From an uncultured Flavobacteriaceae bacterium (GTDB taxonomy: Bacteria; Bacteroidota; Bacteroidia; Flavobacteriales; Flavobacteriaceae): DNA of 64,000 nt. The position numbers were made by a program, and so were the translations under genes. The notes below the pieces were generated by a model that was given only the letters and a program-made list of their open reading frames with translations, had not been told where the DNA came from and searched no databases. Below, piece after piece: positions 1 through 64,000 of the stretch. Numbering within the stretch: the first letter of the stretch is position 1; every line of letters begins with the position of its first letter. The stretch covers positions 2,480,001 through 2,544,000 of the forward strand of contig CALSTV010000001.1 of NCBI GenBank assembly GCA_943789365.1, given 5' to 3'.

Positions 1-347
1 GTTGGTGGAAATCGGCTGAAGATAGGTGGACGATTACCAATCCGGATACCGATATTCCAAAGACGAATGGCTGGACTAATTCATCGGTTACAAACGACCG
101 ATTTATTGAACGCGCGTCCTTCGTAAGGATACAGAATATCACCCTAGGATACAGAATTCCGAAAGAAGTTATTGGATTAAAGAATTTTAGAATTGCTGTT
201 TCAGGAGAGAATTTGCATGTGTTTACAAATTACGAAGGATTTGATCCTGAACTTACTTCTTCAAACGACCCAACAAAAGCAGGTCTCGATTATAACACAT
301 ATCCACAGAACAGAGTGTTTAGTTTAAAAATTAATGCAGAATTTTAG
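1..347 (+). CDS. SusC/RagA-family TonB-dependent receptor, C-terminal end only
   Basis: This is the 3' end of an outer-membrane SusC-type receptor; the 5' part lies outside the window. Reading from base 3 gives about 114 residues ending at TAG 345-347. The segment FVRIQNITLGYRIP, then a GFDPE-type motif and a final alternating strand ending in Phe, is the usual C-terminal barrel end of SusC proteins. SusD starts only 3 bases downstream, which is the standard susC-susD arrangement. By family knowledge the protein would import oligosaccharides across the outer membrane with TonB energy. The substrate cannot be read from this fragment; the sulfatases downstream suggest a sulfated glycan. Confidence 0.93.
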   Translation, partial: WWKSAEDRWTITNPDTDIPKTNGWTNSSVTNDRFIERASFVRIQNITLGYRIPKEVIGLKNFRIAVSGENLHVFTNYEGFDPELTSSNDPTKAGLDYNTYPQNRVFSLKINAEF

Positions 348-350
348 ATT

Positions 351-1856
351 ATGAAAAAAATAATAATTTTATTACTTAGTATAGTTATTGTCTCTTGTTC
401 TAAATATTTAGAAGAGGATTTACTGACGAACCCGTCGTTAAATGGTTTGACAACGGAAGATGATGTAAAAGCAGCGCTTACAGGTGCTTATGCGGGACTT
501 CTCGGAAGTTCGAATCCAGGATATTACGGTAGAAATTATTTGTATTTAAGAGAGGTGCCTACCGATAATCTTTTTGGTACAGGGGCAAGAAAAGACTTTG
601 ATAACTTTGTAGGTCTAGGTACAAGTAATTCAGTAGTTGTCAATACCTACAACGATATTTATGCAATGATTTTGAAAGCAAATTTACTCGTTGATAATGT
701 GGATAATGCAAACATAGATGAAGACTTAATCAACTGGTACAAAGCACAAGCGCAGTTTCTACTCGCATTGGGGTATTCTGATTTGACAAGTCTTTTTGGA
801 GAGGTTGTATTAATTACTTCTTCTGTAAATGATATCGAAGAAAAACCATCTAGAACTTCTGTTGAAGAAGTCGAGCAATATATTTTAGCATTGCTAGAGG
901 AGGCAATTCCGCATTTAGATAAAGAAGACGCTGAAAATTTACCCGGAGCGGCAACCTTGGGAGCTGGTTATGCTCTTAAAATGAAACTCCATCTAAAAAG
1001 AAAGGAATGGGCTAAAGTAGAGGAAACTGCCGATTTGATTATGGGATTGGGGAGATATAATTTATTGCCAAACATAGAAGATTTATACACCATCGGAAAT
1101 TCCTTCAATGAAGAAATTATTTTTTCTGTTAAAACAACTGGTGACCCTTATGGGAAATCATTGAATGCATTGGCTGCCGGAAGTACAGATATTGCCCAGC
1201 ATCAATACGATGGTCAAAATGATTATTGGGGATTCGGAACCTTTAGAGGCGAGCTCAAAGTATATTATTCGTATGACCCTGCCGATGATCGTTTTACGAA
1301 ATTGTTTCGACACAGTTTTATAGATAGAAAAGGAAAGACCGTTGGTCCAAAAACATTGGATAACAAAAATAATCCGGACGTAAACAAAAGTCTGCCTTAT
1401 ATTTATTCTGAAAAATATCCACATCCATTAGCTGGAACTGCAACGGATTTGAGAACAGATATTTACCATGGTAGTACTTTGTTTGTCTCTCGTTACGCAG
1501 AGGTACTATTAGCGAAGGCCGAAGCTTTAAACGAGATTAATGGTCCCTCACAGGAAGTGTTTGACTTGATCAATGAAGTTAGAAACAGAGCAAACCTTTC
1601 AAACTTGGAAACTACAGGGAGTTTTGATCAAACCTCTTTAAGAGATGCCATTTTTCAAGAGCGTCAGTGGGAATTTTATATGGAAGGATACAGAAGAGAT
1701 GATTTAATTCGACAAGGAACCTTTGTTGACAAAGTTAGACACTCGCATCTAAAAAGTACAGATTTAATCGATGTACAAGAATGCCATCAGTTATTTCCAA
1801 TTCCTGAAATTGAAAGATCACTGAATAAGAATCTTACGCAAAATGAGTGTTATTAA
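351..1856 (+). CDS. SusD/RagB-family outer-membrane glycan-binding lipoprotein
   Basis: A 501-residue surface lipoprotein that caps the SusC receptor and binds glycan. The N-terminus has a short hydrophobic signal ending in a lipobox, IVIVSC, with Cys16 as the likely lipidated residue. The body is SusD-like: a TPR-rich helical region around residues 60-230, and the C-terminal block with ERQWEFYMEGYRRDDLIR near residue 440, which is highly characteristic of the family. The last residues (QLFPIPEIERSLNKNLTQN) are also typical. It follows the SusC end by 3 bases and so is co-transcribed. The length is normal for the family. The ligand is not predictable from sequence alone. Confidence 0.95.
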   Translation: MKKIIILLLSIVIVSCSKYLEEDLLTNPSLNGLTTEDDVKAALTGAYAGLLGSSNPGYYGRNYLYLREVPTDNLFGTGARKDFDNFVGLGTSNSVVVNTYNDIYAMILKANLLVDNVDNANIDEDLINWYKAQAQFLLALGYSDLTSLFGEVVLITSSVNDIEEKPSRTSVEEVEQYILALLEEAIPHLDKEDAENLPGAATLGAGYALKMKLHLKRKEWAKVEETADLIMGLGRYNLLPNIEDLYTIGNSFNEEIIFSVKTTGDPYGKSLNALAAGSTDIAQHQYDGQNDYWGFGTFRGELKVYYSYDPADDRFTKLFRHSFIDRKGKTVGPKTLDNKNNPDVNKSLPYIYSEKYPHPLAGTATDLRTDIYHGSTLFVSRYAEVLLAKAEALNEINGPSQEVFDLINEVRNRANLSNLETTGSFDQTSLRDAIFQERQWEFYMEGYRRDDLIRQGTFVDKVRHSHLKSTDLIDVQECHQLFPIPEIERSLNKNLTQNECY

Positions 1857-1908
1857 GTTCTGTTCTAAAGAGAAATAGGAAGTAAGACTGAATCGTTAAA
1901 AAAGGAAT

Positions 1909-1985
1909 GTCACCTCGAGCGGAGTCGAGAGGTCGTGTTAATAAAAACCTCACTAAAAATTGAGTCTCGACTCCGCTCGACCTGA
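1909..1985. repeat. REP-like inverted pair (CTCGA...TCGAG hairpins)
   Basis: In the 214-base gap between susD and the first sulfatase, one arm at about 1909-1933 contains CTCGAGCGGAGTCGAG and an inverted arm at about 1964-1985 contains TCTCGACTCCGCTCGA. Each arm folds by itself (CTCGA with TCGAG), and the arms also pair with each other around a spacer of roughly 30 bases. The same core recurs in degenerate form at 63532-63751. This is the organization of dispersed REP/BIME elements. It could act as a transcript-end stem-loop after susD, but there is no T-run. Confidence 0.75.
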
Positions 1986-2070
1986 CGTTGACCTTTGAGA
2001 ACTCGAATGCGATGGGCTAAGATTGTGTCAATCGTTTTGCTATTCGTAACATTTAATTTAAATAAGAATT

Positions 2071-3555
2071 ATGAAACTAAAATTTATTGGAATTCTAGTG
2101 GTCGCAATAAGTTTATTTTCTTGCGAAGAAAACGCGAAACAACCTCGAAAAGAAGAGGTTAAAATGCCGTTAAAGCCAAATATTATTTATATTCTAGCAG
2201 ACGACTTGGGCTATGGTGATCTCAGTTGCTACGGACAAACAAAATATGCTACCCCTAATATTGATAAGCTAGCTTCTCAAGGAATCTTGTTTACACAACA
2301 TTATTCCGGAAGTACCGTTTGTGCTCCTTCACGTTCTGCTTTAATGACAGGGATGCATACAGGACATACTGTCATTAGAGGGAATAAAGTAAGGAGAAAT
2401 AATGAGGAATTGTTAGAAGGGCAGTTTCCCATGCCAGACAATACCTATACCCTCCCTGAAATGCTTAAAGAAAAAGGCTATAAAACGGGCGCTTTTGGGA
2501 AATGGGGATTGGGATTTCCAGGTTCTGAAGGAGATCCTGTCAATCAAGGTTTTGACACCTTTTTCGGGTATAACTGTCAGCGTTTGGGACATAATTACTA
2601 CCCATATCATTTATGGTCTAATAAAGACTCTATTGTACTTGCTGGAAATGCAGGAAAGAAAAAAGAAATATATGGACCGGATTTAATTCATCAACAAACA
2701 TTGAAATTTATGGAGGACAATAAAAAAGAACCTTTCTTTTTATATGTGGCCTCTATCATTCCTCATGCAGAATTGGTGGCTCCGGATAAAATCCTCCAAA
2801 ATTTTCGAGGAAACTACGAACCGGAAAAAAAGTTTGAAGGCGTAGATGCTGGTCCGGAATATAGAAATGGTCCTTATGGTTCTCAAAAAGAATGTCATGC
2901 CACATTTGCTGCCATGGTCTCAATTTTAGACCAACAGGTAGGAGAAATCATGGACAAAGTAAAAGCCTTGGGATTAGAGAAAAACACCCTTATCGTATTT
3001 ACGTCTGACAATGGTCCTCATCGAGAAGGTGGTGCAGATCCCGACTTTTTTAATAGCAATGGTTCCCTTAAAGGACACAAACGCGATTTGTACGAAGGAG
3101 GTATTCGGGTACCTATGATTGCAAGCTGGCCGGGTAAAATAAAAGCAAATACCAGAACGGATCATATCTCTGCTTTTTGGGATGTTTTTCCTACCTTCGG
3201 TGCAATTGTAGATGCCAAAATGCCAACAAATATTGATGGCGTTTCCTTTTTACTAACGCTTTTAAACAATACTAAAAAGCAAAAAAATCACGAGTATTTG
3301 TATTGGGAATTTCATGAAAAAGGAGGAAGACAAGCGGTACGTATGGGTAATTGGAAGGCGGTTAAATACAATGTCTTAAATCAACCGAATGCTCCCTTAG
3401 AATTGTATGATATCACTAAGGATATAAAAGAAGGAAACGACCTGGCAAAAGAGCATCCTGAAATTGTTCAGGAAATGGAAAAGATTTTTGAGGAAGCAAG
3501 AACCCCGTCGAGCGTTTTTACCTTTAAACAAGAAACCTATTTAAGCAGTAAATAA
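2071..3555 (+). CDS. Family S1 sulfatase, lipoprotein
   Basis: A 494-residue arylsulfatase-type enzyme. The lipobox LFSC puts the lipidated Cys at residue 18, so it is probably anchored in the envelope. The sulfatase core starts with NIIYILADDLGYGD (metal-binding Asp44 and Asp45), followed by the signature CAPSR with Cys84 as the residue to be oxidised to formylglycine. TSDNGPH near residue 310 and KGHKRDLYEGGIRVP are further S1 landmarks. Length and motif order are complete. It lies downstream of susD after a REP-like pair and is followed after 6 bases by the alpha/beta hydrolase gene. The inferred role is removal of sulfate esters from a glycan; regiospecificity cannot be judged. Confidence 0.95.
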   Translation: MKLKFIGILVVAISLFSCEENAKQPRKEEVKMPLKPNIIYILADDLGYGDLSCYGQTKYATPNIDKLASQGILFTQHYSGSTVCAPSRSALMTGMHTGHTVIRGNKVRRNNEELLEGQFPMPDNTYTLPEMLKEKGYKTGAFGKWGLGFPGSEGDPVNQGFDTFFGYNCQRLGHNYYPYHLWSNKDSIVLAGNAGKKKEIYGPDLIHQQTLKFMEDNKKEPFFLYVASIIPHAELVAPDKILQNFRGNYEPEKKFEGVDAGPEYRNGPYGSQKECHATFAAMVSILDQQVGEIMDKVKALGLEKNTLIVFTSDNGPHREGGADPDFFNSNGSLKGHKRDLYEGGIRVPMIASWPGKIKANTRTDHISAFWDVFPTFGAIVDAKMPTNIDGVSFLLTLLNNTKKQKNHEYLYWEFHEKGGRQAVRMGNWKAVKYNVLNQPNAPLELYDITKDIKEGNDLAKEHPEIVQEMEKIFEEARTPSSVFTFKQETYLSSK

Positions 3556-3561
3556 ACTATT

Positions 3562-6393
3562 ATGAAGCGAATTAATATCCTTTTATTTTTGGTGACAACG
3601 TTTGTCTTTGCACAAGAAAGTTTTACACCTATAGATATCCCAAATTGTCAGATTCTATTAAAAGACGGAACTGGAATTCAAGATGTGAATGCTGCTGTTT
3701 TTCAATGGGACAATCAAGCGCAGGATAATTTTCACGCAGTACAGTCGGATCCTGATTTAAGACCCGTACCATCTTTTGAAACATGGCCGGGATATGTGAC
3801 GCTTGCCAATGAAGGTGCACGAGAGTATTTATATATTGAGGACATCGATGCTATAGATTTTTCTAATGGGATGACCGTGTTTTATGTAGGAAAAACCAAA
3901 GATTTAACTGCCTTGTCTGCTTTTGTAGGAAATCATGTAGGGAATACAGATATTGGATATACGGGTTGGAGGTTAGGAGTTTCAAAAATATTTCAAGTAA
4001 AAGCAGATTTTGGTCTTGGCGCAGAAAAACAATCACTCAATGGAGGAACCCATAATACAGACAATCCAATTGCTTTGTCACTTCAATATTCAGACAAACA
4101 GGTAGAAATGCATCAAGGATCACTAGATCAAGTGTTTTCAAGAACCTTGAGCGAAGACTTAGTTTTAAGTGATCGCCCACTGTTATTAAATGCGCAATAC
4201 AAGCCTACGAATTTATCTTGGATTCCTGTCGTTGCAAACTATGAAATGGCGAGTGTAATTATCTTTAATCGCGACTTAGATGCAAATGAACATGACCAAG
4301 TATGGGCCTGGTTAAAAGAGGAATATCCGGACGCTTTTGATAAAGGATTTGGTTTGGAAGAAGGTTTTAAAGGAAGTAATAACCTTTCAGAAGATGCGTC
4401 TTTAGAAATTTCTTTTAATCAAGAATTAAACTCAGCTACTGAATTTCCAATAGTTTATAAGAATTCATTGGGAGAAAATCCTATCGCCGGAACTTGGGAG
4501 CTTATGAGCGATGCATCAAAAATTAAATTTACACCGCTAGCGCCTTTTGAAAAAGGATCTTTGGTTGTGGTTGATTTATTAAATGCTGTAACTGCTGCTG
4601 GAGGCGATTTGTTTGAAAACACAAAAGAAAGATATGTTAGTTATATCGTAGAAACGGAAGAGGTTTTTGATATTGAGTCCTTTGTAATACCGAGCATAAA
4701 AGTAACAGAACAATCGCCTGGGATATCTCATAATATACCTTTGGAAATATCCATACCCAAATCTTTGGGTTCAGAAAATTCGCTGGCACCAACACCTGTT
4801 GTATTTTGGGTACATGGTGGCGCATGGTCTGGAGGTACCTTGGAGGAGTCTTTCCCTGCGAAAGGAAACTTCAGCTCCTATTTGGTGAAACATGCAGGTG
4901 TTGCTGTAATTGGTGTTGCCTATCGATGTAAAGGGTCTTTAGGTAATTTTACGGAGGCTATGGAAGATATCGAATCTGCAGTGCAATGGGCAAAAGATAA
5001 TGCTGAAGCCTACAATTTAGATGTCACACGAATTGGTTTTGCCGGAGGTTCTGCCGGAGGTCCTTTGTCGGCCTTGGCTGCACAAAGAACGGAAGACTGT
5101 AAGCTGTATGTTGGTTTTAATGGAATATATGATTTTGTCGATACAGGCAATTCTGCTTTTGGAGGAGGAAACGCATATGGTCAAACAGAGCCAAGTGCAG
5201 CAGCAAATTCAGCAATGCATAATATTAAAGACGTCCCTCCATATACACTTCTTTTACACGGTTCAGAAGATACCACAATAGACCCAAATCAAAGTGTGAG
5301 ATTTGCAGAAGCTGTGATCGACAAGGGGGGAAGTGCTGATGTAAATATTTATGATGGAGAAGTGCATTCATTTTTTAGTTCAGGTCAAATGAATATCCCT
5401 TGTACATGGGAGTTTAAAGAGGCTTGTTTAAAAGCATTTGACCAAAATTTAAACACCAATTTAATTATAAAAAGTATTCATAACAAATCATCATATGCGC
5501 CAAGTTTTAATAACGAGTCTTATTATTTTACCTTTGTTGAATTGAAGGTTTTGTACAATTCGATAAATCTAAACGACTATTTTATAAGGTTTTTAAACGG
5601 AGTAGATGATGCAACGACCACTAGGAAAATAGGAGGGTTGTTTACGAAAACTATAGACTCCTATGATAGTGAAACCACTACCTACACGACAAGCGTAAGT
5701 GAAAATACGAATCTAGCAATAGGTTCGTCTTTTTATTTTATAGAAATGTATAAAGAGGTTAGTAACGGAGACGATCTCTTGTTAACGACGAATAACAATA
5801 CGATGTATAGAGTGTTTCAAGAATATCTTGGTCTTAGTGATGCCGAAATGTTATCTAAGAAATATTTTACGGTAGCCACAGCTACTAAAGAAAATTTTGA
5901 GGCTTCTATTAGCGATGTTAATTCTTTTTTAACCATAAGAAAAGGGTCAATAGCAGAAGATGTTTGGACAGACGGTCTTGCCGAAGATACTGCCATTGTG
6001 CGTTCCACACTAATTCCTACAACAACCTTTACACCATCGCAATGGACTGTGCCTCTTAGTACAAATAACATACAGAATACATTTGAAAATACAGTGTTTC
6101 CAAATCCAGTTGCTGCTGGTGAAATGTTGAATTTTAACGCTGTTTCTAAGGGTGAAGTCGACAATACTAACCGCAATGAATTTTCAAATTCAGTGGTTGC
6201 TGGACAAGTATTGAATTTAAATGCAGACTCTAAAGAAATTCGAATTTATGATCTTTCAGGACAGCTAATGCAAGTGGATAAAAATATCCTGAATACATAT
6301 ATAATACCGGAAAGTTTACATAAAGGAGTTTATATACTAAAAATTAAATACAGTCGAGGTGCGATCGAGAGTCATCAAATAATTGTTATCTAA
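3562..6393 (+). CDS. T9SS-exported multidomain alpha/beta hydrolase (esterase-like) with LamG-like and Ig-like domains
   Basis: A 943-residue secreted protein with signal peptide MKRINILLFLVTTFVFAQ. Residues about 20-255 look like a concanavalin/LamG-type beta domain, about 265-370 like an SbsA/Big-type Ig domain. About 375-630 is an alpha/beta hydrolase of the BD-FAE/lipase-esterase type, with oxyanion motif HGGA (His418), nucleophile elbow GGSAGG (Ser497), acid near Asp570 and catalytic His602 in GEVHSFF. A region of unknown fold (about 640-820) leads to a C-terminal T9SS sorting domain with FPNP and LKIKYSRG-type strands. The sorting domain carries an internal duplication, described separately. 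It probably removes acyl esters (acetyl, for example) from the glycan served by this locus; that is inference. Confidence 0.88.
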   Translation: MKRINILLFLVTTFVFAQESFTPIDIPNCQILLKDGTGIQDVNAAVFQWDNQAQDNFHAVQSDPDLRPVPSFETWPGYVTLANEGAREYLYIEDIDAIDFSNGMTVFYVGKTKDLTALSAFVGNHVGNTDIGYTGWRLGVSKIFQVKADFGLGAEKQSLNGGTHNTDNPIALSLQYSDKQVEMHQGSLDQVFSRTLSEDLVLSDRPLLLNAQYKPTNLSWIPVVANYEMASVIIFNRDLDANEHDQVWAWLKEEYPDAFDKGFGLEEGFKGSNNLSEDASLEISFNQELNSATEFPIVYKNSLGENPIAGTWELMSDASKIKFTPLAPFEKGSLVVVDLLNAVTAAGGDLFENTKERYVSYIVETEEVFDIESFVIPSIKVTEQSPGISHNIPLEISIPKSLGSENSLAPTPVVFWVHGGAWSGGTLEESFPAKGNFSSYLVKHAGVAVIGVAYRCKGSLGNFTEAMEDIESAVQWAKDNAEAYNLDVTRIGFAGGSAGGPLSALAAQRTEDCKLYVGFNGIYDFVDTGNSAFGGGNAYGQTEPSAAANSAMHNIKDVPPYTLLLHGSEDTTIDPNQSVRFAEAVIDKGGSADVNIYDGEVHSFFSSGQMNIPCTWEFKEACLKAFDQNLNTNLIIKSIHNKSSYAPSFNNESYYFTFVELKVLYNSINLNDYFIRFLNGVDDATTTRKIGGLFTKTIDSYDSETTTYTTSVSENTNLAIGSSFYFIEMYKEVSNGDDLLLTTNNNTMYRVFQEYLGLSDAEMLSKKYFTVATATKENFEASISDVNSFLTIRKGSIAEDVWTDGLAEDTAIVRSTLIPTTTFTPSQWTVPLSTNNIQNTFENTVFPNPVAAGEMLNFNAVSKGEVDNTNRNEFSNSVVAGQVLNLNADSKEIRIYDLSGQLMQVDKNILNTYIIPESLHKGVYILKIKYSRGAIESHQIIVI
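6097..6237 (+). repeat. Intragenic duplication inside the T9SS sorting domain
   Basis: Bases 6097-6156 and 6181-6237 are diverged copies of one segment of the hydrolase gene. The encoded peptides align as FPNPVAAGEMLNFNAVSKGE and FSNSVVAGQVLNLNADSKE. The first copy keeps the FPNP motif that opens type A sorting domains; the second has become FSNS. The spacing stays in frame. Confidence 0.8.
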
Positions 6394-6498
6394 TTTATTA
6401 AAAAAAAGAATGTATTTTAATAACAATATGAATTAGCATCTCAAATTAATCTTTAGGATGATTTGATATTTTAAAAAATGATAAAGAATATATAAAGA

Positions 6499-7986
6499 AT
6501 GAATAGTACCGTACTTATGAAAAAGGCAAGCACAAATATTAAAAAGTATAAAAGACGTCTGAATGACGTACTGAAGTTGTTAGTGTTGATTGTGATACCT
6601 GTTCAGAGCTCCTCTGTGTATTGTCAATCGAGTAGCAAAGGAAATACAACTTCAAAGAAGCCAAATATTGTTTTTATCCTAGCAGACGATTTAGGTTATG
6701 GAGACCTTGGTTTCAACGGACAAGATAAAATTAAAACTCCTGTACTCGATCATATGGCGGCTGAAGGAATTGTATTTACAAGGCATTATGCGGGTTCTGC
6801 TGTCTGTGGACCTTCACGTGCCAGTTTGATGACAGGAATGCATACCGGGAATTCTCCCGTAAGAGAAAATCCGAGATGGACGCATTCAGGGCAACCCGTG
6901 GATATGTCTTCATCAGACGTTACAGTTGCCGAGGAACTGAAACGCGCAAATTACAATACTGGAATCATTGGAAAATGGGGACTGGCAGAAAACCTCAAAG
7001 AAGGAACTCCTAACCTACAAGGATTCGATTATTTTTATGGATTCAATAGACATAAAAATGCCCATCATTATTATCCTGAAAATATATGGGAAAATGAAAA
7101 CTTTATAGCTGTCGAAGGAAACGTTACACAGGATAAAATAGGTCAGTATTCTCAAGATTTATTTACAGAAAAAGCTCTGTCTTTTCTGGAGAATCAAAGT
7201 GCAGAAAAACCTTTCTTTTTGTATTTAGCCTATACCATTCCGCATTTTGAATTGACCATTCCGGAAGAACAAAAGAAACAATACAAAGACTTAAACTGGC
7301 CTTTGCGAAAAATGAAAGCAGCGCATTATCGTCATGATGAAAATGGACATGTTACCTACGCAGCGATGGTAAGCAGGTTGGACAAAGATGTGGGTAAGGT
7401 TTTAGACAAGCTTAAGTCGTTGGGGTTTGATGACAATACCTTGGTCATTTTTACAAGTGATAACGGACACGAATATGACAATTTGAAGAATGAATTTTTC
7501 AATAGTAATGGTGAGTTTAGAGGTAAAAAAAGAGACCTGTATGAAGGCGGTATCCGTATGCCATTCGTAGCCCGTTGGCCAAACACAATAAAAGCGGGTA
7601 CTACTACAGATCATATTTCTGCTTTTTGGGACTTTTTGCCTACAGCTTGTGCTATTGCAGGGGTGAAACCAAGCGCAAAAATAGATGGGATATCGTATTT
7701 GCCGGCGTTGACCAATGAAAAGAATACGCAGAACAAGCACGACTATTTGTACTGGGAGTTCAATGAAAAACAAGGGCCAATACAAGCGCTGTCAAAAGAC
7801 GATTGGAAATTGGTACACTTTGTAAACAAGCGATATGAACTGTATAATCTTAAAAATGATCCTTCTGAATTGAATGAAATATCAAAGCTGCACCCTGAGG
7901 TTTTAAAAGAACTACAAGAATTATTAGCTACAGCCAGAACAGAGCATCCAGAGTTTCCTTTGGTAAGAAAGCATCTTAAAAAATAA
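6499..7986 (+). CDS. Family S1 sulfatase
   Basis: A 495-residue S1 sulfatase. A basic N-region is followed by the hydrophobic stretch LLVLIVIPVQSSSVYCQ, a Sec signal; the second ATG at 6517 is an equally possible start and leaves the signal intact. The core starts at NIVFILADDLGYGD (Asp63, Asp64) and has the signature CGPSR with Cys103 as formylglycine precursor. Motif order (TSDNGH, KRDLYEGGIRMP) closely matches the sulfatase at 2071, so the two look like paralogues that diverged within the locus. A 105-base A/T-rich gap separates it from the hydrolase gene. The inferred role is desulfation of a glycan. Confidence 0.94.
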   Translation: MNSTVLMKKASTNIKKYKRRLNDVLKLLVLIVIPVQSSSVYCQSSSKGNTTSKKPNIVFILADDLGYGDLGFNGQDKIKTPVLDHMAAEGIVFTRHYAGSAVCGPSRASLMTGMHTGNSPVRENPRWTHSGQPVDMSSSDVTVAEELKRANYNTGIIGKWGLAENLKEGTPNLQGFDYFYGFNRHKNAHHYYPENIWENENFIAVEGNVTQDKIGQYSQDLFTEKALSFLENQSAEKPFFLYLAYTIPHFELTIPEEQKKQYKDLNWPLRKMKAAHYRHDENGHVTYAAMVSRLDKDVGKVLDKLKSLGFDDNTLVIFTSDNGHEYDNLKNEFFNSNGEFRGKKRDLYEGGIRMPFVARWPNTIKAGTTTDHISAFWDFLPTACAIAGVKPSAKIDGISYLPALTNEKNTQNKHDYLYWEFNEKQGPIQALSKDDWKLVHFVNKRYELYNLKNDPSELNEISKLHPEVLKELQELLATARTEHPEFPLVRKHLKK

Positions 7987-8087
7987 GTTGATAGACGCAT
8001 ATCAATTTTTAATAAATAGGGGTACTTTTATCAGTACAAAAAATTTAGAACAATCCATTTTCGATTACACAACTTAGTTTTTAGCAA

Positions 8088-9518
8088 ATGAAAAAAAGCA
8101 TTTTATTATTTCTCTTTAGTACACTTATGGTCAACGCTCAGCAAAAATCACCTGTGGTGAGCCTGTCGAAGCCAAATGTCATCCTAATTGTATCAGATGA
8201 TCACGGTTATGCCGATTTTTCCTATAAAGGAATGTACGACTATATCAAAACTCCAAATCTTGATAAAATGCACGAAGATGGTGTGAATTTTACCAATGCT
8301 TATGTGACGGCACCGATTTGTAGTCCTTCTCGTGTAGGCATCATCACCGGACAATATCAGGCACGTAGCGGAAATTATTTTTATGGAGGTCCCGGCTTAG
8401 ATAAAAATGTGAATACCATGCCGCAAGGCTTTAAATCGGCAGGATATACTACAGCCTACTTTGGAAAATTGCATTATGGGAAAAATGATGGTCCTGATGG
8501 ATTTGCACATCCCATAAATCATGGTTTTGACGAAAGTATTGTTGCAGGAAAAGGTGGGCGTGTACATTACTTATATCACAATAAAGAGGCTGTTGAAAAA
8601 CATAGCGGTACGGCTGCGCCATGGTTGAAAAATGGAAAAGAAATGGAGCTTGATGGGTTTACTACTGAAATTATATCCGGTTGGGCGCAAGACTATATCG
8701 CATCACATCAAGAACAACCTTTTTTCTTGCAAATTGCATTTAATGCAGTACACAATTTTAACCATCAATTGCCGGAAAAATACCTGAAAGAATGGGACTT
8801 ACCCTATTATCCCGATTTTGAGGAACTGGAAGGGGGTGAAAAGTATGAGCATTGGTACAACCGCTCTATCATGCCAAACATGCCAAATGGGCGTTTGTAT
8901 TATGCGGCTCAATTATACTATATGGACAGAGAGATTGGTATCATTCGAAGACAATTAGAAGCGTTAGGGATGGCTGAGAATACCATCGTGGTATATGTGA
9001 GTGACAACGGAGGAAGTAACTGTAATGGAGGTGAAAACAAACCACTACGAAGCACAAAGTATTCGCTTTTCGAAGGAGGTGTGAGGGTGCCAATGATGCT
9101 AAGTTGGGGTGACAAGTTCAAGAATCTTGAAAACAATAATATCGTGAGTACTATGGATCTGATGCCAACATTATTAACCGCTGCAAACGCACCAAAAGGA
9201 AGTTATGCACACTGTGATGGAATTGATATTTTACCTGGTATTGAAGACTCCACAAAAATACAACGCGATGAACTGGTATGGGATGTAGGTTTTGCTTGGG
9301 CGGTGCGTAAAGGAGACTGGAAGTTGAAGGTGATGACGAATCAAAAGCAAGCAGATAAAATTAGTAAGAAACAACATACCGACATGGGAAAAGGAATTGA
9401 ACTCTACAACTTGAAAAACGATATTGGGGAAACCAAGAACCTAGTAAGTCAATATCCGAATATTGTAGAAAAGTTAACCCTTATTCATGAAAACTGGTTA
9501 CAGGATGTTGGTAAATAA
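8088..9518 (+). CDS. Family S1 sulfatase with REP-like sequence after the signal peptide
   Basis: A 476-residue secreted S1 sulfatase. The signal peptide is MKKSILLFLFSTLMVNAQ. The core starts at NVILIVSDDHGYAD (Asp37, Asp38) and the signature is CSPSR with Cys78 as formylglycine precursor. VSDNGGSN near residue 304 and LFEGGVRVP follow. It is more divergent from the two preceding sulfatases than they are from each other, suggesting another linkage specificity. The codons just after the signal peptide (8148-8173) match a dispersed REP-type motif, reported as a finding. The next sulfatase starts 20 bases after its stop, so they are likely co-transcribed. Confidence 0.94.
   Translation: MKKSILLFLFSTLMVNAQQKSPVVSLSKPNVILIVSDDHGYADFSYKGMYDYIKTPNLDKMHEDGVNFTNAYVTAPICSPSRVGIITGQYQARSGNYFYGGPGLDKNVNTMPQGFKSAGYTTAYFGKLHYGKNDGPDGFAHPINHGFDESIVAGKGGRVHYLYHNKEAVEKHSGTAAPWLKNGKEMELDGFTTEIISGWAQDYIASHQEQPFFLQIAFNAVHNFNHQLPEKYLKEWDLPYYPDFEELEGGEKYEHWYNRSIMPNMPNGRLYYAAQLYYMDREIGIIRRQLEALGMAENTIVVYVSDNGGSNCNGGENKPLRSTKYSLFEGGVRVPMMLSWGDKFKNLENNNIVSTMDLMPTLLTAANAPKGSYAHCDGIDILPGIEDSTKIQRDELVWDVGFAWAVRKGDWKLKVMTNQKQADKISKKQHTDMGKGIELYNLKNDIGETKNLVSQYPNIVEKLTLIHENWLQDVGK
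8148..8173 (-). repeat. REP-type motif within a coding sequence
   Basis: On the minus strand this stretch reads through CTTCGACAGGCTCACC followed by ACAGGTGA, the familiar core of dispersed palindromic elements seen in many bacterial genomes. Here it lies in frame in the sulfatase gene and encodes roughly SPVVSLSK between the signal peptide and the catalytic core. Confidence 0.55.
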
Positions 9519-9538
9519 TAGTTAAACCCTAGTGGATT

Positions 9539-10981
9539 ATGAAGCAAAAAATCATTTTCTTTATTGTTAGTATATATTGCGGTATATACAGCTTTGCACA
9601 GCACAATCCAGAAGACACCCCAAATGTTTTATTTATTCTAGTTGATGATATGGGCTGGAAAGATACGAGCTATATGGGGAGTAATTATTACAGAACACCT
9701 AATATTGATCAATTGGCAAGTGAAAGCCTTGTCTTTACAAGAGGATATGCCGGAGCATCTAATTGCGCGCCAAGTAGAGCTGCATTGCTATCTGGTATGA
9801 GTGCACCCCGAACTGGTATCTATACTGTAGGAAACTCAGACAGAGGAGATAAGCGCACAAGACGGTTAATTCCCACTCCAAATAATAAAATTTTGGCAGA
9901 TGAAGTATATACAATGGCTGAAATGTTTCAACAAGCGGGTTATAAAACTGCCCATATTGGAAAATGGCACTTAGGGGAGTCACCTCTTACGCAAGGTTTT
10001 GATGTAAATGTAGCAGGAGGGCATGCGGGGGCTCCAAAGACTTATTTTGCACCTTTTGATCATTTAGGAATTGATGCTCCAAAAGGAACATACCTCACGG
10101 AGTATTTAACTGAAAAAGCCAAACAGTTTATAAGCGCTAACAAAGACAATAAGTTCTTTTTATATATGCCTTTTTACACCGTTCATACACCTATTCAGCC
10201 GCAATTACATAGGGTTGATAAATACAAAAACACAAAGCCTGATGGTCTGCAAAATAGCGCAAAGTATGCTGGGATGATTGATGCAATGGATGAAAATGTA
10301 GGTGAAATCCTCAACCACCTAAAAGAATTGAATCTCGAAAAAAATACACTCATTGTTTTTACATCAGATAATGGAGGACATTTAGTGCATACCTGGCAAA
10401 AGCCATTACGAGGAGGAAAAGGAACTTATTATGAAGGAGGTATCCGCGTTCCCTTAACCATTAAATGGAAGGGGAAAATTGATTCATATCGTACCAATGA
10501 ACCCGTAAGTTTTCTCGACTTTTATCCCACTTTTGCGGAGCTGTTAAATTACTCAAATTCAAAACAGCAAATGGATGGAAAAAGCCTATTGTCTTTTCTT
10601 ACGAAAGGGGAAAAAATACCAGATCGAGAACTCGTCTATCATTTTCCAATTTACCTGCAGCGATATGGCCGAGGAGAACTAGAATCGCGAGATCCATTGT
10701 TTAGAACGCGTCCGGGAACCGTAATCATAAAGCAGCAATGGAAATTGCATCGTTATTATGAAGACAATGCCATAGAACTCTATAATCTTGACAAGGATAT
10801 AACAGAACGCATAAACTTGGCTGAAAAAGAACCTGAAATGGTACAAGAACTGATACAAGCCATGGATAATTGGATAGTGCAAATTGGGGCACCTATTCCG
10901 ATAAAAAAAAATCTAACATATGATTCCCGGTTTGAAAAAGTGAAAATTGATAAATATCTTGAAAAGAACAGTAAAAAATAA
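9539..10981 (+). CDS. Family S1 sulfatase
   Basis: A 480-residue secreted S1 sulfatase with signal peptide MKQKIIFFIVSIYCGIYSFAQ. Core motifs are NVLFILVDDMGWKD (Asp36, Asp37), the signature CAPSR with Cys76 as formylglycine precursor, IGKWHLGE and TSDNGGH. The HIGKWHLG block and overall length resemble the iduronate/arylsulfatase branch of S1. The gene follows its neighbour by 20 bases, and its 3' end overlaps the next sulfatase by at least 20 bases, so translation of the two is probably coupled. The substrate position cannot be deduced. Confidence 0.94.
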   Translation: MKQKIIFFIVSIYCGIYSFAQHNPEDTPNVLFILVDDMGWKDTSYMGSNYYRTPNIDQLASESLVFTRGYAGASNCAPSRAALLSGMSAPRTGIYTVGNSDRGDKRTRRLIPTPNNKILADEVYTMAEMFQQAGYKTAHIGKWHLGESPLTQGFDVNVAGGHAGAPKTYFAPFDHLGIDAPKGTYLTEYLTEKAKQFISANKDNKFFLYMPFYTVHTPIQPQLHRVDKYKNTKPDGLQNSAKYAGMIDAMDENVGEILNHLKELNLEKNTLIVFTSDNGGHLVHTWQKPLRGGKGTYYEGGIRVPLTIKWKGKIDSYRTNEPVSFLDFYPTFAELLNYSNSKQQMDGKSLLSFLTKGEKIPDRELVYHFPIYLQRYGRGELESRDPLFRTRPGTVIIKQQWKLHRYYEDNAIELYNLDKDITERINLAEKEPEMVQELIQAMDNWIVQIGAPIPIKKNLTYDSRFEKVKIDKYLEKNSKK

Positions 10982-12551
10982 GAATATCAGAACCAACCTA
11001 AGCATCTTGTTATTTGTATGCGGCGGGTTGTTAGGTAACGCTCAAACAAAAGACCAGCCGAACATCATCTGGTTAATGGCTGAAGATATCAGTTTAGATT
11101 TAGAATGTTATGGAACCAAAGGAGTGCAAACCCCTAACCTAAACCGTCTCGCTGCAGAAGGGATGCGATTCAATAATTGTTTTGTAACCAATCCCATTTG
11201 TTCACCGAGTAGGTCCTCCATGATGATTGGGACACATCAGTTAAAAATAAACGCACACAACCATAGAAGCAACCGAAAAGTTGCATTGCCGGATCCCTAT
11301 AAACCTTTCACTTATTGGCTAAGAGAAAGTGGCTATACAACGATCATAGGTCACCATGGAGTCATGGGGTACGGGCGTAAGATTGATTGTAATTTTAAAA
11401 CCCAGATGTTAGGAAATTGGGATGGCAAAGAAAATTTTGGTTTGTTTGATAAAAAGGATGAATTTTTAGCAGAAGACCAGCCTTTTTTTGCTCAAATACA
11501 ATTGGTGGCTACGCACCGAGGCGATTGGTGGGATGAGGTACGAAACAACTCTAAAGATCCTGTAGATCCAGATGAGGTAGTGCTGCCGCCTTATTATGCA
11601 GATCATCCTACAATACGATTGGATTGGGCAAAATACTTAGACCAGATGGAGTTTATCGACAAGGAGGTCGGGATGCTTGTTGATGAACTAAGACAAAAAG
11701 GAATGGCTGATAATACCGTGATTATTTTTATCGGTGATAACGGTCGCTGTAACCTTCGAGGCAAAGGCTATCTCCACGATCCAGGTTTGCGAATTCCACT
11801 TATTATATACGACCCAAGACATAAGAATACGAGCAAAGAAATCGATGATGTGGTAAGTGCTACGGATATCACAGCCACCATTTTAGATATGGCGGGCTGT
11901 GACCTACCCGAATATATGACGGGGCAATCTTTTTATAAAAAGAAATTGAGCCGGGAAGAGGTGTATAGTACCCGCGATTTGTGGGATGAAATAGAAGAAA
12001 AATCACGATCCTTAAGTACGGAACAATGGAAATATATTCGCAATGATAAGCCCGAAATTCCCTGGGATGCCCATCAAGCGTATCTTGAGTTTTACCGTCC
12101 GGCACTTCATATAATGAGGTCTTTAAATGAACAGGGCAAACTGAGCCCTGCCGAGCAATTCTTTTTTAGAAAAACAAAACCTGTAGAAGAACTGTATGAC
12201 TTAGTCAAGGATCCTTATGAAATGAATAATTTAGCCGCCAATCCGAAGTACGCAAAAACATTGTTGCAACTTAGAGAAAAGACAATAAAATACGATAAAG
12301 AAATGGCACCGGTTAGTAATTCTTTTTATCCTGTAAGTCCGATTTCTGTAGAGGTGCTAGAATTTGTAAAAAAACAATATCCAGAAGTATATAAGCGTAT
12401 GTTGGCAGGTGAAGAAGTAGGTTTTAAAACATATGTGAATACCTATAAGGAAGCTTTAGGGAAGCCTGTAAGAAAAATAAAAAGCATTAACAACCGAACA
12501 GTGTTTTCTGTTTGTGCATTTGAAAAAAGATTTAACAAACATCCCAAATAG
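10947..12551 (+). CDS. Family S1 sulfatase, TTG start
   Basis: An S1 sulfatase of 534 residues if read from the TTG at 10947; a second TTG at 10959 gives 530. An in-frame stop just upstream (10941-10943) and the lack of any ATG before the signal peptide mean a TTG start is required. The signal LSILLFVCGGLLGNAQ is followed by NIIWLMAEDIS (Glu46, Asp47), which replaces the usual DD pair, and by CSPSR with Cys85 as formylglycine precursor. IGDNGR stands where SDNG is usual. These traits fit the N-sulfoglucosamine-sulfohydrolase-like branch of S1. It overlaps the preceding sulfatase, and its last 20 bases overlap the convergent pseudouridine synthase gene. Confidence 0.92.
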   Translation: MINILKRTVKNKNIRTNLSILLFVCGGLLGNAQTKDQPNIIWLMAEDISLDLECYGTKGVQTPNLNRLAAEGMRFNNCFVTNPICSPSRSSMMIGTHQLKINAHNHRSNRKVALPDPYKPFTYWLRESGYTTIIGHHGVMGYGRKIDCNFKTQMLGNWDGKENFGLFDKKDEFLAEDQPFFAQIQLVATHRGDWWDEVRNNSKDPVDPDEVVLPPYYADHPTIRLDWAKYLDQMEFIDKEVGMLVDELRQKGMADNTVIIFIGDNGRCNLRGKGYLHDPGLRIPLIIYDPRHKNTSKEIDDVVSATDITATILDMAGCDLPEYMTGQSFYKKKLSREEVYSTRDLWDEIEEKSRSLSTEQWKYIRNDKPEIPWDAHQAYLEFYRPALHIMRSLNEQGKLSPAEQFFFRKTKPVEELYDLVKDPYEMNNLAANPKYAKTLLQLREKTIKYDKEMAPVSNSFYPVSPISVEVLEFVKKQYPEVYKRMLAGEEVGFKTYVNTYKEALGKPVRKIKSINNRTVFSVCAFEKRFNKHPK

Positions 12552-13215
12552 GGTCTTTTGGAGTAGGTGCTTCTATATCCATTTTTACTTTGGAAACTGG
12601 ATGTGTAAATTGAATTCTACGTGCGTGTAAATGAATGCCAGCATCCTTGTTAGAACGCGGAAACCCATATTTTAAATCGCCTTTTATTGGGCAATTGATG
12701 TTCGACAATTGCGCTCTGATTTGATGGTGTCGCCCCGTTTCCAAATCAATTTCCAGTAAATGATAATTGTCTAAAGATTTGATGAGTTTATAGCTTAGAA
12801 TGGCTTTTTTACTGTCTTTAGTTTCCTTGTTGAATACCGTAGCTTTATTGTTTTTAGGATTCTTTTTGAGGTAATTTACTAAAGTGTCTTCAGTTTTTGA
12901 AGGCTTGTTTTTTACGATAGCCCAATAGGTTTTGTCGATCGTTTTTTCACGTAACATTTTATTTAGGCGTTCTAGCGCTTTCGAAGTTTTTGCAAAAATA
13001 ACAATACCCGTAGTAGGTCTGTCTAGTCGATGAACAACACCAAGGTATACATTGCCAGGTTTGTTGTATTTTTCTTTGATATAGGCTTTAAGTAAATCAC
13101 TTAGTGGAGCGTCACCAGTTTTGTCGCCTTGCACCAAATCACCAGTTCTTTTATTGACAATAATAATATGATTGTCCTCATATAAGATATTCAGATTTTT
13201 TGCCGTAGATTTCAT
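12532..13215 (-). CDS. RluA-family RNA pseudouridine synthase
   Basis: A 227-residue pseudouridine synthase that isomerises specific uridines in rRNA or tRNA. The catalytic motif HRLDRPTTG, with the invariant Asp, is near residue 63; EIDLETGRHHQIRAQL and LHARRIQFTHP are further family motifs. There is no N-terminal S4 domain, so it resembles the short RluA type rather than RluC/RluD. The target site cannot be assigned. The start ATG is at 13215. It converges on the last sulfatase with a 20-base overlap, so neither gene has room for its own terminator there. EngB lies upstream on the same strand. Confidence 0.92.
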   Translation of the reverse strand: MKSTAKNLNILYEDNHIIIVNKRTGDLVQGDKTGDAPLSDLLKAYIKEKYNKPGNVYLGVVHRLDRPTTGIVIFAKTSKALERLNKMLREKTIDKTYWAIVKNKPSKTEDTLVNYLKKNPKNNKATVFNKETKDSKKAILSYKLIKSLDNYHLLEIDLETGRHHQIRAQLSNINCPIKGDLKYGFPRSNKDAGIHLHARRIQFTHPVSKVKMDIEAPTPKDPIWDVC

Positions 13216-13251
13216 TTATAACACCAAATAATGTATTCAACTCCTAGCTTA

Positions 13252-13860
13252 TCAATTGTTTTTAAGATCCTCGTTTACTTTATGGATAAAATCTAAAACA
13301 CTTTCTTTACCATCTTTTGACGTCGATGAAGTCACAAAGTATTCAGGGAAAATATCCCATGAATCAGTCAATAACTTTTCTTTATATGCTGCGATGTTTC
13401 TTTTTAAAACCGTTGGTGTTAATTTATCTGATTTGGTAAAAATAATGCAAAATGGGATCTGATTTTCTCCTAGAAATTGCATAAAATCCACGTCAATTCT
13501 TTGGGGTTCGTGCCTAGAGTCTATAAGTACAAAAGAACAAATGAGTTGTTCTCTTTGTAAAAAGTAGTTTTTTATAAAAGACTGAAAGGTACGTTTGATC
13601 TTTTTTGAAACTCTTGCATACCCATAACCAGGTAAATCTACCAAAAACCAGTTGTCATTTATTTTAAAATGATTGATAAGCTGAGTCTTCCCTGGTGTTC
13701 CAGATGTCTTTGCAAGCTTTCTGTTGTTGGTGAGCATGTTGATTAGCGAAGACTTGCCAACATTTGATCTTCCAATAAAGGCATATTCTGGAATACGCTC
13801 CTTCGGGCATTTGCTGACATCAGAATTGCTGATTTCAAAAACTGCTTTTTTAATTTGCAT
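13252..13860 (-). CDS. engB: Ribosome biogenesis GTP-binding protein EngB (YihA/YsxC)
   Basis: A 202-residue TrmE-Era-EngA-like GTPase needed for large-subunit assembly. All G motifs are visible: G1 GRSNVGKSSLIN near residue 32, the switch threonine in TSGTPGKTQ, G3 DLPGYG, G4 TKSD and a G5-like TSSTSKDG. Length is typical. It sits between a pseudouridine synthase and a hydrolase on the minus strand; a hairpin with T-run lies just upstream (13892-13918) and ends the preceding unit, so engB probably has its own promoter within the gap. Confidence 0.96.
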   Translation of the reverse strand: MQIKKAVFEISNSDVSKCPKERIPEYAFIGRSNVGKSSLINMLTNNRKLAKTSGTPGKTQLINHFKINDNWFLVDLPGYGYARVSKKIKRTFQSFIKNYFLQREQLICSFVLIDSRHEPQRIDVDFMQFLGENQIPFCIIFTKSDKLTPTVLKRNIAAYKEKLLTDSWDIFPEYFVTSSTSKDGKESVLDFIHKVNEDLKNN

Positions 13861-13891
13861 GATTTTGACAATGAAATTAGTGAATATAAAA

Positions 13892-13918
13892 ACAGGATTT
13901 AGTAAATCTAAATCCTGT
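13892..13918 (-). terminator. Rho-independent terminator after the alpha/beta hydrolase gene
   Basis: An 11-bp perfect stem (ACAGGATTTAG with CTAAATCCTGT, loop of 5) lies downstream of the hydrolase on the minus strand and is followed in that direction by TTTTTA. It separates the hydrolase from engB. Confidence 0.8.
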
Positions 13919-13928
13919 AAGTTGTGTT

Positions 13929-14693
13929 TTATACGTTGTTCTTCTTAAACCAAGCATGAACAATTTTGTTAAACTCGTCTGGATGCTCTTTCATGGCTGA
14001 ATGTCCACATTTGTCGATCCAAAACAGTTCTGAATTTGGCATCAATTTATTGAAATCTGTACCAACCTCTGGGGGTGTAACGCTGTCTTGTTTTCCCCAA
14101 ACCAAACAAGTAGGGATGTTTATTTCTGGTAAATCATTTTTCATATTGTGTCGGATAGCGCTTTTCGCTAACGACAAGATTCGTAGCACACTTCCTCTGT
14201 CATTTACCAATTCGTATAAATTGTCAATCATTTCTGGTGTAGAGTGCTTTGGGTCGTAGAAAACTGACTGTGTCTTTTTTCTAAGGTATTCTTTATCTCC
14301 TCTTTTCGGATAGGTGTCTCCCATAGCATTTTCATACAAGCCAGAACTTCCGGTTAAAACCAATGCGTCAACAAGTTCAGGGTAGTGTTTTGATAAGTAT
14401 AGTGCAATGTGACCACCTAAGGAATTTCCAACAATAATCGCTTTGTCTAAGTTTTTATGTTCAATAAATTTCTTAATGAATAAGGCAAAACTTTTTACGT
14501 TGGTTTTAAGTAAAGGCAAGCTGTAAATAGGTAGTTCAGGAACAATAACTTTGTATCCGTTGTTGATGAAATAATTAAATACATCATCAAACATACTTGC
14601 AGTTCCCATCAAACCATGTAATAAAACTATTGCTTTTCCTTCTCCAGCTTCTTTATATGTGAATTCTCCTTCCGTAATTACGTTTTCGGTCAT
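13929..14693 (-). CDS. Alpha/beta-fold hydrolase
   Basis: A cytoplasmic-looking alpha/beta hydrolase of 254 residues from the ATG at 14693. A longer frame from a TTG at 14741 is unlikely, because a promoter -7 box (TACATTTG, minus strand 14719-14726) lies inside that extension. Visible are the oxyanion motif HGLMGT, the nucleophile elbow GNSLGG, a late Asp in WGKQDSVTPP, and the catalytic His in CGHSAMKEHP. This is the general layout of the family that includes esterases, haloperoxidase-like enzymes and MhpC-type hydrolases. No signal peptide is seen. The substrate is unknown. The gene diverges from the dcw cluster and ends in its own hairpin terminator. Confidence 0.9.
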   Translation of the reverse strand: MTENVITEGEFTYKEAGEGKAIVLLHGLMGTASMFDDVFNYFINNGYKVIVPELPIYSLPLLKTNVKSFALFIKKFIEHKNLDKAIIVGNSLGGHIALYLSKHYPELVDALVLTGSSGLYENAMGDTYPKRGDKEYLRKKTQSVFYDPKHSTPEMIDNLYELVNDRGSVLRILSLAKSAIRHNMKNDLPEINIPTCLVWGKQDSVTPPEVGTDFNKLMPNSELFWIDKCGHSAMKEHPDEFNKIVHAWFKKNNV

Positions 14694-14718
14694 GTTCGTA
14701 TAGTCTTTTTTCAATTTA

Positions 14719-14726
14719 CAAATGTA
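14719..14726 (-). promoter_or_regulatory. -7 promoter element for the alpha/beta hydrolase
   Basis: Read on the minus strand this is TACATTTG, a perfect match to the TAnnTTTG -7 consensus of Bacteroidota housekeeping promoters. It lies 26 bases upstream of the ATG at 14693. The -33 element is less clear. Confidence 0.6.
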
Positions 14727-14850
14727 ATCTTTTTTTTGCAAAAAACTATTTTAAACAAATTTGTTGATTTTTTATATCCTTTTGTTTTTAAGGTGCACTA
14801 TATGAGAATAATACCTAAAGTGGGGGGAAAGACAATTACTTATTAACAAT

Positions 14851-14880
14851 GTGGGAAAAAGTGGTAAATAGTGGTATAAA
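14851..14880 (+). promoter_or_regulatory. Putative MraZ operator: three GTGG boxes spaced 10 bp
   Basis: GTGGG at 14851, GTGGT at 14861 and GTGGT at 14871 are direct repeats in exact 10-bp phase, each followed by A/T-rich bases. MraZ is known to bind GTGG-type direct repeats of this period ahead of mraZ in other bacteria. A possible further box (GTGGG) lies at 14820-14824. The array sits immediately upstream of the -7 box at 14886, where bound MraZ would cover the promoter. Confidence 0.75.
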
Positions 14881-14885
14881 TTTAT

Positions 14886-14893
14886 TATTTTTG
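14886..14893 (+). promoter_or_regulatory. -7 promoter element of the dcw cluster
   Basis: TATTTTTG matches TAnnTTTG. A transcription start about 7 bases downstream gives a leader of about 19 bases to the TTG at 14919 but leaves almost none for the TTG at 14904, which favours the later start of mraZ. Confidence 0.6.
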
Positions 14894-14918
14894 ACTTTTA
14901 TTATTGAAAACAATCACA

Positions 14919-15398
14919 TTGGAAGGTATCATCGGGACATATGAATGTAAGGCGGACTCTAAAGGGAGGATGCTTTTGTCGTCTGCTTTAAAGAAGCAGT
15001 TGGAGCCTGTGTTGAATGAAGGTTTTGTTTTAAAAAGATCCGTATTTCAGCCATGTTTAGAGTTGTATCCAATGAAAGAGTGGAAAGTTGTAATGGCTCA
15101 GATGAATACCTTAAACAGGTTTGTAAAGAAGAATAACGACTTTATAAGAAGGTTTACAGCGGGTGTTAAGACTATTGAATTAGACGCCTCTGGTCGTTTG
15201 TTGATTCCTAAAGATTTGCAAGCGTTTTCTGGGATTACGCGTGAGGTAGTGATGTCTTCTGCAATTAATATAATTGAGATCTGGGATAAAGACACCTACG
15301 AAAAAGCTATTGATGAAGCGACAGTCGATTTTGCTGAATTGGCTGAAGAGGTAATGGGAGGAACTGAAAATAAAGAATCGAATGGAGGGCTATCATAA
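14919..15398 (+). CDS. mraZ: MraZ, transcriptional regulator of the dcw cluster
   Basis: A 159-residue double-AbrB-type DNA-binding protein. Two SpoVT/AbrB-like halves are visible: the first around TYECKADSKGRMLLSSALKK near the N-terminus, the second around IELDASGRLLIPKDLQ near residue 88. The start chosen is TTG at 14919, matching family N-termini that begin just before IGTYE; TTG at 14904 is an alternative. It is the first gene of the cluster and has GTGG boxes directly upstream, so it probably represses its own operon. Its stop codon overlaps the start of rsmH by 17 bases. Confidence 0.95.
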   Translation: MEGIIGTYECKADSKGRMLLSSALKKQLEPVLNEGFVLKRSVFQPCLELYPMKEWKVVMAQMNTLNRFVKKNNDFIRRFTAGVKTIELDASGRLLIPKDLQAFSGITREVVMSSAINIIEIWDKDTYEKAIDEATVDFAELAEEVMGGTENKESNGGLS

Positions 15399-16290
15399 TC
15401 CTGTACTGCTAAAAGAAAGTGTAGATGCACTTGCGATCGTTCCCAACGGAACCTATGTAGATGTTACATTTGGTGGTGGTGGACATTCAAGAGAAATATT
15501 GAGCAGGTTGGGAGTTGATGGGAAGTTGTTTGCTTTTGATCAAGATCCTGATGCGCAAAGAAATGCAATCGATGATGAGCGCTTTGTGTTGATTCAAGAG
15601 AATTTTAGAAATATGTCGCGCTTTCTGCGGTTTTATGGTGTTTCTAAGGTGAATGGGATATTGGGGGACTTAGGTGTTTCATCACATCAGTTCAATGAAG
15701 CAGATAGAGGGTTTTCTACACGGTTTGATGCAGAGCTGGATATGAGAATGAATAAGTCTGATGCGCTTTCTGCTTATGCTGTAGTTAATACCTATTCAGA
15801 AGAACAATTGAGTACAGTGCTTTTTCAATATGGTGAGCTAAGAAATGCGAGAGCAATGGCTGCAGTGATTGTTGAGGCGAGAAGTATCGAAAAAATAGTT
15901 ACAAGTTTTAGGTTGAAGGAGGTGTTGAGTCAATTTCTTCCAAAAGCGAAAGAACATAAAATATTAGCACAAATATTTCAGGCCATTCGAATCGAGGTCA
16001 ATCAAGAACTCGAGGTGCTGAAGGAATTTTTGCTACAGACCCCTAAGATGTTGGATGAGGATGGTAGGTTGAGTATAATATCTTACCATTCTCTTGAAGA
16101 CAGGTTAGTCAAAAGGTTTATTAAAAACGGGAAATTTGAAGGTGAGCCAGAAAAAGACTTTTTTGGCAATATCAATGTTCCGTTTAAAAATGTAGGGAAG
16201 TTGATTGTCCCCTCAAAAGAAGAGGTGAAAGCAAACAATAGAGCAAGATCTGCAAAATTAAGAGTCGCTAAGTTGAAACCTAGTAAATAG
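15382..16290 (+). CDS. rsmH: 16S rRNA (cytosine(1402)-N(4))-methyltransferase RsmH
   Basis: A 302-residue SAM-dependent methyltransferase (formerly MraW) that methylates N4 of C1402 in 16S rRNA. The N-terminal HNPVLLKESVDAL, the SAM-binding loop TFGGGGHSREIL, the DLGVSSHQ segment and MRMN near residue 120 are all standard, as is the SYHSLEDRLVK block near residue 233. It starts with ATG inside the mraZ coding end, indicating coupling, and is followed by ftsL after 8 bases. Length is typical. Confidence 0.96.
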   Translation: MEGYHNPVLLKESVDALAIVPNGTYVDVTFGGGGHSREILSRLGVDGKLFAFDQDPDAQRNAIDDERFVLIQENFRNMSRFLRFYGVSKVNGILGDLGVSSHQFNEADRGFSTRFDAELDMRMNKSDALSAYAVVNTYSEEQLSTVLFQYGELRNARAMAAVIVEARSIEKIVTSFRLKEVLSQFLPKAKEHKILAQIFQAIRIEVNQELEVLKEFLLQTPKMLDEDGRLSIISYHSLEDRLVKRFIKNGKFEGEPEKDFFGNINVPFKNVGKLIVPSKEEVKANNRARSAKLRVAKLKPSK

Positions 16291-16298
16291 CGTGTAAA

Positions 16299-16613
16299 AT
16301 GAAAGTTTACGATGTTTTAAAAGGGAAGTTTCTGGTAAACGAGGATGCTTTTAAGAATTGGAGAATTATACTGTTTATAGTTTTTCTATTACTGTTTATG
16401 ATTTCAAGTTCTCACAATGCAGATCGTAAAGTGATGTTGATTTCGAAAATGAATGCGGAGATGAAAATGTTAAAATCTTTGTATATAGATTCAGGAACCT
16501 TGCTGACACGGATGAAGATGGAATCCTCGGTAAGAGGTAAGTTAAAAGAACAAGGGCTGGGTTCTTCAAAAACACCTCCCACACTAATAAGAGTAACTAC
16601 AAAAACAAATTAA
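16299..16613 (+). CDS. ftsL: FtsL-like division protein
   Basis: A 104-residue bitopic membrane protein. A cytoplasmic N-terminal stretch of about 22 residues precedes a transmembrane segment (IILFIVFLLLFMISS), followed by a periplasmic helix with heptad spacing (about residues 45-90). FtsL proteins are poorly conserved; the call rests on size, topology and the position between rsmH and ftsI. Its partners would be FtsQ (encoded downstream) and a DivIC/FtsB-type protein not seen here. Only one base separates its stop from the TTG start of ftsI. Confidence 0.82.
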   Translation: MKVYDVLKGKFLVNEDAFKNWRIILFIVFLLLFMISSSHNADRKVMLISKMNAEMKMLKSLYIDSGTLLTRMKMESSVRGKLKEQGLGSSKTPPTLIRVTTKTN

Positions 16614-16614
16614 G

Positions 16615-18633
16615 TTGAGCGCAAATCAAAAAGACATATTAAACAGGCTTTCTATAGTTGTTGTTTTGATGACTCTTTTTTTGGTTGCGATATTTGTTAA
16701 GATTGCTAGAATTCAATACTTGGAAGGTGAGAAATATCAAAACCTTTCCTATCATAGTACCATCAGAAAAGACACTATTTTTTACAATAGAGGAAATGTG
16801 GTTTCTCAAAAAGGAAACCTGCTTGCTACTTCAATGTCGAAATATGACATCCGTATGGATGTTGTTACCGTGTCCGATGAAGTCTTTGAGAAAAATGTAC
16901 ATGCACTGTCTGAGGCGCTTTCAGAGATGTTTGGGAAATCGGTGTATGAATATAAATCCTATCTAAGAAAGGCAAGGAGGTCTAAAAACAGGTATTTGTT
17001 TATTGCTAGAAACTTAGGGTACATGGACTATCTTAAAGTAAAGAGCTTTCCCATTTTTAAGCTAGGGGTGTATAAAGGAGGTTTTATAACTGAGCAGCGT
17101 ACTGTACGTGCACATCCAATAGGGAAAATAGCCGAACGTACAATTGGTTATGATGATTACCGTGGACTTGTGGGAATTGAAGGTGCCTATAGTGAGTATT
17201 TGGAAGGAAGTCTTGGGTGGAGAATGAAGCAAAAAATTGCTAAAAATCAATGGAAGCCTATCAATGATAACAATGAGGTAGAGCCAAAAGACGGGAGTGA
17301 TATTATCACAACTATTGATGTAAATGTGCAGGATATTGCGCATCATGCCTTATTAGAACAATTAGAAACCTTTGAGGCTGACCATGGTTGCGTTGCTGTG
17401 ATGGAAACCAAAACGGGAGCTATCAAAGCAATTGCGAATTTAGGACGTACCTCTAAAAACACGTACTTCGAAAAAAGAAATTATGCCGTATGGGAATCTC
17501 ATGAGCCTGGGTCTACATTTAAAGTGGCTAGTTTGTTAGTGGCCTTAGAAGATAAAGTTATAGATACAGGTACCGTGGTCGATACTGAAAAAGGCAAAAT
17601 ATATATACATAAGAAAAAAGTAGAAGATTCCCATCGTGGCGGATATGGTAAAATATCAGCGGCTAGAACCATAGAAGTTTCTTCAAATGTGGGAATTGTT
17701 AAACTTATTAGAGAACATTACAAACAAGACCCACAAAAATTTGTAGATGCTGTAGAAGAAATAGGTCTAGGCTCAAAGCTGGGACTGGAAATTAAAGGAG
17801 AAGGCGAACCTTATATTCCAAACCCTAAGGATAAAAAGAGGTGGAATGGTATTTCCTTAGAATGGATGGCATGGGGCTATGGAGTCTCGTTGACACCGTT
17901 ACAAATCTTAACCTTTTATAATGCTATTGCAAACGACGGTGTTATGGTAAAGCCTCAATTTGTGAGTGCATTAAGAAATGAAGGAAAAGTGGATAAGGTA
18001 TTTGAGAAAACAATACTTAATAAACGTATTGCTTCGGTAGAAACCGTAAAAAAACTTCGTGCAGTATTAGAGAATGTTGTAAAAAATGGAACGGCAACAA
18101 ATATTTATACACCCCATTTTTCAATGGCAGGAAAAACAGGTACAGCAAAAAAATACATTCCTGTTACAAAAAACGCAGACGGTGAATTTGAAGGAGGTTA
18201 TTATTCAAATAAACAGTATGTAGCCTCATTTGCAGGTTTTTTTCCCGCAGACAATCCCGTATACTCTTGTATCGTGGTTGTACATAATCCAAACAAGAAA
18301 AAAGGATACTATGGTGCAACTGTTGCAGCGCCAGTTTTTAAGAAAATTGCAGAAAAAATGTATGCCTCTGCTCCCATAAAAAAAGAAGTTCAAAATGTTC
18401 TACCGATGCTGGAAACTGTCGATGAAGATTTTGAGAACTATTATGAGGTTATAAATGAATCTTATGTAACCATTCCTAACGTAAAAGGAATGGCTGGGAT
18501 GGATGCTGTATCAGTATTAGAGAACTTAGGTTTGAAAGTGCAATTTTCCGGAGCAGGGAAAGTCAAGTCACAATCTATTAAAAAAGGAAGAAAATTAATA
18601 AAGGGCGCAACAATTGTGTTGCAGTTAAGTTAG
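16615..18633 (+). CDS. ftsI: Penicillin-binding protein FtsI (division transpeptidase) with PASTA domain
   Basis: A 672-residue class B penicillin-binding protein that cross-links septal peptidoglycan. It begins with TTG at 16615; the DILNRL segment and a transmembrane helix at about 12-34 match family N-termini. A PBP dimer domain (about 50-210) precedes the transpeptidase: SxxK at Ser300 (GSTFK), SxN at Ser356-Asn358 and KTG at 507-509. A C-terminal PASTA domain (about 615-672, starting VTIPNVKGM) follows, as is common in Bacteroidota FtsI. The next gene, murE, starts at the base after its stop. Confidence 0.95.
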   Translation: MSANQKDILNRLSIVVVLMTLFLVAIFVKIARIQYLEGEKYQNLSYHSTIRKDTIFYNRGNVVSQKGNLLATSMSKYDIRMDVVTVSDEVFEKNVHALSEALSEMFGKSVYEYKSYLRKARRSKNRYLFIARNLGYMDYLKVKSFPIFKLGVYKGGFITEQRTVRAHPIGKIAERTIGYDDYRGLVGIEGAYSEYLEGSLGWRMKQKIAKNQWKPINDNNEVEPKDGSDIITTIDVNVQDIAHHALLEQLETFEADHGCVAVMETKTGAIKAIANLGRTSKNTYFEKRNYAVWESHEPGSTFKVASLLVALEDKVIDTGTVVDTEKGKIYIHKKKVEDSHRGGYGKISAARTIEVSSNVGIVKLIREHYKQDPQKFVDAVEEIGLGSKLGLEIKGEGEPYIPNPKDKKRWNGISLEWMAWGYGVSLTPLQILTFYNAIANDGVMVKPQFVSALRNEGKVDKVFEKTILNKRIASVETVKKLRAVLENVVKNGTATNIYTPHFSMAGKTGTAKKYIPVTKNADGEFEGGYYSNKQYVASFAGFFPADNPVYSCIVVVHNPNKKKGYYGATVAAPVFKKIAEKMYASAPIKKEVQNVLPMLETVDEDFENYYEVINESYVTIPNVKGMAGMDAVSVLENLGLKVQFSGAGKVKSQSIKKGRKLIKGATIVLQLS

Positions 18634-20097
18634 ATGAAAGAATTAAAAAACATATTAAAAGGTGTGTCTGTAGAGACTGCTGTTGGAGATCAAGAGCTGT
18701 TGGTGTCGGCTGTTGTTTTTGATTCTAGAAAAACAGTGCAAGATGCATTATTTGTTGCTCAAAAAGGGGTTGATTCAGATGGGCATCTCTTTATAGAAAA
18801 GGCAATTGAGCTGGGTGCAAAAGCTGTTTTATGTGAGTCCTTACCTCAAGACTTATATCCAGGCGTTTGCTATATAAAAGTGAGGCATAGTAATGATGCG
18901 CTCGCAGTAGTGGCGGCTAATTTTTATGACAACCCTTCGAGGAAATTAAAATTAGTGGGCGTCACGGGGACCAATGGAAAAACAACCGTAGCTACCTTGC
19001 TGTATGAATTGTTTCAAAATGCAGGATACCACACAGGACTTTTGTCAACTGTGAAAATTAAGATAGGAAGCCAAACGTTTAAAGCAACACATACAACTCC
19101 AGATTCTGTTTCTATAAATAGGTATTTGGCACAAATGATTGAGCAAGGGGTGACGCATTGTTTTATGGAGGTGAGTTCTCATGGAATTCATCAGAGCAGA
19201 ACAGAAGGGCTCGATTTTGATGGAGGCGTGTTTACAAATCTATCGCATGATCATCTCGATTACCATAAGACCTTTTCGGGATATAGAGACGTAAAAAAGA
19301 AATTTTTTGACAACCTATCTAAAGATGCATTTGCTTTGACTAATGTCGATGATAAGAATGGAAATATTCTGCTGCAGAACACCAAAGCAAAAAAGACGTC
19401 CTATGCAATGAAGTCTATGGCCGACTTTAAAGTAAAAATTCTTGAAAAGGATTTTTCAGGGATGTTACTTCAATTAGATCGTCAAGAGGTATGGGTGCGA
19501 TTGATAGGTGATTTTAATGCTTATAATCTTGCTTCTATTTATGCAGTTGCGAATCTGTTGGGAGTAGATAAGCAAAACGTATTGCGTTTGATGAGTCAAT
19601 TAGAAAGTGTAGATGGAAGGTTTGAATACCAGAGGTCTGCACAAGGAATTGTAACAATAGTTGACTATGCGCATACACCCGATGCCTTGAAAAATGTATT
19701 GGAAACAATTCGTGGAATTCGTTCAGGAACGGAAAGTCTTATCACGGTTGTGGGTTGTGGCGGTGATAGAGATAGAACAAAACGCTCAAAAATGGGGGCA
19801 ATCGCTTCAGAACTCAGTGATCAAGTAGTGTTTACTTCCGATAATCCAAGATTTGAAGATCCTCAGGAAATAATAAATCAAATTGAATCTGGCGTTGCTG
19901 AAGTTAATCTGTACAAAACATTATCAGTAATTGATAGAAAACAAGCAATAAAAACAGCTGTAAAATTTGCTGTAAAAGGCGATATTATTCTCGTTGCTGG
20001 AAAAGGTCATGAAGACTATCAAGATGTAAACGGAGTGAAATCACATTTTGATGACAAAGAAGTCGTAAAAGAAATAGTAGAAAAATTAAAGAAATAA
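18634..20097 (+). CDS. murE: UDP-MurNAc-tripeptide ligase MurE (probably meso-diaminopimelate-adding)
   Basis: A 487-residue Mur ligase adding the third residue of the peptidoglycan stem peptide in the cytoplasm. The ATP loop GVTGTNGKTTVATLL is near residue 110, with the substrate block HTTPDS and DYAHTPDAL. The motif SDNPRFEDP contains the DNPR tetrad that in characterised MurE enzymes recognises meso-diaminopimelate rather than lysine, so the peptidoglycan is probably of the DAP type. It directly follows ftsI with no gap and precedes mraY by 12 bases. Confidence 0.96.
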   Translation: MKELKNILKGVSVETAVGDQELLVSAVVFDSRKTVQDALFVAQKGVDSDGHLFIEKAIELGAKAVLCESLPQDLYPGVCYIKVRHSNDALAVVAANFYDNPSRKLKLVGVTGTNGKTTVATLLYELFQNAGYHTGLLSTVKIKIGSQTFKATHTTPDSVSINRYLAQMIEQGVTHCFMEVSSHGIHQSRTEGLDFDGGVFTNLSHDHLDYHKTFSGYRDVKKKFFDNLSKDAFALTNVDDKNGNILLQNTKAKKTSYAMKSMADFKVKILEKDFSGMLLQLDRQEVWVRLIGDFNAYNLASIYAVANLLGVDKQNVLRLMSQLESVDGRFEYQRSAQGIVTIVDYAHTPDALKNVLETIRGIRSGTESLITVVGCGGDRDRTKRSKMGAIASELSDQVVFTSDNPRFEDPQEIINQIESGVAEVNLYKTLSVIDRKQAIKTAVKFAVKGDIILVAGKGHEDYQDVNGVKSHFDDKEVVKEIVEKLKK

Positions 20098-20109
20098 AAC
20101 CAAAACCAA

Positions 20110-21339
20110 ATGTTGTACTACCTTTTTGATTATTTAGATGCGAATTACCAATTGATAGGCGCTGGCGTATTTAAATATATTTCGTTTCGTTCCTCAGTAG
20201 CGTTCATTATGGCATTGTTGTTTTCAACCGTATTTGGGAAAAGGCTGATAAACTATCTAAGAACAAAACAAATTGGCGAATCTGTACGTGATTTGGGATT
20301 GGATGGTCAAGTGCAAAAAGCGGGTACCCCAACAATGGGTGGAATTATAATCATATTAGGGACCTTGATTCCAGTGCTATTGATAGCGCAAGTACATAAT
20401 ATATATGTCATAATGTTGATTATTACAACGTTGTGGATGGGAGCAATAGGCTTTTTGGACGATTATATAAAAGTATTTAAAAAAGATAAAGAAGGACTGA
20501 AAGGTAAATTTAAAGTCTTTGGTCAAGTAGGATTGGGGGTGATTGTTGGTGCTATGTTGTTTTTTCATCCAGAAGTTACCATGAAGGATAAATTACCTAG
20601 TAACGATATTGAAATGGTGACGGAATCTGGAGTGCCAAAACTATTTGGAGAGGCACATAAGTCCATAAAAACAACAGTACCATTTTTTAAAAATAACAGT
20701 CTCGACTACGCCGTTATAACAGAGTGGTTAGGTGATACCTCTAATAAATACGGATGGTTGGTGTTTATTCCTGTAGTGATTTTTATCATTACTGCACTTT
20801 CTAACGGGGCCAATCTGACCGATGGGATTGATGGATTGGCAGCAGGAACCTCTGTAATTGTTGTGGTAACCTTAGGTGTCTTTACTTGGGTTTCTGGAAA
20901 TATCATATTCGCTAACTACTTAGATGTTATGTACATTCCAAAGTCGGGAGAGATGGTGGTTTTCATCAGTGCTTTTGCAGGTGCGTTGGTTGGGTTTTTA
21001 TGGTATAATACTTATCCTGCCCAAGTTTTTATGGGAGATACGGGGAGTTTGACTATTGGTGGTATCATTGCAGTAATAGCGGTAGCGATACGAAAGGAGC
21101 TGCTGATTCCTGTGTTGGCTGGAATCTTTTTAATTGAAAATTTATCGGTAGTGCTACAAGTAGGGTATTTTAAATATACTCGAAAAAAATATGGCGAAGG
21201 AAAAAGGATATTTAAGATGGCGCCCTTACATCATCACTACCAAAAGTTGGGTTATCATGAAAGTAAAATTGTTGCAAGATTTGTGATTGTAGCCATATTG
21301 CTGGCTGTACTTACGGTGATTACATTAAAATTAAGATAG
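20110..21339 (+). CDS. mraY: Phospho-MurNAc-pentapeptide translocase MraY
   Basis: A 409-residue polytopic enzyme that makes lipid I at the inner membrane. Visible signatures are [14 protein letters not shown] near residue 75, the Asp-Asp pair in [40 protein letters not shown] and the cytoplasmic [11 protein letters not shown] near the C-terminus. About ten hydrophobic segments are present. The protein is longer than the E. coli enzyme because of an extended loop (about 155-190) between membrane segments, which is usual in Bacteroidota. It is part of the uninterrupted dcw operon. Confidence 0.96.
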
Positions 21340-21349
21340 TGATAAGAAA

Positions 21350-22687
21350 ATGAAAAGACTCGTCGTACTTGGTGGAGGTGAAAGTGGTGTAGGTACCGCT
21401 GTTTTGGCGAAGCAGAAAAACTATGATGTTTTTGTGTCAGATACAGGAAGTATTAAAGAGTCTTATCAATCTGTTCTGCGTAAAAATGAAATTTTATTCG
21501 AATCAGGTAAACATAGTAAAGAGTTGGTGTTCAACGCTGATATGGTTGTAAAAAGCCCTGGTATTCCAGATACGGTCTCCTTAGTGGTTCAATTGAGAGC
21601 CCTCGGGATTCCTGTGATTTCGGAAATAGAGTTTGCAGCCAAGTATACAGAGGCAACATGTATTGGGATTACAGGTTCTAATGGGAAAACCACAACCACC
21701 ATGCTCTTGCATCATATATTGAAAAATGCCGGACTGAATTGCGGTATGGCCGGAAACATAGGTGATAGCTTTGCAATGCAGGTGGCTCAACAAAACTATG
21801 ACAGCTATGTGTTGGAACTGAGTAGTTTTCAACTCGACGGAATTGTGGATTTTGCACCCCATATCGCTGTCATAACAAATATAAGCCCAGATCATTTAGA
21901 TCGCTATGAATATAAATATGAGAACTATATAGATTCAAAATTTTTAATAACAAAAAACCAAACAGAATCAGATTATTTGATATACGATGCCGATGATGAG
22001 GCGATAACTAATTGGTTAAATAATAACAAAACAAAAGCGCAATTACTCCCTTTTTCTCTTACAGCAAAAACATTGAGTCAAGGAGCAGTTTTAAAAGATA
22101 ATACAATACAGATGAACGTAAATAAAGAAAAGGTGACTATGGATATTTCTAAAATGACATTACAAGGGAAGCACAATACAAAGAATGCAATGGCTGCTTC
22201 TATGGCTGCTCAAATGATGAAAGCTAGAAGACAAGTGATTAAAGAAAGTTTGGAGGACTTCGAAGGTGCCGAACATCGTCTTGAAAAAGTGTTGAAAATT
22301 AACGGTGTTCAATATATAAATGACTCCAAAGCAACCAATGTAAATGCTACGTTCTATGCTTTAGAGTGTATGGAGGTGCCAACTGTTTGGATTGTTGGAG
22401 GAGTAGATAAAGGAAACGATTATATGGATTTAATGCCATTAGTACGTGAAAAAGTCAAAGCAATTATTTGCTTGGGAGTAGACAATACAAAGATCATCCA
22501 TATGTTTGAAGAAGTAGTTGATCTGCTTGTAGAGACAGAGAGTGCATCCGAAGCTGTAAAATTGGCATATAAAATAGCGACCAAAGGTGAGGCTGTTTTG
22601 TTGTCACCTGCTTGTGCAAGTTTCGATTTGTTTGAGAGTTATGAAGACAGAGGAAGACAATTTAAAAATGCAGTAAGAAATTTGTAA
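21350..22687 (+). CDS. murD: UDP-MurNAc-L-alanine:D-glutamate ligase MurD
   Basis: A 445-residue Mur ligase adding D-glutamate. The N-terminal Rossmann motif LVVLGGGESGVGTA is followed by KSPGIP, the ATP loop GITGSNGKTTTTMLL near residue 106, and the late motif INDSKATN, a hallmark of MurD. The C-terminal LSPACASFDLFESYEDRG block is also diagnostic. It lies 10 bases after mraY and 21 before ftsW. Confidence 0.96.
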   Translation: MKRLVVLGGGESGVGTAVLAKQKNYDVFVSDTGSIKESYQSVLRKNEILFESGKHSKELVFNADMVVKSPGIPDTVSLVVQLRALGIPVISEIEFAAKYTEATCIGITGSNGKTTTTMLLHHILKNAGLNCGMAGNIGDSFAMQVAQQNYDSYVLELSSFQLDGIVDFAPHIAVITNISPDHLDRYEYKYENYIDSKFLITKNQTESDYLIYDADDEAITNWLNNNKTKAQLLPFSLTAKTLSQGAVLKDNTIQMNVNKEKVTMDISKMTLQGKHNTKNAMAASMAAQMMKARRQVIKESLEDFEGAEHRLEKVLKINGVQYINDSKATNVNATFYALECMEVPTVWIVGGVDKGNDYMDLMPLVREKVKAIICLGVDNTKIIHMFEEVVDLLVETESASEAVKLAYKIATKGEAVLLSPACASFDLFESYEDRGRQFKNAVRNL

Positions 22688-22708
22688 AAACCTAGAAAAG
22701 TAAAAGGT

Positions 22709-23911
22709 ATGAAACCGAAGGATATTTTCAAACATTTACAAGGAGATCGGGTGTTATGGGCGCTGATTGCCATTGTTGCTGTTTTCTCATTTATGCCTGT
22801 GTATAGTGCTAGTACAAATGATGTGTATGTAGTGGGTGTTGGCTCAACAGTAGGGCATTTGGTTAAACATGCAGTTTTGTTGTTAATGGGGTTTGCAATC
22901 ATGTTTGGAGTACATAAAATACCCTATCGATATTTTAGTGGTGGCGCTGTGCTGCTGTATCCTGTTGTAATTGTGTTGTTAATTTATACACTTGCCCAAG
23001 GTACCACAATTGGAGGTGCCAATGCTAGCAGGTGGATACGTGTTCCTATAGTCGGATTTGGTTTTCAAACATCTACACTAGCTGCTTTGGTATTGCTTGT
23101 TTACGTAGCGCGTTACTTGGCTAAAAATAAAGACCGAGAAATACGATTTAAATCTAGTTTTTTTCAACTTTGGACGCCAGTAGGAATTGCCTTATTCCTT
23201 ATTTTACCCGCCAATTTTTCAACAACAGCTATCTTGTTTTTTATGATATTGGTACTAGTGTTTTTAGGTGGTTATCCCGTAAAATATATAATTTCCATCA
23301 TAGGAGTTGGTGTTGGAATGCTGTTGATTTTCGTATTGATAGCAAAAGCCTTTCCAGATGCCATGCCGAACCGTGTGAATACATGGCAAAGTAGAATTGA
23401 AAATTTTTCGGACCCAAATCAAAAAGAAGGTTATCAAGTTGAAAAAGCAAAAATTGCAATTGCAACAGGAGGTTTGTCGGGCAAGGGGCCAGGAAAAAGT
23501 GTTCAGAAAAATTTTCTTCCGCAATCTACTTCAGATTTTATTTATGCAATAATAATTGAAGAATACGGTATGATCGGTGGTGTTGGAATTTTGAGCTTTT
23601 ATTTTATGTTACTCATGCGAATTCTAGTAGCGGCAAAAAAAGCAGGAACTGTATTTGGAACCATGTTGGTAATCTCCATTGGGATTCCTATTATTTTTCA
23701 AGCTATGATTAATATGGCTGTAGCTACCAATATACTGCCAGTTACCGGGCAAACGCTGCCGTTGATAAGTAGTGGAGGTACCTCTATATGGATGACGTGT
23801 TTTGGCTTGGGAATCATTTTAAGTGTGTCTTCGGCAAATGAAGTTACAGAAGAGGAATTAGCTATCGAAAGTGAAGATCCGTTGTCGATTCTTCATGAAA
23901 CCATTGAATAA
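22709..23911 (+). CDS. ftsW: Septal peptidoglycan glycosyltransferase FtsW (SEDS family)
   Basis: A 400-residue polytopic SEDS protein that polymerises lipid II at the septum together with FtsI. About ten hydrophobic segments are visible, plus the family loop [19 protein letters not shown] with [14 protein letters not shown]-type residues, and the C-terminal signature [12 protein letters not shown]. The acidic tail after residue 380 is cytoplasmic. Assignment to FtsW rather than RodA rests on its position between murD and murG. Its end overlaps murG by 17 bases if murG starts at 23895. Confidence 0.94.
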
Positions 23912-25034
23912 AAAAAACAGTAGAAAAGTGGCAGATAAGGATCTAAATATATTAATAAGTGGTGGAGGTACAGGAGGGCATATATATCCTGCTATTGCAA
24001 TTGCTAATGAACTAAAAGTTCGTTTTCCTAACGCAAACTTTTTGTTTGTGGGAGCAAAGGATAGAATGGAGATGGAAAAAGTTCCAAACGCAGGATATGC
24101 AATAAAAGGACTTTGGATTTCTGGAGTGCAAAGAAAATTAACCCTTGCCAATCTGTCTTTTCCTTTTAAACTGTTAGATAGTTTGTGGAAAGCGAAACAA
24201 ATAGTTCGAAAGTTCAAGCCAGACGTAGTCATTGGGACAGGTGGATTTGCAAGTGGTCCAGTATTGTATGTGGCCGCGAAAAAAGGAATTCCTAGCCTGA
24301 TACAAGAGCAAAACTCGTATCCGGGAATCACCAATAAATTACTGGCTAAAAAAGCAACTACTATTTGTGTAGCTTATGATAAATTGGAACGGTTCTTTCC
24401 TGCTAGAAAAATAGTGAAGACAGGGAATCCTGTACGTCAAGACTTGTTGAATGTAGCTACGAAAAGAGAGGAGGCATTAGCGTATTTCGGATTGGATACC
24501 ACTAAAAAAACGTTGTTAGTGATAGGTGGAAGTTTAGGAGCTCGAAACATAAATAAACTAATAGGCGAATCTTTAGAATGGTTGCAGGAATTAGAAGTTC
24601 AAGTGCTCTGGCAAACAGGAAAACTCTATTTCGATACATATAAAAAGTTTGACAAATTGGACGGGGTGCATGTACATGCATTTATAAGTAAAATGGACTT
24701 AGCTTATGCAGCTTCTGATTACGTTGTAAGCAGAGCAGGTGCAAGTTCCATTTCTGAACTCTGTATCGTTGGAAAGCCAACAATATTTATCCCATCACCA
24801 AATGTGTCTGAAGATCATCAAACAAAAAATGCGATGGCTGTGGTTGAGAACAGTGCAGCATTGTTAGTGAAGGAGGATGCGTTGGATGATTTTCATGCAG
24901 TGTTTAAGAAGATGCACAACGATACTATATTGCAGAAAAATTTAACTGCTAATATTAAAAAATTGGCGTTGCCGAAAGCAACCTCAGAAATTGTAGATCA
25001 AATTGAAGGGCTGCTCAAAAGAACTGAGCGTTAG
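23895..25034 (+). CDS. murG: Lipid II synthase MurG (N-acetylglucosaminyltransferase)
   Basis: A peripheral inner-membrane GT28 enzyme that converts lipid I to lipid II. From the ATG at 23895 it has 379 residues; a GTG at 23871 would add eight. Visible motifs are [18 protein letters not shown] at the N-terminus, GTGGFASGP, the second glycine-rich loop [10 protein letters not shown] near the middle and [12 protein letters not shown] for the UDP-sugar site. The overlap with the ftsW end indicates translational coupling. murC follows after 18 bases. Confidence 0.95.
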
Positions 25035-25052
25035 AATAATAAAAATATTGAA

Positions 25053-26417
25053 TTGGATTTAAAAAATATACATAGGGTTTATTTTATTGGGGTAGGAGGA
25101 ATCGGTATGTCTGCAATTGCTCGGTATTTTTGTGAAAATGGAAAGCAAGTAGCGGGGTACGACAAAACGCCTTCCGAAATTACCGATACTCTGATTTTAA
25201 TAGGTGTTCAGATCCATTTTGAAGACAATGTAGCATTGATTCCTGAAGATTTTAAAAAAAAGGAAGGAACGCTAATCGTATATACACCTGCAGTGCCAGC
25301 GAATCATAAAGAATTGAAATTCTTTCAAATTAACGGGTTTGTAACCTTAAAACGAGCACAGATACTTGGTGAAATTACCAAAAACACCTACTGTTTGGGT
25401 GTGGCTGGTACGCATGGAAAAACAACTACATCTTCAATATTGGGGCATATTATGAATGTATGTGGCACAGAGGCAACCGCCTTTCTTGGAGGGATTACTG
25501 AAAATTATGACTCCAACCTTATCTTAGGTCAGGATAAAGTTTCCGTAGTAGAAGCCGATGAATTTGATCGTTCCTTTTTACAATTGTCGCCTAATATTGC
25601 CTGCGTAACCTCTATGGATGCAGATCATCTCGATATTTATGGAGAGAAAGAAGCCTTAGAAACTTCTTTTAAAGAATTCTCTAGCAAAGTTTCAGATACC
25701 TTAATCGTAAGTAAAGGTTTGCCGTTAGAAGGACTTACCTATGCTATTGATGAAGAGGCTGACTATATGATTACCAATGTTGTAGTAGAGAAAGGTGCTT
25801 ACGTATTTGACGTTAAGACCCCTAAAGCAAAATTAGAAGGAGTAGGTTTTGGATTGCCAGGAAGGCACAATCTATCCAACGCTTTAGCTGCCATTGCATT
25901 GGCGGAACAGTATGGCTTGTCTTTGCCTGAAATAGCAAAAGCTTTAACGACATTTTTAGGGGTGAAACGAAGGTTTTCCTATAAAATAAAGGAGGAAAAC
26001 TTTGTGTTGATTGATGATTATGCACATCACCCTACAGAAATAAATGCAGTTGTAGATGCAGTTCGTGAACTCTACCCAGCAAAAGAAGTGTTGGCCGTTT
26101 TTCAACCACATTTATATAGTAGAACAAGAGATTTTATCGATGAATTTGCAACGAGTCTCTCTAGGTTTGACGAGTTGTTGCTCTTAGATATTTATCCAGC
26201 TAGAGAATTGCCTATTGAAGGCGTCGATTCCAATTGGCTTTTGAATAAAATCAAACTTGACAAAAAGCAATTAATAGCAAAAGAAGACGTCTTAAAAGCA
26301 ATTAGAAAATCAAATGCTACCGTGGTGGTAATGATAGGTGCAGGAGATATTGGTGTGTTGATAGAAAAAGTGAAATCAACATTGTTGATAAATAACTCAA
26401 ATACAGAAATTATTTAA
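25053..26417 (+). CDS. murC: UDP-MurNAc:L-alanine ligase MurC
   Basis: A 454-residue Mur ligase that attaches the first amino acid of the stem peptide. It starts at TTG 25053, which aligns with the usual start of the family before LKNIHRVYFIGVGGIGMSA. The ATP loop GVAGTHGKTTTSS is near residue 113; EADEFDRSFL and DDYAHHPTEI are MurC-specific. In Bacteroidota the dcw cluster commonly goes murG-murC-ftsQ without murB and ddl, as here. Confidence 0.96.
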   Translation: MDLKNIHRVYFIGVGGIGMSAIARYFCENGKQVAGYDKTPSEITDTLILIGVQIHFEDNVALIPEDFKKKEGTLIVYTPAVPANHKELKFFQINGFVTLKRAQILGEITKNTYCLGVAGTHGKTTTSSILGHIMNVCGTEATAFLGGITENYDSNLILGQDKVSVVEADEFDRSFLQLSPNIACVTSMDADHLDIYGEKEALETSFKEFSSKVSDTLIVSKGLPLEGLTYAIDEEADYMITNVVVEKGAYVFDVKTPKAKLEGVGFGLPGRHNLSNALAAIALAEQYGLSLPEIAKALTTFLGVKRRFSYKIKEENFVLIDDYAHHPTEINAVVDAVRELYPAKEVLAVFQPHLYSRTRDFIDEFATSLSRFDELLLLDIYPARELPIEGVDSNWLLNKIKLDKKQLIAKEDVLKAIRKSNATVVVMIGAGDIGVLIEKVKSTLLINNSNTEII

Positions 26418-26435
26418 AAGTACAATACAGTTTTT

Positions 26436-27158
26436 ATGAAGAAATATATAGTCTATATAAAATGTCTTTTGCTAATTGCTCTTGTGGGTTTTCTGTATGG
26501 CTTTAGTTCTCAGAGAAATGCAACACGAATCGTGAAAGAATCGGTTATAGAGTTCGCCAATGGAGAAAACTTATTTCTTTCACATGAAATGGTTAATAAA
26601 TTGTTAATACAAAATCATGGAGCTCTGAAAAACAAGGCAAAATCCTTAATAAATTTACATGAGTTGGAAAATGTTGTGTTTTCGAATTCACTCGTAGAAG
26701 AAGCTAAGATTTTTTTGACCATAGACGGTGTTGTTAAAACCGTAGTTACGCAGCGCACACCTGTAGCAAGAGTTAATACGGGTGTTGAGGTGTATTACAT
26801 TGACAAGCAAGGGCTTAAAATGCCTTTGTCTGAGAACTATTCGGCAAGAGTTTTGCTCGTTTCCGGGTCCGTTCAAAAAGCTGATGTTGCATCCATATAT
26901 GCGTTGGTTTCTTTTGTTCAAAAAAATGAGTTTTTAAAAAAAATGATCGTTGGAATTGAGAAAAAAGCCGAAAACGATTATGTTTTACAGACACGAGTAT
27001 ACAATCAAAAAATACAACTCGGAGCAATTCGGGATTTGGATATAAAATTTAAAAAATTAGAAGCTTTTTATAATGAAGTAATTCAAAATAATGAAGTGGA
27101 AAAATACAAAACGATTAATTTAAAATACAACAACCAAGTTGTGTGTACAAAGGATTAA
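26436..27158 (+). CDS. ftsQ: Cell division protein FtsQ
   Basis: A 240-residue bitopic protein: a short cytoplasmic tail, one transmembrane helix (about 5-22), and a periplasmic domain with the FtsQ block VVKTVVTQRTPVARV near residue 104 followed by YYIDKQGLKMPLS. It links the FtsL/FtsB-like proteins to the divisome. It follows murC after 18 bases and precedes ftsA by 3. Sequence conservation in this family is low, so position supports the call strongly. Confidence 0.92.
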   Translation: MKKYIVYIKCLLLIALVGFLYGFSSQRNATRIVKESVIEFANGENLFLSHEMVNKLLIQNHGALKNKAKSLINLHELENVVFSNSLVEEAKIFLTIDGVVKTVVTQRTPVARVNTGVEVYYIDKQGLKMPLSENYSARVLLVSGSVQKADVASIYALVSFVQKNEFLKKMIVGIEKKAENDYVLQTRVYNQKIQLGAIRDLDIKFKKLEAFYNEVIQNNEVEKYKTINLKYNNQVVCTKD

Positions 27159-27161
27159 CTT

Positions 27162-28520
27162 ATGGAAACAAGGACATTCTCAGTTGGCTTAGATATTGGA
27201 ACGACAAAAATCGTTGCCATGATTGGACGTAAAAATGAGTTTGGAAAACTTGAGATTTTGGGTATAGGAAAAGCCAAAAGCTTAGGTGTGAAGAGAGGCG
27301 TAGTCAATAATATTACGCAAACCATACAATCCATACAACAAGCAGTTGAAGAAGCAGAAAGCGTTTCGGGAGATGAGATAAAAGATGTGGTTGTTGGTAT
27401 AGCTGGGCAACATATTAGAAGTTTACACCATAGTGACTATATTACAAGAGAAGATGCAGATAGAGTAATTGATGAAGACGATATCGATAACCTAGTGAAT
27501 CAAGTACATAAATTGGTAATGCTTCCAGGAGAAGAGATTATCCATGTATTACCTCAGGATTTCAAAGTTGATAGCCAAGAACATATCAAAGAGACTATTG
27601 GTATGTATGGCGGTAGATTGGAAGCAAACTTTCACGTAGTTGTTGGTCAAGTTTCCTCTATCAAAAACATAGGACGCTGTGTTAAAAGCGCAGGCTTAGA
27701 CCTTTCGGAAATAACATTAGAACCCTTAGCCTCTGCTGCTGCAGTGTTAAGTCAAGAAGAAAAGGAAGCGGGAGTTGCTTTAATTGATATAGGTGGGGGA
27801 ACCACAGATTTGGCAATCTTTAAAGATGGTATCATAAGACATACAGCCGTAATACCATTTGGAGGAAATGTAATTACTGAAGACATAAAAGAAGGCTGTT
27901 CAATTATAGAAAAACAAGCCGAATTATTAAAAGTGAAATTTGGATCCGCATGGCCGGGGGAAAATAAAGAAAATGAAATCGTTTCTATTCCTGGTTTAAG
28001 AGGAAGAGAACCCAAAGAAATTACCCTTAAAAACCTTTCAAGAATTATTCATGCACGGATTACCGAGATTATTGAACAGGTATATCTGGAAATAAAAAAT
28101 TACGGTCATGAAACTCAAAAAGGGAAACTCATAGCAGGAATCGTACTAACTGGAGGAGGTGCACAAGTAAAGCATTTAAAACAATTGGTAGAGTACATAA
28201 CTGGAATGGATACCAGAATAGGGTATCCAAACGAGCATTTGGCGGGGGGATCAGACGAAAGTTTAAGCAGTCCATCTTTTGCAACAGCTGTAGGACTTCT
28301 AATGGTTGGACTTGAAAAACAAGAAAAATCAAAACGAGTTGAAAAACCAGAGCGAGAGAAATTTTCTTTAGGACAAACAGAAGAACCAGAAACCTTAGAA
28401 GAAGACCAAATTGAAGAAGTCCAAGAAAATGAAGAGCCACAAGAAGAAAATCCAGCAAAAAAATCAATTTTTGAAAAGTTCTCAGATCGATTTAGAGATT
28501 TTTTAGATAATGCTGAATAA
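27162..28520 (+). CDS. ftsA: Cell division protein FtsA
   Basis: A 452-residue actin-fold ATPase that anchors FtsZ to the membrane. Visible are the phosphate-1 loop VGLDIGTTKIVAMIG at the N-terminus, the second loop LIDIGGGTTDLAIF near residue 208 and VLTGGGAQVKHL near residue 330. After residue 385 comes an acidic Glu-rich linker of about 45 residues and a C-terminal amphipathic tail (KKSIFEKFSDRFRDFL), the likely membrane-targeting helix. The linker is longer than in E. coli FtsA. A 153-base gap separates it from ftsZ. Confidence 0.96.
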   Translation: METRTFSVGLDIGTTKIVAMIGRKNEFGKLEILGIGKAKSLGVKRGVVNNITQTIQSIQQAVEEAESVSGDEIKDVVVGIAGQHIRSLHHSDYITREDADRVIDEDDIDNLVNQVHKLVMLPGEEIIHVLPQDFKVDSQEHIKETIGMYGGRLEANFHVVVGQVSSIKNIGRCVKSAGLDLSEITLEPLASAAAVLSQEEKEAGVALIDIGGGTTDLAIFKDGIIRHTAVIPFGGNVITEDIKEGCSIIEKQAELLKVKFGSAWPGENKENEIVSIPGLRGREPKEITLKNLSRIIHARITEIIEQVYLEIKNYGHETQKGKLIAGIVLTGGGAQVKHLKQLVEYITGMDTRIGYPNEHLAGGSDESLSSPSFATAVGLLMVGLEKQEKSKRVEKPEREKFSLGQTEEPETLEEDQIEEVQENEEPQEENPAKKSIFEKFSDRFRDFLDNAE

Positions 28521-28673
28521 TTTAGAAATAGATACTAATTATAAAAGAAATACAGTAAAGATGTAAAATAATGGCGTGAGATAAATAGGAATATGCAATT
28601 TCACGATATCTAGATTTTACTTTTTTAATCAAAATACAATTAACCATTTAACCATCAAAAAGATACAGTTATT

Positions 28674-30761
28674 ATGAACAGCACAGAATTCGATAACATT
28701 TCATTTGATATGCCGAAGTCACAATCGAATACCATTAAGGTAATTGGTGTAGGTGGCGGCGGTAGCAATGCTGTAAACCATATGTTTCAGCAAAACACAA
28801 GAGGGGTAGACTTTGTAATCTGTAATACAGATGCGCAAGCCCTTGAGAATAGTCCTATCCCAAACAAAATACAACTAGGTGTTTCATTAACATCGGGTCT
28901 CGGTGCTGGAGCCAACCCAGAAGTAGGAGAAGAAGCTGCTATCGAAAGCTTGGAAGAGATTCGAAACATATTGACTACCCAAACAAAGATGGTGTTTATT
29001 ACCGCAGGAATGGGAGGAGGAACCGGAACTGGAGCCGCACCAATCATAGCGAAAATAGCCAAGGATTTAGATATTCTTACCGTAGGAATCGTAACCATGC
29101 CGTTTCAGTTTGAAGGTAGAATGCGTACCAAACAAGCGCAAAAAGGAGTTGATGAATTACGTCAAAATGTAGACTCATTAATCGTTATCAATAACAATAA
29201 ATTACGCGAAGTCTATGGAAACTTAGGTTTTAAAGCTGGATTCTCGAAAGCTGACGAAGTGCTGTCGACAGCTTCAAGAGGAATTGCAGAAGTAATTACA
29301 CATCACTATAAACAAAATATAGATTTACACGATGCCAAAACCGTATTGTCTAATAGTGGAACGGCCATTATGGGTTCTTCGAAAGAAAGTGGTACCAATA
29401 GAGCAAAAAATGCGATAGTTAAAGCGTTGGACTCTCCACTTTTAAATGATAATAAAATTACAGGAGCCAAAAACGTATTGTTGCTTATTATCTCCGGTAA
29501 AGTTGAAGTAACTCTAGATGAAATTGGAGAAATCAATGATTTTATCCAAATAGAAGCTGGCTATGATGCTAATATTATCATGGGAGTTGGTGAAGATGAA
29601 GATTTGGAAGATGAAATTGCAGTAACTGTTGTAGCAACCGGGTTTGCAGCAGATCAGCAATGTGAAATTACAGATACTGAAGCAAAGAAAATAATACATA
29701 CACTTGAAGACGAGCAAAAAGCAATCTATAGCTTTGAAGAGAAAAACACCCTAAAGGAACAAATTTTAAATAGACAGGAAGAAACACCTGTTGCGGAAAA
29801 TAAAATTGTCCATATGTTGGGTGAAGAAGAAGAAGAGGTGCCAAATGCAATTGTGAAGACAACTAGTTTTATTCAAAACCTTGATGTTGAATATGAGGAA
29901 ATTCAAAAGAATGAAATAGAGATTAAAGCTAAAGAAGAGCAAATTAAATTAACAAGTATAAGTGACACAGACAATTTTGTTATTGAAGATATTGTCGTTA
30001 ATGAGCCTGAGGTCGTGGAGGATGAACCTGTTCAAATGGACTTATTATTTGATTTGCCAATCGTTGATCCTGTTGAAGTGGTGGCGGAAAAACCTGAAGC
30101 TCCTGTATATTTTAATTTGGATGATACTACTGAAGAATTCATCAACAATATTGAAGTAAACGATGTTGAAGTAGTAACAGCAGCTGAGGAGGAAACTATA
30201 AAGAGATATACACTTGAAGAAACAAGTGAAATTGACGTCAATGAAATTGAAGTAAATGGACATATAGAAGTGAAAAACGAGGAGCCGGAGATTAAAAGAT
30301 ATAGCTTAACCGATTTCGAAATAGAACCTACCATTAAAAATGCCTCCACAATAGATGTTAAAAATATTAATGTTGTAGACGCTCAAGAAGTAAAAGAAAC
30401 GGTTGTTGAAGAAGATGAAGGCCTTGTGTTTACAGTTAAAACTACAGAACCAATTGAAGTCGAAAATAATGAAGAAGAAGCAAAAGAGGTAAGTCCATTG
30501 GATGCTACCATCTCCGAAATTCAAAAGCGTTCTCATTCCAGGAGAGAAAAGATGAAGAATTTCAACTACAAATTTATGAACAACGTAAGTCAGAATGTCG
30601 ATGACATAGAAAAACAACCTGCGTACAAACGCATGGGAGTAGATTTAAATGAATCCAATACATCCGACGGAACAAAATCCAGAACCACATTAAGCTTAGA
30701 TGCTAACGACGAAATACAGTTGAGGTCAAACAATTCATTTCTACACGACAATGTAGATTAA
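28674..30761 (+). CDS. ftsZ: Cell division protein FtsZ with very long C-terminal linker
   Basis: A 695-residue tubulin homologue; the GTPase core ends near residue 330 and is normal. It contains VIGVGGGGSNAVNHM and the tubulin signature GGGTGTG at 114-120. The remainder, over 300 residues, is an acidic linker with imperfect repeats (a module containing IDVxxIxV then IKRYxL recurs around residues 490-590). The C-terminus carries KQPAYKRMGVDLN, the conserved partner-binding peptide of Bacteroidota FtsZ, and then about 40 more residues. Most FtsZ proteins are about 350-400 residues, so this one is large even for its phylum. A perfect 22-base palindrome with T-run follows it. Confidence 0.96.
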   Translation: MNSTEFDNISFDMPKSQSNTIKVIGVGGGGSNAVNHMFQQNTRGVDFVICNTDAQALENSPIPNKIQLGVSLTSGLGAGANPEVGEEAAIESLEEIRNILTTQTKMVFITAGMGGGTGTGAAPIIAKIAKDLDILTVGIVTMPFQFEGRMRTKQAQKGVDELRQNVDSLIVINNNKLREVYGNLGFKAGFSKADEVLSTASRGIAEVITHHYKQNIDLHDAKTVLSNSGTAIMGSSKESGTNRAKNAIVKALDSPLLNDNKITGAKNVLLLIISGKVEVTLDEIGEINDFIQIEAGYDANIIMGVGEDEDLEDEIAVTVVATGFAADQQCEITDTEAKKIIHTLEDEQKAIYSFEEKNTLKEQILNRQEETPVAENKIVHMLGEEEEEVPNAIVKTTSFIQNLDVEYEEIQKNEIEIKAKEEQIKLTSISDTDNFVIEDIVVNEPEVVEDEPVQMDLLFDLPIVDPVEVVAEKPEAPVYFNLDDTTEEFINNIEVNDVEVVTAAEEETIKRYTLEETSEIDVNEIEVNGHIEVKNEEPEIKRYSLTDFEIEPTIKNASTIDVKNINVVDAQEVKETVVEEDEGLVFTVKTTEPIEVENNEEEAKEVSPLDATISEIQKRSHSRREKMKNFNYKFMNNVSQNVDDIEKQPAYKRMGVDLNESNTSDGTKSRTTLSLDANDEIQLRSNNSFLHDNVD

Positions 30762-30783
30762 GGTATTTACCCCTAAAGATTTT

Positions 30784-30810
30784 AATTCCCGCCTAGGCGG
30801 GAATTTTTTT
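30784..30810 (+). terminator. Rho-independent terminator after ftsZ
   Basis: A perfect 22-base palindrome centred on CCTAGG (stem arms AATTCCCGCCT and AGGCGGGAATT) is followed by a run of T. It closes the dcw cluster. The minus-strand gene ends at 30815, right beside it; in that direction there is no good T-run. Confidence 0.9.
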
Positions 30811-30814
30811 CAGC

Positions 30815-32350
30815 CTAATACACTATAATTTGGGAGCTTACAGATAATGCAACGTGTTCAAATTCGATTTGTACAATATACAAACCATCAGGAATAGTGT
30901 TGAGTAGAAATACTGATGTCTCCCAGGTTGCAATGAGTTGGCCTGAAACATTGAGTAGGGTTACTTTGAGAATGTTATGGTTCGAATTTATATGGAGCGC
31001 ACGACTTGCACTATCATACCAGACAATACCGGTTTCGTTAGAATCCTCATTCAATTCATTAGTGCTTAAATCTGAATTGCTTAATGTAGAGAATGCTCTA
31101 AACAGGAACTCATTTCCCTGCCATAAGTTATAATCGTTATAGGTTTTTTCTGCGCTGGGATTAGCGTACAAAGCATAATTATACCAGGTGTCAAGCCCGT
31201 TTACTGCATAGGTGCCGTTTAATGTATTTCCCGTTTCCTCGGCATCACTCAATGAATCTTCGTCTGAATTGAGATCCAAATAGTCGGGATGACCATCCCC
31301 TTCACTGTCTATAGGGGTAAGGCCGCCATTGTAGGCATTATCTATCCCATCCGTATAATTTCCTGTCAAACTCACCATGCTATTAGTTGCTTGCGCTTCA
31401 ATGGTGTCTGGAACTCCGTCATTGTCAGAGTCTAAATCCAATGAATTTATAACACCATCACCATCGTAATCGAAATTGTATAAATTGCGGACTTCATTAA
31501 TGGTTAGTGCAATATCTTTATAATGCAGTATCTCATCCAGATATCCTTTAAAATAAAGTCCATCTGAATTCGATATGATGGAAGAATCAATACTTCCCCC
31601 AAAACCACTTTCTCCGGTATGTTGAGATATTTCTGTACCTTCTCCTGAACTAGGTACATCAATTGCTTCCGAGGCGTTAAGATAAACAGTAGTAGTTCCG
31701 TAATCAAAAACCATAACTATATGATACCAGATATTGGCTGTAATGGGTGCAGCAGATGTTGCCTGACTGTCGACATTAGAAGAAGTCCTAATTTCGATAT
31801 GACCTGAGGTGTTTATAAAAAGAATTATTCCATTGGCGCTGGCACCTTCTTCAAAAAGAACCTGTACTGAATCAAAGGAAGTAGCAGTGGTTTTAAACCA
31901 TAAGGATACGCTTAACCTGTTAAACGAATCATGCATAAAGGTATCCCCAGTGGAATATTGCAAATAATAGTTGCCCGATGTCATATCAATTGAATAGCCG
32001 GTATTGTGAGGCGTGTCTGTACTATAAAGTGGAGTAATAGTGTTACTTAGATCGTCATGATCGTGTGCGTTTTGGGAACTGTCGTCCAAGTTTTGGCTGT
32101 CAAAATTCCAATAGGCCTCATAATTTGGGGTCACTGCATTCTCAACAACGTCAAGAATACCATCATTGTCGTCATCTAGATCGTTGCCGTTTATAACACC
32201 GTCGCCATCTGTGTCAGTATTGAAGATATAATAATTTAGCAAGGGGTCGCTGTTGGTTAAATAACTGTAGAAGTCGTAGTTTGAAATTGGTAAAGCGCTA
32301 ACAAGAGTTGTTACTATTAAAAAACAAAGCGTAGTGTACTTTTTAAGCAT
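30815..32350 (-). CDS. T9SS-exported LamG-domain protein with calcium-binding TSP3-like repeats
   Basis: A 511-residue secreted protein. A signal peptide (about 1-19) is followed by an Asp-rich TSP3-type calcium repeat (DTDGDGVINGNDLDDDNDGI, about residues 46-65). A LamG/concanavalin-like domain spans about 80-290 with FKGYLDEILHYKDIALT near its end. Further Asp-rich repeats follow (about 295-375), then a C-terminal T9SS type A sorting domain ending GLYIVQIEF...SSQIIVY. No catalytic domain is visible, so it may be an adhesin or carbohydrate-binding surface protein. It lies on the opposite strand between ftsZ and yqeY, positions that are often adjacent in relatives, which suggests an insertion. 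Confidence 0.88.
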   Translation of the reverse strand: MLKKYTTLCFLIVTTLVSALPISNYDFYSYLTNSDPLLNYYIFNTDTDGDGVINGNDLDDDNDGILDVVENAVTPNYEAYWNFDSQNLDDSSQNAHDHDDLSNTITPLYSTDTPHNTGYSIDMTSGNYYLQYSTGDTFMHDSFNRLSVSLWFKTTATSFDSVQVLFEEGASANGIILFINTSGHIEIRTSSNVDSQATSAAPITANIWYHIVMVFDYGTTTVYLNASEAIDVPSSGEGTEISQHTGESGFGGSIDSSIISNSDGLYFKGYLDEILHYKDIALTINEVRNLYNFDYDGDGVINSLDLDSDNDGVPDTIEAQATNSMVSLTGNYTDGIDNAYNGGLTPIDSEGDGHPDYLDLNSDEDSLSDAEETGNTLNGTYAVNGLDTWYNYALYANPSAEKTYNDYNLWQGNEFLFRAFSTLSNSDLSTNELNEDSNETGIVWYDSASRALHINSNHNILKVTLLNVSGQLIATWETSVFLLNTIPDGLYIVQIEFEHVALSVSSQIIVY

Positions 32351-32482
32351 AATTATGAAATTTGTAATTAATTGCGGTAAATTTAGCTATAAAACCTTGC
32401 GCGTAAAAGTATATTTATAAATAAAACACTGTATAGACATGTGTTGTTTAAGTATGCGTCATGAGAGAATGTTGTATTTTAC

Positions 32483-32490
32483 TATCTTTG
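32483..32490 (+). promoter_or_regulatory. -7 promoter element of the yqeY gene
   Basis: TATCTTTG fits TAnnTTTG and lies 20 bases upstream of the ATG at 32511. This position argues against the longer frame from 32439, which would start upstream of its own promoter. Confidence 0.6.
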
Positions 32491-32510
32491 TTTTTCAAAA
32501 AAGAAAGCAA

Positions 32511-32960
32511 ATGAGTTTACAGAAAAAAATAATGGAGCAGTTAAAAGCTGCTATGAAATCAAAAGACAGCGTTGCGTTAGAATCGTTAAGAGCCATTAAA
32601 TCTGCCATTTTATTGGCGCAAACAGAGAGTGGAGCGAAAGAAGAAATTTCTGAGGATCAGGAATTGAAAATACTTCAAAAACTTGTAAAACAACGGAAAG
32701 ACAGCGCCGTATTATTTAAAGAACAAGGACGCGATGACTTAGCTGCTCCTGAATTGGCACAGGCGGAAGTTATTGCACAGTTTTTACCGGAGCAGATGAG
32801 CGAAGCTGACATCAAAGAAGTTGTAACGGGGATTATTGCCCAGATAGGAGCATCTGGCATGAAAGATATGGGAAAAGTAATGGGTATGGCCTCAAAACAA
32901 CTCGCAGGAAAAGCTGATGGGAAAACAATCTCTGCCCTAGTAAAAGCTGCTTTGGTATAG
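32511..32960 (+). CDS. GatB/YqeY domain-containing protein
   Basis: A 149-residue cytoplasmic helical protein homologous to the tRNA-binding tail of GatB. It begins MSLQKKIMEQLKAAMKSKD at ATG 32511; an upstream ATG at 32439 would add 24 residues unlike the family. The motifs LRAIKSAILLAQ, LVKQRKDSAVLFKEQGRDDLA and FLPEQMSE are characteristic, as is the C-terminal GKVMGMASKQLAGKADGK. The function of free-standing YqeY proteins is unsettled; tRNA-related roles are assumed from the GatB domain. Confidence 0.93.
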   Translation: MSLQKKIMEQLKAAMKSKDSVALESLRAIKSAILLAQTESGAKEEISEDQELKILQKLVKQRKDSAVLFKEQGRDDLAAPELAQAEVIAQFLPEQMSEADIKEVVTGIIAQIGASGMKDMGKVMGMASKQLAGKADGKTISALVKAALV

Positions 32961-33054
32961 TGGTATGGTCTGCTTGTTTTGCGGTTATGCAGTCTTTTGG
33001 CTTAGTCTTGAAAATTAGAATATTTAAAGGTTTCCAATACTGTAAAAAAAATAG

Positions 33055-33062
33055 TACATTCG
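33055..33062 (+). promoter_or_regulatory. Possible -7 element of the tRNA-Arg gene
   Basis: TACATTCG is one mismatch from TAnnTTTG and ends 9 bases before the tRNA, a spacing expected for a tRNA promoter in this phylum. Confidence 0.45.
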
Positions 33063-33071
33063 CACTTAATT

Positions 33072-33145
33072 GGCCTCGTAGTTCAACTGAATAGAATATC
33101 AGATTTCGGCTCTGAGGGTTGCAGGTTTGAATCCTGCCGGGGTCA
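33072..33145 (+). tRNA. tRNA-Arg, anticodon TCG
   Basis: A complete 74-base cloverleaf. The acceptor stem GGCCTCG pairs with CGGGGTC (two G-T pairs); the anticodon stem TCAGA/TCTGA encloses loop TTTCGGC with anticodon TCG, which reads CGA. The T stem is GCAGG/CCTGC, and discriminator base A is at 33145; CCA is not encoded. The D-loop has G18-A19 instead of G18-G19, and the T-loop has T at position 56 instead of C, so the universal G19-C56 tertiary pair appears replaced by A19-U56. No other tRNA is nearby. A long hairpin follows at once. Confidence 0.93.
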
Positions 33146-33150
33146 CGAAT

Positions 33151-33213
33151 AAATACAAAGCCTTAAAGAAATCAAGAAGCTCGCTTCATTGATTTCTTTA
33201 AGGCTTTGTATTT
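33151..33213 (+). terminator. Long hairpin after tRNA-Arg (25-bp perfect stem)
   Basis: The arm 33151-33175 is the exact reverse complement of 33189-33213; the 13-base loop holds a further GAAGC/GCTTC pairing. TTTT at 33211-33214 ends the right arm. It probably terminates the tRNA transcript. The right arm is also the start of the 96-bp repeat unit, so it recurs in every copy of the array downstream, while the left arm occurs once. Confidence 0.8.
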
Positions 33214-34126
33214 TCAAAGCGGAGCTTTGTCAGGAAAGGCGCAGCCAATCCTGAGATTCGTGCATCGTCTTTGAAAGAACTTCATTGATTTCTTTAAGGC
33301 TTTGTATTTTCAAAGCGGAGCTTTGTCAGGAAAGGCGCAGCCAATCCTGAGATTCGTGCATCGTCTTTGAAAGAACTTCATTGATTTCTTTAAGGCTTTG
33401 TATTTTCAAAGCGGAGCTTTGTCAGGAAAGGCGCAGCCAATCCTGAGATTCGTGCATCGTCTTTGAAAGAACTTCATTGATTTCTTTAAGGCTTTGTATT
33501 TTCAAAGCGGAGCTTTGTCAGGAAAGGCGCAGCCAATCCTGAGATTCGTGCATCGTCTTTGAAAGAACTTCATTGATTTCTTTAAGGCTTTGTATTTTCA
33601 AAGCGGAGCTTTGTCAGGAAAGGCGCAGCCAATCCTGAGATTCGTGCATCGTCTTTGAAAGAACTTCATTGATTTCTTTAAGGCTTTGTATTTTCAAAGC
33701 GGAGCTTTGTCAGGAAAGGCGCAGCCAATCCTGAGATTCGTGCATCGTCTTTGAAAGAACTTCATTGATTTCTTTAAGGCTTTGTATTTTCAAAGCGGAG
33801 CTTTGTCAGGAAAGGCGCAGCCAATCCTGAGATTCGTGCATCGTCTTTGAAAGAACTTCATTGATTTCTTTAAGGCTTTGTATTTTCAAAGCGGAGCTTT
33901 GTCAGGAAAGGCGCAGCCAATCCTGAGATTCGTGCATCGTCTTTGAAAGCGCTTCATTGATTTCTTTAAGGCTTTGTATTTTCAAAGCGGAGCTTTGTCA
34001 GGAAAGGCGCAGCCAATCCTGAGATTCGTGCATCGTCTTTGAAAGCGCTTCATTGATTTCTTTAAGGCTTTGTATTTTCAAAGCGGAGCTTTGTCAGGAA
34101 AGGCGCAGCCAATCCTGAGATTCGTG
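33184..34126 (+). repeat. Tandem array of a 96-bp non-coding unit, about 9.8 copies
   Basis: Units start at 33184, 33280, 33376, 33472, 33568, 33664, 33760, 33856, 33952 and 34048; the last stops after 79 bases at 34126. The copies appear identical except at the junction before CTTCATT: most have GAAAGAA, while the last two units are preceded by GAAAGCG. Every unit has a stop codon in all six frames, so it does not code for protein. Each unit can form a hairpin CAAAGC-GGA-GCTTTG and a second stem TCAGGA/TCCTGA enclosing GGC/GCC. There are no unique spacers, so it is not CRISPR. Confidence 0.97.
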
Positions 34127-34283
34127 TGTTAGGTAAATAAAACTTTTGTATATTTAATGAGTCGCATTCGCCCTGAATGGTTGAGAATAGTGATTGTAGT
34201 ATGGTGTTGTAGCGAAGTGCAATAGGACATTGAACGAATTGTCATAACAGTGTTGTTTTAAATCAAAGCTTAAAAACCATCAT

Positions 34284-35930
34284 ATGAAAAACTATCTTTT
34301 ATTTTCCTTAATAGCATTTCTCGTTATATCTTGTCAAAATTCGCCTACGAACTACGATGTGGTTATCCTAAACGGTCGTGTGATGGATCCGGAAACCAAT
34401 TTCGATGCCGTTAGAAATGTTGGAATTGTAGGCGATAAAATTGTAACGATTACTGAAGCGGCCATTAAAGGGAAAGAAACCATTGACGCCACTGGTCATG
34501 TGATCACTGCCGGATTTATTGATACCCAAAACCACGGACATGGTCTAAAATGGAATGCCAAGATAGGATTGCGTGACGGGGTAACCACTCCTTTAGATTT
34601 AGAAGCTGGAAACCTAAACGTAGCACAGTTCTACGAAGAAAGGACAAACAACTGGCCAGTGAATTATGGAGCTGCTGTTTCCCATGAGGCCATTCGTATG
34701 AAGGTCTTAGACAAGATGAAAATGGATGCACCTGTAGATGCCAGTCACCTTTTAAAAGTCTATAGAGGTGCCTCTTATGATGAAAATGGCGTTCCAGACT
34801 GGGCAGAAACCCGTTCTACGTTAGCACAGATTAACGAAATCATGGCTATTGCCGACGAAGAATTTCGACAAGGTGCCCTTACAGCTGGATCTACTATGGG
34901 GTATATGGCGAAAGGCGCTTCAACTTTGGAAGTGTTCAATTATCAAAAAGTAGCGGCAAATTACGGAAGAGCTAGTAGTTTCCATGTGCGTTTGCTCGGT
35001 AACAACAGTCCGCCATATGAAGGAAATCTTGGTTCCTTTGAGCAATTGGTAAATGGAATGGCGTTGGACGCTCCTGTACTGTTTAGTCATAATGCTTATC
35101 AAGGTTGGTGGGAAGTTGAAGAACATGCGCAATTGTTTCGAAAGCAAGGCAAAAATGTTTGGTCTGAATATTATCCATATATCTGTGGTTCCTCTACCAT
35201 TGGTTCAGAATTCTTAACACCTGAAGGAATCAAATTAATAGGGAGTGATTACAGTCATATGCAAGATCCGAGAACAGGGGAGGCATATACAGAAGCAACC
35301 TATAAAGCACAGGTTGCAAAAGATCCCGGCTATACCATTATACTTTGTTTTCCTGTAAAGGAAGAGTGGTTAAAACTCTTTTTAGAAGTACCACATATGA
35401 CTGTGGCGGGAGATGCTATGCCTGGAACCGATATCAACGGAGAATGGCTCAAGTGGGAAGATGGATATGACAAATATGTTGGTCACCCAAGAACAGCAGG
35501 TTCCCATGCGAAAACCTTTCGATTGGCAAGAGAAAATAAAGTTCCGCTTATGCAAACTATTTCTCAAAACAGCTATTGGGCAGCCTTGCATTTAGGAGAT
35601 GCAGGTTTGGGGTCTATGAAAGTTCGCGGAAGAATGCAAGAAGGTATGATAGCTGATATTACCATTCTTAATCCAAAAACCATCACGGACAATGCGACCT
35701 ATGTATTGGGTGAAAATGGGAGGCCATCCACTGGAATTCCATATGTGTTAGTAAGTGGAGTTGTTATGGTCGATAATTCTAAAGTGGTAGAAGGGAAGAA
35801 TCCTGGTAAACCAATTCGTTACCCAATAGAAGAAAAAGGAAGATGGCTGCCTCTGGAAAGAACCTCTTATTTGGAAAATTTACTCGCACCAGATATTCCA
35901 GAGGATTTACATGACCATGGTGTGGAATAG
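34284..35930 (+). CDS. D-aminoacylase-like amidohydrolase lipoprotein
   Basis: A 548-residue amidohydrolase-superfamily protein exported as a lipoprotein (lipobox FLVISC, Cys17). The order of blocks fits N-acyl-D-amino-acid deacylase/dihydroorotase-like enzymes: DVVILNGRVMDPET, the first metal block GFIDTQNHGHG (81-87 region), DGVTTPLDLEAG, SFHVRLLG, LFSHNAYQG, AGDAMPGTD, and the late GMIADITILNP. The first block normally reads H-x-H; here the first His is Gln82, with His84 and His86 following. Whether two metals are still bound is uncertain. It opens a run of five envelope genes and follows the 96-bp array after 157 bases in which no other feature is evident. Confidence 0.85.
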   Translation: MKNYLLFSLIAFLVISCQNSPTNYDVVILNGRVMDPETNFDAVRNVGIVGDKIVTITEAAIKGKETIDATGHVITAGFIDTQNHGHGLKWNAKIGLRDGVTTPLDLEAGNLNVAQFYEERTNNWPVNYGAAVSHEAIRMKVLDKMKMDAPVDASHLLKVYRGASYDENGVPDWAETRSTLAQINEIMAIADEEFRQGALTAGSTMGYMAKGASTLEVFNYQKVAANYGRASSFHVRLLGNNSPPYEGNLGSFEQLVNGMALDAPVLFSHNAYQGWWEVEEHAQLFRKQGKNVWSEYYPYICGSSTIGSEFLTPEGIKLIGSDYSHMQDPRTGEAYTEATYKAQVAKDPGYTIILCFPVKEEWLKLFLEVPHMTVAGDAMPGTDINGEWLKWEDGYDKYVGHPRTAGSHAKTFRLARENKVPLMQTISQNSYWAALHLGDAGLGSMKVRGRMQEGMIADITILNPKTITDNATYVLGENGRPSTGIPYVLVSGVVMVDNSKVVEGKNPGKPIRYPIEEKGRWLPLERTSYLENLLAPDIPEDLHDHGVE

Positions 35931-35981
35931 TCTTGTTTCTAGTAAATCAATTTAACAGTTCATAATCATAAACTAACGAGT

Positions 35982-36794
35982 ATGGAAAAACTAGTATTTA
36001 GTGTTTTTATGTTGATCTCTACGATGGGTTTTTATGCTCAAGAGCAAAAAAAATCTTTGGATGAGATAGCTAAAGAAATGTCGAACCCAACATTGCCCTT
36101 GTTCAATTTGTCCATGTTTTATGACTATCAGCAAATGACCGGTAATTTGCAGGGAGCTTCTGATCAAACTGTCAATTTATTTGGAATTCAGCCTCCTTTG
36201 CCATTTCCTATGAAAAACGGTAAAAACTTATTAATCCGTCCTTTACTTAGCTTTAATTTTGCAGCTCCAGTATATGGGACAAACGGATTTGAATCTGCAG
36301 GGGGGATACAGTTTGGTGATCTTCCGCTCGACATATTATTTGCAGGAACCAATAAAAAAACGGGATTCATGTTTGGATATGGGGCTATTGCAAATATACC
36401 AACAGCGAGTACAGATAAACTAAGAGGCGAATGGAGATTGGGACCTTCTGTGTTACTGGGTTCCATTAAAAAATATGTATTTGTACTGGTTGCCAATACC
36501 TCTTTTCAATTGAGTGGAGATAACAAACAAGCCGTAATGGGTGGGCAATATGTTTTTGCAGCTCCTTTAGGGAATGGTTGGCAGTTTGTAGCCTCTCCTC
36601 CCTATGCTTTCAATTGGGAAACCGGCGATTTGACCTTGCCCATTGGAGGAGGACCTTTTAGAACAATTATGATGGGAGATACACCAGTTAAGATAGGTGT
36701 GCAATTTAACTATTATGTTGCACAGCCAGACCCTTTTGGGCCAGATTGGGGGATTCGATTCAATATCACACCAAGTTTGAAACGACCTTGGTAA
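35982..36794 (+). CDS. Putative outer-membrane beta-barrel protein
   Basis: A 270-residue protein with signal peptide MEKLVFSVFMLISTMGFYAQ. The mature part is rich in alternating hydrophobic/polar strands (NLLIRPLLSFNFAAPV, FMFGYGAIANIP, YVFVLVANTSFQL, VKIGVQFNYYV) and ends in a terminal strand close to the C-terminus. The opening NPTLPLFNLSMFYDYQQ and overall pattern resemble barrel proteins annotated as neuromedin-U-like or phenol-degradation MetA-like. That resemblance is from memory of the family, not a search. It lies 51 bases after the amidohydrolase and 22 before a porin-like gene, which suggests joint expression. The transported compound, if any, is unknown. Confidence 0.65.
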   Translation: MEKLVFSVFMLISTMGFYAQEQKKSLDEIAKEMSNPTLPLFNLSMFYDYQQMTGNLQGASDQTVNLFGIQPPLPFPMKNGKNLLIRPLLSFNFAAPVYGTNGFESAGGIQFGDLPLDILFAGTNKKTGFMFGYGAIANIPTASTDKLRGEWRLGPSVLLGSIKKYVFVLVANTSFQLSGDNKQAVMGGQYVFAAPLGNGWQFVASPPYAFNWETGDLTLPIGGGPFRTIMMGDTPVKIGVQFNYYVAQPDPFGPDWGIRFNITPSLKRPW

Positions 36795-36816
36795 GTTCAA
36801 TCTTTAATTGTCTTGT

Positions 36817-38043
36817 ATGAAAATAAAAATTACGCTTGTATTGTTGTTTAGTTCATTTCTAATCAATGCCCAAAAAGATGCTAAACGTTCTGGAAACCTA
36901 GAAGGGCCAGAAAACGTAGAACACCAAATTGAAAAACGAAACCATCAAAAGACACTATTTGAAGGTCCTCAATCTCTACAAACGTATACGCAGTGGAAAA
37001 AAGACTTGAAAAAGAAACACGGATTGTCTTTTGGAGCCAGCGCCATCATGCTCTATCAAAATGCGAATAATACAACAGGAAGTGATTGTAATGCATTGGG
37101 TGGTGTGTATCGTTTTATGGGGAGCTGGGAATTGGTAGGTAGAGGAACCGGTCATACCGGACGTTTGGACATCCGGGTAGAGAACCGTTCTAATTTTTCA
37201 GGTTTTCTAGCACCCTCTCAGCTCAGTGGACAGGTAGGTATGGTGCCTTTGAATTCCGGTTTTGCCTATTCTCATAATTTCAAAACCGATTTGGCGGTAT
37301 TTAGCTGGGTTCAGATGTTTGGGAACAATTCGGGTGGATTTGCCGTCGGAAGATTAGCTTTTGATGTCTATTTAGATCCAACAGCATTTCAAACCTTTTC
37401 GCGTTCCTTTGTCAACAGAGCTTTTATTTTGAATGCCTCAGCACCAACCACAGGAATAGGGGCTTTAGGAGCTGTCGTGAAAGGGTATGTTTCTGAAAAA
37501 ATATGGTTGGGAGGTCAAATTTATGATGCCAATGCTGCCAGTGGATCTTTCGATTTTGAAACCGTTAAAATGAACGAATGGATGCGTGCTTTTGAAGTTG
37601 GTTTTACCCCTTCAAGAGACCGTCAAAAACAAGATAAGATACAACTCTCGTATTGGTTTAAAGATGCCCGATTTGCCGCCGGTATCCCAAAAGGGCAAGG
37701 ACTTTTGTTCTCTACCACCTATGGAGTCAATCCGAAATTGCTGACCTTCTTTAAATTTGGAACCAATGACGGTGGAGGTGGTGTCGCTGCCAAGAATACC
37801 CTGAGTACAGGAGTAGAGTACAAGCCCCAAGCCTACCATGCCTTTGCATTTGCTGCTGGTTGGGCAGAACCCACAGCTGTTTTAGCCGATAAAGATGAAT
37901 ATGCGGTGGAATTGAGTTATACAGCGTATCTGATGCGATGGATATCCGTGATGGCTGATTTTCAGTTTTTAAAGAATCCAACTAGTAATCCATCAGAAGA
38001 CAGTGCCTTTGTCTTTGGTTTTAGAACCATTGTCAACCTGTAA
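36817..38043 (+). CDS. OprB-like carbohydrate-selective porin
   Basis: From the ATG at 36817 this is a 408-residue outer-membrane protein with signal peptide ending near NAQ; a TTG at 36808 is a less likely start. The sequence has porin-like strands and the blocks GRLDIRVENRSNF, FAVGRLAFDVYLDP and VEYKPQAYHAFAFAAGWAEP, and it ends in a typical barrel strand (FGFRTIVNL). This arrangement resembles the OprB family, although the family call is moderate. It lies between the barrel protein and a lipoprotein. It could admit small substrates related to the amidohydrolase reaction, which is inference from context. Confidence 0.68.
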   Translation: MKIKITLVLLFSSFLINAQKDAKRSGNLEGPENVEHQIEKRNHQKTLFEGPQSLQTYTQWKKDLKKKHGLSFGASAIMLYQNANNTTGSDCNALGGVYRFMGSWELVGRGTGHTGRLDIRVENRSNFSGFLAPSQLSGQVGMVPLNSGFAYSHNFKTDLAVFSWVQMFGNNSGGFAVGRLAFDVYLDPTAFQTFSRSFVNRAFILNASAPTTGIGALGAVVKGYVSEKIWLGGQIYDANAASGSFDFETVKMNEWMRAFEVGFTPSRDRQKQDKIQLSYWFKDARFAAGIPKGQGLLFSTTYGVNPKLLTFFKFGTNDGGGGVAAKNTLSTGVEYKPQAYHAFAFAAGWAEPTAVLADKDEYAVELSYTAYLMRWISVMADFQFLKNPTSNPSEDSAFVFGFRTIVNL

Positions 38044-38123
38044 CAGGCAAATAAAAATTAACTATATTTACGAGAGTGTTATTTTTAACCGAAACACTTT
38101 CGAAACATTTAACCCCCATTCCT

Positions 38124-38858
38124 ATGAAATCTAACTTACTTTATTTAGCTTCAATAACTGCACTGCTGTTTTCTTGTCAACCAGGAAAAGAACAGCCAAA
38201 AGCTCTCGATCCTGTTGAAATTGCTCAATTGGCAGACACCTTAAACCTTAAAGAAAATCAATATGCTGATTTGTTGGGGGATAAAAGCAATGAACAGACT
38301 AAAAGAGACTTGTTTTTTAGAAAAATTCATTTACAAAAAAGAGCGATTGATAGTCTTACAACGCAAAATTTGGGACTGGCTAAAGAAAATGATATTTTGA
38401 ACAAAGCAAATGAAAAGCCCGCTTTGACAAAACAAGAAAGAGGTATTCAAAATATGGTGCACCATATGCATAAGTCTTGGATTGCTTTGGCGAAAACTAA
38501 AGATCCTGAAGAAATATTAAAATACTTTAACGACAAATACCTAATCAGTAGAATTACTATCAATGACGATAATACCGCATCGGTTTCACGTTTTTCTCAT
38601 GAAGACTTTCAAGCGTATATTGAGCAAGAAATTTTAGGAGAAGAAGGGCTCACGATTGAATTTTCGGACGTTGATTTCTTAGATATTGAAATCAAAGACA
38701 ATAGTTATTTCAATATTGCTTACAAATGTATGATGGGGGCGTATAAAGGGGATCGATTGATAGAAACCAATTCTTTATTGGTAAGTATAACCGGTAAAAA
38801 TATAAATGGTAAATGGGGAATCTCTAGTTATTCATGGGTGAACTTTAAATACCAATAG
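38124..38858 (+). CDS. Lipoprotein with N-terminal coiled coil and possible NTF2-like domain
   Basis: The ATG at 38124 gives a 244-residue lipoprotein (lipobox LLFSC, Cys18 of the precursor). A GTG at 38076 would place 16 extra residues before the signal and is rejected. Residues about 30-110 are strongly helical and charged; the C-terminal half (about 115-244) contains HKSWIALAKTKDPEEILKYF and beta-rich GKWGISSYSWVNFKYQ, a pattern reminiscent of NTF2/SnoaL-like folds. No catalytic residues can be pointed to. The next gene starts within 15 bases. The function is not recognised. Confidence 0.7.
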   Translation: MKSNLLYLASITALLFSCQPGKEQPKALDPVEIAQLADTLNLKENQYADLLGDKSNEQTKRDLFFRKIHLQKRAIDSLTTQNLGLAKENDILNKANEKPALTKQERGIQNMVHHMHKSWIALAKTKDPEEILKYFNDKYLISRITINDDNTASVSRFSHEDFQAYIEQEILGEEGLTIEFSDVDFLDIEIKDNSYFNIAYKCMMGAYKGDRLIETNSLLVSITGKNINGKWGISSYSWVNFKYQ

Positions 38859-38872
38859 AAGTGAAACTATTT

Positions 38873-39565
38873 ATGAAGAAACACCTACTGCTCATTTTCT
38901 TTTTGTACACGGTTATTTCCTTTGCTCAAGAGGAAGTTGACGAATGGGACAGTTGGTTTATGCAATCTGTCAAAGTCAATGTTGACGGAGGAGAAGATTG
39001 GCGCTATTCATTCGATTTGCAATGGCGCGCCAAAAACAATAGTCGTACTTTAGATAGGGTATTGTTAGAGGGGGCTTATTATTACTCACCAAATAAGAAA
39101 TGGGACATAGTTCCCGATTTAAGGATTAGCAAAGAGCCTACCGAAATTGAATACCGACCAGGGTTAGGTGTTGTACGTAAAATGTATTGGGGAACTGATG
39201 GTGTGATGCGTAATAGCTTGTCACATCAAGTTAAATACCAAGCCGATATCAATCCAACCGATGTACAGCATGGACTTCGTTATATATTGTTTTACAATTA
39301 TGTGGTCAATCCTAAATTCTTTGTAGGAGGTGTGGCTGGAGGTTTTTATCGTTGGAGCGATGCATTTAACGGGGTGCAATTTGTACGGACTGGATTTAGC
39401 GGTTCCTATGTTTTTAATGAATACAATACGGTTACCTTACTCAATGCCATTGGTTTTGAAAACAGAGGAGATCAATGGACCTATTCATATAATTTATTGT
39501 TAGGTTTGACTATTAGAATTAAAAGGGATTACAAGTTTAGAGAGCCGGAAATATTTAGTTTCTAG
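38873..39565 (+). CDS. DUF2490-like outer-membrane protein
   Basis: The ATG at 38873 gives 230 residues with a clear signal peptide (MKKHLLLIFFLYTVISFAQ); a GTG at 38861 is an alternative that only lengthens the signal. The mature protein starts with an acidic WDSWFMQSVKV block and is made of amphipathic strands with GLRYILFYNYVVNPKFFVGG and a final YSYNLLLGLTIRIKRDYKF, consistent with the DUF2490 family of small outer-membrane barrels. The function of that family is unknown. It is the last gene of the plus-strand envelope cluster and converges on groL, with a hairpin between them. Confidence 0.7.
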   Translation: MKKHLLLIFFLYTVISFAQEEVDEWDSWFMQSVKVNVDGGEDWRYSFDLQWRAKNNSRTLDRVLLEGAYYYSPNKKWDIVPDLRISKEPTEIEYRPGLGVVRKMYWGTDGVMRNSLSHQVKYQADINPTDVQHGLRYILFYNYVVNPKFFVGGVAGGFYRWSDAFNGVQFVRTGFSGSYVFNEYNTVTLLNAIGFENRGDQWTYSYNLLLGLTIRIKRDYKFREPEIFSF

Positions 39566-39675
39566 AGGAAGTAAAAATTGCTTACTTGGTGGTCTATATG
39601 AAATTTACAGTGCTCTGAAGTGTGTCAATTCAAAAATAACTTTCGGTAGAAGCGTTTAGTTTAATGATTCAAAAC

Positions 39676-39703
39676 AAAAAAGACTGCCTTTTCAGACAGT
39701 CTT
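39676..39703 (-). terminator. Rho-independent terminator of groSL
   Basis: On the minus strand a 7-bp stem (AAGACTG with CAGTCTT) with a 10-base loop is followed by CTTTTTTG just downstream of the groL stop. There is no T-run in the plus direction. Confidence 0.75.
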
Positions 39704-39729
39704 AGTGTTATGATTTGAAACGATTTCTA

Positions 39730-41385
<1,656 letters not shown>

Positions 41386-41439
41386 TTATTTAGGCTAATG
41401 CCTTGAATTTGTTGAATTATTTCAAAAAGTAAATTGAGT

Positions 41440-41718
41440 TTATACGATAGCGAAAATGTCGCTTTCTCTCATGATTAAGTAATCAGTACCTTCCAATTTT
41501 AGCTCTGTTCCAGCATATTTTCCGTACAAGACAGTGTCACCAACTTGAACGGTCATAGGTTCGTCTTTCGTTCCTTTTCCAACAGCGATCACTGTTCCTT
41601 TTGAAGGTTTTTCTTTTGCAGAGTCGGGAATGATTAATCCAGATGCTGTTGTTGTTTCTGCAGCCAATGGTTCTACCAATACTCTATCTGCTAATGGTTG
41701 AATCTTAATGTTACTCAT
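41440..41718 (-). CDS. groS: Co-chaperonin GroES (10 kDa)
   Basis: A 92-residue lid for Gro[20 protein letters not shown] at the N-terminus, the mobile loop [20 protein letters not shown] and the [15 protein letters not shown] block are diagnostic. It is the first gene of the groSL unit; a terminator for the upstream secG gene lies at 41802-41838, so the promoter should be in the short gap 41719-41800, where a TTGGCAC element resembling half of a sigma-54 promoter is seen on the minus strand. Confidence 0.98.
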
Positions 41719-41801
41719 TGTATAAATTTTTATGTTTGTTTTTTGTTCGTTGTCTAATGCTCATCTAAAAATGTGCCAATTGGTTTTGTGTGTCATTTTG
41801 T

Positions 41802-41838
41802 AAAAAAAAATGCCAAGGTGTCATTAACCTCGGCATTT
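41802..41838 (-). terminator. Rho-independent terminator after secG
   Basis: Read on the minus strand a 12-bp stem (AAATGCCGAGGT with ACCTTGGCATTT, one G-T pair, 7-base loop) is followed by a T-run. It separates secG from groS. Confidence 0.85.
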
Positions 41839-41866
41839 AATAGTTACAACAATGTATTTGTTGTTG

Positions 41867-42223
41867 TTATTCTTCAGTTTCTTTAGGAGCTTCGTCTTGT
41901 AAAACTGGAAGTTGTGCCGGTGCTTCTTCTTCCTCTTGAACTCTGTTGTTCAAAGTTTCTTCTAATTGAGAATCTTGTGAGTTCTGACCTTCTCTAGGGA
42001 TAACAAAGTTAGAGAGTAAAATCAATGCCATAAGAGAAATTGCTAAAGTCCAAGTACCTTTATCCAGAAAGTTATTCGTGCTTTGAACACCTCCCATAGA
42101 TTGAGATCCACCACCACCGAAAGAAGAAGATAAACCACCTCCTTTTGGGTTTTGAACCATAATTAACAATACTAGCAACACGGCTACAATTAGGATGAGT
42201 ATTAAAAACAACGTGTAAGTCAT
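41867..42223 (-). CDS. secG: Preprotein translocase subunit SecG
   Basis: A 118-residue inner-membrane subunit of the Sec translocon. A first transmembrane helix (about 3-23) is followed by the conserved VQNPKGGGLSSSFGGG loop and a second helix (about 58-77). The C-terminal 40 residues are a Glu/Gln-rich cytoplasmic or periplasmic tail typical of Bacteroidota SecG. It is the last gene of an apparent minus-strand operon with a TPR protein and an LptE-like lipoprotein, with only 3 bases to the TPR gene. Confidence 0.94.
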   Translation of the reverse strand: MTYTLFLILILIVAVLLVLLIMVQNPKGGGLSSSFGGGGSQSMGGVQSTNNFLDKGTWTLAISLMALILLSNFVIPREGQNSQDSQLEETLNNRVQEEEEAPAQLPVLQDEAPKETEE

Positions 42224-42226
42224 AAT

Positions 42227-42925
42227 TTATTTATTTTTTAGATATTCTATTTTCTTAATTTGGTCTGCAAAGAAACCACTTTTTTCTGGATATTTCAAAA
42301 TTAATATTTGATAGGCCTTTATCGCATTGTCATATTTTTTTTGTTCCAAATACACTCTAGCCAAAGTTTCCGTCATAAATCGAGCGTTCTCAGCAGGGTA
42401 TACAGTGGTTTGGTCTGCCATTTTTTCTTTTTTTACTGGCTGAATACTGGGGTTTTGGTCGATAAAACGTTCTATTAAATCTTCGTTTTTGTTTAAGGTA
42501 GACTCACTATTTTTGTTAGCAGATCGAGAGATGGGTTCTAATTTCGACAATTGTAACCATTCTGTAAACGAATGTGCTTCGTTTTTGTTGAATTCTAACG
42601 GAGCACCAACGTTTAATTGTTCAGAAACTGATGGCGACATTTGCTCTTTAGTTTCATCAGTAATTGGTGGATTTTCCGTTTTTATGGACTTAGTAAACCC
42701 GCTAATATACTCAAACAAAACCGTTCTGTCGGTAGTTAAAGCTGCAGTTTCTTTTAATACTTTGTTGTATTTGTAGTTGTTATGATCTTTAAGTCCTTTT
42801 AAATGCAGTGCCTTTGCCCCTTGAAAATACGGATGTTGTTTGGCAACTTTTTCCAATGCCATCAATTGTTCGTTAGATATGCTTAACGAATTTTGAAGAA
42901 GGTTTGTAAATTGTTGCTTATTCAT
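42227..42925 (-). CDS. TPR-like protein of unknown function
   Basis: A 232-residue cytoplasmic protein with no signal peptide. The N-terminal part (about 1-75) is helical (LEKVAKQHPYFQGAKALHLKGLKD), a low-complexity linker rich in Glu, Asn and Ser follows (about 80-165), and a C-terminal helical hairpin (MTETLARVYLEQKKYDNAIKAYQILILKYPEKS) is a clear tetratricopeptide unit. Such proteins occur between lptE and secG in other flavobacteria. The role is not known; a scaffolding function in envelope biogenesis is possible from context only. Confidence 0.85.
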   Translation of the reverse strand: MNKQQFTNLLQNSLSISNEQLMALEKVAKQHPYFQGAKALHLKGLKDHNNYKYNKVLKETAALTTDRTVLFEYISGFTKSIKTENPPITDETKEQMSPSVSEQLNVGAPLEFNKNEAHSFTEWLQLSKLEPISRSANKNSESTLNKNEDLIERFIDQNPSIQPVKKEKMADQTTVYPAENARFMTETLARVYLEQKKYDNAIKAYQILILKYPEKSGFFADQIKKIEYLKNK

Positions 42926-42948
42926 TGTCTTTACTTGTAGGTTTATTA

Positions 42949-43452
42949 TTACCAGTCTGCCACGGATGCGTTGAAGATATCTTGTGTAATTCTGTCAAAG
43001 ATTTCTTCCAAAGCAGTGTCTAATACAGAACCGGTCAACTGTTGGTTCGCATCAAAATCGTAGAAATGACTAAAGCTTTTTTCAAAATCCTTTTTAGTGT
43101 CTAAAGTATTGTAAAAACGAACATTAATGACAATCGTTAATCTACTTTGAGCAGCTGTTTGCTCAGCAGTAGCCGTCATAGGAGTAACTCGGTAATTTGT
43201 GATCTCTCCTTCAAAAAAGAGGTCTCCATTAGAATTCACGAGGCTTAAATTTGTTTGTGTTAAAAACAAATCTTGCAAAGCCTGTGTAAATTTCTGGCTC
43301 AATCCAGGTTCTACTAACTGCGCATTGTTTGGGAAATAGTTAATTTGGATAGTCTTAGCATTTCCGGTATCACCTCCTGTAAAAGAATAAATACCACAAC
43401 TAGTAGTTGTTAGGAACATACATAGAAATGAAATTAGTATTGATTTGGTCAT
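42949..43452 (-). CDS. LptE-like lipopolysaccharide-assembly lipoprotein
   Basis: A 167-residue lipoprotein with signal and lipobox around Cys19 (TTTSCGIYSFTGG). The mature start CGIYSFTGG, the segment IQINYFPNNAQLVEPGLSQKFTQALQD and the absence of other domains match the Bacteroidota LptE group, which supports LptD in inserting lipopolysaccharide into the outer membrane. Identity with proteobacterial LptE is very low, so the assignment rests on pattern and genomic context beside a sigma-54 activator, a TPR protein and secG. Confidence 0.8.
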   Translation of the reverse strand: MTKSILISFLCMFLTTTSCGIYSFTGGDTGNAKTIQINYFPNNAQLVEPGLSQKFTQALQDLFLTQTNLSLVNSNGDLFFEGEITNYRVTPMTATAEQTAAQSRLTIVINVRFYNTLDTKKDFEKSFSHFYDFDANQQLTGSVLDTALEEIFDRITQDIFNASVADW

Positions 43453-43539
43453 GGATTGCTGTGTTCTACGTAGTTAATTTCAAACAAAGTAACGATTATT
43501 GTATGAGAGTTTCAACTTTTTATAGTTTTACTTTAAGGT

Positions 43540-44781
43540 TTATAAATCGTATTGTTTTATTTTACGATAAAGTGTACGTTCGGAAATTCCCAATTCTTTG
43601 GCAGCGAGTTTTCTTTTGTTTTGATTTCTTTCCAAAGATTTTTTTATCATCTCTATTTCTTTTTCGTGCAAAGAATAAGATTCGTCCTCTTCTATAGTTT
43701 CTATATATTCATATTCAGAAGTTTGTTGGACGGGATTGGGCTGTTGGAACTGTATAAGCTCTACATTTTGCTCAGCGTTAAATTCTCCTGTATACTCTTT
43801 TTGAATGCGTTCAATGAGCGGTAAATTGTTTTGAATTACATCATCGCTATTGCCTTTGCCAATTAAATCTAAGGTTAGTTTTTTTAAGTCGTTGATGTCT
43901 TTTTTCATTTCGAACAACGCTTTATACATTACGTCGCGTTCTTCAGCGAATTTCGTATCGTTTTCAGATTTACTTTCAATAAGTACTGGAAGGTTGTTGT
44001 AATTCGGGAGGTATTGCATGAGTTTTTCGACACCTACATTTCTGCTTTCTTCAACCACAGATATTTCTTCAGCAATATTTCGCAATTGTCTTATGTTTCC
44101 TGGGAAGCTGTAGTTGATAAGTAAATTTACTGCAGCTTCGTCTAAACGAATCGTTGGCATTCTGTACTTTTGAGCAAAGTCGGAAGCAAATTTTCTGAAC
44201 AGCAAATGAATGTCGTTTTCTCTTTCTCGTAGCGGTGGTAATTTGAGTTCAATGGTGCTCAATCTATAAAAAAGATCTTCTCTGAATTTTCCTTTCTGAA
44301 TAGCTTCCTGCATTTTTAAGTTCGTAGCAGCCACGATTCGAACGTTTGTCTTCTGAACATTTGAAGATCCAACTTTGATAAATTCTCCGTTTTCTAATAC
44401 ACGTAACAACCTCACTTGCGTTGTAAGTGGTAATTCGCCCACCTCATCTAAAAAGATCGTTCCTCCATCGGCAACTTCGAAATATCCTTTTCGCGTGTTT
44501 GTCGCTCCTGTAAAAGCTCCTTTTTCATGACCAAATAACTCACTGTCAATAGTTCCCTCTGGAATAGCACCACAATTTACAGCTATATAATTTGCGTGTT
44601 TTCTATGGGATAATTGATGGATGATCTTAGGAATGGTTTCTTTACCAACCCCACTTTCACCTGTGACTAAAACAGTGATATCCGTCGGAGCCACACGCAT
44701 TGCTTTGGAAAGACATCTGTTCAGTTTTTCGTCGTTTCCAATAATTTCAAATCGTTGTTTTATTGTAGTAAGTCCTTCCAT
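43540..44781 (-). CDS. Sigma-54-dependent transcriptional activator without receiver domain
   Basis: A 413-residue enhancer-binding protein. The AAA+ domain begins almost at the N-terminus: Walker A GESGVGKE near residue 40, the sigma-54 contact loop GAFTGA near residue 85, Walker B in GTIFLDEVGEL, and LFYRLSTIELKLPPLRER. After a variable region (about 250-370) comes a Fis-type helix-turn-helix (KLAAKELGISERTLYRKIKQ) at the C-terminus. There is no response-regulator or GAF domain, so it may be constitutively active or controlled by a partner. It follows miaB across a repeat-filled spacer and precedes the LptE-like gene. Confidence 0.93.
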   Translation of the reverse strand: MEGLTTIKQRFEIIGNDEKLNRCLSKAMRVAPTDITVLVTGESGVGKETIPKIIHQLSHRKHANYIAVNCGAIPEGTIDSELFGHEKGAFTGATNTRKGYFEVADGGTIFLDEVGELPLTTQVRLLRVLENGEFIKVGSSNVQKTNVRIVAATNLKMQEAIQKGKFREDLFYRLSTIELKLPPLRERENDIHLLFRKFASDFAQKYRMPTIRLDEAAVNLLINYSFPGNIRQLRNIAEEISVVEESRNVGVEKLMQYLPNYNNLPVLIESKSENDTKFAEERDVMYKALFEMKKDINDLKKLTLDLIGKGNSDDVIQNNLPLIERIQKEYTGEFNAEQNVELIQFQQPNPVQQTSEYEYIETIEEDESYSLHEKEIEMIKKSLERNQNKRKLAAKELGISERTLYRKIKQYDL

Positions 44782-44848
44782 GTTTCTTATTAATATCCCA
44801 TTTAGGTTCTATGTTCTTGTGTGCCTTTTTTTTAGTTTGGCTAGAGTT

Positions 44849-44900
44849 AGTTTCAAGTTTCAAGTTTCAAGTTTCAAGTTTCAGGTTTCAGGTTTCAGGT
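44849..44900 (+). repeat. Heptamer tract AGTTTCA/GGTTTCA, seven units
   Basis: Five AGTTTCA units are followed by two GGTTTCA units and a partial one, then a T-rich stretch. It lies in the spacer between miaB and the sigma-54 activator gene, about 70-120 bases upstream of the latter's start. This is a simple repeat prone to slippage. Confidence 0.95.
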
Positions 44901-44917
44901 TTTTTTTCGTTTTTTTT

Positions 44918-44973
44918 GCTACCTGCTACCTGCTACCTGCTACCTGCTACCTGCTACCTGCTACCTGCTACCT
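44918..44973 (+). repeat. Heptamer tract GCTACCT, eight units
   Basis: Eight exact GCTACCT units are followed by GCTATCA. The tract covers the 3' end of miaB: its stop codon and last three to four codons are read from repeat units. A second, different heptamer tract lies 17 bases away at 44849-44900. Confidence 0.95.
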
Positions 44974-46439
44974 GCTATCAACTCAAAAGGAATTTCTTGT
45001 GCTGCGCTAACCGCTTTTCCAATGAGCGTGGCAGAAGTACATTCTTCTACTTTTACCAAAACAAAATCTCCTACTTTTTCGTTTCCTTTAGGGAATACGG
45101 TTACATAATTTTGAGAATTTCGAGACATCCAGTGTTGGTCTGATTTTTTTGAAGTCCCTTCAATCAGTACTTCAATTGTTTTGCCAACATAGGTTTGCGT
45201 ATTTGCATTGCTCAAATTTCTTTGTAAATGTATAACTTCATTCAGCCTTCTTTTTTTGATGTCTTCTGGAACATCATCTTTCATTTTTTTAGCAGCTAGT
45301 GTGCCAGGCCTCTCTGAGTATGCATACATAAAACCATAGTCATAACCTACATATTCCATCATACTCATGGTATCTTGATGTTCCGCTTCCGTTTCTCCAC
45401 AAAAACCGATAATCATGTCTTGAGAAATAGCTGTTTCGGGAATGATTTTTCTAATGGTGTCTATAAGTTCCATGTATTCTTCCCTTGTATGCTGTCTGTT
45501 CATGCGTTCTAATACAGAGGTGCTTCCTGATTGTACAGGAAGGTGTAAATAGCGACAGATATTAGGGTGTTTTGCAATCACATGCAACACTTCAATTTCC
45601 ATATCTTGGGGATTGCTTGTAAAAAAGCGTATTCTCAATTCAGGAAAGTTTGTGGCCACTAAATCTAGCAAAGCTGCAAAACCTACCGCTGTAGCTTGGG
45701 CAATGTCTGAGGCTTTTTCAAAATCTTTCTTTAGCCCACCACCATACCAAAGATAACTATCTACATTTTGACCTAATAATGTGATTTCTCTATAATTCTT
45801 GTCTTTTAAATCCTGTATTTCTTTGATGATGCTTTCCGGGTCTCGACTTCGTTCTCTACCTCTTGTAAAGGGAACCACGCAGAAGGTACACATATTATCA
45901 CAACCTCTTGTAATGGATACAAAAGCAGAAACGCCATTAGAGTTTAATCGCACAGGAGCAACATCTCCGTAGGTTTCTTCTTTGGATAATACAACGTTTA
46001 CAGCATCTCTTCCTTCGTTTACTTCTGCAAGTAAATTGGGGAGATCTTTATACGCATCCGGACCTACGACTAGATCCACAATTTTTTCTTCGTCTAAAAA
46101 CTTCGATTTTAAACGTTCTGCCATACAGCCCAAAACACCTACTTTCATGTTTGGGTTTATCTTTTTTACCGAATTGTATTTTTGAAGACGTTTGCGAATG
46201 GTCTGTTCCGCTTTATCTCTAATAGAGCAGGTGTTTACCAAAACCAAATCGGCTTCTTCTAACAATTGAGTCGTGTTAAAGTTGTTTTCGGAAAGTATTG
46301 AAGCGACAATTTCACTGTCGTTCAAATTCATTTGACAACCGTAACTTTCTATATATAATTTCTTTGTATTTCCTTTGATGTCATTTGTAAGCAACGGGCG
46401 TCCTTGCTTGTTGGCATCTATGATTTTTTCAGTCTCCAT
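44961..46439 (-). CDS. miaB: tRNA-2-methylthio-N6-dimethylallyladenosine synthase MiaB
   Basis: A 492-residue radical-SAM methylthiotransferase that modifies A37 of tRNAs reading UNN codons. The N-terminal iron-sulfur domain has Cys in SYGCQMN, NTCSIR and LGCMAE; the radical-SAM cluster motif is RGCDNMCTFCVVPFTRGRERSR near residue 180. A C-terminal TRAM domain spans about 415-480. The last residues (IAGSR) are encoded by the heptamer tract at 44918-44973. A TATCTTTG -7 box lies just upstream on the minus strand. Confidence 0.97.
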   Translation of the reverse strand: METEKIIDANKQGRPLLTNDIKGNTKKLYIESYGCQMNLNDSEIVASILSENNFNTTQLLEEADLVLVNTCSIRDKAEQTIRKRLQKYNSVKKINPNMKVGVLGCMAERLKSKFLDEEKIVDLVVGPDAYKDLPNLLAEVNEGRDAVNVVLSKEETYGDVAPVRLNSNGVSAFVSITRGCDNMCTFCVVPFTRGRERSRDPESIIKEIQDLKDKNYREITLLGQNVDSYLWYGGGLKKDFEKASDIAQATAVGFAALLDLVATNFPELRIRFFTSNPQDMEIEVLHVIAKHPNICRYLHLPVQSGSTSVLERMNRQHTREEYMELIDTIRKIIPETAISQDMIIGFCGETEAEHQDTMSMMEYVGYDYGFMYAYSERPGTLAAKKMKDDVPEDIKKRRLNEVIHLQRNLSNANTQTYVGKTIEVLIEGTSKKSDQHWMSRNSQNYVTVFPKGNEKVGDFVLVKVEECTSATLIGKAVSAAQEIPFELIAGSR

Positions 46440-46459
46440 TCATTCAAAAAATTGGACTA

Positions 46460-46467
46460 CAAAGATA
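46460..46467 (-). promoter_or_regulatory. -7 promoter element of miaB
   Basis: On the minus strand this reads TATCTTTG, a match to TAnnTTTG, 20 bases upstream of the miaB ATG. It is divergent to the operon starting at 46645. Confidence 0.6.
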
Positions 46468-46582
46468 CAATCAAAAATGGAAAATATGACATTTTGGCAG
46501 AAAAATTAAATACTAAGTTTTTAGGATATAGAATCGTAGTGTTTTGTTTGTAACTCTTGTGTATACAGATTTATAAATATTT

Positions 46583-46608
46583 ATGTTTGTTTATGTATTA
46601 ACAAACAT
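46583..46608. promoter_or_regulatory. Operator-like palindrome overlapping a -33 element
   Basis: ATGTTTGTT at 46583-46591 and AACAAACAT at 46600-46608 are exact inverted copies with an 8-base spacer. The left arm contains the TTTG at 46586-46589 that would serve as -33 element for the promoter whose -7 box is at 46613. Confidence 0.6.
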
Positions 46609-46612
46609 TTGG

Positions 46613-46620
46613 TATATTTG
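46613..46620 (+). promoter_or_regulatory. -7 promoter element of the secreted-protease operon
   Basis: TATATTTG matches TAnnTTTG, with TTTG 23 bases upstream. It lies inside the frame that would begin at TTG 46609, which supports the ATG at 46645 as the true start. Confidence 0.65.
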
Positions 46621-46644
46621 AAAAGGATTTTAAATAAAAATGTT

Positions 46645-47571
46645 ATGATAAAAATGATTAATAGTGTGTTGATTCTAATGGTGCAAGTAAGTTTTACGCA
46701 AAATACATTTCCAGTGCTTGGAGATGTTGGGATAGGCACCGAATCACCTTCAGAAGCCTTGGAAGTAGTAGGTAATATCAAAGCAGACATCGGATTTTTT
46801 GGAACGAATTTGCCAGATGAGGATTATGAGCTTTTACCTGAAGACCGAAATAAGAAATATAGGGTCTTTACGGCAGGAAAACAATTTAGTGATAGTGAAG
46901 GGCTTTTCAATATTTTTCAATTCCCTAAGAGTACTTTTGCATCAAAACCAGTAAGTTGGATTAGTCTCGAAGATTCTAATTGGACTAGCAGGTGGCGTTT
47001 TTCGGCGACAGCTGGTGGGGTGTCTGAATTGATGTATTTTGACAAAAATCAATCCCCGGTTTTTGGTTTTCTTCAAACAGATACTGAAATAAAGATGCAT
47101 TTGTCTAAACCCAATTCATTGTTTGTTATCGGTGAGACGTTATGGGATAATAGTCTTGCTAATGGCTATAAATTTATAGTGAGAGATGGTGCGGCGCTTA
47201 TAGAAGGAGCTATAGAAACCAATGATAAAATAGGAGTAGGCGTAGCTGCTTCTGAAATTGGAGAGGGGTATGATTTGGGAGTGGTCAATGGCGTTATTGC
47301 TGGTAAATTTAGAATACAATCACAAGAGGATTGGCCGGATTACGTATTTGCTAATAACTATGAGGTTCCTGGTCTTGACGAAGTAGCAAAGCATATTAAA
47401 GATTATGGACGATTGCCTCAGCTGCCCAGTGCGGAAATTGTAAAGAATGAAGGCTATGAATTGGGTACTATGGATGCGAAATTGTTGTTGAAAATTGAGG
47501 AACTTACCTTGTATGTTATTCAACAACAAAAAGAGATTGAATGGCTAAAAGAACAAATGCAACATAAATAA
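46645..47571 (+). CDS. Tail-fibre-like secreted protein with C-terminal coiled coil
   Basis: From the ATG at 46645 a 308-residue protein with a signal peptide (MIKMINSVLILMVQVSFTQ). The mature protein opens with GDVGIGTESPSEALEVVGNIKAD, the motif that begins many flavobacterial tail-fibre or S74-like proteins, and ends with LPQLPSAEIVKNEGYELGTMDAKLLLKIEELTLYVIQQQKEIEWL. That end block usually accompanies a trimeric fibre stalk followed by a coiled coil. The middle has no recognised domain. No T9SS sorting domain is visible. It is the first of four apparently co-transcribed genes. Function unknown; a surface fibre is suggested by the motifs. Confidence 0.78.
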   Translation: MIKMINSVLILMVQVSFTQNTFPVLGDVGIGTESPSEALEVVGNIKADIGFFGTNLPDEDYELLPEDRNKKYRVFTAGKQFSDSEGLFNIFQFPKSTFASKPVSWISLEDSNWTSRWRFSATAGGVSELMYFDKNQSPVFGFLQTDTEIKMHLSKPNSLFVIGETLWDNSLANGYKFIVRDGAALIEGAIETNDKIGVGVAASEIGEGYDLGVVNGVIAGKFRIQSQEDWPDYVFANNYEVPGLDEVAKHIKDYGRLPQLPSAEIVKNEGYELGTMDAKLLLKIEELTLYVIQQQKEIEWLKEQMQHK

Positions 47572-47579
47572 TCTTATCC

Positions 47580-48347
47580 ATGAAAAAATCATTTTTATAT
47601 CGTATTGTTTTTTTAGTTTGTTTGCCTGTATCTATAAACGCACAAGAGCGTACTATTGAGTTTTTTAAAGACAATACTTTTGTGTTGGACCATTTTTTAA
47701 TTGATAATGTAAGGCAGGAAGTGGAATTACATCAAGTATTTCCTGTTGTACAAGATGTAGCTATCTCTTTTTCAAAAGAGGGGTTATATGGAGTGACAGA
47801 CCTGACTGAATATCAATTAGTGTTGAATGTTGATTTAAATTGTGGTAATTCTTATATCTGCGATATTGAGGACTCTTATTTTAAAGTGATAAATTTTGCT
47901 GGAGGTCTGTTGTCATGTGGCGGCGATGTACATGTTGATAATCTTGACTTTGAAGGTGTTGTAACAGGGTTTTATGATTTTGGCAACACACCTACTCAAA
48001 AAGTGTATTATACCATAGATGAAGACGAAATGGGGTTTCGATTGTATTCGGAAAGAGATGTGAATACGGTATTGGTTTTTAAAAAAGAAGATAATGCAGG
48101 TGTTAGAATAACCGAATGGAATGCCATGGTAAAAGTGTATGTAGATAGTAATGCCGAGCATTTACTTATTGAGACAGAAGCCCTTCAAATTGAGGCTATA
48201 ACCTGTTTCGATACTCAAGGTAGAGAACTATTTACAACTACAGACATAAGCGTTCCTATTCCCATATTCAACTTGCCTTCTGGTTTATGTATTGTAGTGC
48301 TGTCTAGTGAAAAAGGCAGGGTTTCTAAAACAATTGTAATTCCTTAA
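47580..48347 (+). CDS. T9SS-exported protein of unknown function (FFKDNTFVL family, copy 1)
   Basis: A 255-residue protein with signal peptide MKKSFLYRIVFLVCLPVSINAQ. The mature protein begins with IEFFKDNTFVLDHF and contains a beta-rich domain ending YYTIDEDEMGFRLYSE. The C-terminal 75 residues form a T9SS type A sorting domain (LLIETEALQIEAITCFDTQGREL, then GLCIVVLSSEKGRVSKTIVIP). The next gene encodes a paralogue with the same opening motif. Nothing in the N-terminal domain points to catalysis. It lies 8 bases after the tail-fibre-like gene. Confidence 0.82.
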   Translation: MKKSFLYRIVFLVCLPVSINAQERTIEFFKDNTFVLDHFLIDNVRQEVELHQVFPVVQDVAISFSKEGLYGVTDLTEYQLVLNVDLNCGNSYICDIEDSYFKVINFAGGLLSCGGDVHVDNLDFEGVVTGFYDFGNTPTQKVYYTIDEDEMGFRLYSERDVNTVLVFKKEDNAGVRITEWNAMVKVYVDSNAEHLLIETEALQIEAITCFDTQGRELFTTTDISVPIPIFNLPSGLCIVVLSSEKGRVSKTIVIP

Positions 48348-48361
48348 TAATAAAATAAAAG

Positions 48362-49165
48362 ATGAAAAACAGTTACTTATTTTTAGTTTTTTTAAGCTGT
48401 CTACCCCTCACTACGTTTGGACAAGAAAGTGATATTGAATTTTTTAAGGACAATACTTTTGTTTTAAAAGCCATTGTAGAAAACAATATTGAAAGAGAAA
48501 TTGAGCCCATTTATAAAGTTACTTATTCCGAAGAGCGCGGAATGATTGAACTTCTACCTGTTGTGCTTCCAGATACAGGTGTATTATATCTATCGCTTGT
48601 TTTTGAGTGTCTATACGAGAATGATTTATTTACCCATGATCGGTTTTATAGCACAATTAACATACTTGAAAATGACTATTTTAAGGCAGTTTACAGCCTT
48701 CAATCTTTTGACTTACCTACTGTCTGTTTAAATGATTTTGAAGCAAATATTTTTCTTGGTTCCTTTGGGTTCGATTTTAGCAATTCTATAGATGCTGAAA
48801 CTCCATATACAAAAATCAATTATAGTATTGATGCAGACAAACTAGGATTTCAATTGGCATCAGAAGCAATGGCTACCTATAGGCTAATTTTTAAAAAAGT
48901 AGCAGTAGCAGGAATTGAAAAACAACAGTTGGGACCGCTTGTACAAATTACTGCAAACCAGACGCACCAAACATTAAGGATTGAAGCAAATACCCTGACA
49001 ATTGTAGAGGTTGCTGTTTTAGATGCTTTGGGTAGAAAGGTGTTGACTAAACTCGATGATTTTACGAATATTGATGTTTCACACCTTGCAAAAGGCACCT
49101 ATTTTGTGCTGGTTCATTCAGATAAAGGAAGTATTTTTAAACAAATAGCAATTGACTTAAAATGA
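48362..49165 (+). CDS. T9SS-exported protein of unknown function (FFKDNTFVL family, copy 2)
   Basis: A 267-residue paralogue of the preceding protein: signal peptide MKNSYLFLVFLSCLPLTTFGQ, mature start IEFFKDNTFVLKAI, the domain end NYSIDADKLGFQLASE, and a T9SS sorting domain (LRIEANTLTIVEVAVLDALGRKVL, then GTYFVLVHSDKG). The two copies are clearly related at both ends and more diverged between. Its stop overlaps the start of the subtilase gene by four bases, so those two are probably translationally coupled. Function unknown. Confidence 0.82.
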   Translation: MKNSYLFLVFLSCLPLTTFGQESDIEFFKDNTFVLKAIVENNIEREIEPIYKVTYSEERGMIELLPVVLPDTGVLYLSLVFECLYENDLFTHDRFYSTINILENDYFKAVYSLQSFDLPTVCLNDFEANIFLGSFGFDFSNSIDAETPYTKINYSIDADKLGFQLASEAMATYRLIFKKVAVAGIEKQQLGPLVQITANQTHQTLRIEANTLTIVEVAVLDALGRKVLTKLDDFTNIDVSHLAKGTYFVLVHSDKGSIFKQIAIDLK

Positions 49166-51183
49166 ATCAAATGAAAAAGAGAATATACTTGCTGCTTTTA
49201 TTAGGATTCTATAGTTTTTTCTTGTTGGCTCAGGATGAAAGTGAAGAAAACAAAATTATTGGGTTTTATGTGTGCATTCCAAATAAAAATGACGTGCCAG
49301 CCATCGTTTCGCAAACAGAAACTCAAGTTTTTTTAAGTCATCCAAATGCCCAAGTACAAGCGGTATTTGATAAGTATGTGATTAAAACCTTTAAAAAGAC
49401 ATACAATTCCAACGATAATGAAAAATTTAGAACTTCTTACACATTTACTTGTGATAAAATACAATTAATGTATGATTTGGAAGCCAATTTTTCAAGTACT
49501 TTTACCAATTTTCAGGAATATTACGACACAATAATTTTAGGTAAATTTTATGAGGGGAAACACAAGCTCCAAACAACAACAAAGGCTCCATTTTTAGAAA
49601 ATTCAAATTTATTATTTGCCACTCCATTGCCGAATGATTATGGCTTGGCGAAACCACAAAAATATTTAGATCTCATCAATGCAGAACAAGCATGGTCTTT
49701 TACCACAGGAGACCCTAACGTTCTATTGGGAATAACTGATGCTGGTTTTCATACTGAGAATGACTTGCTTCATGAGGAATTTGAAGGCAGTACTACTTTT
49801 CCGCTAACAAGCACTCGTAGCAATTACGGGCATGGCACACGTGTGGCTAGTATTATGGCTGGAAACACAAATAACGGCAAGGGGTTGGCTTCTATTGGAA
49901 GCGATTGTTTTATGATAGGCTCTACCCAAATGAATGTTACTGGAATGGTAAATTTATGGAACAGTCATCCTGATATAAAAGTTTTTAATGGGAGTTGGGG
50001 TGGATGTTGGTTTTACCAGAGCCAACAAGACGATGTGAACTTGCTAAATGATAATGGAGTATCTCTTGTTTTTGCTGCTGGTAACGGAAATGTCTCTTGG
50101 AATGGAAGCCCCACTTGTAGAAGCTCAACAGCAAAAGTTTATCCAGCAGCTTTTGACAATGTCATTTCAGTAAGCTCGGTAAATTCGAGTGATCATAGTA
50201 ATAACGTTGGAAAGAATGTTATAGACGGACATGTTCATTATCCTATAAAACAGGATCCTAAAAGCGGTGCAAATGAAAATGTTTCAGATGTTAATCATCA
50301 TAATTATGAGATTGATATTGTCGCCCCAAATTATACACTGTCTTTTGCACATGCATGGAGACCGAACGCTTACTATTTAAGTGATGGTGGCGGTACGTCT
50401 TATGGAGCCCCTATGGTTGCAGGAACCATTGGTCTAATGCTTTCAGTAAATTACAGTCTTAATCCTTTAGAAAGAGAAACCCTATTAAAACTAAGCTCCA
50501 AAAATATTGATTATATCATCAATGCACACAACCCAATACATAACGACAGTTTATCGGATTATGCAATTATAAATAGACCTTTTAAGGATATGCTGGGCGC
50601 AGGGAGGTTGGATGCCGGAAAAGCTGTAGAAATGGCCTATCAAATGGCACAGGAGTACGATACCTTAGAAATATATGGTAGAGATTTTTATAGAGATTGG
50701 GAATTTGAAATTAAAAACGCACCCTATGCTATAGAAATAGAAAATGAAACCTTTAGAGACAGCATACAGGTGCATTTTACGGCTCGTAATTTTATTGATT
50801 TAAAAGAAGGTGTTTATCTGGCGCCCGATACGGGTAGTATTTTGCTGGAGATAGATAAGAACAGACCTCTCGCATTGCAAGAACCTCCAGCTAGTGTTGA
50901 AAGTGCTTCATTCGCTGTTTCGCAAAGCACTGTGTTAGAAGAGAAGTTGTTGATAACCCCCAATCCATTTGTCAATGAACTAAAAGTAGAACTGCTCAAC
51001 CTGAATTATAAAGGAGCCGTCTTTCAGCTTAAATCAAATGTTGGAATAGTGAAGTTAGCGCAAGTGTTGTCCTCTCAAACAACCAATTTCGATACCTCAA
51101 ATTTAGAGTCTGGAACTTATTATGGAACCCTTGTCCAAAATAATGTTGTGCAGGCACAAACAATTCTGGTGAAAAACCCATAG
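49162..51183 (+). CDS. T9SS-exported subtilisin-like serine protease (S8)
   Basis: A 673-residue secreted protease. After a signal peptide (ending near LLAQ) comes a propeptide-like region to about residue 165. The S8 domain has its triad at Asp193 (GITDAG), His224 (YGHGTRVAS) and Ser413 (GTSYGAPMVAG), with the oxyanion Asn in FAAGNGN. A beta region (about 500-585) and a C-terminal T9SS type A sorting domain with ITPNPFVNEL follow. All catalytic residues are present. It ends the four-gene operon; the two paralogues before it may be substrates, inhibitors or partners, which is inference. Confidence 0.92.
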   Translation: MNQMKKRIYLLLLLGFYSFFLLAQDESEENKIIGFYVCIPNKNDVPAIVSQTETQVFLSHPNAQVQAVFDKYVIKTFKKTYNSNDNEKFRTSYTFTCDKIQLMYDLEANFSSTFTNFQEYYDTIILGKFYEGKHKLQTTTKAPFLENSNLLFATPLPNDYGLAKPQKYLDLINAEQAWSFTTGDPNVLLGITDAGFHTENDLLHEEFEGSTTFPLTSTRSNYGHGTRVASIMAGNTNNGKGLASIGSDCFMIGSTQMNVTGMVNLWNSHPDIKVFNGSWGGCWFYQSQQDDVNLLNDNGVSLVFAAGNGNVSWNGSPTCRSSTAKVYPAAFDNVISVSSVNSSDHSNNVGKNVIDGHVHYPIKQDPKSGANENVSDVNHHNYEIDIVAPNYTLSFAHAWRPNAYYLSDGGGTSYGAPMVAGTIGLMLSVNYSLNPLERETLLKLSSKNIDYIINAHNPIHNDSLSDYAIINRPFKDMLGAGRLDAGKAVEMAYQMAQEYDTLEIYGRDFYRDWEFEIKNAPYAIEIENETFRDSIQVHFTARNFIDLKEGVYLAPDTGSILLEIDKNRPLALQEPPASVESASFAVSQSTVLEEKLLITPNPFVNELKVELLNLNYKGAVFQLKSNVGIVKLAQVLSSQTTNFDTSNLESGTYYGTLVQNNVVQAQTILVKNP

Positions 51184-51324
51184 TTTATAAAGCGAGAATG
51201 TGTTTTTGTATTTGGACTTGGTTTTGCTGTTTTTTAAGGAAATAGTGTCTTTAGAGAGGTCTTGTTTCTAAGAGAAGTTGATGTATGGAAAAACAATAAA
51301 TATTCAAGTTTGACACAATAATAA

Positions 51325-51354
51325 TTTGAAATTTAAAAAATCTATCTACTTTTG
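51325..51354 (+). promoter_or_regulatory. Promoter of topA
   Basis: TTTG at 51325-51328 and TACTTTTG at 51347-51354 are separated by 18 bases, a good match to the Bacteroidota -33/-7 consensus. The start ATG at 51441 lies about 80 bases downstream of the expected transcription start. The rest of the 257-base gap after the protease gene shows nothing else. Confidence 0.7.
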
Positions 51355-51440
51355 CATAAGAAATTCAAAGAGTCAATGCTGTTGATTCCACTTGTTTTAA
51401 TAAATTGTTTTTTTGAATTTCGAATCAAAATTAGAGGTAT

Positions 51441-53936
51441 ATGGCAAAGAATTTAGTGATAGTAGAGTCCCCCGCAAAAGCAAAAACCATAGAAAAGTTT
51501 TTGGGAAAAGATTTTCAAGTTGAATCGAGTTTCGGTCATATTGCAGATCTACCTTCCAGCGAACTTGGAATTGATGTAGAAGGGAGCTTTTTACCCAACT
51601 ATATTGTCTCCGACGACAAAAAAGCAGTGGTAAAGAAACTAAAGTCATTGGCGAAAAAAGCAGAAACGGTTTGGTTGGCAAGTGATGAGGATCGAGAAGG
51701 AGAAGCCATTGCTTGGCATTTACAGGAGCAGTTAAAACTGACTTCAGAAAACACCAAACGTATTGTTTTTCATGAGATTACAAAAAAAGCAATTTTAAAA
51801 GCAGTTGAGAATCCTAGAGAGCTCAATTACGATATGGTAAATGCCCAACAAGCGCGTAGAGTATTAGATCGTTTGGTAGGTTATGAATTGTCTCCTGTTT
51901 TATGGAGGAAAGTAAAAGGTGGCCTTTCCGCCGGACGTGTACAATCAGTTGCGGTTCGTTTGATTGTTGAAAGAGAACGCAGTATCCAAGAATTTGCTAC
52001 GGTTGCGCATTATAAAGTAGTAGCGGAGTTTTCAAATACCAATGGAAAATCTTTCAGAGCCACAATACCTAAGAGTTTTGATTCTCGAGAAGAAGCAGCA
52101 TCTTTCTTAAATGAAGTTGCAAATGCAGATTTCTCAATTGAAGATTTACAAAAAAAACCAGCTAAAAAATCACCGGCACCGCCATTTACAACTTCTACAT
52201 TACAACAGGAAGCCTCACGTAAATTAGGTTTTGCGGTGGCAAGAACTATGCAAGTAGCACAACGTTTATACGAAGCCGGTTTGATTACATACATGAGAAC
52301 AGATAGTTTGAATCTTTCCGAAGATGCTAAAAAAGAAGCAGCAGAAGAGATTACAAATTATTACGGTGAAGCGTATAGCAAACCAAGAGTATTTAAGACC
52401 AAATCAAAAGGTGCGCAAGAAGCCCATGAGGCCATTCGACCTACCGATATGAAACGACACACTATTAGTACAGAGTTTGACCAGAATAGGTTGTATGATT
52501 TAATTTGGAAAAGAACATTGGCCTCACAAATGAGTGATGCGCAATTGGAGCGTACTAATGTAAAGATAGCCAATACAGCTAATGAAAAACTGTTTACCGC
52601 AAATGGTGAAATGATCAAGTTTGAAGGTTTCTTAAAGGTGTATCTTGAAGGGAATGATAACGAAGAAGAAGAACAAGCAGGTATGTTGCCTCAATTGGCA
52701 AAAGGTGAAGCTTTATCTTATGAGTTTATTACCGCAACACAACGATTTACAAAACCACCTTATAGATTTACCGAAGCTTCTTTAGTAAAACAACTAGAAG
52801 AACTGGGTATTGGAAGACCTTCTACTTATGCACCAACAATTTCAACAGTACAGAGAAGAGGATATATAGAAAAAGGGCAAATTGAAGGGGTGGAAAGAGA
52901 TTATGAACAGTTTGTGTTGAAGGATGGAAGTGTAAAAAACACAACACTGGTCGAAAGAGTAGGTTCTGATAAAGGGAAACTAATTCCTACCGATATTGGA
53001 AATATTGTAAATGACTTTTTAGTTGCGAACTTTTCGAACATATTAGATTTTGGATTTACGGCAAAAGTTGAAACTGATTTTGATGGAATTTCCGAAGGAA
53101 GTCAGGATTGGGTGGCTATGATAAAAGACTTTTACAAGGCATTTCATGTGACAGTAAAGGATGTTTCTGAAAATGCAGAACGCGAATCTGGAGAGCGTAT
53201 ATTAGGGAAACACCCCGAAACAGGAAGAACCATTTTGGTGCGTCTAGGGAAGTTTGGTCCAATGGCCCAAATTGGGGATCCTGAAGATGAAGAAAAACAA
53301 TTTGCAAGTCTTCAAAAGGAACAAAACTTAGGAACAATTACATTGCAAGAAGCACTAGATCTGTTCTTGTTGCCTAAAAATCTTGGTATGTACGAAGGGG
53401 AAGAAGTGGTGGTGTCCAATGGAAGATTTGGTCCTTATATCAAATTCGGAACCATGTATGTGTCTTTGGAAAGAGGTGAAAACCCAATGGAAGTAGATCT
53501 GGACCGAGCAACGGAGTTGATTGTGGCGAAACAAAAGGCAGATGCGCCTATTGCCGAATATGAAAACTTACCTGTACAAAAAGGAGTGGGTAGGTTTGGA
53601 GCATTTATTAAATGGAATGGAATGTTTATCAATGTCAATAAGAAATACGACTTTGATAACTTGACTTACGATAATATTGTAGAACTCATCGAGGATAAGA
53701 AGCGTAAGGAAGTTGAAAAAGTAATCCATAACTGGGAAGAAGAAGGTATCCGCTTAGAAAAAGCGAGATGGGGTCGTTTCAATATATTGAAAGGGAAAAT
53801 AAAAATTGAATTGCCAAAAACAACAGATGCTAAAAACATGACCTTGGAGGAAGTGAAGGCAATTATTGAGGCAAAAACACCTAAGAAAAAAACGCGAAAA
53901 GCGCCCGCAAAAAGAAAAACAACAAAAAAGAAATAA
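51441..53936 (+). CDS. topA: DNA topoisomerase I (type IA)
   Basis: An 831-residue enzyme that relaxes negative supercoils. The TOPRIM domain starts at NLVIVESPAKAKTIEKFLG and includes SDEDREGEAIAWHL; the active-site Tyr284 sits in LITYMRTDSLNLS. SAGRVQSVAVRL and GIGRPSTYAPTISTVQ are further type IA landmarks. The C-terminus replaces zinc fingers with repeated GRFGPYIKFG-type Topo_C elements and a Lys-rich tail, which is common in this phylum. Length is typical. Confidence 0.97.
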   Translation: MAKNLVIVESPAKAKTIEKFLGKDFQVESSFGHIADLPSSELGIDVEGSFLPNYIVSDDKKAVVKKLKSLAKKAETVWLASDEDREGEAIAWHLQEQLKLTSENTKRIVFHEITKKAILKAVENPRELNYDMVNAQQARRVLDRLVGYELSPVLWRKVKGGLSAGRVQSVAVRLIVERERSIQEFATVAHYKVVAEFSNTNGKSFRATIPKSFDSREEAASFLNEVANADFSIEDLQKKPAKKSPAPPFTTSTLQQEASRKLGFAVARTMQVAQRLYEAGLITYMRTDSLNLSEDAKKEAAEEITNYYGEAYSKPRVFKTKSKGAQEAHEAIRPTDMKRHTISTEFDQNRLYDLIWKRTLASQMSDAQLERTNVKIANTANEKLFTANGEMIKFEGFLKVYLEGNDNEEEEQAGMLPQLAKGEALSYEFITATQRFTKPPYRFTEASLVKQLEELGIGRPSTYAPTISTVQRRGYIEKGQIEGVERDYEQFVLKDGSVKNTTLVERVGSDKGKLIPTDIGNIVNDFLVANFSNILDFGFTAKVETDFDGISEGSQDWVAMIKDFYKAFHVTVKDVSENAERESGERILGKHPETGRTILVRLGKFGPMAQIGDPEDEEKQFASLQKEQNLGTITLQEALDLFLLPKNLGMYEGEEVVVSNGRFGPYIKFGTMYVSLERGENPMEVDLDRATELIVAKQKADAPIAEYENLPVQKGVGRFGAFIKWNGMFINVNKKYDFDNLTYDNIVELIEDKKRKEVEKVIHNWEEEGIRLEKARWGRFNILKGKIKIELPKTTDAKNMTLEEVKAIIEAKTPKKKTRKAPAKRKTTKKK

Positions 53937-53955
53937 GAAATTTTACGTCTAAAAA

Positions 53956-53985
53956 TTGCAGTTTACTCAGTAATTTTTACCTTTG
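53956..53985 (+). promoter_or_regulatory. Promoter of the ureohydrolase-like gene
   Basis: TTG at 53956-53958 and TACCTTTG at 53978-53985 are spaced by 19 bases. The gene start at 54012 gives a leader of about 20 bases. Confidence 0.65.
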
Positions 53986-54011
53986 AGAAATTAGACTTCT
54001 AATTATACCCC

Positions 54012-55169
54012 ATGAATTTAGAATTTTTAGTGCCTTTAGAAGTGTCTTTTTTAGAAGAGATATCGAATTTTTCCGAGCAGAGCTTAGCGCATACTATTGC
54101 AAAGCATAGTGAGGCCGATGGTTTGCCAGCACTGGAAAATGTAAGTGCCGCAATTATTGGAGTTCAAGAGGGTAGAGGAGCTGTTGGAAATGACACAACG
54201 GGGTATGGTCTTGAAGTAATTCGCTCCTATTTTTATAAATTATTCCCTGGTAATTGGGGACTGAATATAGTAGATCTAGGAAATATTCCACAAGGAAATA
54301 ATATCAATGACACACATTTTGCCTTGAAAGAGGTAGTGGCCGAGTTGGTCAAAAAAAACATTGTGCCTCTTATTTTAGGTGGAGGTCAAGATTTGACCTA
54401 TGCCAATTATCGAGCCTACGATAGTTTGGAACAACTGGTCAATGTCGTAGCCGTAGATGCTAAGTTTGATTTGGGTACTTTAGAAGCACCCCTGAATTCA
54501 AATTCATATCTGAGTAAGATTGTGATGGAGGAGCCGGCAAATCTTTTTAACTTCAGTAATATTGGCTACCAAACCTATTTCAATTCTCAAGAAGAAATCG
54601 ATTTATTGCAAAACTTGTCTTTTGATACCTATCGATTAGGTACGTCTAAAAACTTAGAAATAGTAGAGCCTATTATGAGAGATGCCGATGTGGTGAGTAT
54701 CGATATAGGCGCCGTTCGTAAAAGTGAAGCGCCAGCAAATGAAAATGCAAGTCCAAATGGATTCTATGGTGATGAAATTTGCGCTATAGCTCGATATGCC
54801 GGCATTAGTGATAAGGTTACTTCTTTTGGAATCTATGAATTTAATAACAGATTCGATGAACATGGGCAAACTGCACATTTGATAGCGCAGATGCTTTGGT
54901 ATTTTCTTGAAGGTATGAGCTGTCGTGCACAAGATTATCCGTTTTGCACCAAAGAAAATTACCTGAAATATTTAGTGCCCTTAGAAGAGGGGACCATGAC
55001 TTTTTATAAAAGCCATAAGAGTGGTCGTTGGTGGCTTGAAATTCACACAATGACCGACAATAAATACAAAAGACATGCGTTAATACCGTGTACGCATCAA
55101 GATTATTTAGAGGCTTCAGCACAGAATATTCCTGAAAGATGGTATAAGGCATTACGAAAATTGAATTAA
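54012..55169 (+). CDS. Ureohydrolase-fold (arginase/formimidoylglutamase-like) protein with altered metal sites
   Basis: A 385-residue protein that follows the arginase superfamily order of motifs but with changed ligands. GGDHS is replaced by GGGQD at 123-127 (His to Gln126), DAHxD by DAKFD at 149-153 (His to Lys151), and SxDxDxxDP by SIDIGAVR at 229-236 (second Asp to Gly233). A binuclear manganese site therefore looks incomplete, so hydrolysis of a guanidino compound is doubtful. No signal peptide is present. It is sandwiched between topA and gldK, the first gene of the T9SS motor operon. A role linked to T9SS or gliding is possible but inferred only from position. Confidence 0.85.
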   Translation: MNLEFLVPLEVSFLEEISNFSEQSLAHTIAKHSEADGLPALENVSAAIIGVQEGRGAVGNDTTGYGLEVIRSYFYKLFPGNWGLNIVDLGNIPQGNNINDTHFALKEVVAELVKKNIVPLILGGGQDLTYANYRAYDSLEQLVNVVAVDAKFDLGTLEAPLNSNSYLSKIVMEEPANLFNFSNIGYQTYFNSQEEIDLLQNLSFDTYRLGTSKNLEIVEPIMRDADVVSIDIGAVRKSEAPANENASPNGFYGDEICAIARYAGISDKVTSFGIYEFNNRFDEHGQTAHLIAQMLWYFLEGMSCRAQDYPFCTKENYLKYLVPLEEGTMTFYKSHKSGRWWLEIHTMTDNKYKRHALIPCTHQDYLEASAQNIPERWYKALRKLN

Positions 55170-55241
55170 TAAGTAAAAAATGAGCGCAGTTTGAGATAGC
55201 TAAAATTTTCATAAAGGTTGGTGTTTATTGCCTTAAAAACG

Positions 55242-55272
55242 TTGCTTTTATTGAAAAAAAATGATAGGTTTA
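55242..55272 (+). promoter_or_regulatory. Possible promoter of gldKLMN
   Basis: TTG at 55242-55244 and TAGGTTTA at 55265-55272 are 20 bases apart; the -7 box has one mismatch to TAnnTTTG. The ATG of gldK lies at 55302. Confidence 0.45.
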
Positions 55273-55301
55273 CGCTCAATTACGAAAGATAAGAATAGAA
55301 T

Positions 55302-56678
55302 ATGAAGAAAATAGCAGTATATATAGTATTAATTTTAGCGATATATAGTTGTGGTTCAAATGATAGAGGTGAGGTAATAGGTAGGAAGTCTGGAAGTAAA
55401 TGGTTTACCGAAAAACCTTATGGTATGGTTCTAATTCCTGGTGGTGCATTTACCATGGGAAAAGTAGACGAAGACCCGTTTGGAGGTATAAGTACTACCC
55501 CAAGAACTGTGACTGTTAAGAAATATTATATGGATGAATCTGAAATCACCAATAGTGAGTATACAGAATTTGTCGAATGGGTTCGAGATTCTATAGTACG
55601 TACCGAGTTAGCATTGGCGGCAGATGAAATGTCGTACCTAACAGATGCTGGAGAAGAAGGTAGTGATGAAGGGATATTTAGATATCAGTTTGTAGAAGTA
55701 GATACAACCAATGCCAACGAGTACGAACGGTATATGTTCGACAATTACGGTGGTACGGGTGATGTGAATTCACTTACAGAAGGACGTGGATTGAATTGGA
55801 GAGAGCCTATTATTTGGGATAAGCGCGAATACTTAGATGCGGCCTATTCAGAGGTTATGGATAGTATGTATCTTCCAATGGAAGACACTTTTGAAGGAGA
55901 ACGTATTTTGAACGTAAAAAAATTAAAATACACGTATTCATTGTTTGATAAAGGAGAAGCAGCAAAAAGTAAAACAGGTACAAGAAAGGACTTTATTATT
56001 CATGAAGACGTTTCTGTATACCCAGATACAACAGTTTGGGTTAAAGATTTTAGCTACTCTTATAACGATCCTATTCACGAAGAGTATTTTTGGCATGATG
56101 CCTATGCCGACTATCCAGTGGTGGGTGTAAATTGGTATCAAGCACGTGCTTTTTGTAATTGGAAGACAAAAAAGAAAAACGATTATTTAAGATCTCGTAA
56201 AAATCCGGTAAGAGTTCCTGTATTTAGATTGCCAACAGAGGCAGAATGGGAATTTGCGGCTAGAGGAGGTCTCGATCATGGTACATACCCATGGGGAGGT
56301 CCATACACAACAAGCGATAGAGGTTGTTTTTTAGCTAACTTTAAACCCGTTAGAGGAAATTACGCGATAGACGGAGCCTTGTATACAGTTGAAGCTTATT
56401 CGTACAACCCGAATGGCTATGGATTGTACAATATGGCAGGAAACGCAGCAGAATGGACAAGTACCGCCTACAATGAAGGGTCTTATAAAACGGGATCGAG
56501 TATCAACGCAAATATTGAAGATTTAGAAAATAAGAGAAAAGTAATACGTGGAGGTTCATGGAAAGATATTGCCTATTTCCTTCAAGTAAGTACTAGAGAC
56601 TATGAATATGCAGACTCCTTAAAAAGTTATATCGGTTTTAGAACTGTGCAGGACTTTTTAGGAACGTCAACCAAATAA
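55302..56678 (+). CDS. gldK: Gliding motility/T9SS lipoprotein GldK
   Basis: A 458-residue outer-membrane lipoprotein (lipobox AIYSC, Cys17) that forms the periplasmic ring of the T9SS with GldN. It has the formylglycine-generating-enzyme (SUMF1-like) fold: GMVLIPGGAFTMGK near residue 40, VVGVNWYQARAFCNW, RLPTEAEWEFAARGG, and GNAAEWTS near the C-terminus with KVIRGGSWKD. The redox cysteines of true sulfatase-modifying enzymes are not evident, as in other GldK/PorK proteins. First gene of gldKLMN. Confidence 0.95.
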   Translation: MKKIAVYIVLILAIYSCGSNDRGEVIGRKSGSKWFTEKPYGMVLIPGGAFTMGKVDEDPFGGISTTPRTVTVKKYYMDESEITNSEYTEFVEWVRDSIVRTELALAADEMSYLTDAGEEGSDEGIFRYQFVEVDTTNANEYERYMFDNYGGTGDVNSLTEGRGLNWREPIIWDKREYLDAAYSEVMDSMYLPMEDTFEGERILNVKKLKYTYSLFDKGEAAKSKTGTRKDFIIHEDVSVYPDTTVWVKDFSYSYNDPIHEEYFWHDAYADYPVVGVNWYQARAFCNWKTKKKNDYLRSRKNPVRVPVFRLPTEAEWEFAARGGLDHGTYPWGGPYTTSDRGCFLANFKPVRGNYAIDGALYTVEAYSYNPNGYGLYNMAGNAAEWTSTAYNEGSYKTGSSINANIEDLENKRKVIRGGSWKDIAYFLQVSTRDYEYADSLKSYIGFRTVQDFLGTSTK

Positions 56679-56727
56679 ATTACGAATAAATAATTATAAA
56701 CCACTATCCCCCTAACACAGAACTATT

Positions 56728-57360
56728 ATGGCACAATCAGTAAAAAGCAAGAAAATTTTAAATATGGTATACGGACTAGGAGCGTCGATCGTTTTGATTG
56801 GAGCTTTGTTCAAAATATTGCACTTCCAAATAGGTATCCTAACCGGTGGTGTGATGCTTACCGTTGGTCTATTGACCGAAGCATTTATCTTTGCCTATTC
56901 AGCTTTCTTTGAACCTATTGAAGAAGATTTAGATTGGACACAAGTATATCCAGAATTGGTTGGAGGTACCGCCAAAGAAAAAGATCCCAATGCCAAAGGT
57001 ATTCTTACGCAACGCTTAGATGATATGCTAAAAGAAGCAAACTTAGATGCTGAATTAGTGAAAAGTTTATCGCAAAGTATCGCAAATTTTAAAGGAGCGG
57101 CAGAAAGTATAAACTCCTCTGTAGATACCGTTGCAAATACGCATAAATACAACGAAGAAATGGCGGTTGCAGCCGTTCACTTAGAGTCGTTGAATAGCTT
57201 GTACAAAGTACAGTCTGAAAACTCTGAACGTCAATCTTTCCTAAATGAATCTATGTTAAAGCACACTGAGAAATTAGAAGTGCAAATGGAAGCCTTGGCA
57301 AACAACCTTTCTTCATTGAACTCTGTTTATGGAGGAATGTTAACTGCAATGAATAAGTAA
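56728..57360 (+). CDS. gldL: Gliding motility/T9SS motor protein GldL
   Basis: A 210-residue inner-membrane protein. Two adjacent transmembrane helices (about 12-30 and 38-58), the first containing VYGLGASIVLIGALFKILHF with the functional Glu in the second (LTEAFIFAYSAF), are the proton-driven motor element together with GldM. The remaining 140 residues form a cytoplasmic coiled-coil region ending LNSVYGGMLTAMNK. It follows gldK by 49 bases and precedes gldM by 34. Confidence 0.95.
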   Translation: MAQSVKSKKILNMVYGLGASIVLIGALFKILHFQIGILTGGVMLTVGLLTEAFIFAYSAFFEPIEEDLDWTQVYPELVGGTAKEKDPNAKGILTQRLDDMLKEANLDAELVKSLSQSIANFKGAAESINSSVDTVANTHKYNEEMAVAAVHLESLNSLYKVQSENSERQSFLNESMLKHTEKLEVQMEALANNLSSLNSVYGGMLTAMNK

Positions 57361-57394
57361 TTAGTAATCAAATTTTAAACAAAACTAATTAGTT

Positions 57395-58954
57395 ATGGCA
57401 GGAGGAAAACAATCAGCAAGGCAGAAGATGATCAACTTTATGTATCTTGTATTTATAGCCATGTTGGCATTAAATATGGGAAAAAAGGTGTTGTCGTCTT
57501 TTGGTTACTTAAATGAAAAATTAGAAGATTCAAATGTTACCGCAACAGGTGATATTGAATTTGTTCTGAGTGATCTAAGCGTAAAGGCTTCAGAACAACC
57601 AGAAAAATACGGTGAACTCAATAACAAAGCCGTTAAGATAAATAAATTGTCGACAGAATTTTACAGCTATTTAAAAGGCGTAAAGGATACGTTGTTGTCG
57701 ACCGTAGACTCAGAATTACACAAAGATTACGAATCATTAGATACAGAGACAGCAGGTAATGAGTTTTTCTTTTTGGGAGAAGCAAAATTAACCCCACAAG
57801 GTGAAACCTTTGTCGCAAACATTAATAAGTATCGCGACGCTGTTATCGAAGTACTGGGAGATTCTATCAAAACAGATGTTTTGAAAAACTTGAACAATCG
57901 TTTTAATACGGAAGATCAAGAACTTAAAGGAGGTGTTACCCAACCTTGGATTCGTAACCGTTACGAAGGCTTTCCTTTGGTGGCGACATTGACCAATATT
58001 TCCGTAATTCAATCGGATGTAAAAACATCTGAAAAGGAAATTTACAACTCCTTGTTAGGAAAACAACTATCTGCAGATGCTTCTATTAGTAGTAATACCT
58101 ATAGAGCCATCGTGATGCCTAGCAAACCTGCGTATTTCGAAGGTGAACAGTTTGAAGGAACCATTGTATTAGGTAAATACGACCCGAGTTTAAAACCCGA
58201 CCATTTAACCGTAAATGGTAGAGATTATACAGAAAGAGATGAAGATGGAGCAGCTTTGGTGAAATTTAAAGCTGGAAAAGTGGGAGAAAATAACATTACT
58301 GGAGAGTTCGTGTTTATGCAAGACGGAGAACCGGTAACGATACCTGTGATATCATCTTATTTAGTAGTGCCAAAACCAAACTCTGCCGTGGTATCTGCCG
58401 ATAAAATGAATGTGGTATACCGTGGGGTACAGAATCCTATTACCATATCTATTCCTGGGGTGTCAGACAACAATGTAAAAGCTTCTGCAGTTGGTTTGAA
58501 ACGTATCAAAGGAACAAAGTATATGCTTTCACCTGGAAAAGGAAAAGAAGTAGTTATAAACGTTACAGGTAAAACGAGTGATGGTACGCCTATCAAATCA
58601 CCACCTGTAAAGTTTAGAATCAAAGACATTCCACCTCCGGCAGCCACAATTAGAAGGCAATTTGGAAGCATTAAAATGCCAAAATCGAGTTTGTCTAAAT
58701 CGACGATCGATGCGGAATTGGTAGATTTTGATTTTGATTTGAAATTGAGAGTATCTTCCTTTAAAGTGAAAATACCAGGGCAATCTACCGTATTGGTAAA
58801 TGGTACTAAATTTGATGCTAGAGCTCAAAAAGCTTTGTTGAAAGCAAGAAGAGGTGATGTTGTGAGTATTTTTGATGTAAAAGCTTCAATTGTTGGGAAC
58901 TCAAGTTATAGATTGAAAGGAGTAATGCCATTGAGTGTTGTAATTTCTAACTAA
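57395..58954 (+). CDS. gldM: Gliding motility/T9SS motor protein GldM
   Basis: A 519-residue bitopic inner-membrane protein that spans the periplasm and transmits motor energy to GldK/GldN. It opens with MAGGKQSARQKMINFMYLVFIAMLALNMGKKVL, the signature single transmembrane helix, followed by a helical domain and then Ig-like periplasmic domains (from about residue 220). FIVMPSKPAYFEGE-type residues (AIVMPSKPAYFEG) mark the domain border. Length is typical. Confidence 0.95.
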   Translation: MAGGKQSARQKMINFMYLVFIAMLALNMGKKVLSSFGYLNEKLEDSNVTATGDIEFVLSDLSVKASEQPEKYGELNNKAVKINKLSTEFYSYLKGVKDTLLSTVDSELHKDYESLDTETAGNEFFFLGEAKLTPQGETFVANINKYRDAVIEVLGDSIKTDVLKNLNNRFNTEDQELKGGVTQPWIRNRYEGFPLVATLTNISVIQSDVKTSEKEIYNSLLGKQLSADASISSNTYRAIVMPSKPAYFEGEQFEGTIVLGKYDPSLKPDHLTVNGRDYTERDEDGAALVKFKAGKVGENNITGEFVFMQDGEPVTIPVISSYLVVPKPNSAVVSADKMNVVYRGVQNPITISIPGVSDNNVKASAVGLKRIKGTKYMLSPGKGKEVVINVTGKTSDGTPIKSPPVKFRIKDIPPPAATIRRQFGSIKMPKSSLSKSTIDAELVDFDFDLKLRVSSFKVKIPGQSTVLVNGTKFDARAQKALLKARRGDVVSIFDVKASIVGNSSYRLKGVMPLSVVISN

Positions 58955-59043
58955 TATTAATTAGACAATTGCTGACAAAATTAAGTGCCGAGTTTTCTGT
59001 ATAAAACTACAAAGAATAAAGTGCGAATTGTAAAAAAAACAAA

Positions 59044-59952
59044 ATGATGAAATTGAAAAGTTATTTACTATTAGGGATGGTTGTTTTAAGCATAAGTGCT
59101 GGAAATGCCCAAGCTGATTTTAATATGCTGAATGCAAAGAATCCGGAGGAAATAGGGAAAGTACCTGAAGAACGAGTGATTGCTTCTAAAGACAAACCAT
59201 TGCCTTATGGATATGTTGATGATAGAGATATTTTATGGTCAAAAATTGTATGGGAACATATCGATTTGAACGAAAGAATCAATATGCCTTTGTATTACCC
59301 TATCGATTCTACCTATGTAAATAGTAGTAGAAAGTCATTGTTTTATACATTGCTCAGAGGTATTAAGAAAGGAGATATCAAAGAGGTGTACGACGATTCG
59401 TTCTTTAAATCGAAATTGACGATGAAGGACATCAATCAGAAATTAACACGTGTGGATACTTCTGACTATGCCTATGAATTGTTGAATGAAGGTGAGACGG
59501 ATATCAAAGATTTTGTAGATGAGATATCAATAAAATCGGAAGATATTGACGGTTATAGAATTAAAGGTATTTGGTATTTCGACAAGAAGCACGGTGAGCT
59601 TAAGTACCGTTTGTTAGCCTTAGCGCCTATGGCACCTGACGTTCAAATTCTTGGTAGAGATGATATTGAAGCAGAAGAGAGTTTGCCTTTGTTTTGGGTG
59701 TTCTATCCAGATACTCGTGAAGTGTTACACGAAGGCTATGCGTTTAATGAAAGAAACCATCGATCGCCAATTTCATTTGATGATATTTTGAATTCAAGAC
59801 GGTTTACATCTGTTATTTTAAGAGAAGAAAACTTATACGGTAATAGAAGTATTGCCGATTATATTCAAGGAAACGCACTGTTCCAGATTATGGAATCTGA
59901 GCGTATTAGAGAAAGTATTCGAGATAAAGAATTAGATATGTGGAATTACTAA
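59044..59952 (+). CDS. gldN: Gliding motility/T9SS protein GldN
   Basis: A 302-residue periplasmic protein with signal peptide ending SAGNAQ. Characteristic blocks are RDILWSKIVWEHIDLNERINMPLYYP, the PLFWVFYPDTREVLHEGYAFNERN region, and the C-terminal RIRESIRDKELDMWNY. It partners GldK in the ring. It ends the gldKLMN operon; a strong hairpin terminator follows 23 bases after its stop. Confidence 0.95.
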   Translation: MMKLKSYLLLGMVVLSISAGNAQADFNMLNAKNPEEIGKVPEERVIASKDKPLPYGYVDDRDILWSKIVWEHIDLNERINMPLYYPIDSTYVNSSRKSLFYTLLRGIKKGDIKEVYDDSFFKSKLTMKDINQKLTRVDTSDYAYELLNEGETDIKDFVDEISIKSEDIDGYRIKGIWYFDKKHGELKYRLLALAPMAPDVQILGRDDIEAEESLPLFWVFYPDTREVLHEGYAFNERNHRSPISFDDILNSRRFTSVILREENLYGNRSIADYIQGNALFQIMESERIRESIRDKELDMWNY

Positions 59953-59974
59953 TTCTTTAGAAATCACAATAATT

Positions 59975-60013
59975 AAAACTCTTGTATACGTTGCTATACA
60001 AGAGTTTTTTTTT
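59975..60013 (+). terminator. Rho-independent terminator after gldN
   Basis: A 14-bp perfect stem (AAAACTCTTGTATA with TATACAAGAGTTTT, loop CGTTGC) is followed by nine T residues. It closes the gldKLMN unit, just ahead of the next gene's ATG at 60027. Confidence 0.92.
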
Positions 60014-60026
60014 ACACCTTTGCACC

Positions 60027-61070
60027 ATGGAAGTAGAGTTTATAATCGTTGGTTTTGGATTGGCCGGAATGGCATTTGCAGAAACGCTAGAAGAACACAA
60101 TAGAAGCTTTGTCGTGTTTGAAGATGCATCACAAACCTCGTCCAATGTAGCAGGTGGTGTGTACAACCCAGTTATACTAAAGAGATTTACGCCTGTTTGG
60201 AATGGTACGGAGCAGTTAGGAATCGCACTTCCTTTTTATCGGAAACTCGAAAATCGTTTTCAAAACACTTATGATTATAAGTTCGATACCTACCGCATCT
60301 TTAAATCAGTTGAAGAACAAAACAACTGGTTTACTGCCGCAGATAAACCGTTACTAGCACCTTATGTTGATACAAAAATTGTCTATGACAAACACAAAGG
60401 TATTGTTGCAGAAAGCGGATATGGACGTTTAAAACAAACCGGTAGAATAGATACGAAAGCGTTATTGACCGATTACAAAAAGGAACTTGAAAAAAAGGAG
60501 CTGATTCGTTATGAGTCGTTTGCGTATGAAAAACTTGTTCTGAGCGATTCAAAGGTTGTTTACAAAGATATTTCTGCAAAACACGTTGTGTTCTGTGAGG
60601 GGTACGGTTTGCATAAAAACCCGTTTTTTAACCATTTACCAATGAATGAAGCAAAAGGTGAATTGCTAACTATTCATGCGCCTGATTTAAATGTGGATTT
60701 TTTAATAAAAGCAGCCGTATTTGTTTTGCCCCTCGGCAATGATTTGTATAAAGTAGGGGCTACTTTCAATTGGAAAGATAAAACCTCTTTAACAACGGAA
60801 GAGGGTAAAAAAGAATTGCTAGAAAAATTAGAAACCTTTATCAAGTGTCCTTATACCATAGTTTCACAATCCGCGGGTATTCGACCGACTGTTAAAGATA
60901 GAAGGCCCTTGTTAGGTATTCATCCAAATTATAAACAACTGGTTTTATTGAACGGATTAGGTACGCGTGGTGTGATGATTGCGCCTACAGCAGCTAGGGA
61001 CTTATATAAGTATTTAATTGAAGGAATTCCCTTAGACAAAGAAGTAGATATTGCCAGATACTTCGTTTAA
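60027..61070 (+). CDS. FAD-dependent oxidoreductase (DAO family)
   Basis: A 347-residue flavoprotein from ATG 60027; an upstream TTG at 59982 would put the start inside the gldN terminator and is rejected. The N-terminal dinucleotide motif is IIVGFGLAGMAFAETLEEHN. SAGIRPTVKDRRPLLGIHP and LNGLGTRGVMIAPTAAR near the C-terminus are typical of the D-amino-acid-oxidase/glycine-oxidase-like group. The substrate is unknown. It follows gldN, a neighbourhood often seen in flavobacteria, and its last four bases overlap the convergent DUF983 gene. Confidence 0.9.
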   Translation: MEVEFIIVGFGLAGMAFAETLEEHNRSFVVFEDASQTSSNVAGGVYNPVILKRFTPVWNGTEQLGIALPFYRKLENRFQNTYDYKFDTYRIFKSVEEQNNWFTAADKPLLAPYVDTKIVYDKHKGIVAESGYGRLKQTGRIDTKALLTDYKKELEKKELIRYESFAYEKLVLSDSKVVYKDISAKHVVFCEGYGLHKNPFFNHLPMNEAKGELLTIHAPDLNVDFLIKAAVFVLPLGNDLYKVGATFNWKDKTSLTTEEGKKELLEKLETFIKCPYTIVSQSAGIRPTVKDRRPLLGIHPNYKQLVLLNGLGTRGVMIAPTAARDLYKYLIEGIPLDKEVDIARYFV

Positions 61071-61456
61071 GAAGTTATCGAATCTTTATTTTCAAAGGCT
61101 ACGAATAAATTGATCCACAGTATTCTTGAAATTCTGAGATTAATTCCAGCAGTAAGCAATAAAGAGATTACAATACCTACAAAAGAACCTATCAAACCAA
61201 CGTTAAAAACCAAGTGAGTAAGTATAAATACAACTATTGATAAACCTACCGTAAGGCCATAAGCCACAAACATAGCCCCAAAAAAGAAAGAGGGTTCCAA
61301 CATGTATTTTTGATTGCAAACCGAACAATGGTCGTGGATTTTTGTGCTGTTTTTCAATCCAAAATTGTTTTTATGGCTAAAAAAATCACCTTCGTGACAT
61401 CGAGGACATTTGAATTTTAAAATACTGTAAAGTTTGGTTCCTTTCTTGAATGACAT
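61067..61456 (-). CDS. DUF983 family membrane protein
   Basis: A 129-residue protein with an N-terminal zinc-ribbon-like pair (CPRCHEG and CSVCNQKY) followed by two to three transmembrane helices (about 50-75 and 80-110). This layout is that of DUF983, a family of unknown function common in Bacteroidota and Alphaproteobacteria. It is convergent with the FAD oxidoreductase gene with a 4-base overlap and diverges from the ABC-F gene. Confidence 0.9.
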   Translation of the reverse strand: MSFKKGTKLYSILKFKCPRCHEGDFFSHKNNFGLKNSTKIHDHCSVCNQKYMLEPSFFFGAMFVAYGLTVGLSIVVFILTHLVFNVGLIGSFVGIVISLLLTAGINLRISRILWINLFVAFENKDSITS

Positions 61457-61549
61457 ACCTAGCTGTTTTTTTTGAATACTTTGGTGCTATAAAGATACAA
61501 ACTAGAGTTTGTTATGGAAAACAATAGTGTCAAATCCTTTTTTTTGAAT

Positions 61550-61557
61550 AGCTTTGC
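61550..61557 (+). promoter_or_regulatory. -7 promoter element of the ABC-F gene
   Basis: TAGCTTTG matches TAnnTTTG and lies 25 bases before the ATG at 61583. The -33 element is not clear. Confidence 0.55.
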
Positions 61558-61582
61558 AAATCATTAAAATAGTTTATTCTAA

Positions 61583-63499
61583 ATGCTTAACGTACACAAC
61601 CTAACATTATCCTTTGCAGGGTCAGATCTATTTTCGAACATCACCTTTAAACTCAATAAAGGAGATAGAGTTGGACTCATTGGAAAAAATGGAGCAGGAA
61701 AATCTACTTTGCTAAAAGTACTTTCTAAAGATATTGAGAGCAGCGGCGGAACCCTTGCTTTTGAAAAAGATGTACAGTTGGGGTTTTTGAGACAGGATAT
61801 CGATTTTGTAGAGGGGCGAACTATTTTAGAAGAAGCCTATCAAGCTTTTGAAGAAATTAAGGAAATTGAAGGGAAACTAGAGAATATAAATGCTGCATTG
61901 GCGTCTAGAACCGATTATGAAAGTGAATCTTACAATCAATTGATACACGACTTAACCGATATGACAGAGCGGTATGAACTGTTAGGAGGTTATAACTATC
62001 AGGGAGATACAGAAAAAATACTGCAAGGACTCGGGTTTCAAAGGGAAGATTTTGACAAGCTTACTGATACTTTTTCAGGTGGATGGCGTATGCGAATAGA
62101 ATTGGCAAAACTATTGTTGCAAAATAATGACGTACTGCTGCTAGATGAGCCTACCAACCACTTGGATATTGAATCGATAATTTGGTTGGAGAATTTTTTA
62201 AAAAATTATTCTGGTGCCATTGTTTTGGTATCACATGATAAAATGTTCTTAGACAATGTAACCAACAGAACGATTGAAATTTCATTGGGTCAGATTTACG
62301 ATTATAAAAAACCGTATTCGGAGTTTTTGTTGCTTAGAGGTGAAATCAAAGAAAAGCAATTGCAAGCTCAAAAAAATCAAGAAAAAGAAATCAAAGCCAA
62401 ACAGCAACTTATAGAGAAGTTTCGTGCGAAGGCAAATAAAGCCTCTATGGCGCAGTCTTTAATTAAGCAACTTGATAAAGTAGAAAGAATAGAAGTAGAT
62501 GCAGATGACAATGCTGCCATGAACATTCGTTTTGCCATTTCTAAAGAACCTGGGAAGGTGGTTGTTGAAGCTAAAAACATGAGTAAAAGTTATGGCGATA
62601 AACATGTATTAGACAATGTGAACCTTCTCATTGAGCGCAATAGTAGAATTGCCTTTGTTGGACAAAATGGACAAGGGAAATCTACCTTGGCAAAAATGAT
62701 GGTGGGTGATATTCCTTTTGAAGGACATTTGAAATTGGGGCATAACGTAGAAATTGGCTATTTCGCTCAAAACCAATCCGAGCACTTGCCGCCAGAAGAA
62801 ACCGTTTTGGAAATTATGCAAAATGCCGCCAATGATTCCAACAGAGCGAGGGTGAGAGATATGTTAGGTGCTTTTTTGTTTGGGGGCGATGCAGTAGATA
62901 AAAAAGCAAAAGTACTCTCGGGAGGTGAAAGAAACCGATTGGCCTTGTGTAAACTTTTATTGTCGCCGTTCAATGTGCTTATCATGGATGAGCCAACCAA
63001 CCACTTAGACATCGTTTCAAAAAATGTATTGAAAGAGGCATTGAAGCGCTATAAGGGTACTTTGATCATCGTTTCTCACGATCGAGACTTTTTACAAGGT
63101 TTAACAGCTTCCGTATATGGCTTTAAAGATAAGGTAATCAAAGAATATTTAGGGGATATCGATTATTTCTTAGAAGAGCACAAATTGGAAAATTTGCGAG
63201 AGGCAGAAAAGAAGACCAAAGTTGTGGTGAAAAAGGAATCTAAAAAAGAAGCGTATAAACTGAGCAGACAGGAAGAAAAAGAACTCAAACAACTCAAAAA
63301 TAAATTGAGTAAGGTAGAACGCACCATAGCAGATTTGGAAAAAGAGATTTTAAATATGGATGCCGAATTAGCAGAAGACTATGAAAAAACTGCCGCTGAT
63401 CCTGTATTCTTTGAAAAATATCAAGCCAAAAAAGAGGCTTTAGATGTTTTGATGGAGGACTGGGCGTTATTGGATGAAAAAACAACTAATTTTTCTTGA
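61583..63499 (+). CDS. ABC-F family ATP-binding protein (Uup/Ybit-like)
   Basis: A 638-residue cytoplasmic protein with two ABC modules and no membrane segments. Walker A motifs are GKNGAGKST near residue 36 and GQNGQGKST near residue 358; signatures are FSGGWRMRIELAK and LSGGERNRLALCK; each is followed by DEPTNHLD. The linker between modules is a charged helical hairpin, and the C-terminal about 90 residues form a Lys/Glu-rich coiled coil, as in Uup-type proteins. ABC-F proteins act on the ribosome; whether this is housekeeping or antibiotic-protective cannot be told. Confidence 0.95.
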   Translation: MLNVHNLTLSFAGSDLFSNITFKLNKGDRVGLIGKNGAGKSTLLKVLSKDIESSGGTLAFEKDVQLGFLRQDIDFVEGRTILEEAYQAFEEIKEIEGKLENINAALASRTDYESESYNQLIHDLTDMTERYELLGGYNYQGDTEKILQGLGFQREDFDKLTDTFSGGWRMRIELAKLLLQNNDVLLLDEPTNHLDIESIIWLENFLKNYSGAIVLVSHDKMFLDNVTNRTIEISLGQIYDYKKPYSEFLLLRGEIKEKQLQAQKNQEKEIKAKQQLIEKFRAKANKASMAQSLIKQLDKVERIEVDADDNAAMNIRFAISKEPGKVVVEAKNMSKSYGDKHVLDNVNLLIERNSRIAFVGQNGQGKSTLAKMMVGDIPFEGHLKLGHNVEIGYFAQNQSEHLPPEETVLEIMQNAANDSNRARVRDMLGAFLFGGDAVDKKAKVLSGGERNRLALCKLLLSPFNVLIMDEPTNHLDIVSKNVLKEALKRYKGTLIIVSHDRDFLQGLTASVYGFKDKVIKEYLGDIDYFLEEHKLENLREAEKKTKVVVKKESKKEAYKLSRQEEKELKQLKNKLSKVERTIADLEKEILNMDAELAEDYEKTAADPVFFEKYQAKKEALDVLMEDWALLDEKTTNFS

Positions 63500-63531
63500 T
63501 TTATTAGTGCTCTTTACGTTATTCTAGTGTT

Positions 63532-63751
63532 CTCTCGAGCGAAGTGGATTTTAGTTTTTGTTGATTCTATTTTTAAATGTCCCCTCGAGCAGAGTCGAGA
63601 GGTGTTTTCTTAAGTAGAATGAATTGTTTAAATTCGACGTGGTCTCGACTCCGCACGACCTGACATTATTGGACATCGCCTTACAATTATCGACTCCGCT
63701 CGATCTGACAATATTTGACCACGCCTTACACTTGTTGGCTCCGATCGAATT
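63532..63751. repeat. Degenerate REP-like cluster with 45-bp tandem spacing
   Basis: At least five copies of the CTCGA/TCGAG core lie here (about 63532, 63579, 63645, 63690, 63736). From 63646 the copies recur every 45 bases with a shared spacer (CTGACA...CGCCTTACA), in progressively degenerate form. They share their core with the inverted pair at 1909-1985. Confidence 0.8.
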
Positions 63752-63837
63752 CTTACTAGCCATTTAACTAGATTTACTTTTGAGTAGTTGTAGCAACAGA
63801 TTCTGTCAGAAACAGAAAGAATGGGACAAAATAAAAG

Positions 63838-63845
63838 TATCTTTG
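63838..63845 (+). promoter_or_regulatory. Possible -7 promoter element
   Basis: TATCTTTG matches TAnnTTTG and lies about 80 bases before an open frame running off the window end. The rest of 63752-63926 shows no gene. Confidence 0.45.
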
Positions 63846-63926
63846 TTTATACTTGTCTCCAAAAACACCTCAATTCTTTACCATTTATGAATTAGGATTG
63901 GATTAAAGTACTATAAACAAAAATTG

Positions 63927-64000
63927 ATGGTTCCCCAAGAGAACAAAATTACTAGCAAAATTCAACCAGTTTCCTTAAAGGCGCTTACTGAGAGAAATGT
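63927..64000 (+). CDS. Possible start of a gene truncated by the window end
   Basis: ATG at 63927 opens a frame of about 24 codons with no stop before the end (it begins MVPQENKITSKIQPVSLKAL). No family can be recognised from so little sequence. A promoter-like TATCTTTG lies upstream, which gives modest support. Confidence 0.4.
   Translation, partial: MVPQENKITSKIQPVSLKALTERN

Follow-up and report, generated by a model that had tools for sequence, protein, structure and literature searches.

The near-identical 96-bp repeats located directly behind a tRNA-Arg(TCG) gene of an uncultured Flavobacteriaceae bacterium are, judged by sequence comparison, tandem copies of the 3′ part of a 116-bp non-coding element which starts exactly at the end of the tRNA. 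We propose that a small element inserted precisely at the 3′ end of this tRNA gene and that part of it was afterwards expanded in tandem, an explanation that we favour with slightly better than even confidence. The occurrence of related units in other genomes suggests that a family of tiny elements which would insert at tRNA tails has been overlooked; such a mini-element was probably inserted site-specifically at tRNA 3′ ends and moved in trans. The array itself is best seen as the recent slippage or exchange product of part of this tRNA-tail element, and its copies may be functionless in themselves. If true, this would explain the repeat arrays behind tRNA genes in Flavobacteriaceae and provide a simple model in which to study how a tRNA stays expressed after integration. 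No description of the element was found in our literature searches.

Anatomy of the element and its tandem array

The features are numbered by their position in the window, that is, the whole stretch of 64,000 nucleotides that was analysed:

33072..33146, plus strand: tRNA-Arg (anticodon TCG), with AATCCTGCCGGGGTCAC at its 3′ end as the presumed site of insertion
33147..33262, plus strand: complete first copy of the element, 116 bp, from GAATAAAT to ATTCGTG, with the same anatomy in relatives
33151..33213, plus strand: hairpin A, whose long stem is nearly perfect and which, by eye, looks like a terminator in many relatives
33215..33229, plus strand: hairpin B, CAAAGC-GGA-GCTTTG, 10 copies in the array
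33230..33254, plus strand: hairpin C, a T-arm mimic, TCAGGA-AA-GGC-GCA-GCC-AA-TCCTGA
33184..34126, plus strand: tandem array (TRF, unit comparison), with a unit made of the 3′ arm of A, B, C and ATTCGTG, and 17-bp linkers
33950..33951, plus strand: AA>CG variant at the end of unit 8 (unit comparison)
34046-34047, plus strand: AA>CG variant at the end of unit 9 (unit comparison)

TRF reported positions 33184-34126 as a repeat of period 96 with 9.8 copies, 99% matches and a score of 1858, the four remaining rows in the window scoring 50-131. In the assembly, the array consists of nine full 96-bp units plus 79 bp, with tRNA-Arg(TCG) upstream, in agreement with the original prediction of ten units in 96-bp register, the last of them partial. 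A unit-by-unit comparison showed that units 1-7 are mutually identical, that unit 10 is identical over its 79 bp and that units 8 and 9 differ solely in their last two bases; the two-base variant that had been noticed is thus an AA>CG change ending both units. Stops in all six frames of the 96-bp unit were borne out by the unit check. Two interpretations made at the outset, namely that copying or selection acts at the level of DNA or RNA rather than protein and that the near-identity of the units reflects a recent expansion, are supported by our results.

The start of the array lies inside the apex of the long hairpin that follows the tRNA and is not a biological boundary of the element. With the repeat starting at this apex, only the first copy possesses the 5′ arm of A, and the copies after the first consist of the 3′ arm of A, B and C, joined by a 17-bp linker. 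Read from the exact tRNA end, the order of the complete element is CAC|GAATAAAT, the long hairpin A, hairpin B, hairpin C and ATTCGTG. This last motif (33256-33262) can pair with CACGAAT at the junction between tRNA and element, of which it is the reverse complement, in a 7-bp closing stem. In the predicted RNA fold of the tRNA-CAC and the complete element, three arms are held together by a closing stem (-59.8 kcal/mol, z -10.6, none of 200 shuffles as good). A lone internal unit reached a z of -1.47, with 16 of 200 shuffles as good. A four-way junction was predicted for all four ATTCGTG-type elements that were folded. As this type of end was found in 29 of 243 B copies (13 loci; nine copies in the window; reversed control 0), the four-way junction was rejected as a general feature.

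Within its own genome, all ten exact matches of the B pattern fall inside the array, and convincing matches to the element are confined to the array or its first element, with a single weak partial match outside (E 0.3). Two further repeat regions were seen in the window. Adjacent heptamer arrays, AGTTTCA (7.7 copies) and TGCTACC (8.7 copies), are located at 44849-44977 between two minus-strand ORFs and overlap the end of one of them, and a 45-bp repeat with 2.3 copies and 81% matches is present at 63645-63748.

Linkage to tRNA genes and conserved pairing in relatives

A BLAST search with the unit gave matches in 18 of 99 genomes, including its own; a tRNA was present at 17 of the 18 first loci, and in all 17 cases the element was on its 3′ side. 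A tRNA-independent pattern for hairpin B was found in 64 of 299 family genomes and 59 of 236 genera, with no match for the reversed control. Among the 69 distinct B clusters in 69 fetched stretches, a tally that leaves out some pattern matches which were unfetched or already in hand, 57 are located downstream of a tRNA with the same orientation, four at a bare (detached) tRNA tail, three at contig edges and five elsewhere. The first B lies 63-71 bp from the tRNA end in 43 of the 57 tRNA-linked clusters, and in the sequence comparison the spacing between element start and tRNA end was near-constant. A covariance model, which is not tRNA-blind because it includes the last seven tRNA bases, produced 39 matches in 24 of 60 genomes; 30 of these were fetched (two in one locus), 28 with a tRNA upstream and two with a bare tRNA tail. 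In a scan of named genomes, 80 of 118 stretches were named among the matches listed, mainly from Flavobacteriaceae or Flavobacteriales, and some of the matches listed lie in coding-like or other sequence. The search of related genomes and tRNA 3′ flanks that the original prediction had suggested as a check has therefore revealed related units beside other tRNA 3′ ends, with the same module present behind Arg, Tyr, Leu and Val tRNAs. Duplicates and near-duplicates were removed for the anatomy comparison, the random tRNA-Arg sample, the arm swap and the B-cluster and strand counts, and motifs more than 600 bp from the tRNA were left out of the anatomy comparison in relatives.

Two observations from this survey stand apart. 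At L066, an element with a bare tRNA-like tail was found on a contig binned as Nitrotoga, which is possibly misbinned. L033, L045, L212 and L217 contain another repeat, TCAAAGCGNAGCTTTG between longer arms, and no tRNA was found beside it.

The near-identity of the units could also be the signature of a misassembly that inflated the copy number. However, the module forms arrays in other genomes with differing tandem periods, at least two copies are present in 20 of the 57 tRNA-linked clusters (its own genome included) and the AA>CG variant is common to two units, and we regard an assembly artefact as very improbable.

Conserved structure, the subject of another suggested check, was found in relatives in the form of conserved pairing in hairpin A. 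An alignment of 86 first units revealed compensatory changes at 15 of the 24 pairs predicted, every one of them in this hairpin. Of its outer 12 pairs, own arms formed 11.27 on average and swapped arms 7.85, with a maximum of 8.35 in 500 shuffles (66 loci). G.T combinations outnumbered A.C combinations by 24 to 7 (17 loci versus 3), an excess which points to a fold on the tRNA-sense strand; the counts for hairpin C, 8 and 4, gave no clear indication. The likeness of hairpin A averaged 0.81 in 12 pairs within genomes, four of them at 0.56-0.72, and 0.70 in 423 pairs between genomes, a partial excess only, with one G341 locus mislabelled as another genome in this comparison. Hairpin B was nearly constant in loci chosen by B, and its invariance in alignment A1 is by construction, because A1 was chosen for intact B; compensated B variants such as CAACGC/GCGTTG are present in relatives.

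These structures bear on the proposal of the original prediction that read-through from the tRNA yields a sponge or regulatory RNA. In such a scenario, similar to E. coli rtT, the structured repeats would act as RNA, and this would agree with their start behind the tRNA, with the conserved pairing that favours the sense strand and with the fold of the complete element; in addition, a simple scan called no terminator in the window, so that read-through may occur there. On the other hand, hairpin A, which by eye resembles a terminator in many relatives, precedes B and C, a lone unit folds little better than shuffled sequence by its z of only -1.47, and relatives differ from one another in copy number and unit length. 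Promoter-like sites were found at the shuffled level (3 versus 2.2). Within positions 32900-34300 of the window, searched against Rfam with E up to 10, only the tRNA reached the cut-off, and RtT was not among the remaining below-cut-off matches; 20 other loci searched at the gathering score gave 20 tRNAs and one cobalamin riboswitch, likewise without RtT. A regulatory RNA of this kind thus appears quite improbable to us, and the proposal was not supported.

Hairpin C was not aligned by MAFFT. Its inner stem, xyC-GNA-Gy'x', was found by script instead, in 70 of 131 loci (134 minus three without a usable stretch after B), or 66 when those inside the following B are left out. The 5′ strand of C matches the T-stem of its own tRNA in 84 of the 131 loci (shuffled mean 29.4, maximum 44). 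With equal lengths, the agreement was again 84 of 131 for the 5′ strand (shuffled 29.5, maximum 44) and 66 of 131 for the 3′ strand (shuffled 28.4, maximum 39). T-stem agreement is therefore commoner for the 5′ than for the 3′ strand, which plain tail duplication does not predict. A classical attP geometry, with T-stem arms on both sides of a T-loop overlap, is no more than a possible arrangement for hairpin C, because its spacer varies in length. One might speculate that Flavobacteriaceae possess an integron-like chromosomal cassette system, in which structured non-coding cassettes of two or three families, recombining in the form of folded single strands, would be added at tRNA 3′ ends, with hairpin C as the recombination site, the tRNA T-arm as the receiving site and occasional gene cargo (L327), but we consider this improbable.

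Optional presence and copies of the tRNA tail

Among 82 distinct tRNA-Arg loci drawn irrespective of the element, with one short locus left out, 61 have neither element start nor B nor tail copy. Thirteen loci begin with GAATAAAT, four of them without a recognisable B and three flanked by a tail copy, and B is found within 110 nt in 11 loci, among them a three-mismatch match at L289 that is probably due to chance. A tail copy was detected in nine loci: in three the element is at the tRNA end, and in the other six other units or tRNA fragments come first. Within the genus, where yqeY is located upstream of tRNA-Arg(TCG), plus ftsZ where the sequence stretch extends that far, four of six genomes carry the element, namely as the 96-bp array in its own genome, as 45-bp B-C arrays in two and as a single element in one. 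In the other two, the syntenic tRNA is followed by an ordinary terminator instead.

A further comparison of filled and empty sites, made between different genera, concerns L303 and L343 versus L297. The terminator that follows the element and tail copy in L303 resembles the one directly after tRNA-Arg(ACG) in L297 (81% over 59 bp, same register), and a similar match was obtained for L343 (84% over 38 bp). At the sequence level, the L303/L297 comparison supports an insertion between tRNA and terminator. In total, the filled/empty comparison gave 40 matches, 30 of them in register, of which several are second-family units, generic terminators or a locus matched to itself and constitute no evidence; in-register matches of L115 and L238 with L321 bring together different tRNAs. 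One and the same target is thus seen both occupied and empty, in few pairs (two of six genomes empty in the genus; L303 and L343 versus L297).

Copies of the last 17 nt of the host tRNA, with at most two mismatches, were found in 41 of 132 loci (134 minus two short loci) at a distance of up to 900 nt, 30 of the 132 having the copy directly behind B-C (28 Arg, 1 Val, 1 Leu); no tail copy is recognisable in 91, the window included. An exact 17-mer of the tail is present in the 45 nt after B in 16 of 131 loci (shuffled 1.0, maximum 6), where, as in our other shuffle tests and counts, related loci are treated as independent. The Val and Leu loci (L067, L151) and the Tyr locus (L354) have their own host tails. 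Because a direct repeat of the last 17 nt of the host tRNA follows it, the element is flanked by att-like sites at some loci. In 20 displayed loci, tail copies bound units of this family, mostly 111-116 bp, and also units of a second structured family, mostly 163-179 bp, in mixed orders. This second non-coding family was seen at the tRNA-Arg 3′ ends of L271, L280, L233, L208, L063, L110 and L005; its units end in a tRNA tail copy, are sometimes in tandem and have no Rfam match.

A vertically inherited tRNA trailer or terminator module, in which tail copies and arrays arise by slippage or unequal exchange at a locus rich in stems and site-specific recombination plays no part, has a real though limited chance of being correct. 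It would fit the terminator-like appearance of hairpin A in many relatives, the G.T excess expected for a fold on the tRNA-sense strand, the many lengths of the tandem periods and the 91 of 132 loci without a tail copy, and the array in the window needs slippage or exchange under any reading. What argues against it is the patchy presence of the module, with ordinary terminators in congeners, its occurrence behind Arg, Tyr, Leu and Val tRNAs, where the tails match the host, the terminator displaced behind the tail copy in L303 relative to L297 and the alternation of different unit families between tail copies.

Some elements are found in the setting of larger islands. At L128, the element is located at a detached tRNA tail, with the tRNA 2.3 kb upstream, and an integrase-like protein is encoded near a bare tail and element in L174, L145 and L035, the one in L145 scoring just below Pfam's cut-off. 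An integrase-like protein of L330 matched in its N-terminal domains only. None of these proteins was tied to the mini-element. In L327, tRNA-Arg is followed by further units, an element whose B is degenerate, a run of genes of about 7 kb and another element; the genes (685-8100) code for a MarR-like protein (by eye), SusC, SusD and a BCCT transporter, and no integrase is among the ORFs listed. Gene-bearing islands thus use such tRNA-tail ends, and their integrases may move the mini-element. One exact B pattern gave no match in a viral collection, and a blastn search with the window element found nothing among phage and plasmid records, so that no carrier came to light in these searches. The only Y1_Tnp hit of the genome is 6 kb from a tRNA-Arg(ACG) without the element (G000:C1:610136-616401, outside the window).

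In accordance with these observations, precise insertion at the tRNA 3′ end followed by partial tandem expansion, which corresponds to the recombination array that the original prediction had named as an alternative, fits best. The element would have entered where the tRNA runs from the T-loop to the 3′ end, through site-specific recombination carried out in trans by tyrosine recombinases similar to those of islands located behind such tails. Hairpin A could keep the tRNA supplied with a terminator, and B and C may be part of a recombination or structural end. The segment from the apex of A through C would then have been multiplied to ten copies by slippage or unequal exchange, possibly favoured by the hairpin.

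Comparison with known systems

Islands classically integrate at the 3′ ends of tRNA genes. To our knowledge, a widespread non-coding element of about 95 bp that is fixed to these ends would rank with the smallest units known to integrate site-specifically. The element seems to behave as a minimal CIME-like unit with flanking att sites at the tRNA end, sharing the characteristics of CIMEs only in part. E. coli rtT consists of 178-bp repeats with tRNA 3′ sequence, and we know of no description of it as an insertion. C(GNA)G loops form stable DNA hairpins. The many dispersed copies per genome that characterise REP/REPIN sequences were not found for the element; with copies that are not dispersed in their own genome and are fixed to tRNAs, a REP/RAYT reading was rejected.

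The element resembles E. coli tyrT/rtT, described in part of a published account as non-coding RNA or repeats linked to a tRNA operon (PMC4986893), whereas RtT belongs to other bacteria and the element has no Rfam match. It shares with REP/RAYT systems, according to the portion of the literature used here, short intergenic hairpins that are at times in tandem (PMC3733652), but differs in being fixed to tRNA 3′ ends rather than dispersed in its own genome. In Methylophilaceae, additive flexible genomic islands with variable insertions between recurring copies of the last 20 bp of tRNA-Lys are described in the part of the paper drawn on here, as are tRNA-based tycheposons (PMC10872708). These are gene islands of 330 bp to 42 kb, and a structured non-coding unit is not mentioned in that part (PMC10872708). 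Similar to the element, the ssrA islands of Dehalococcoides form tandem units bounded by 20 bp direct repeats of the RNA gene 3′ end, and in the section used here 15 islands without integration modules are suggested to be cis-mobilizable (PMC3146451). The same section indicates that they carry genes and, where an integrase is present, one of the serine type (PMC3146451); the element described here, in contrast, has about 95 bp between repeats, is non-coding, contains conserved hairpins and is found at several tRNAs.
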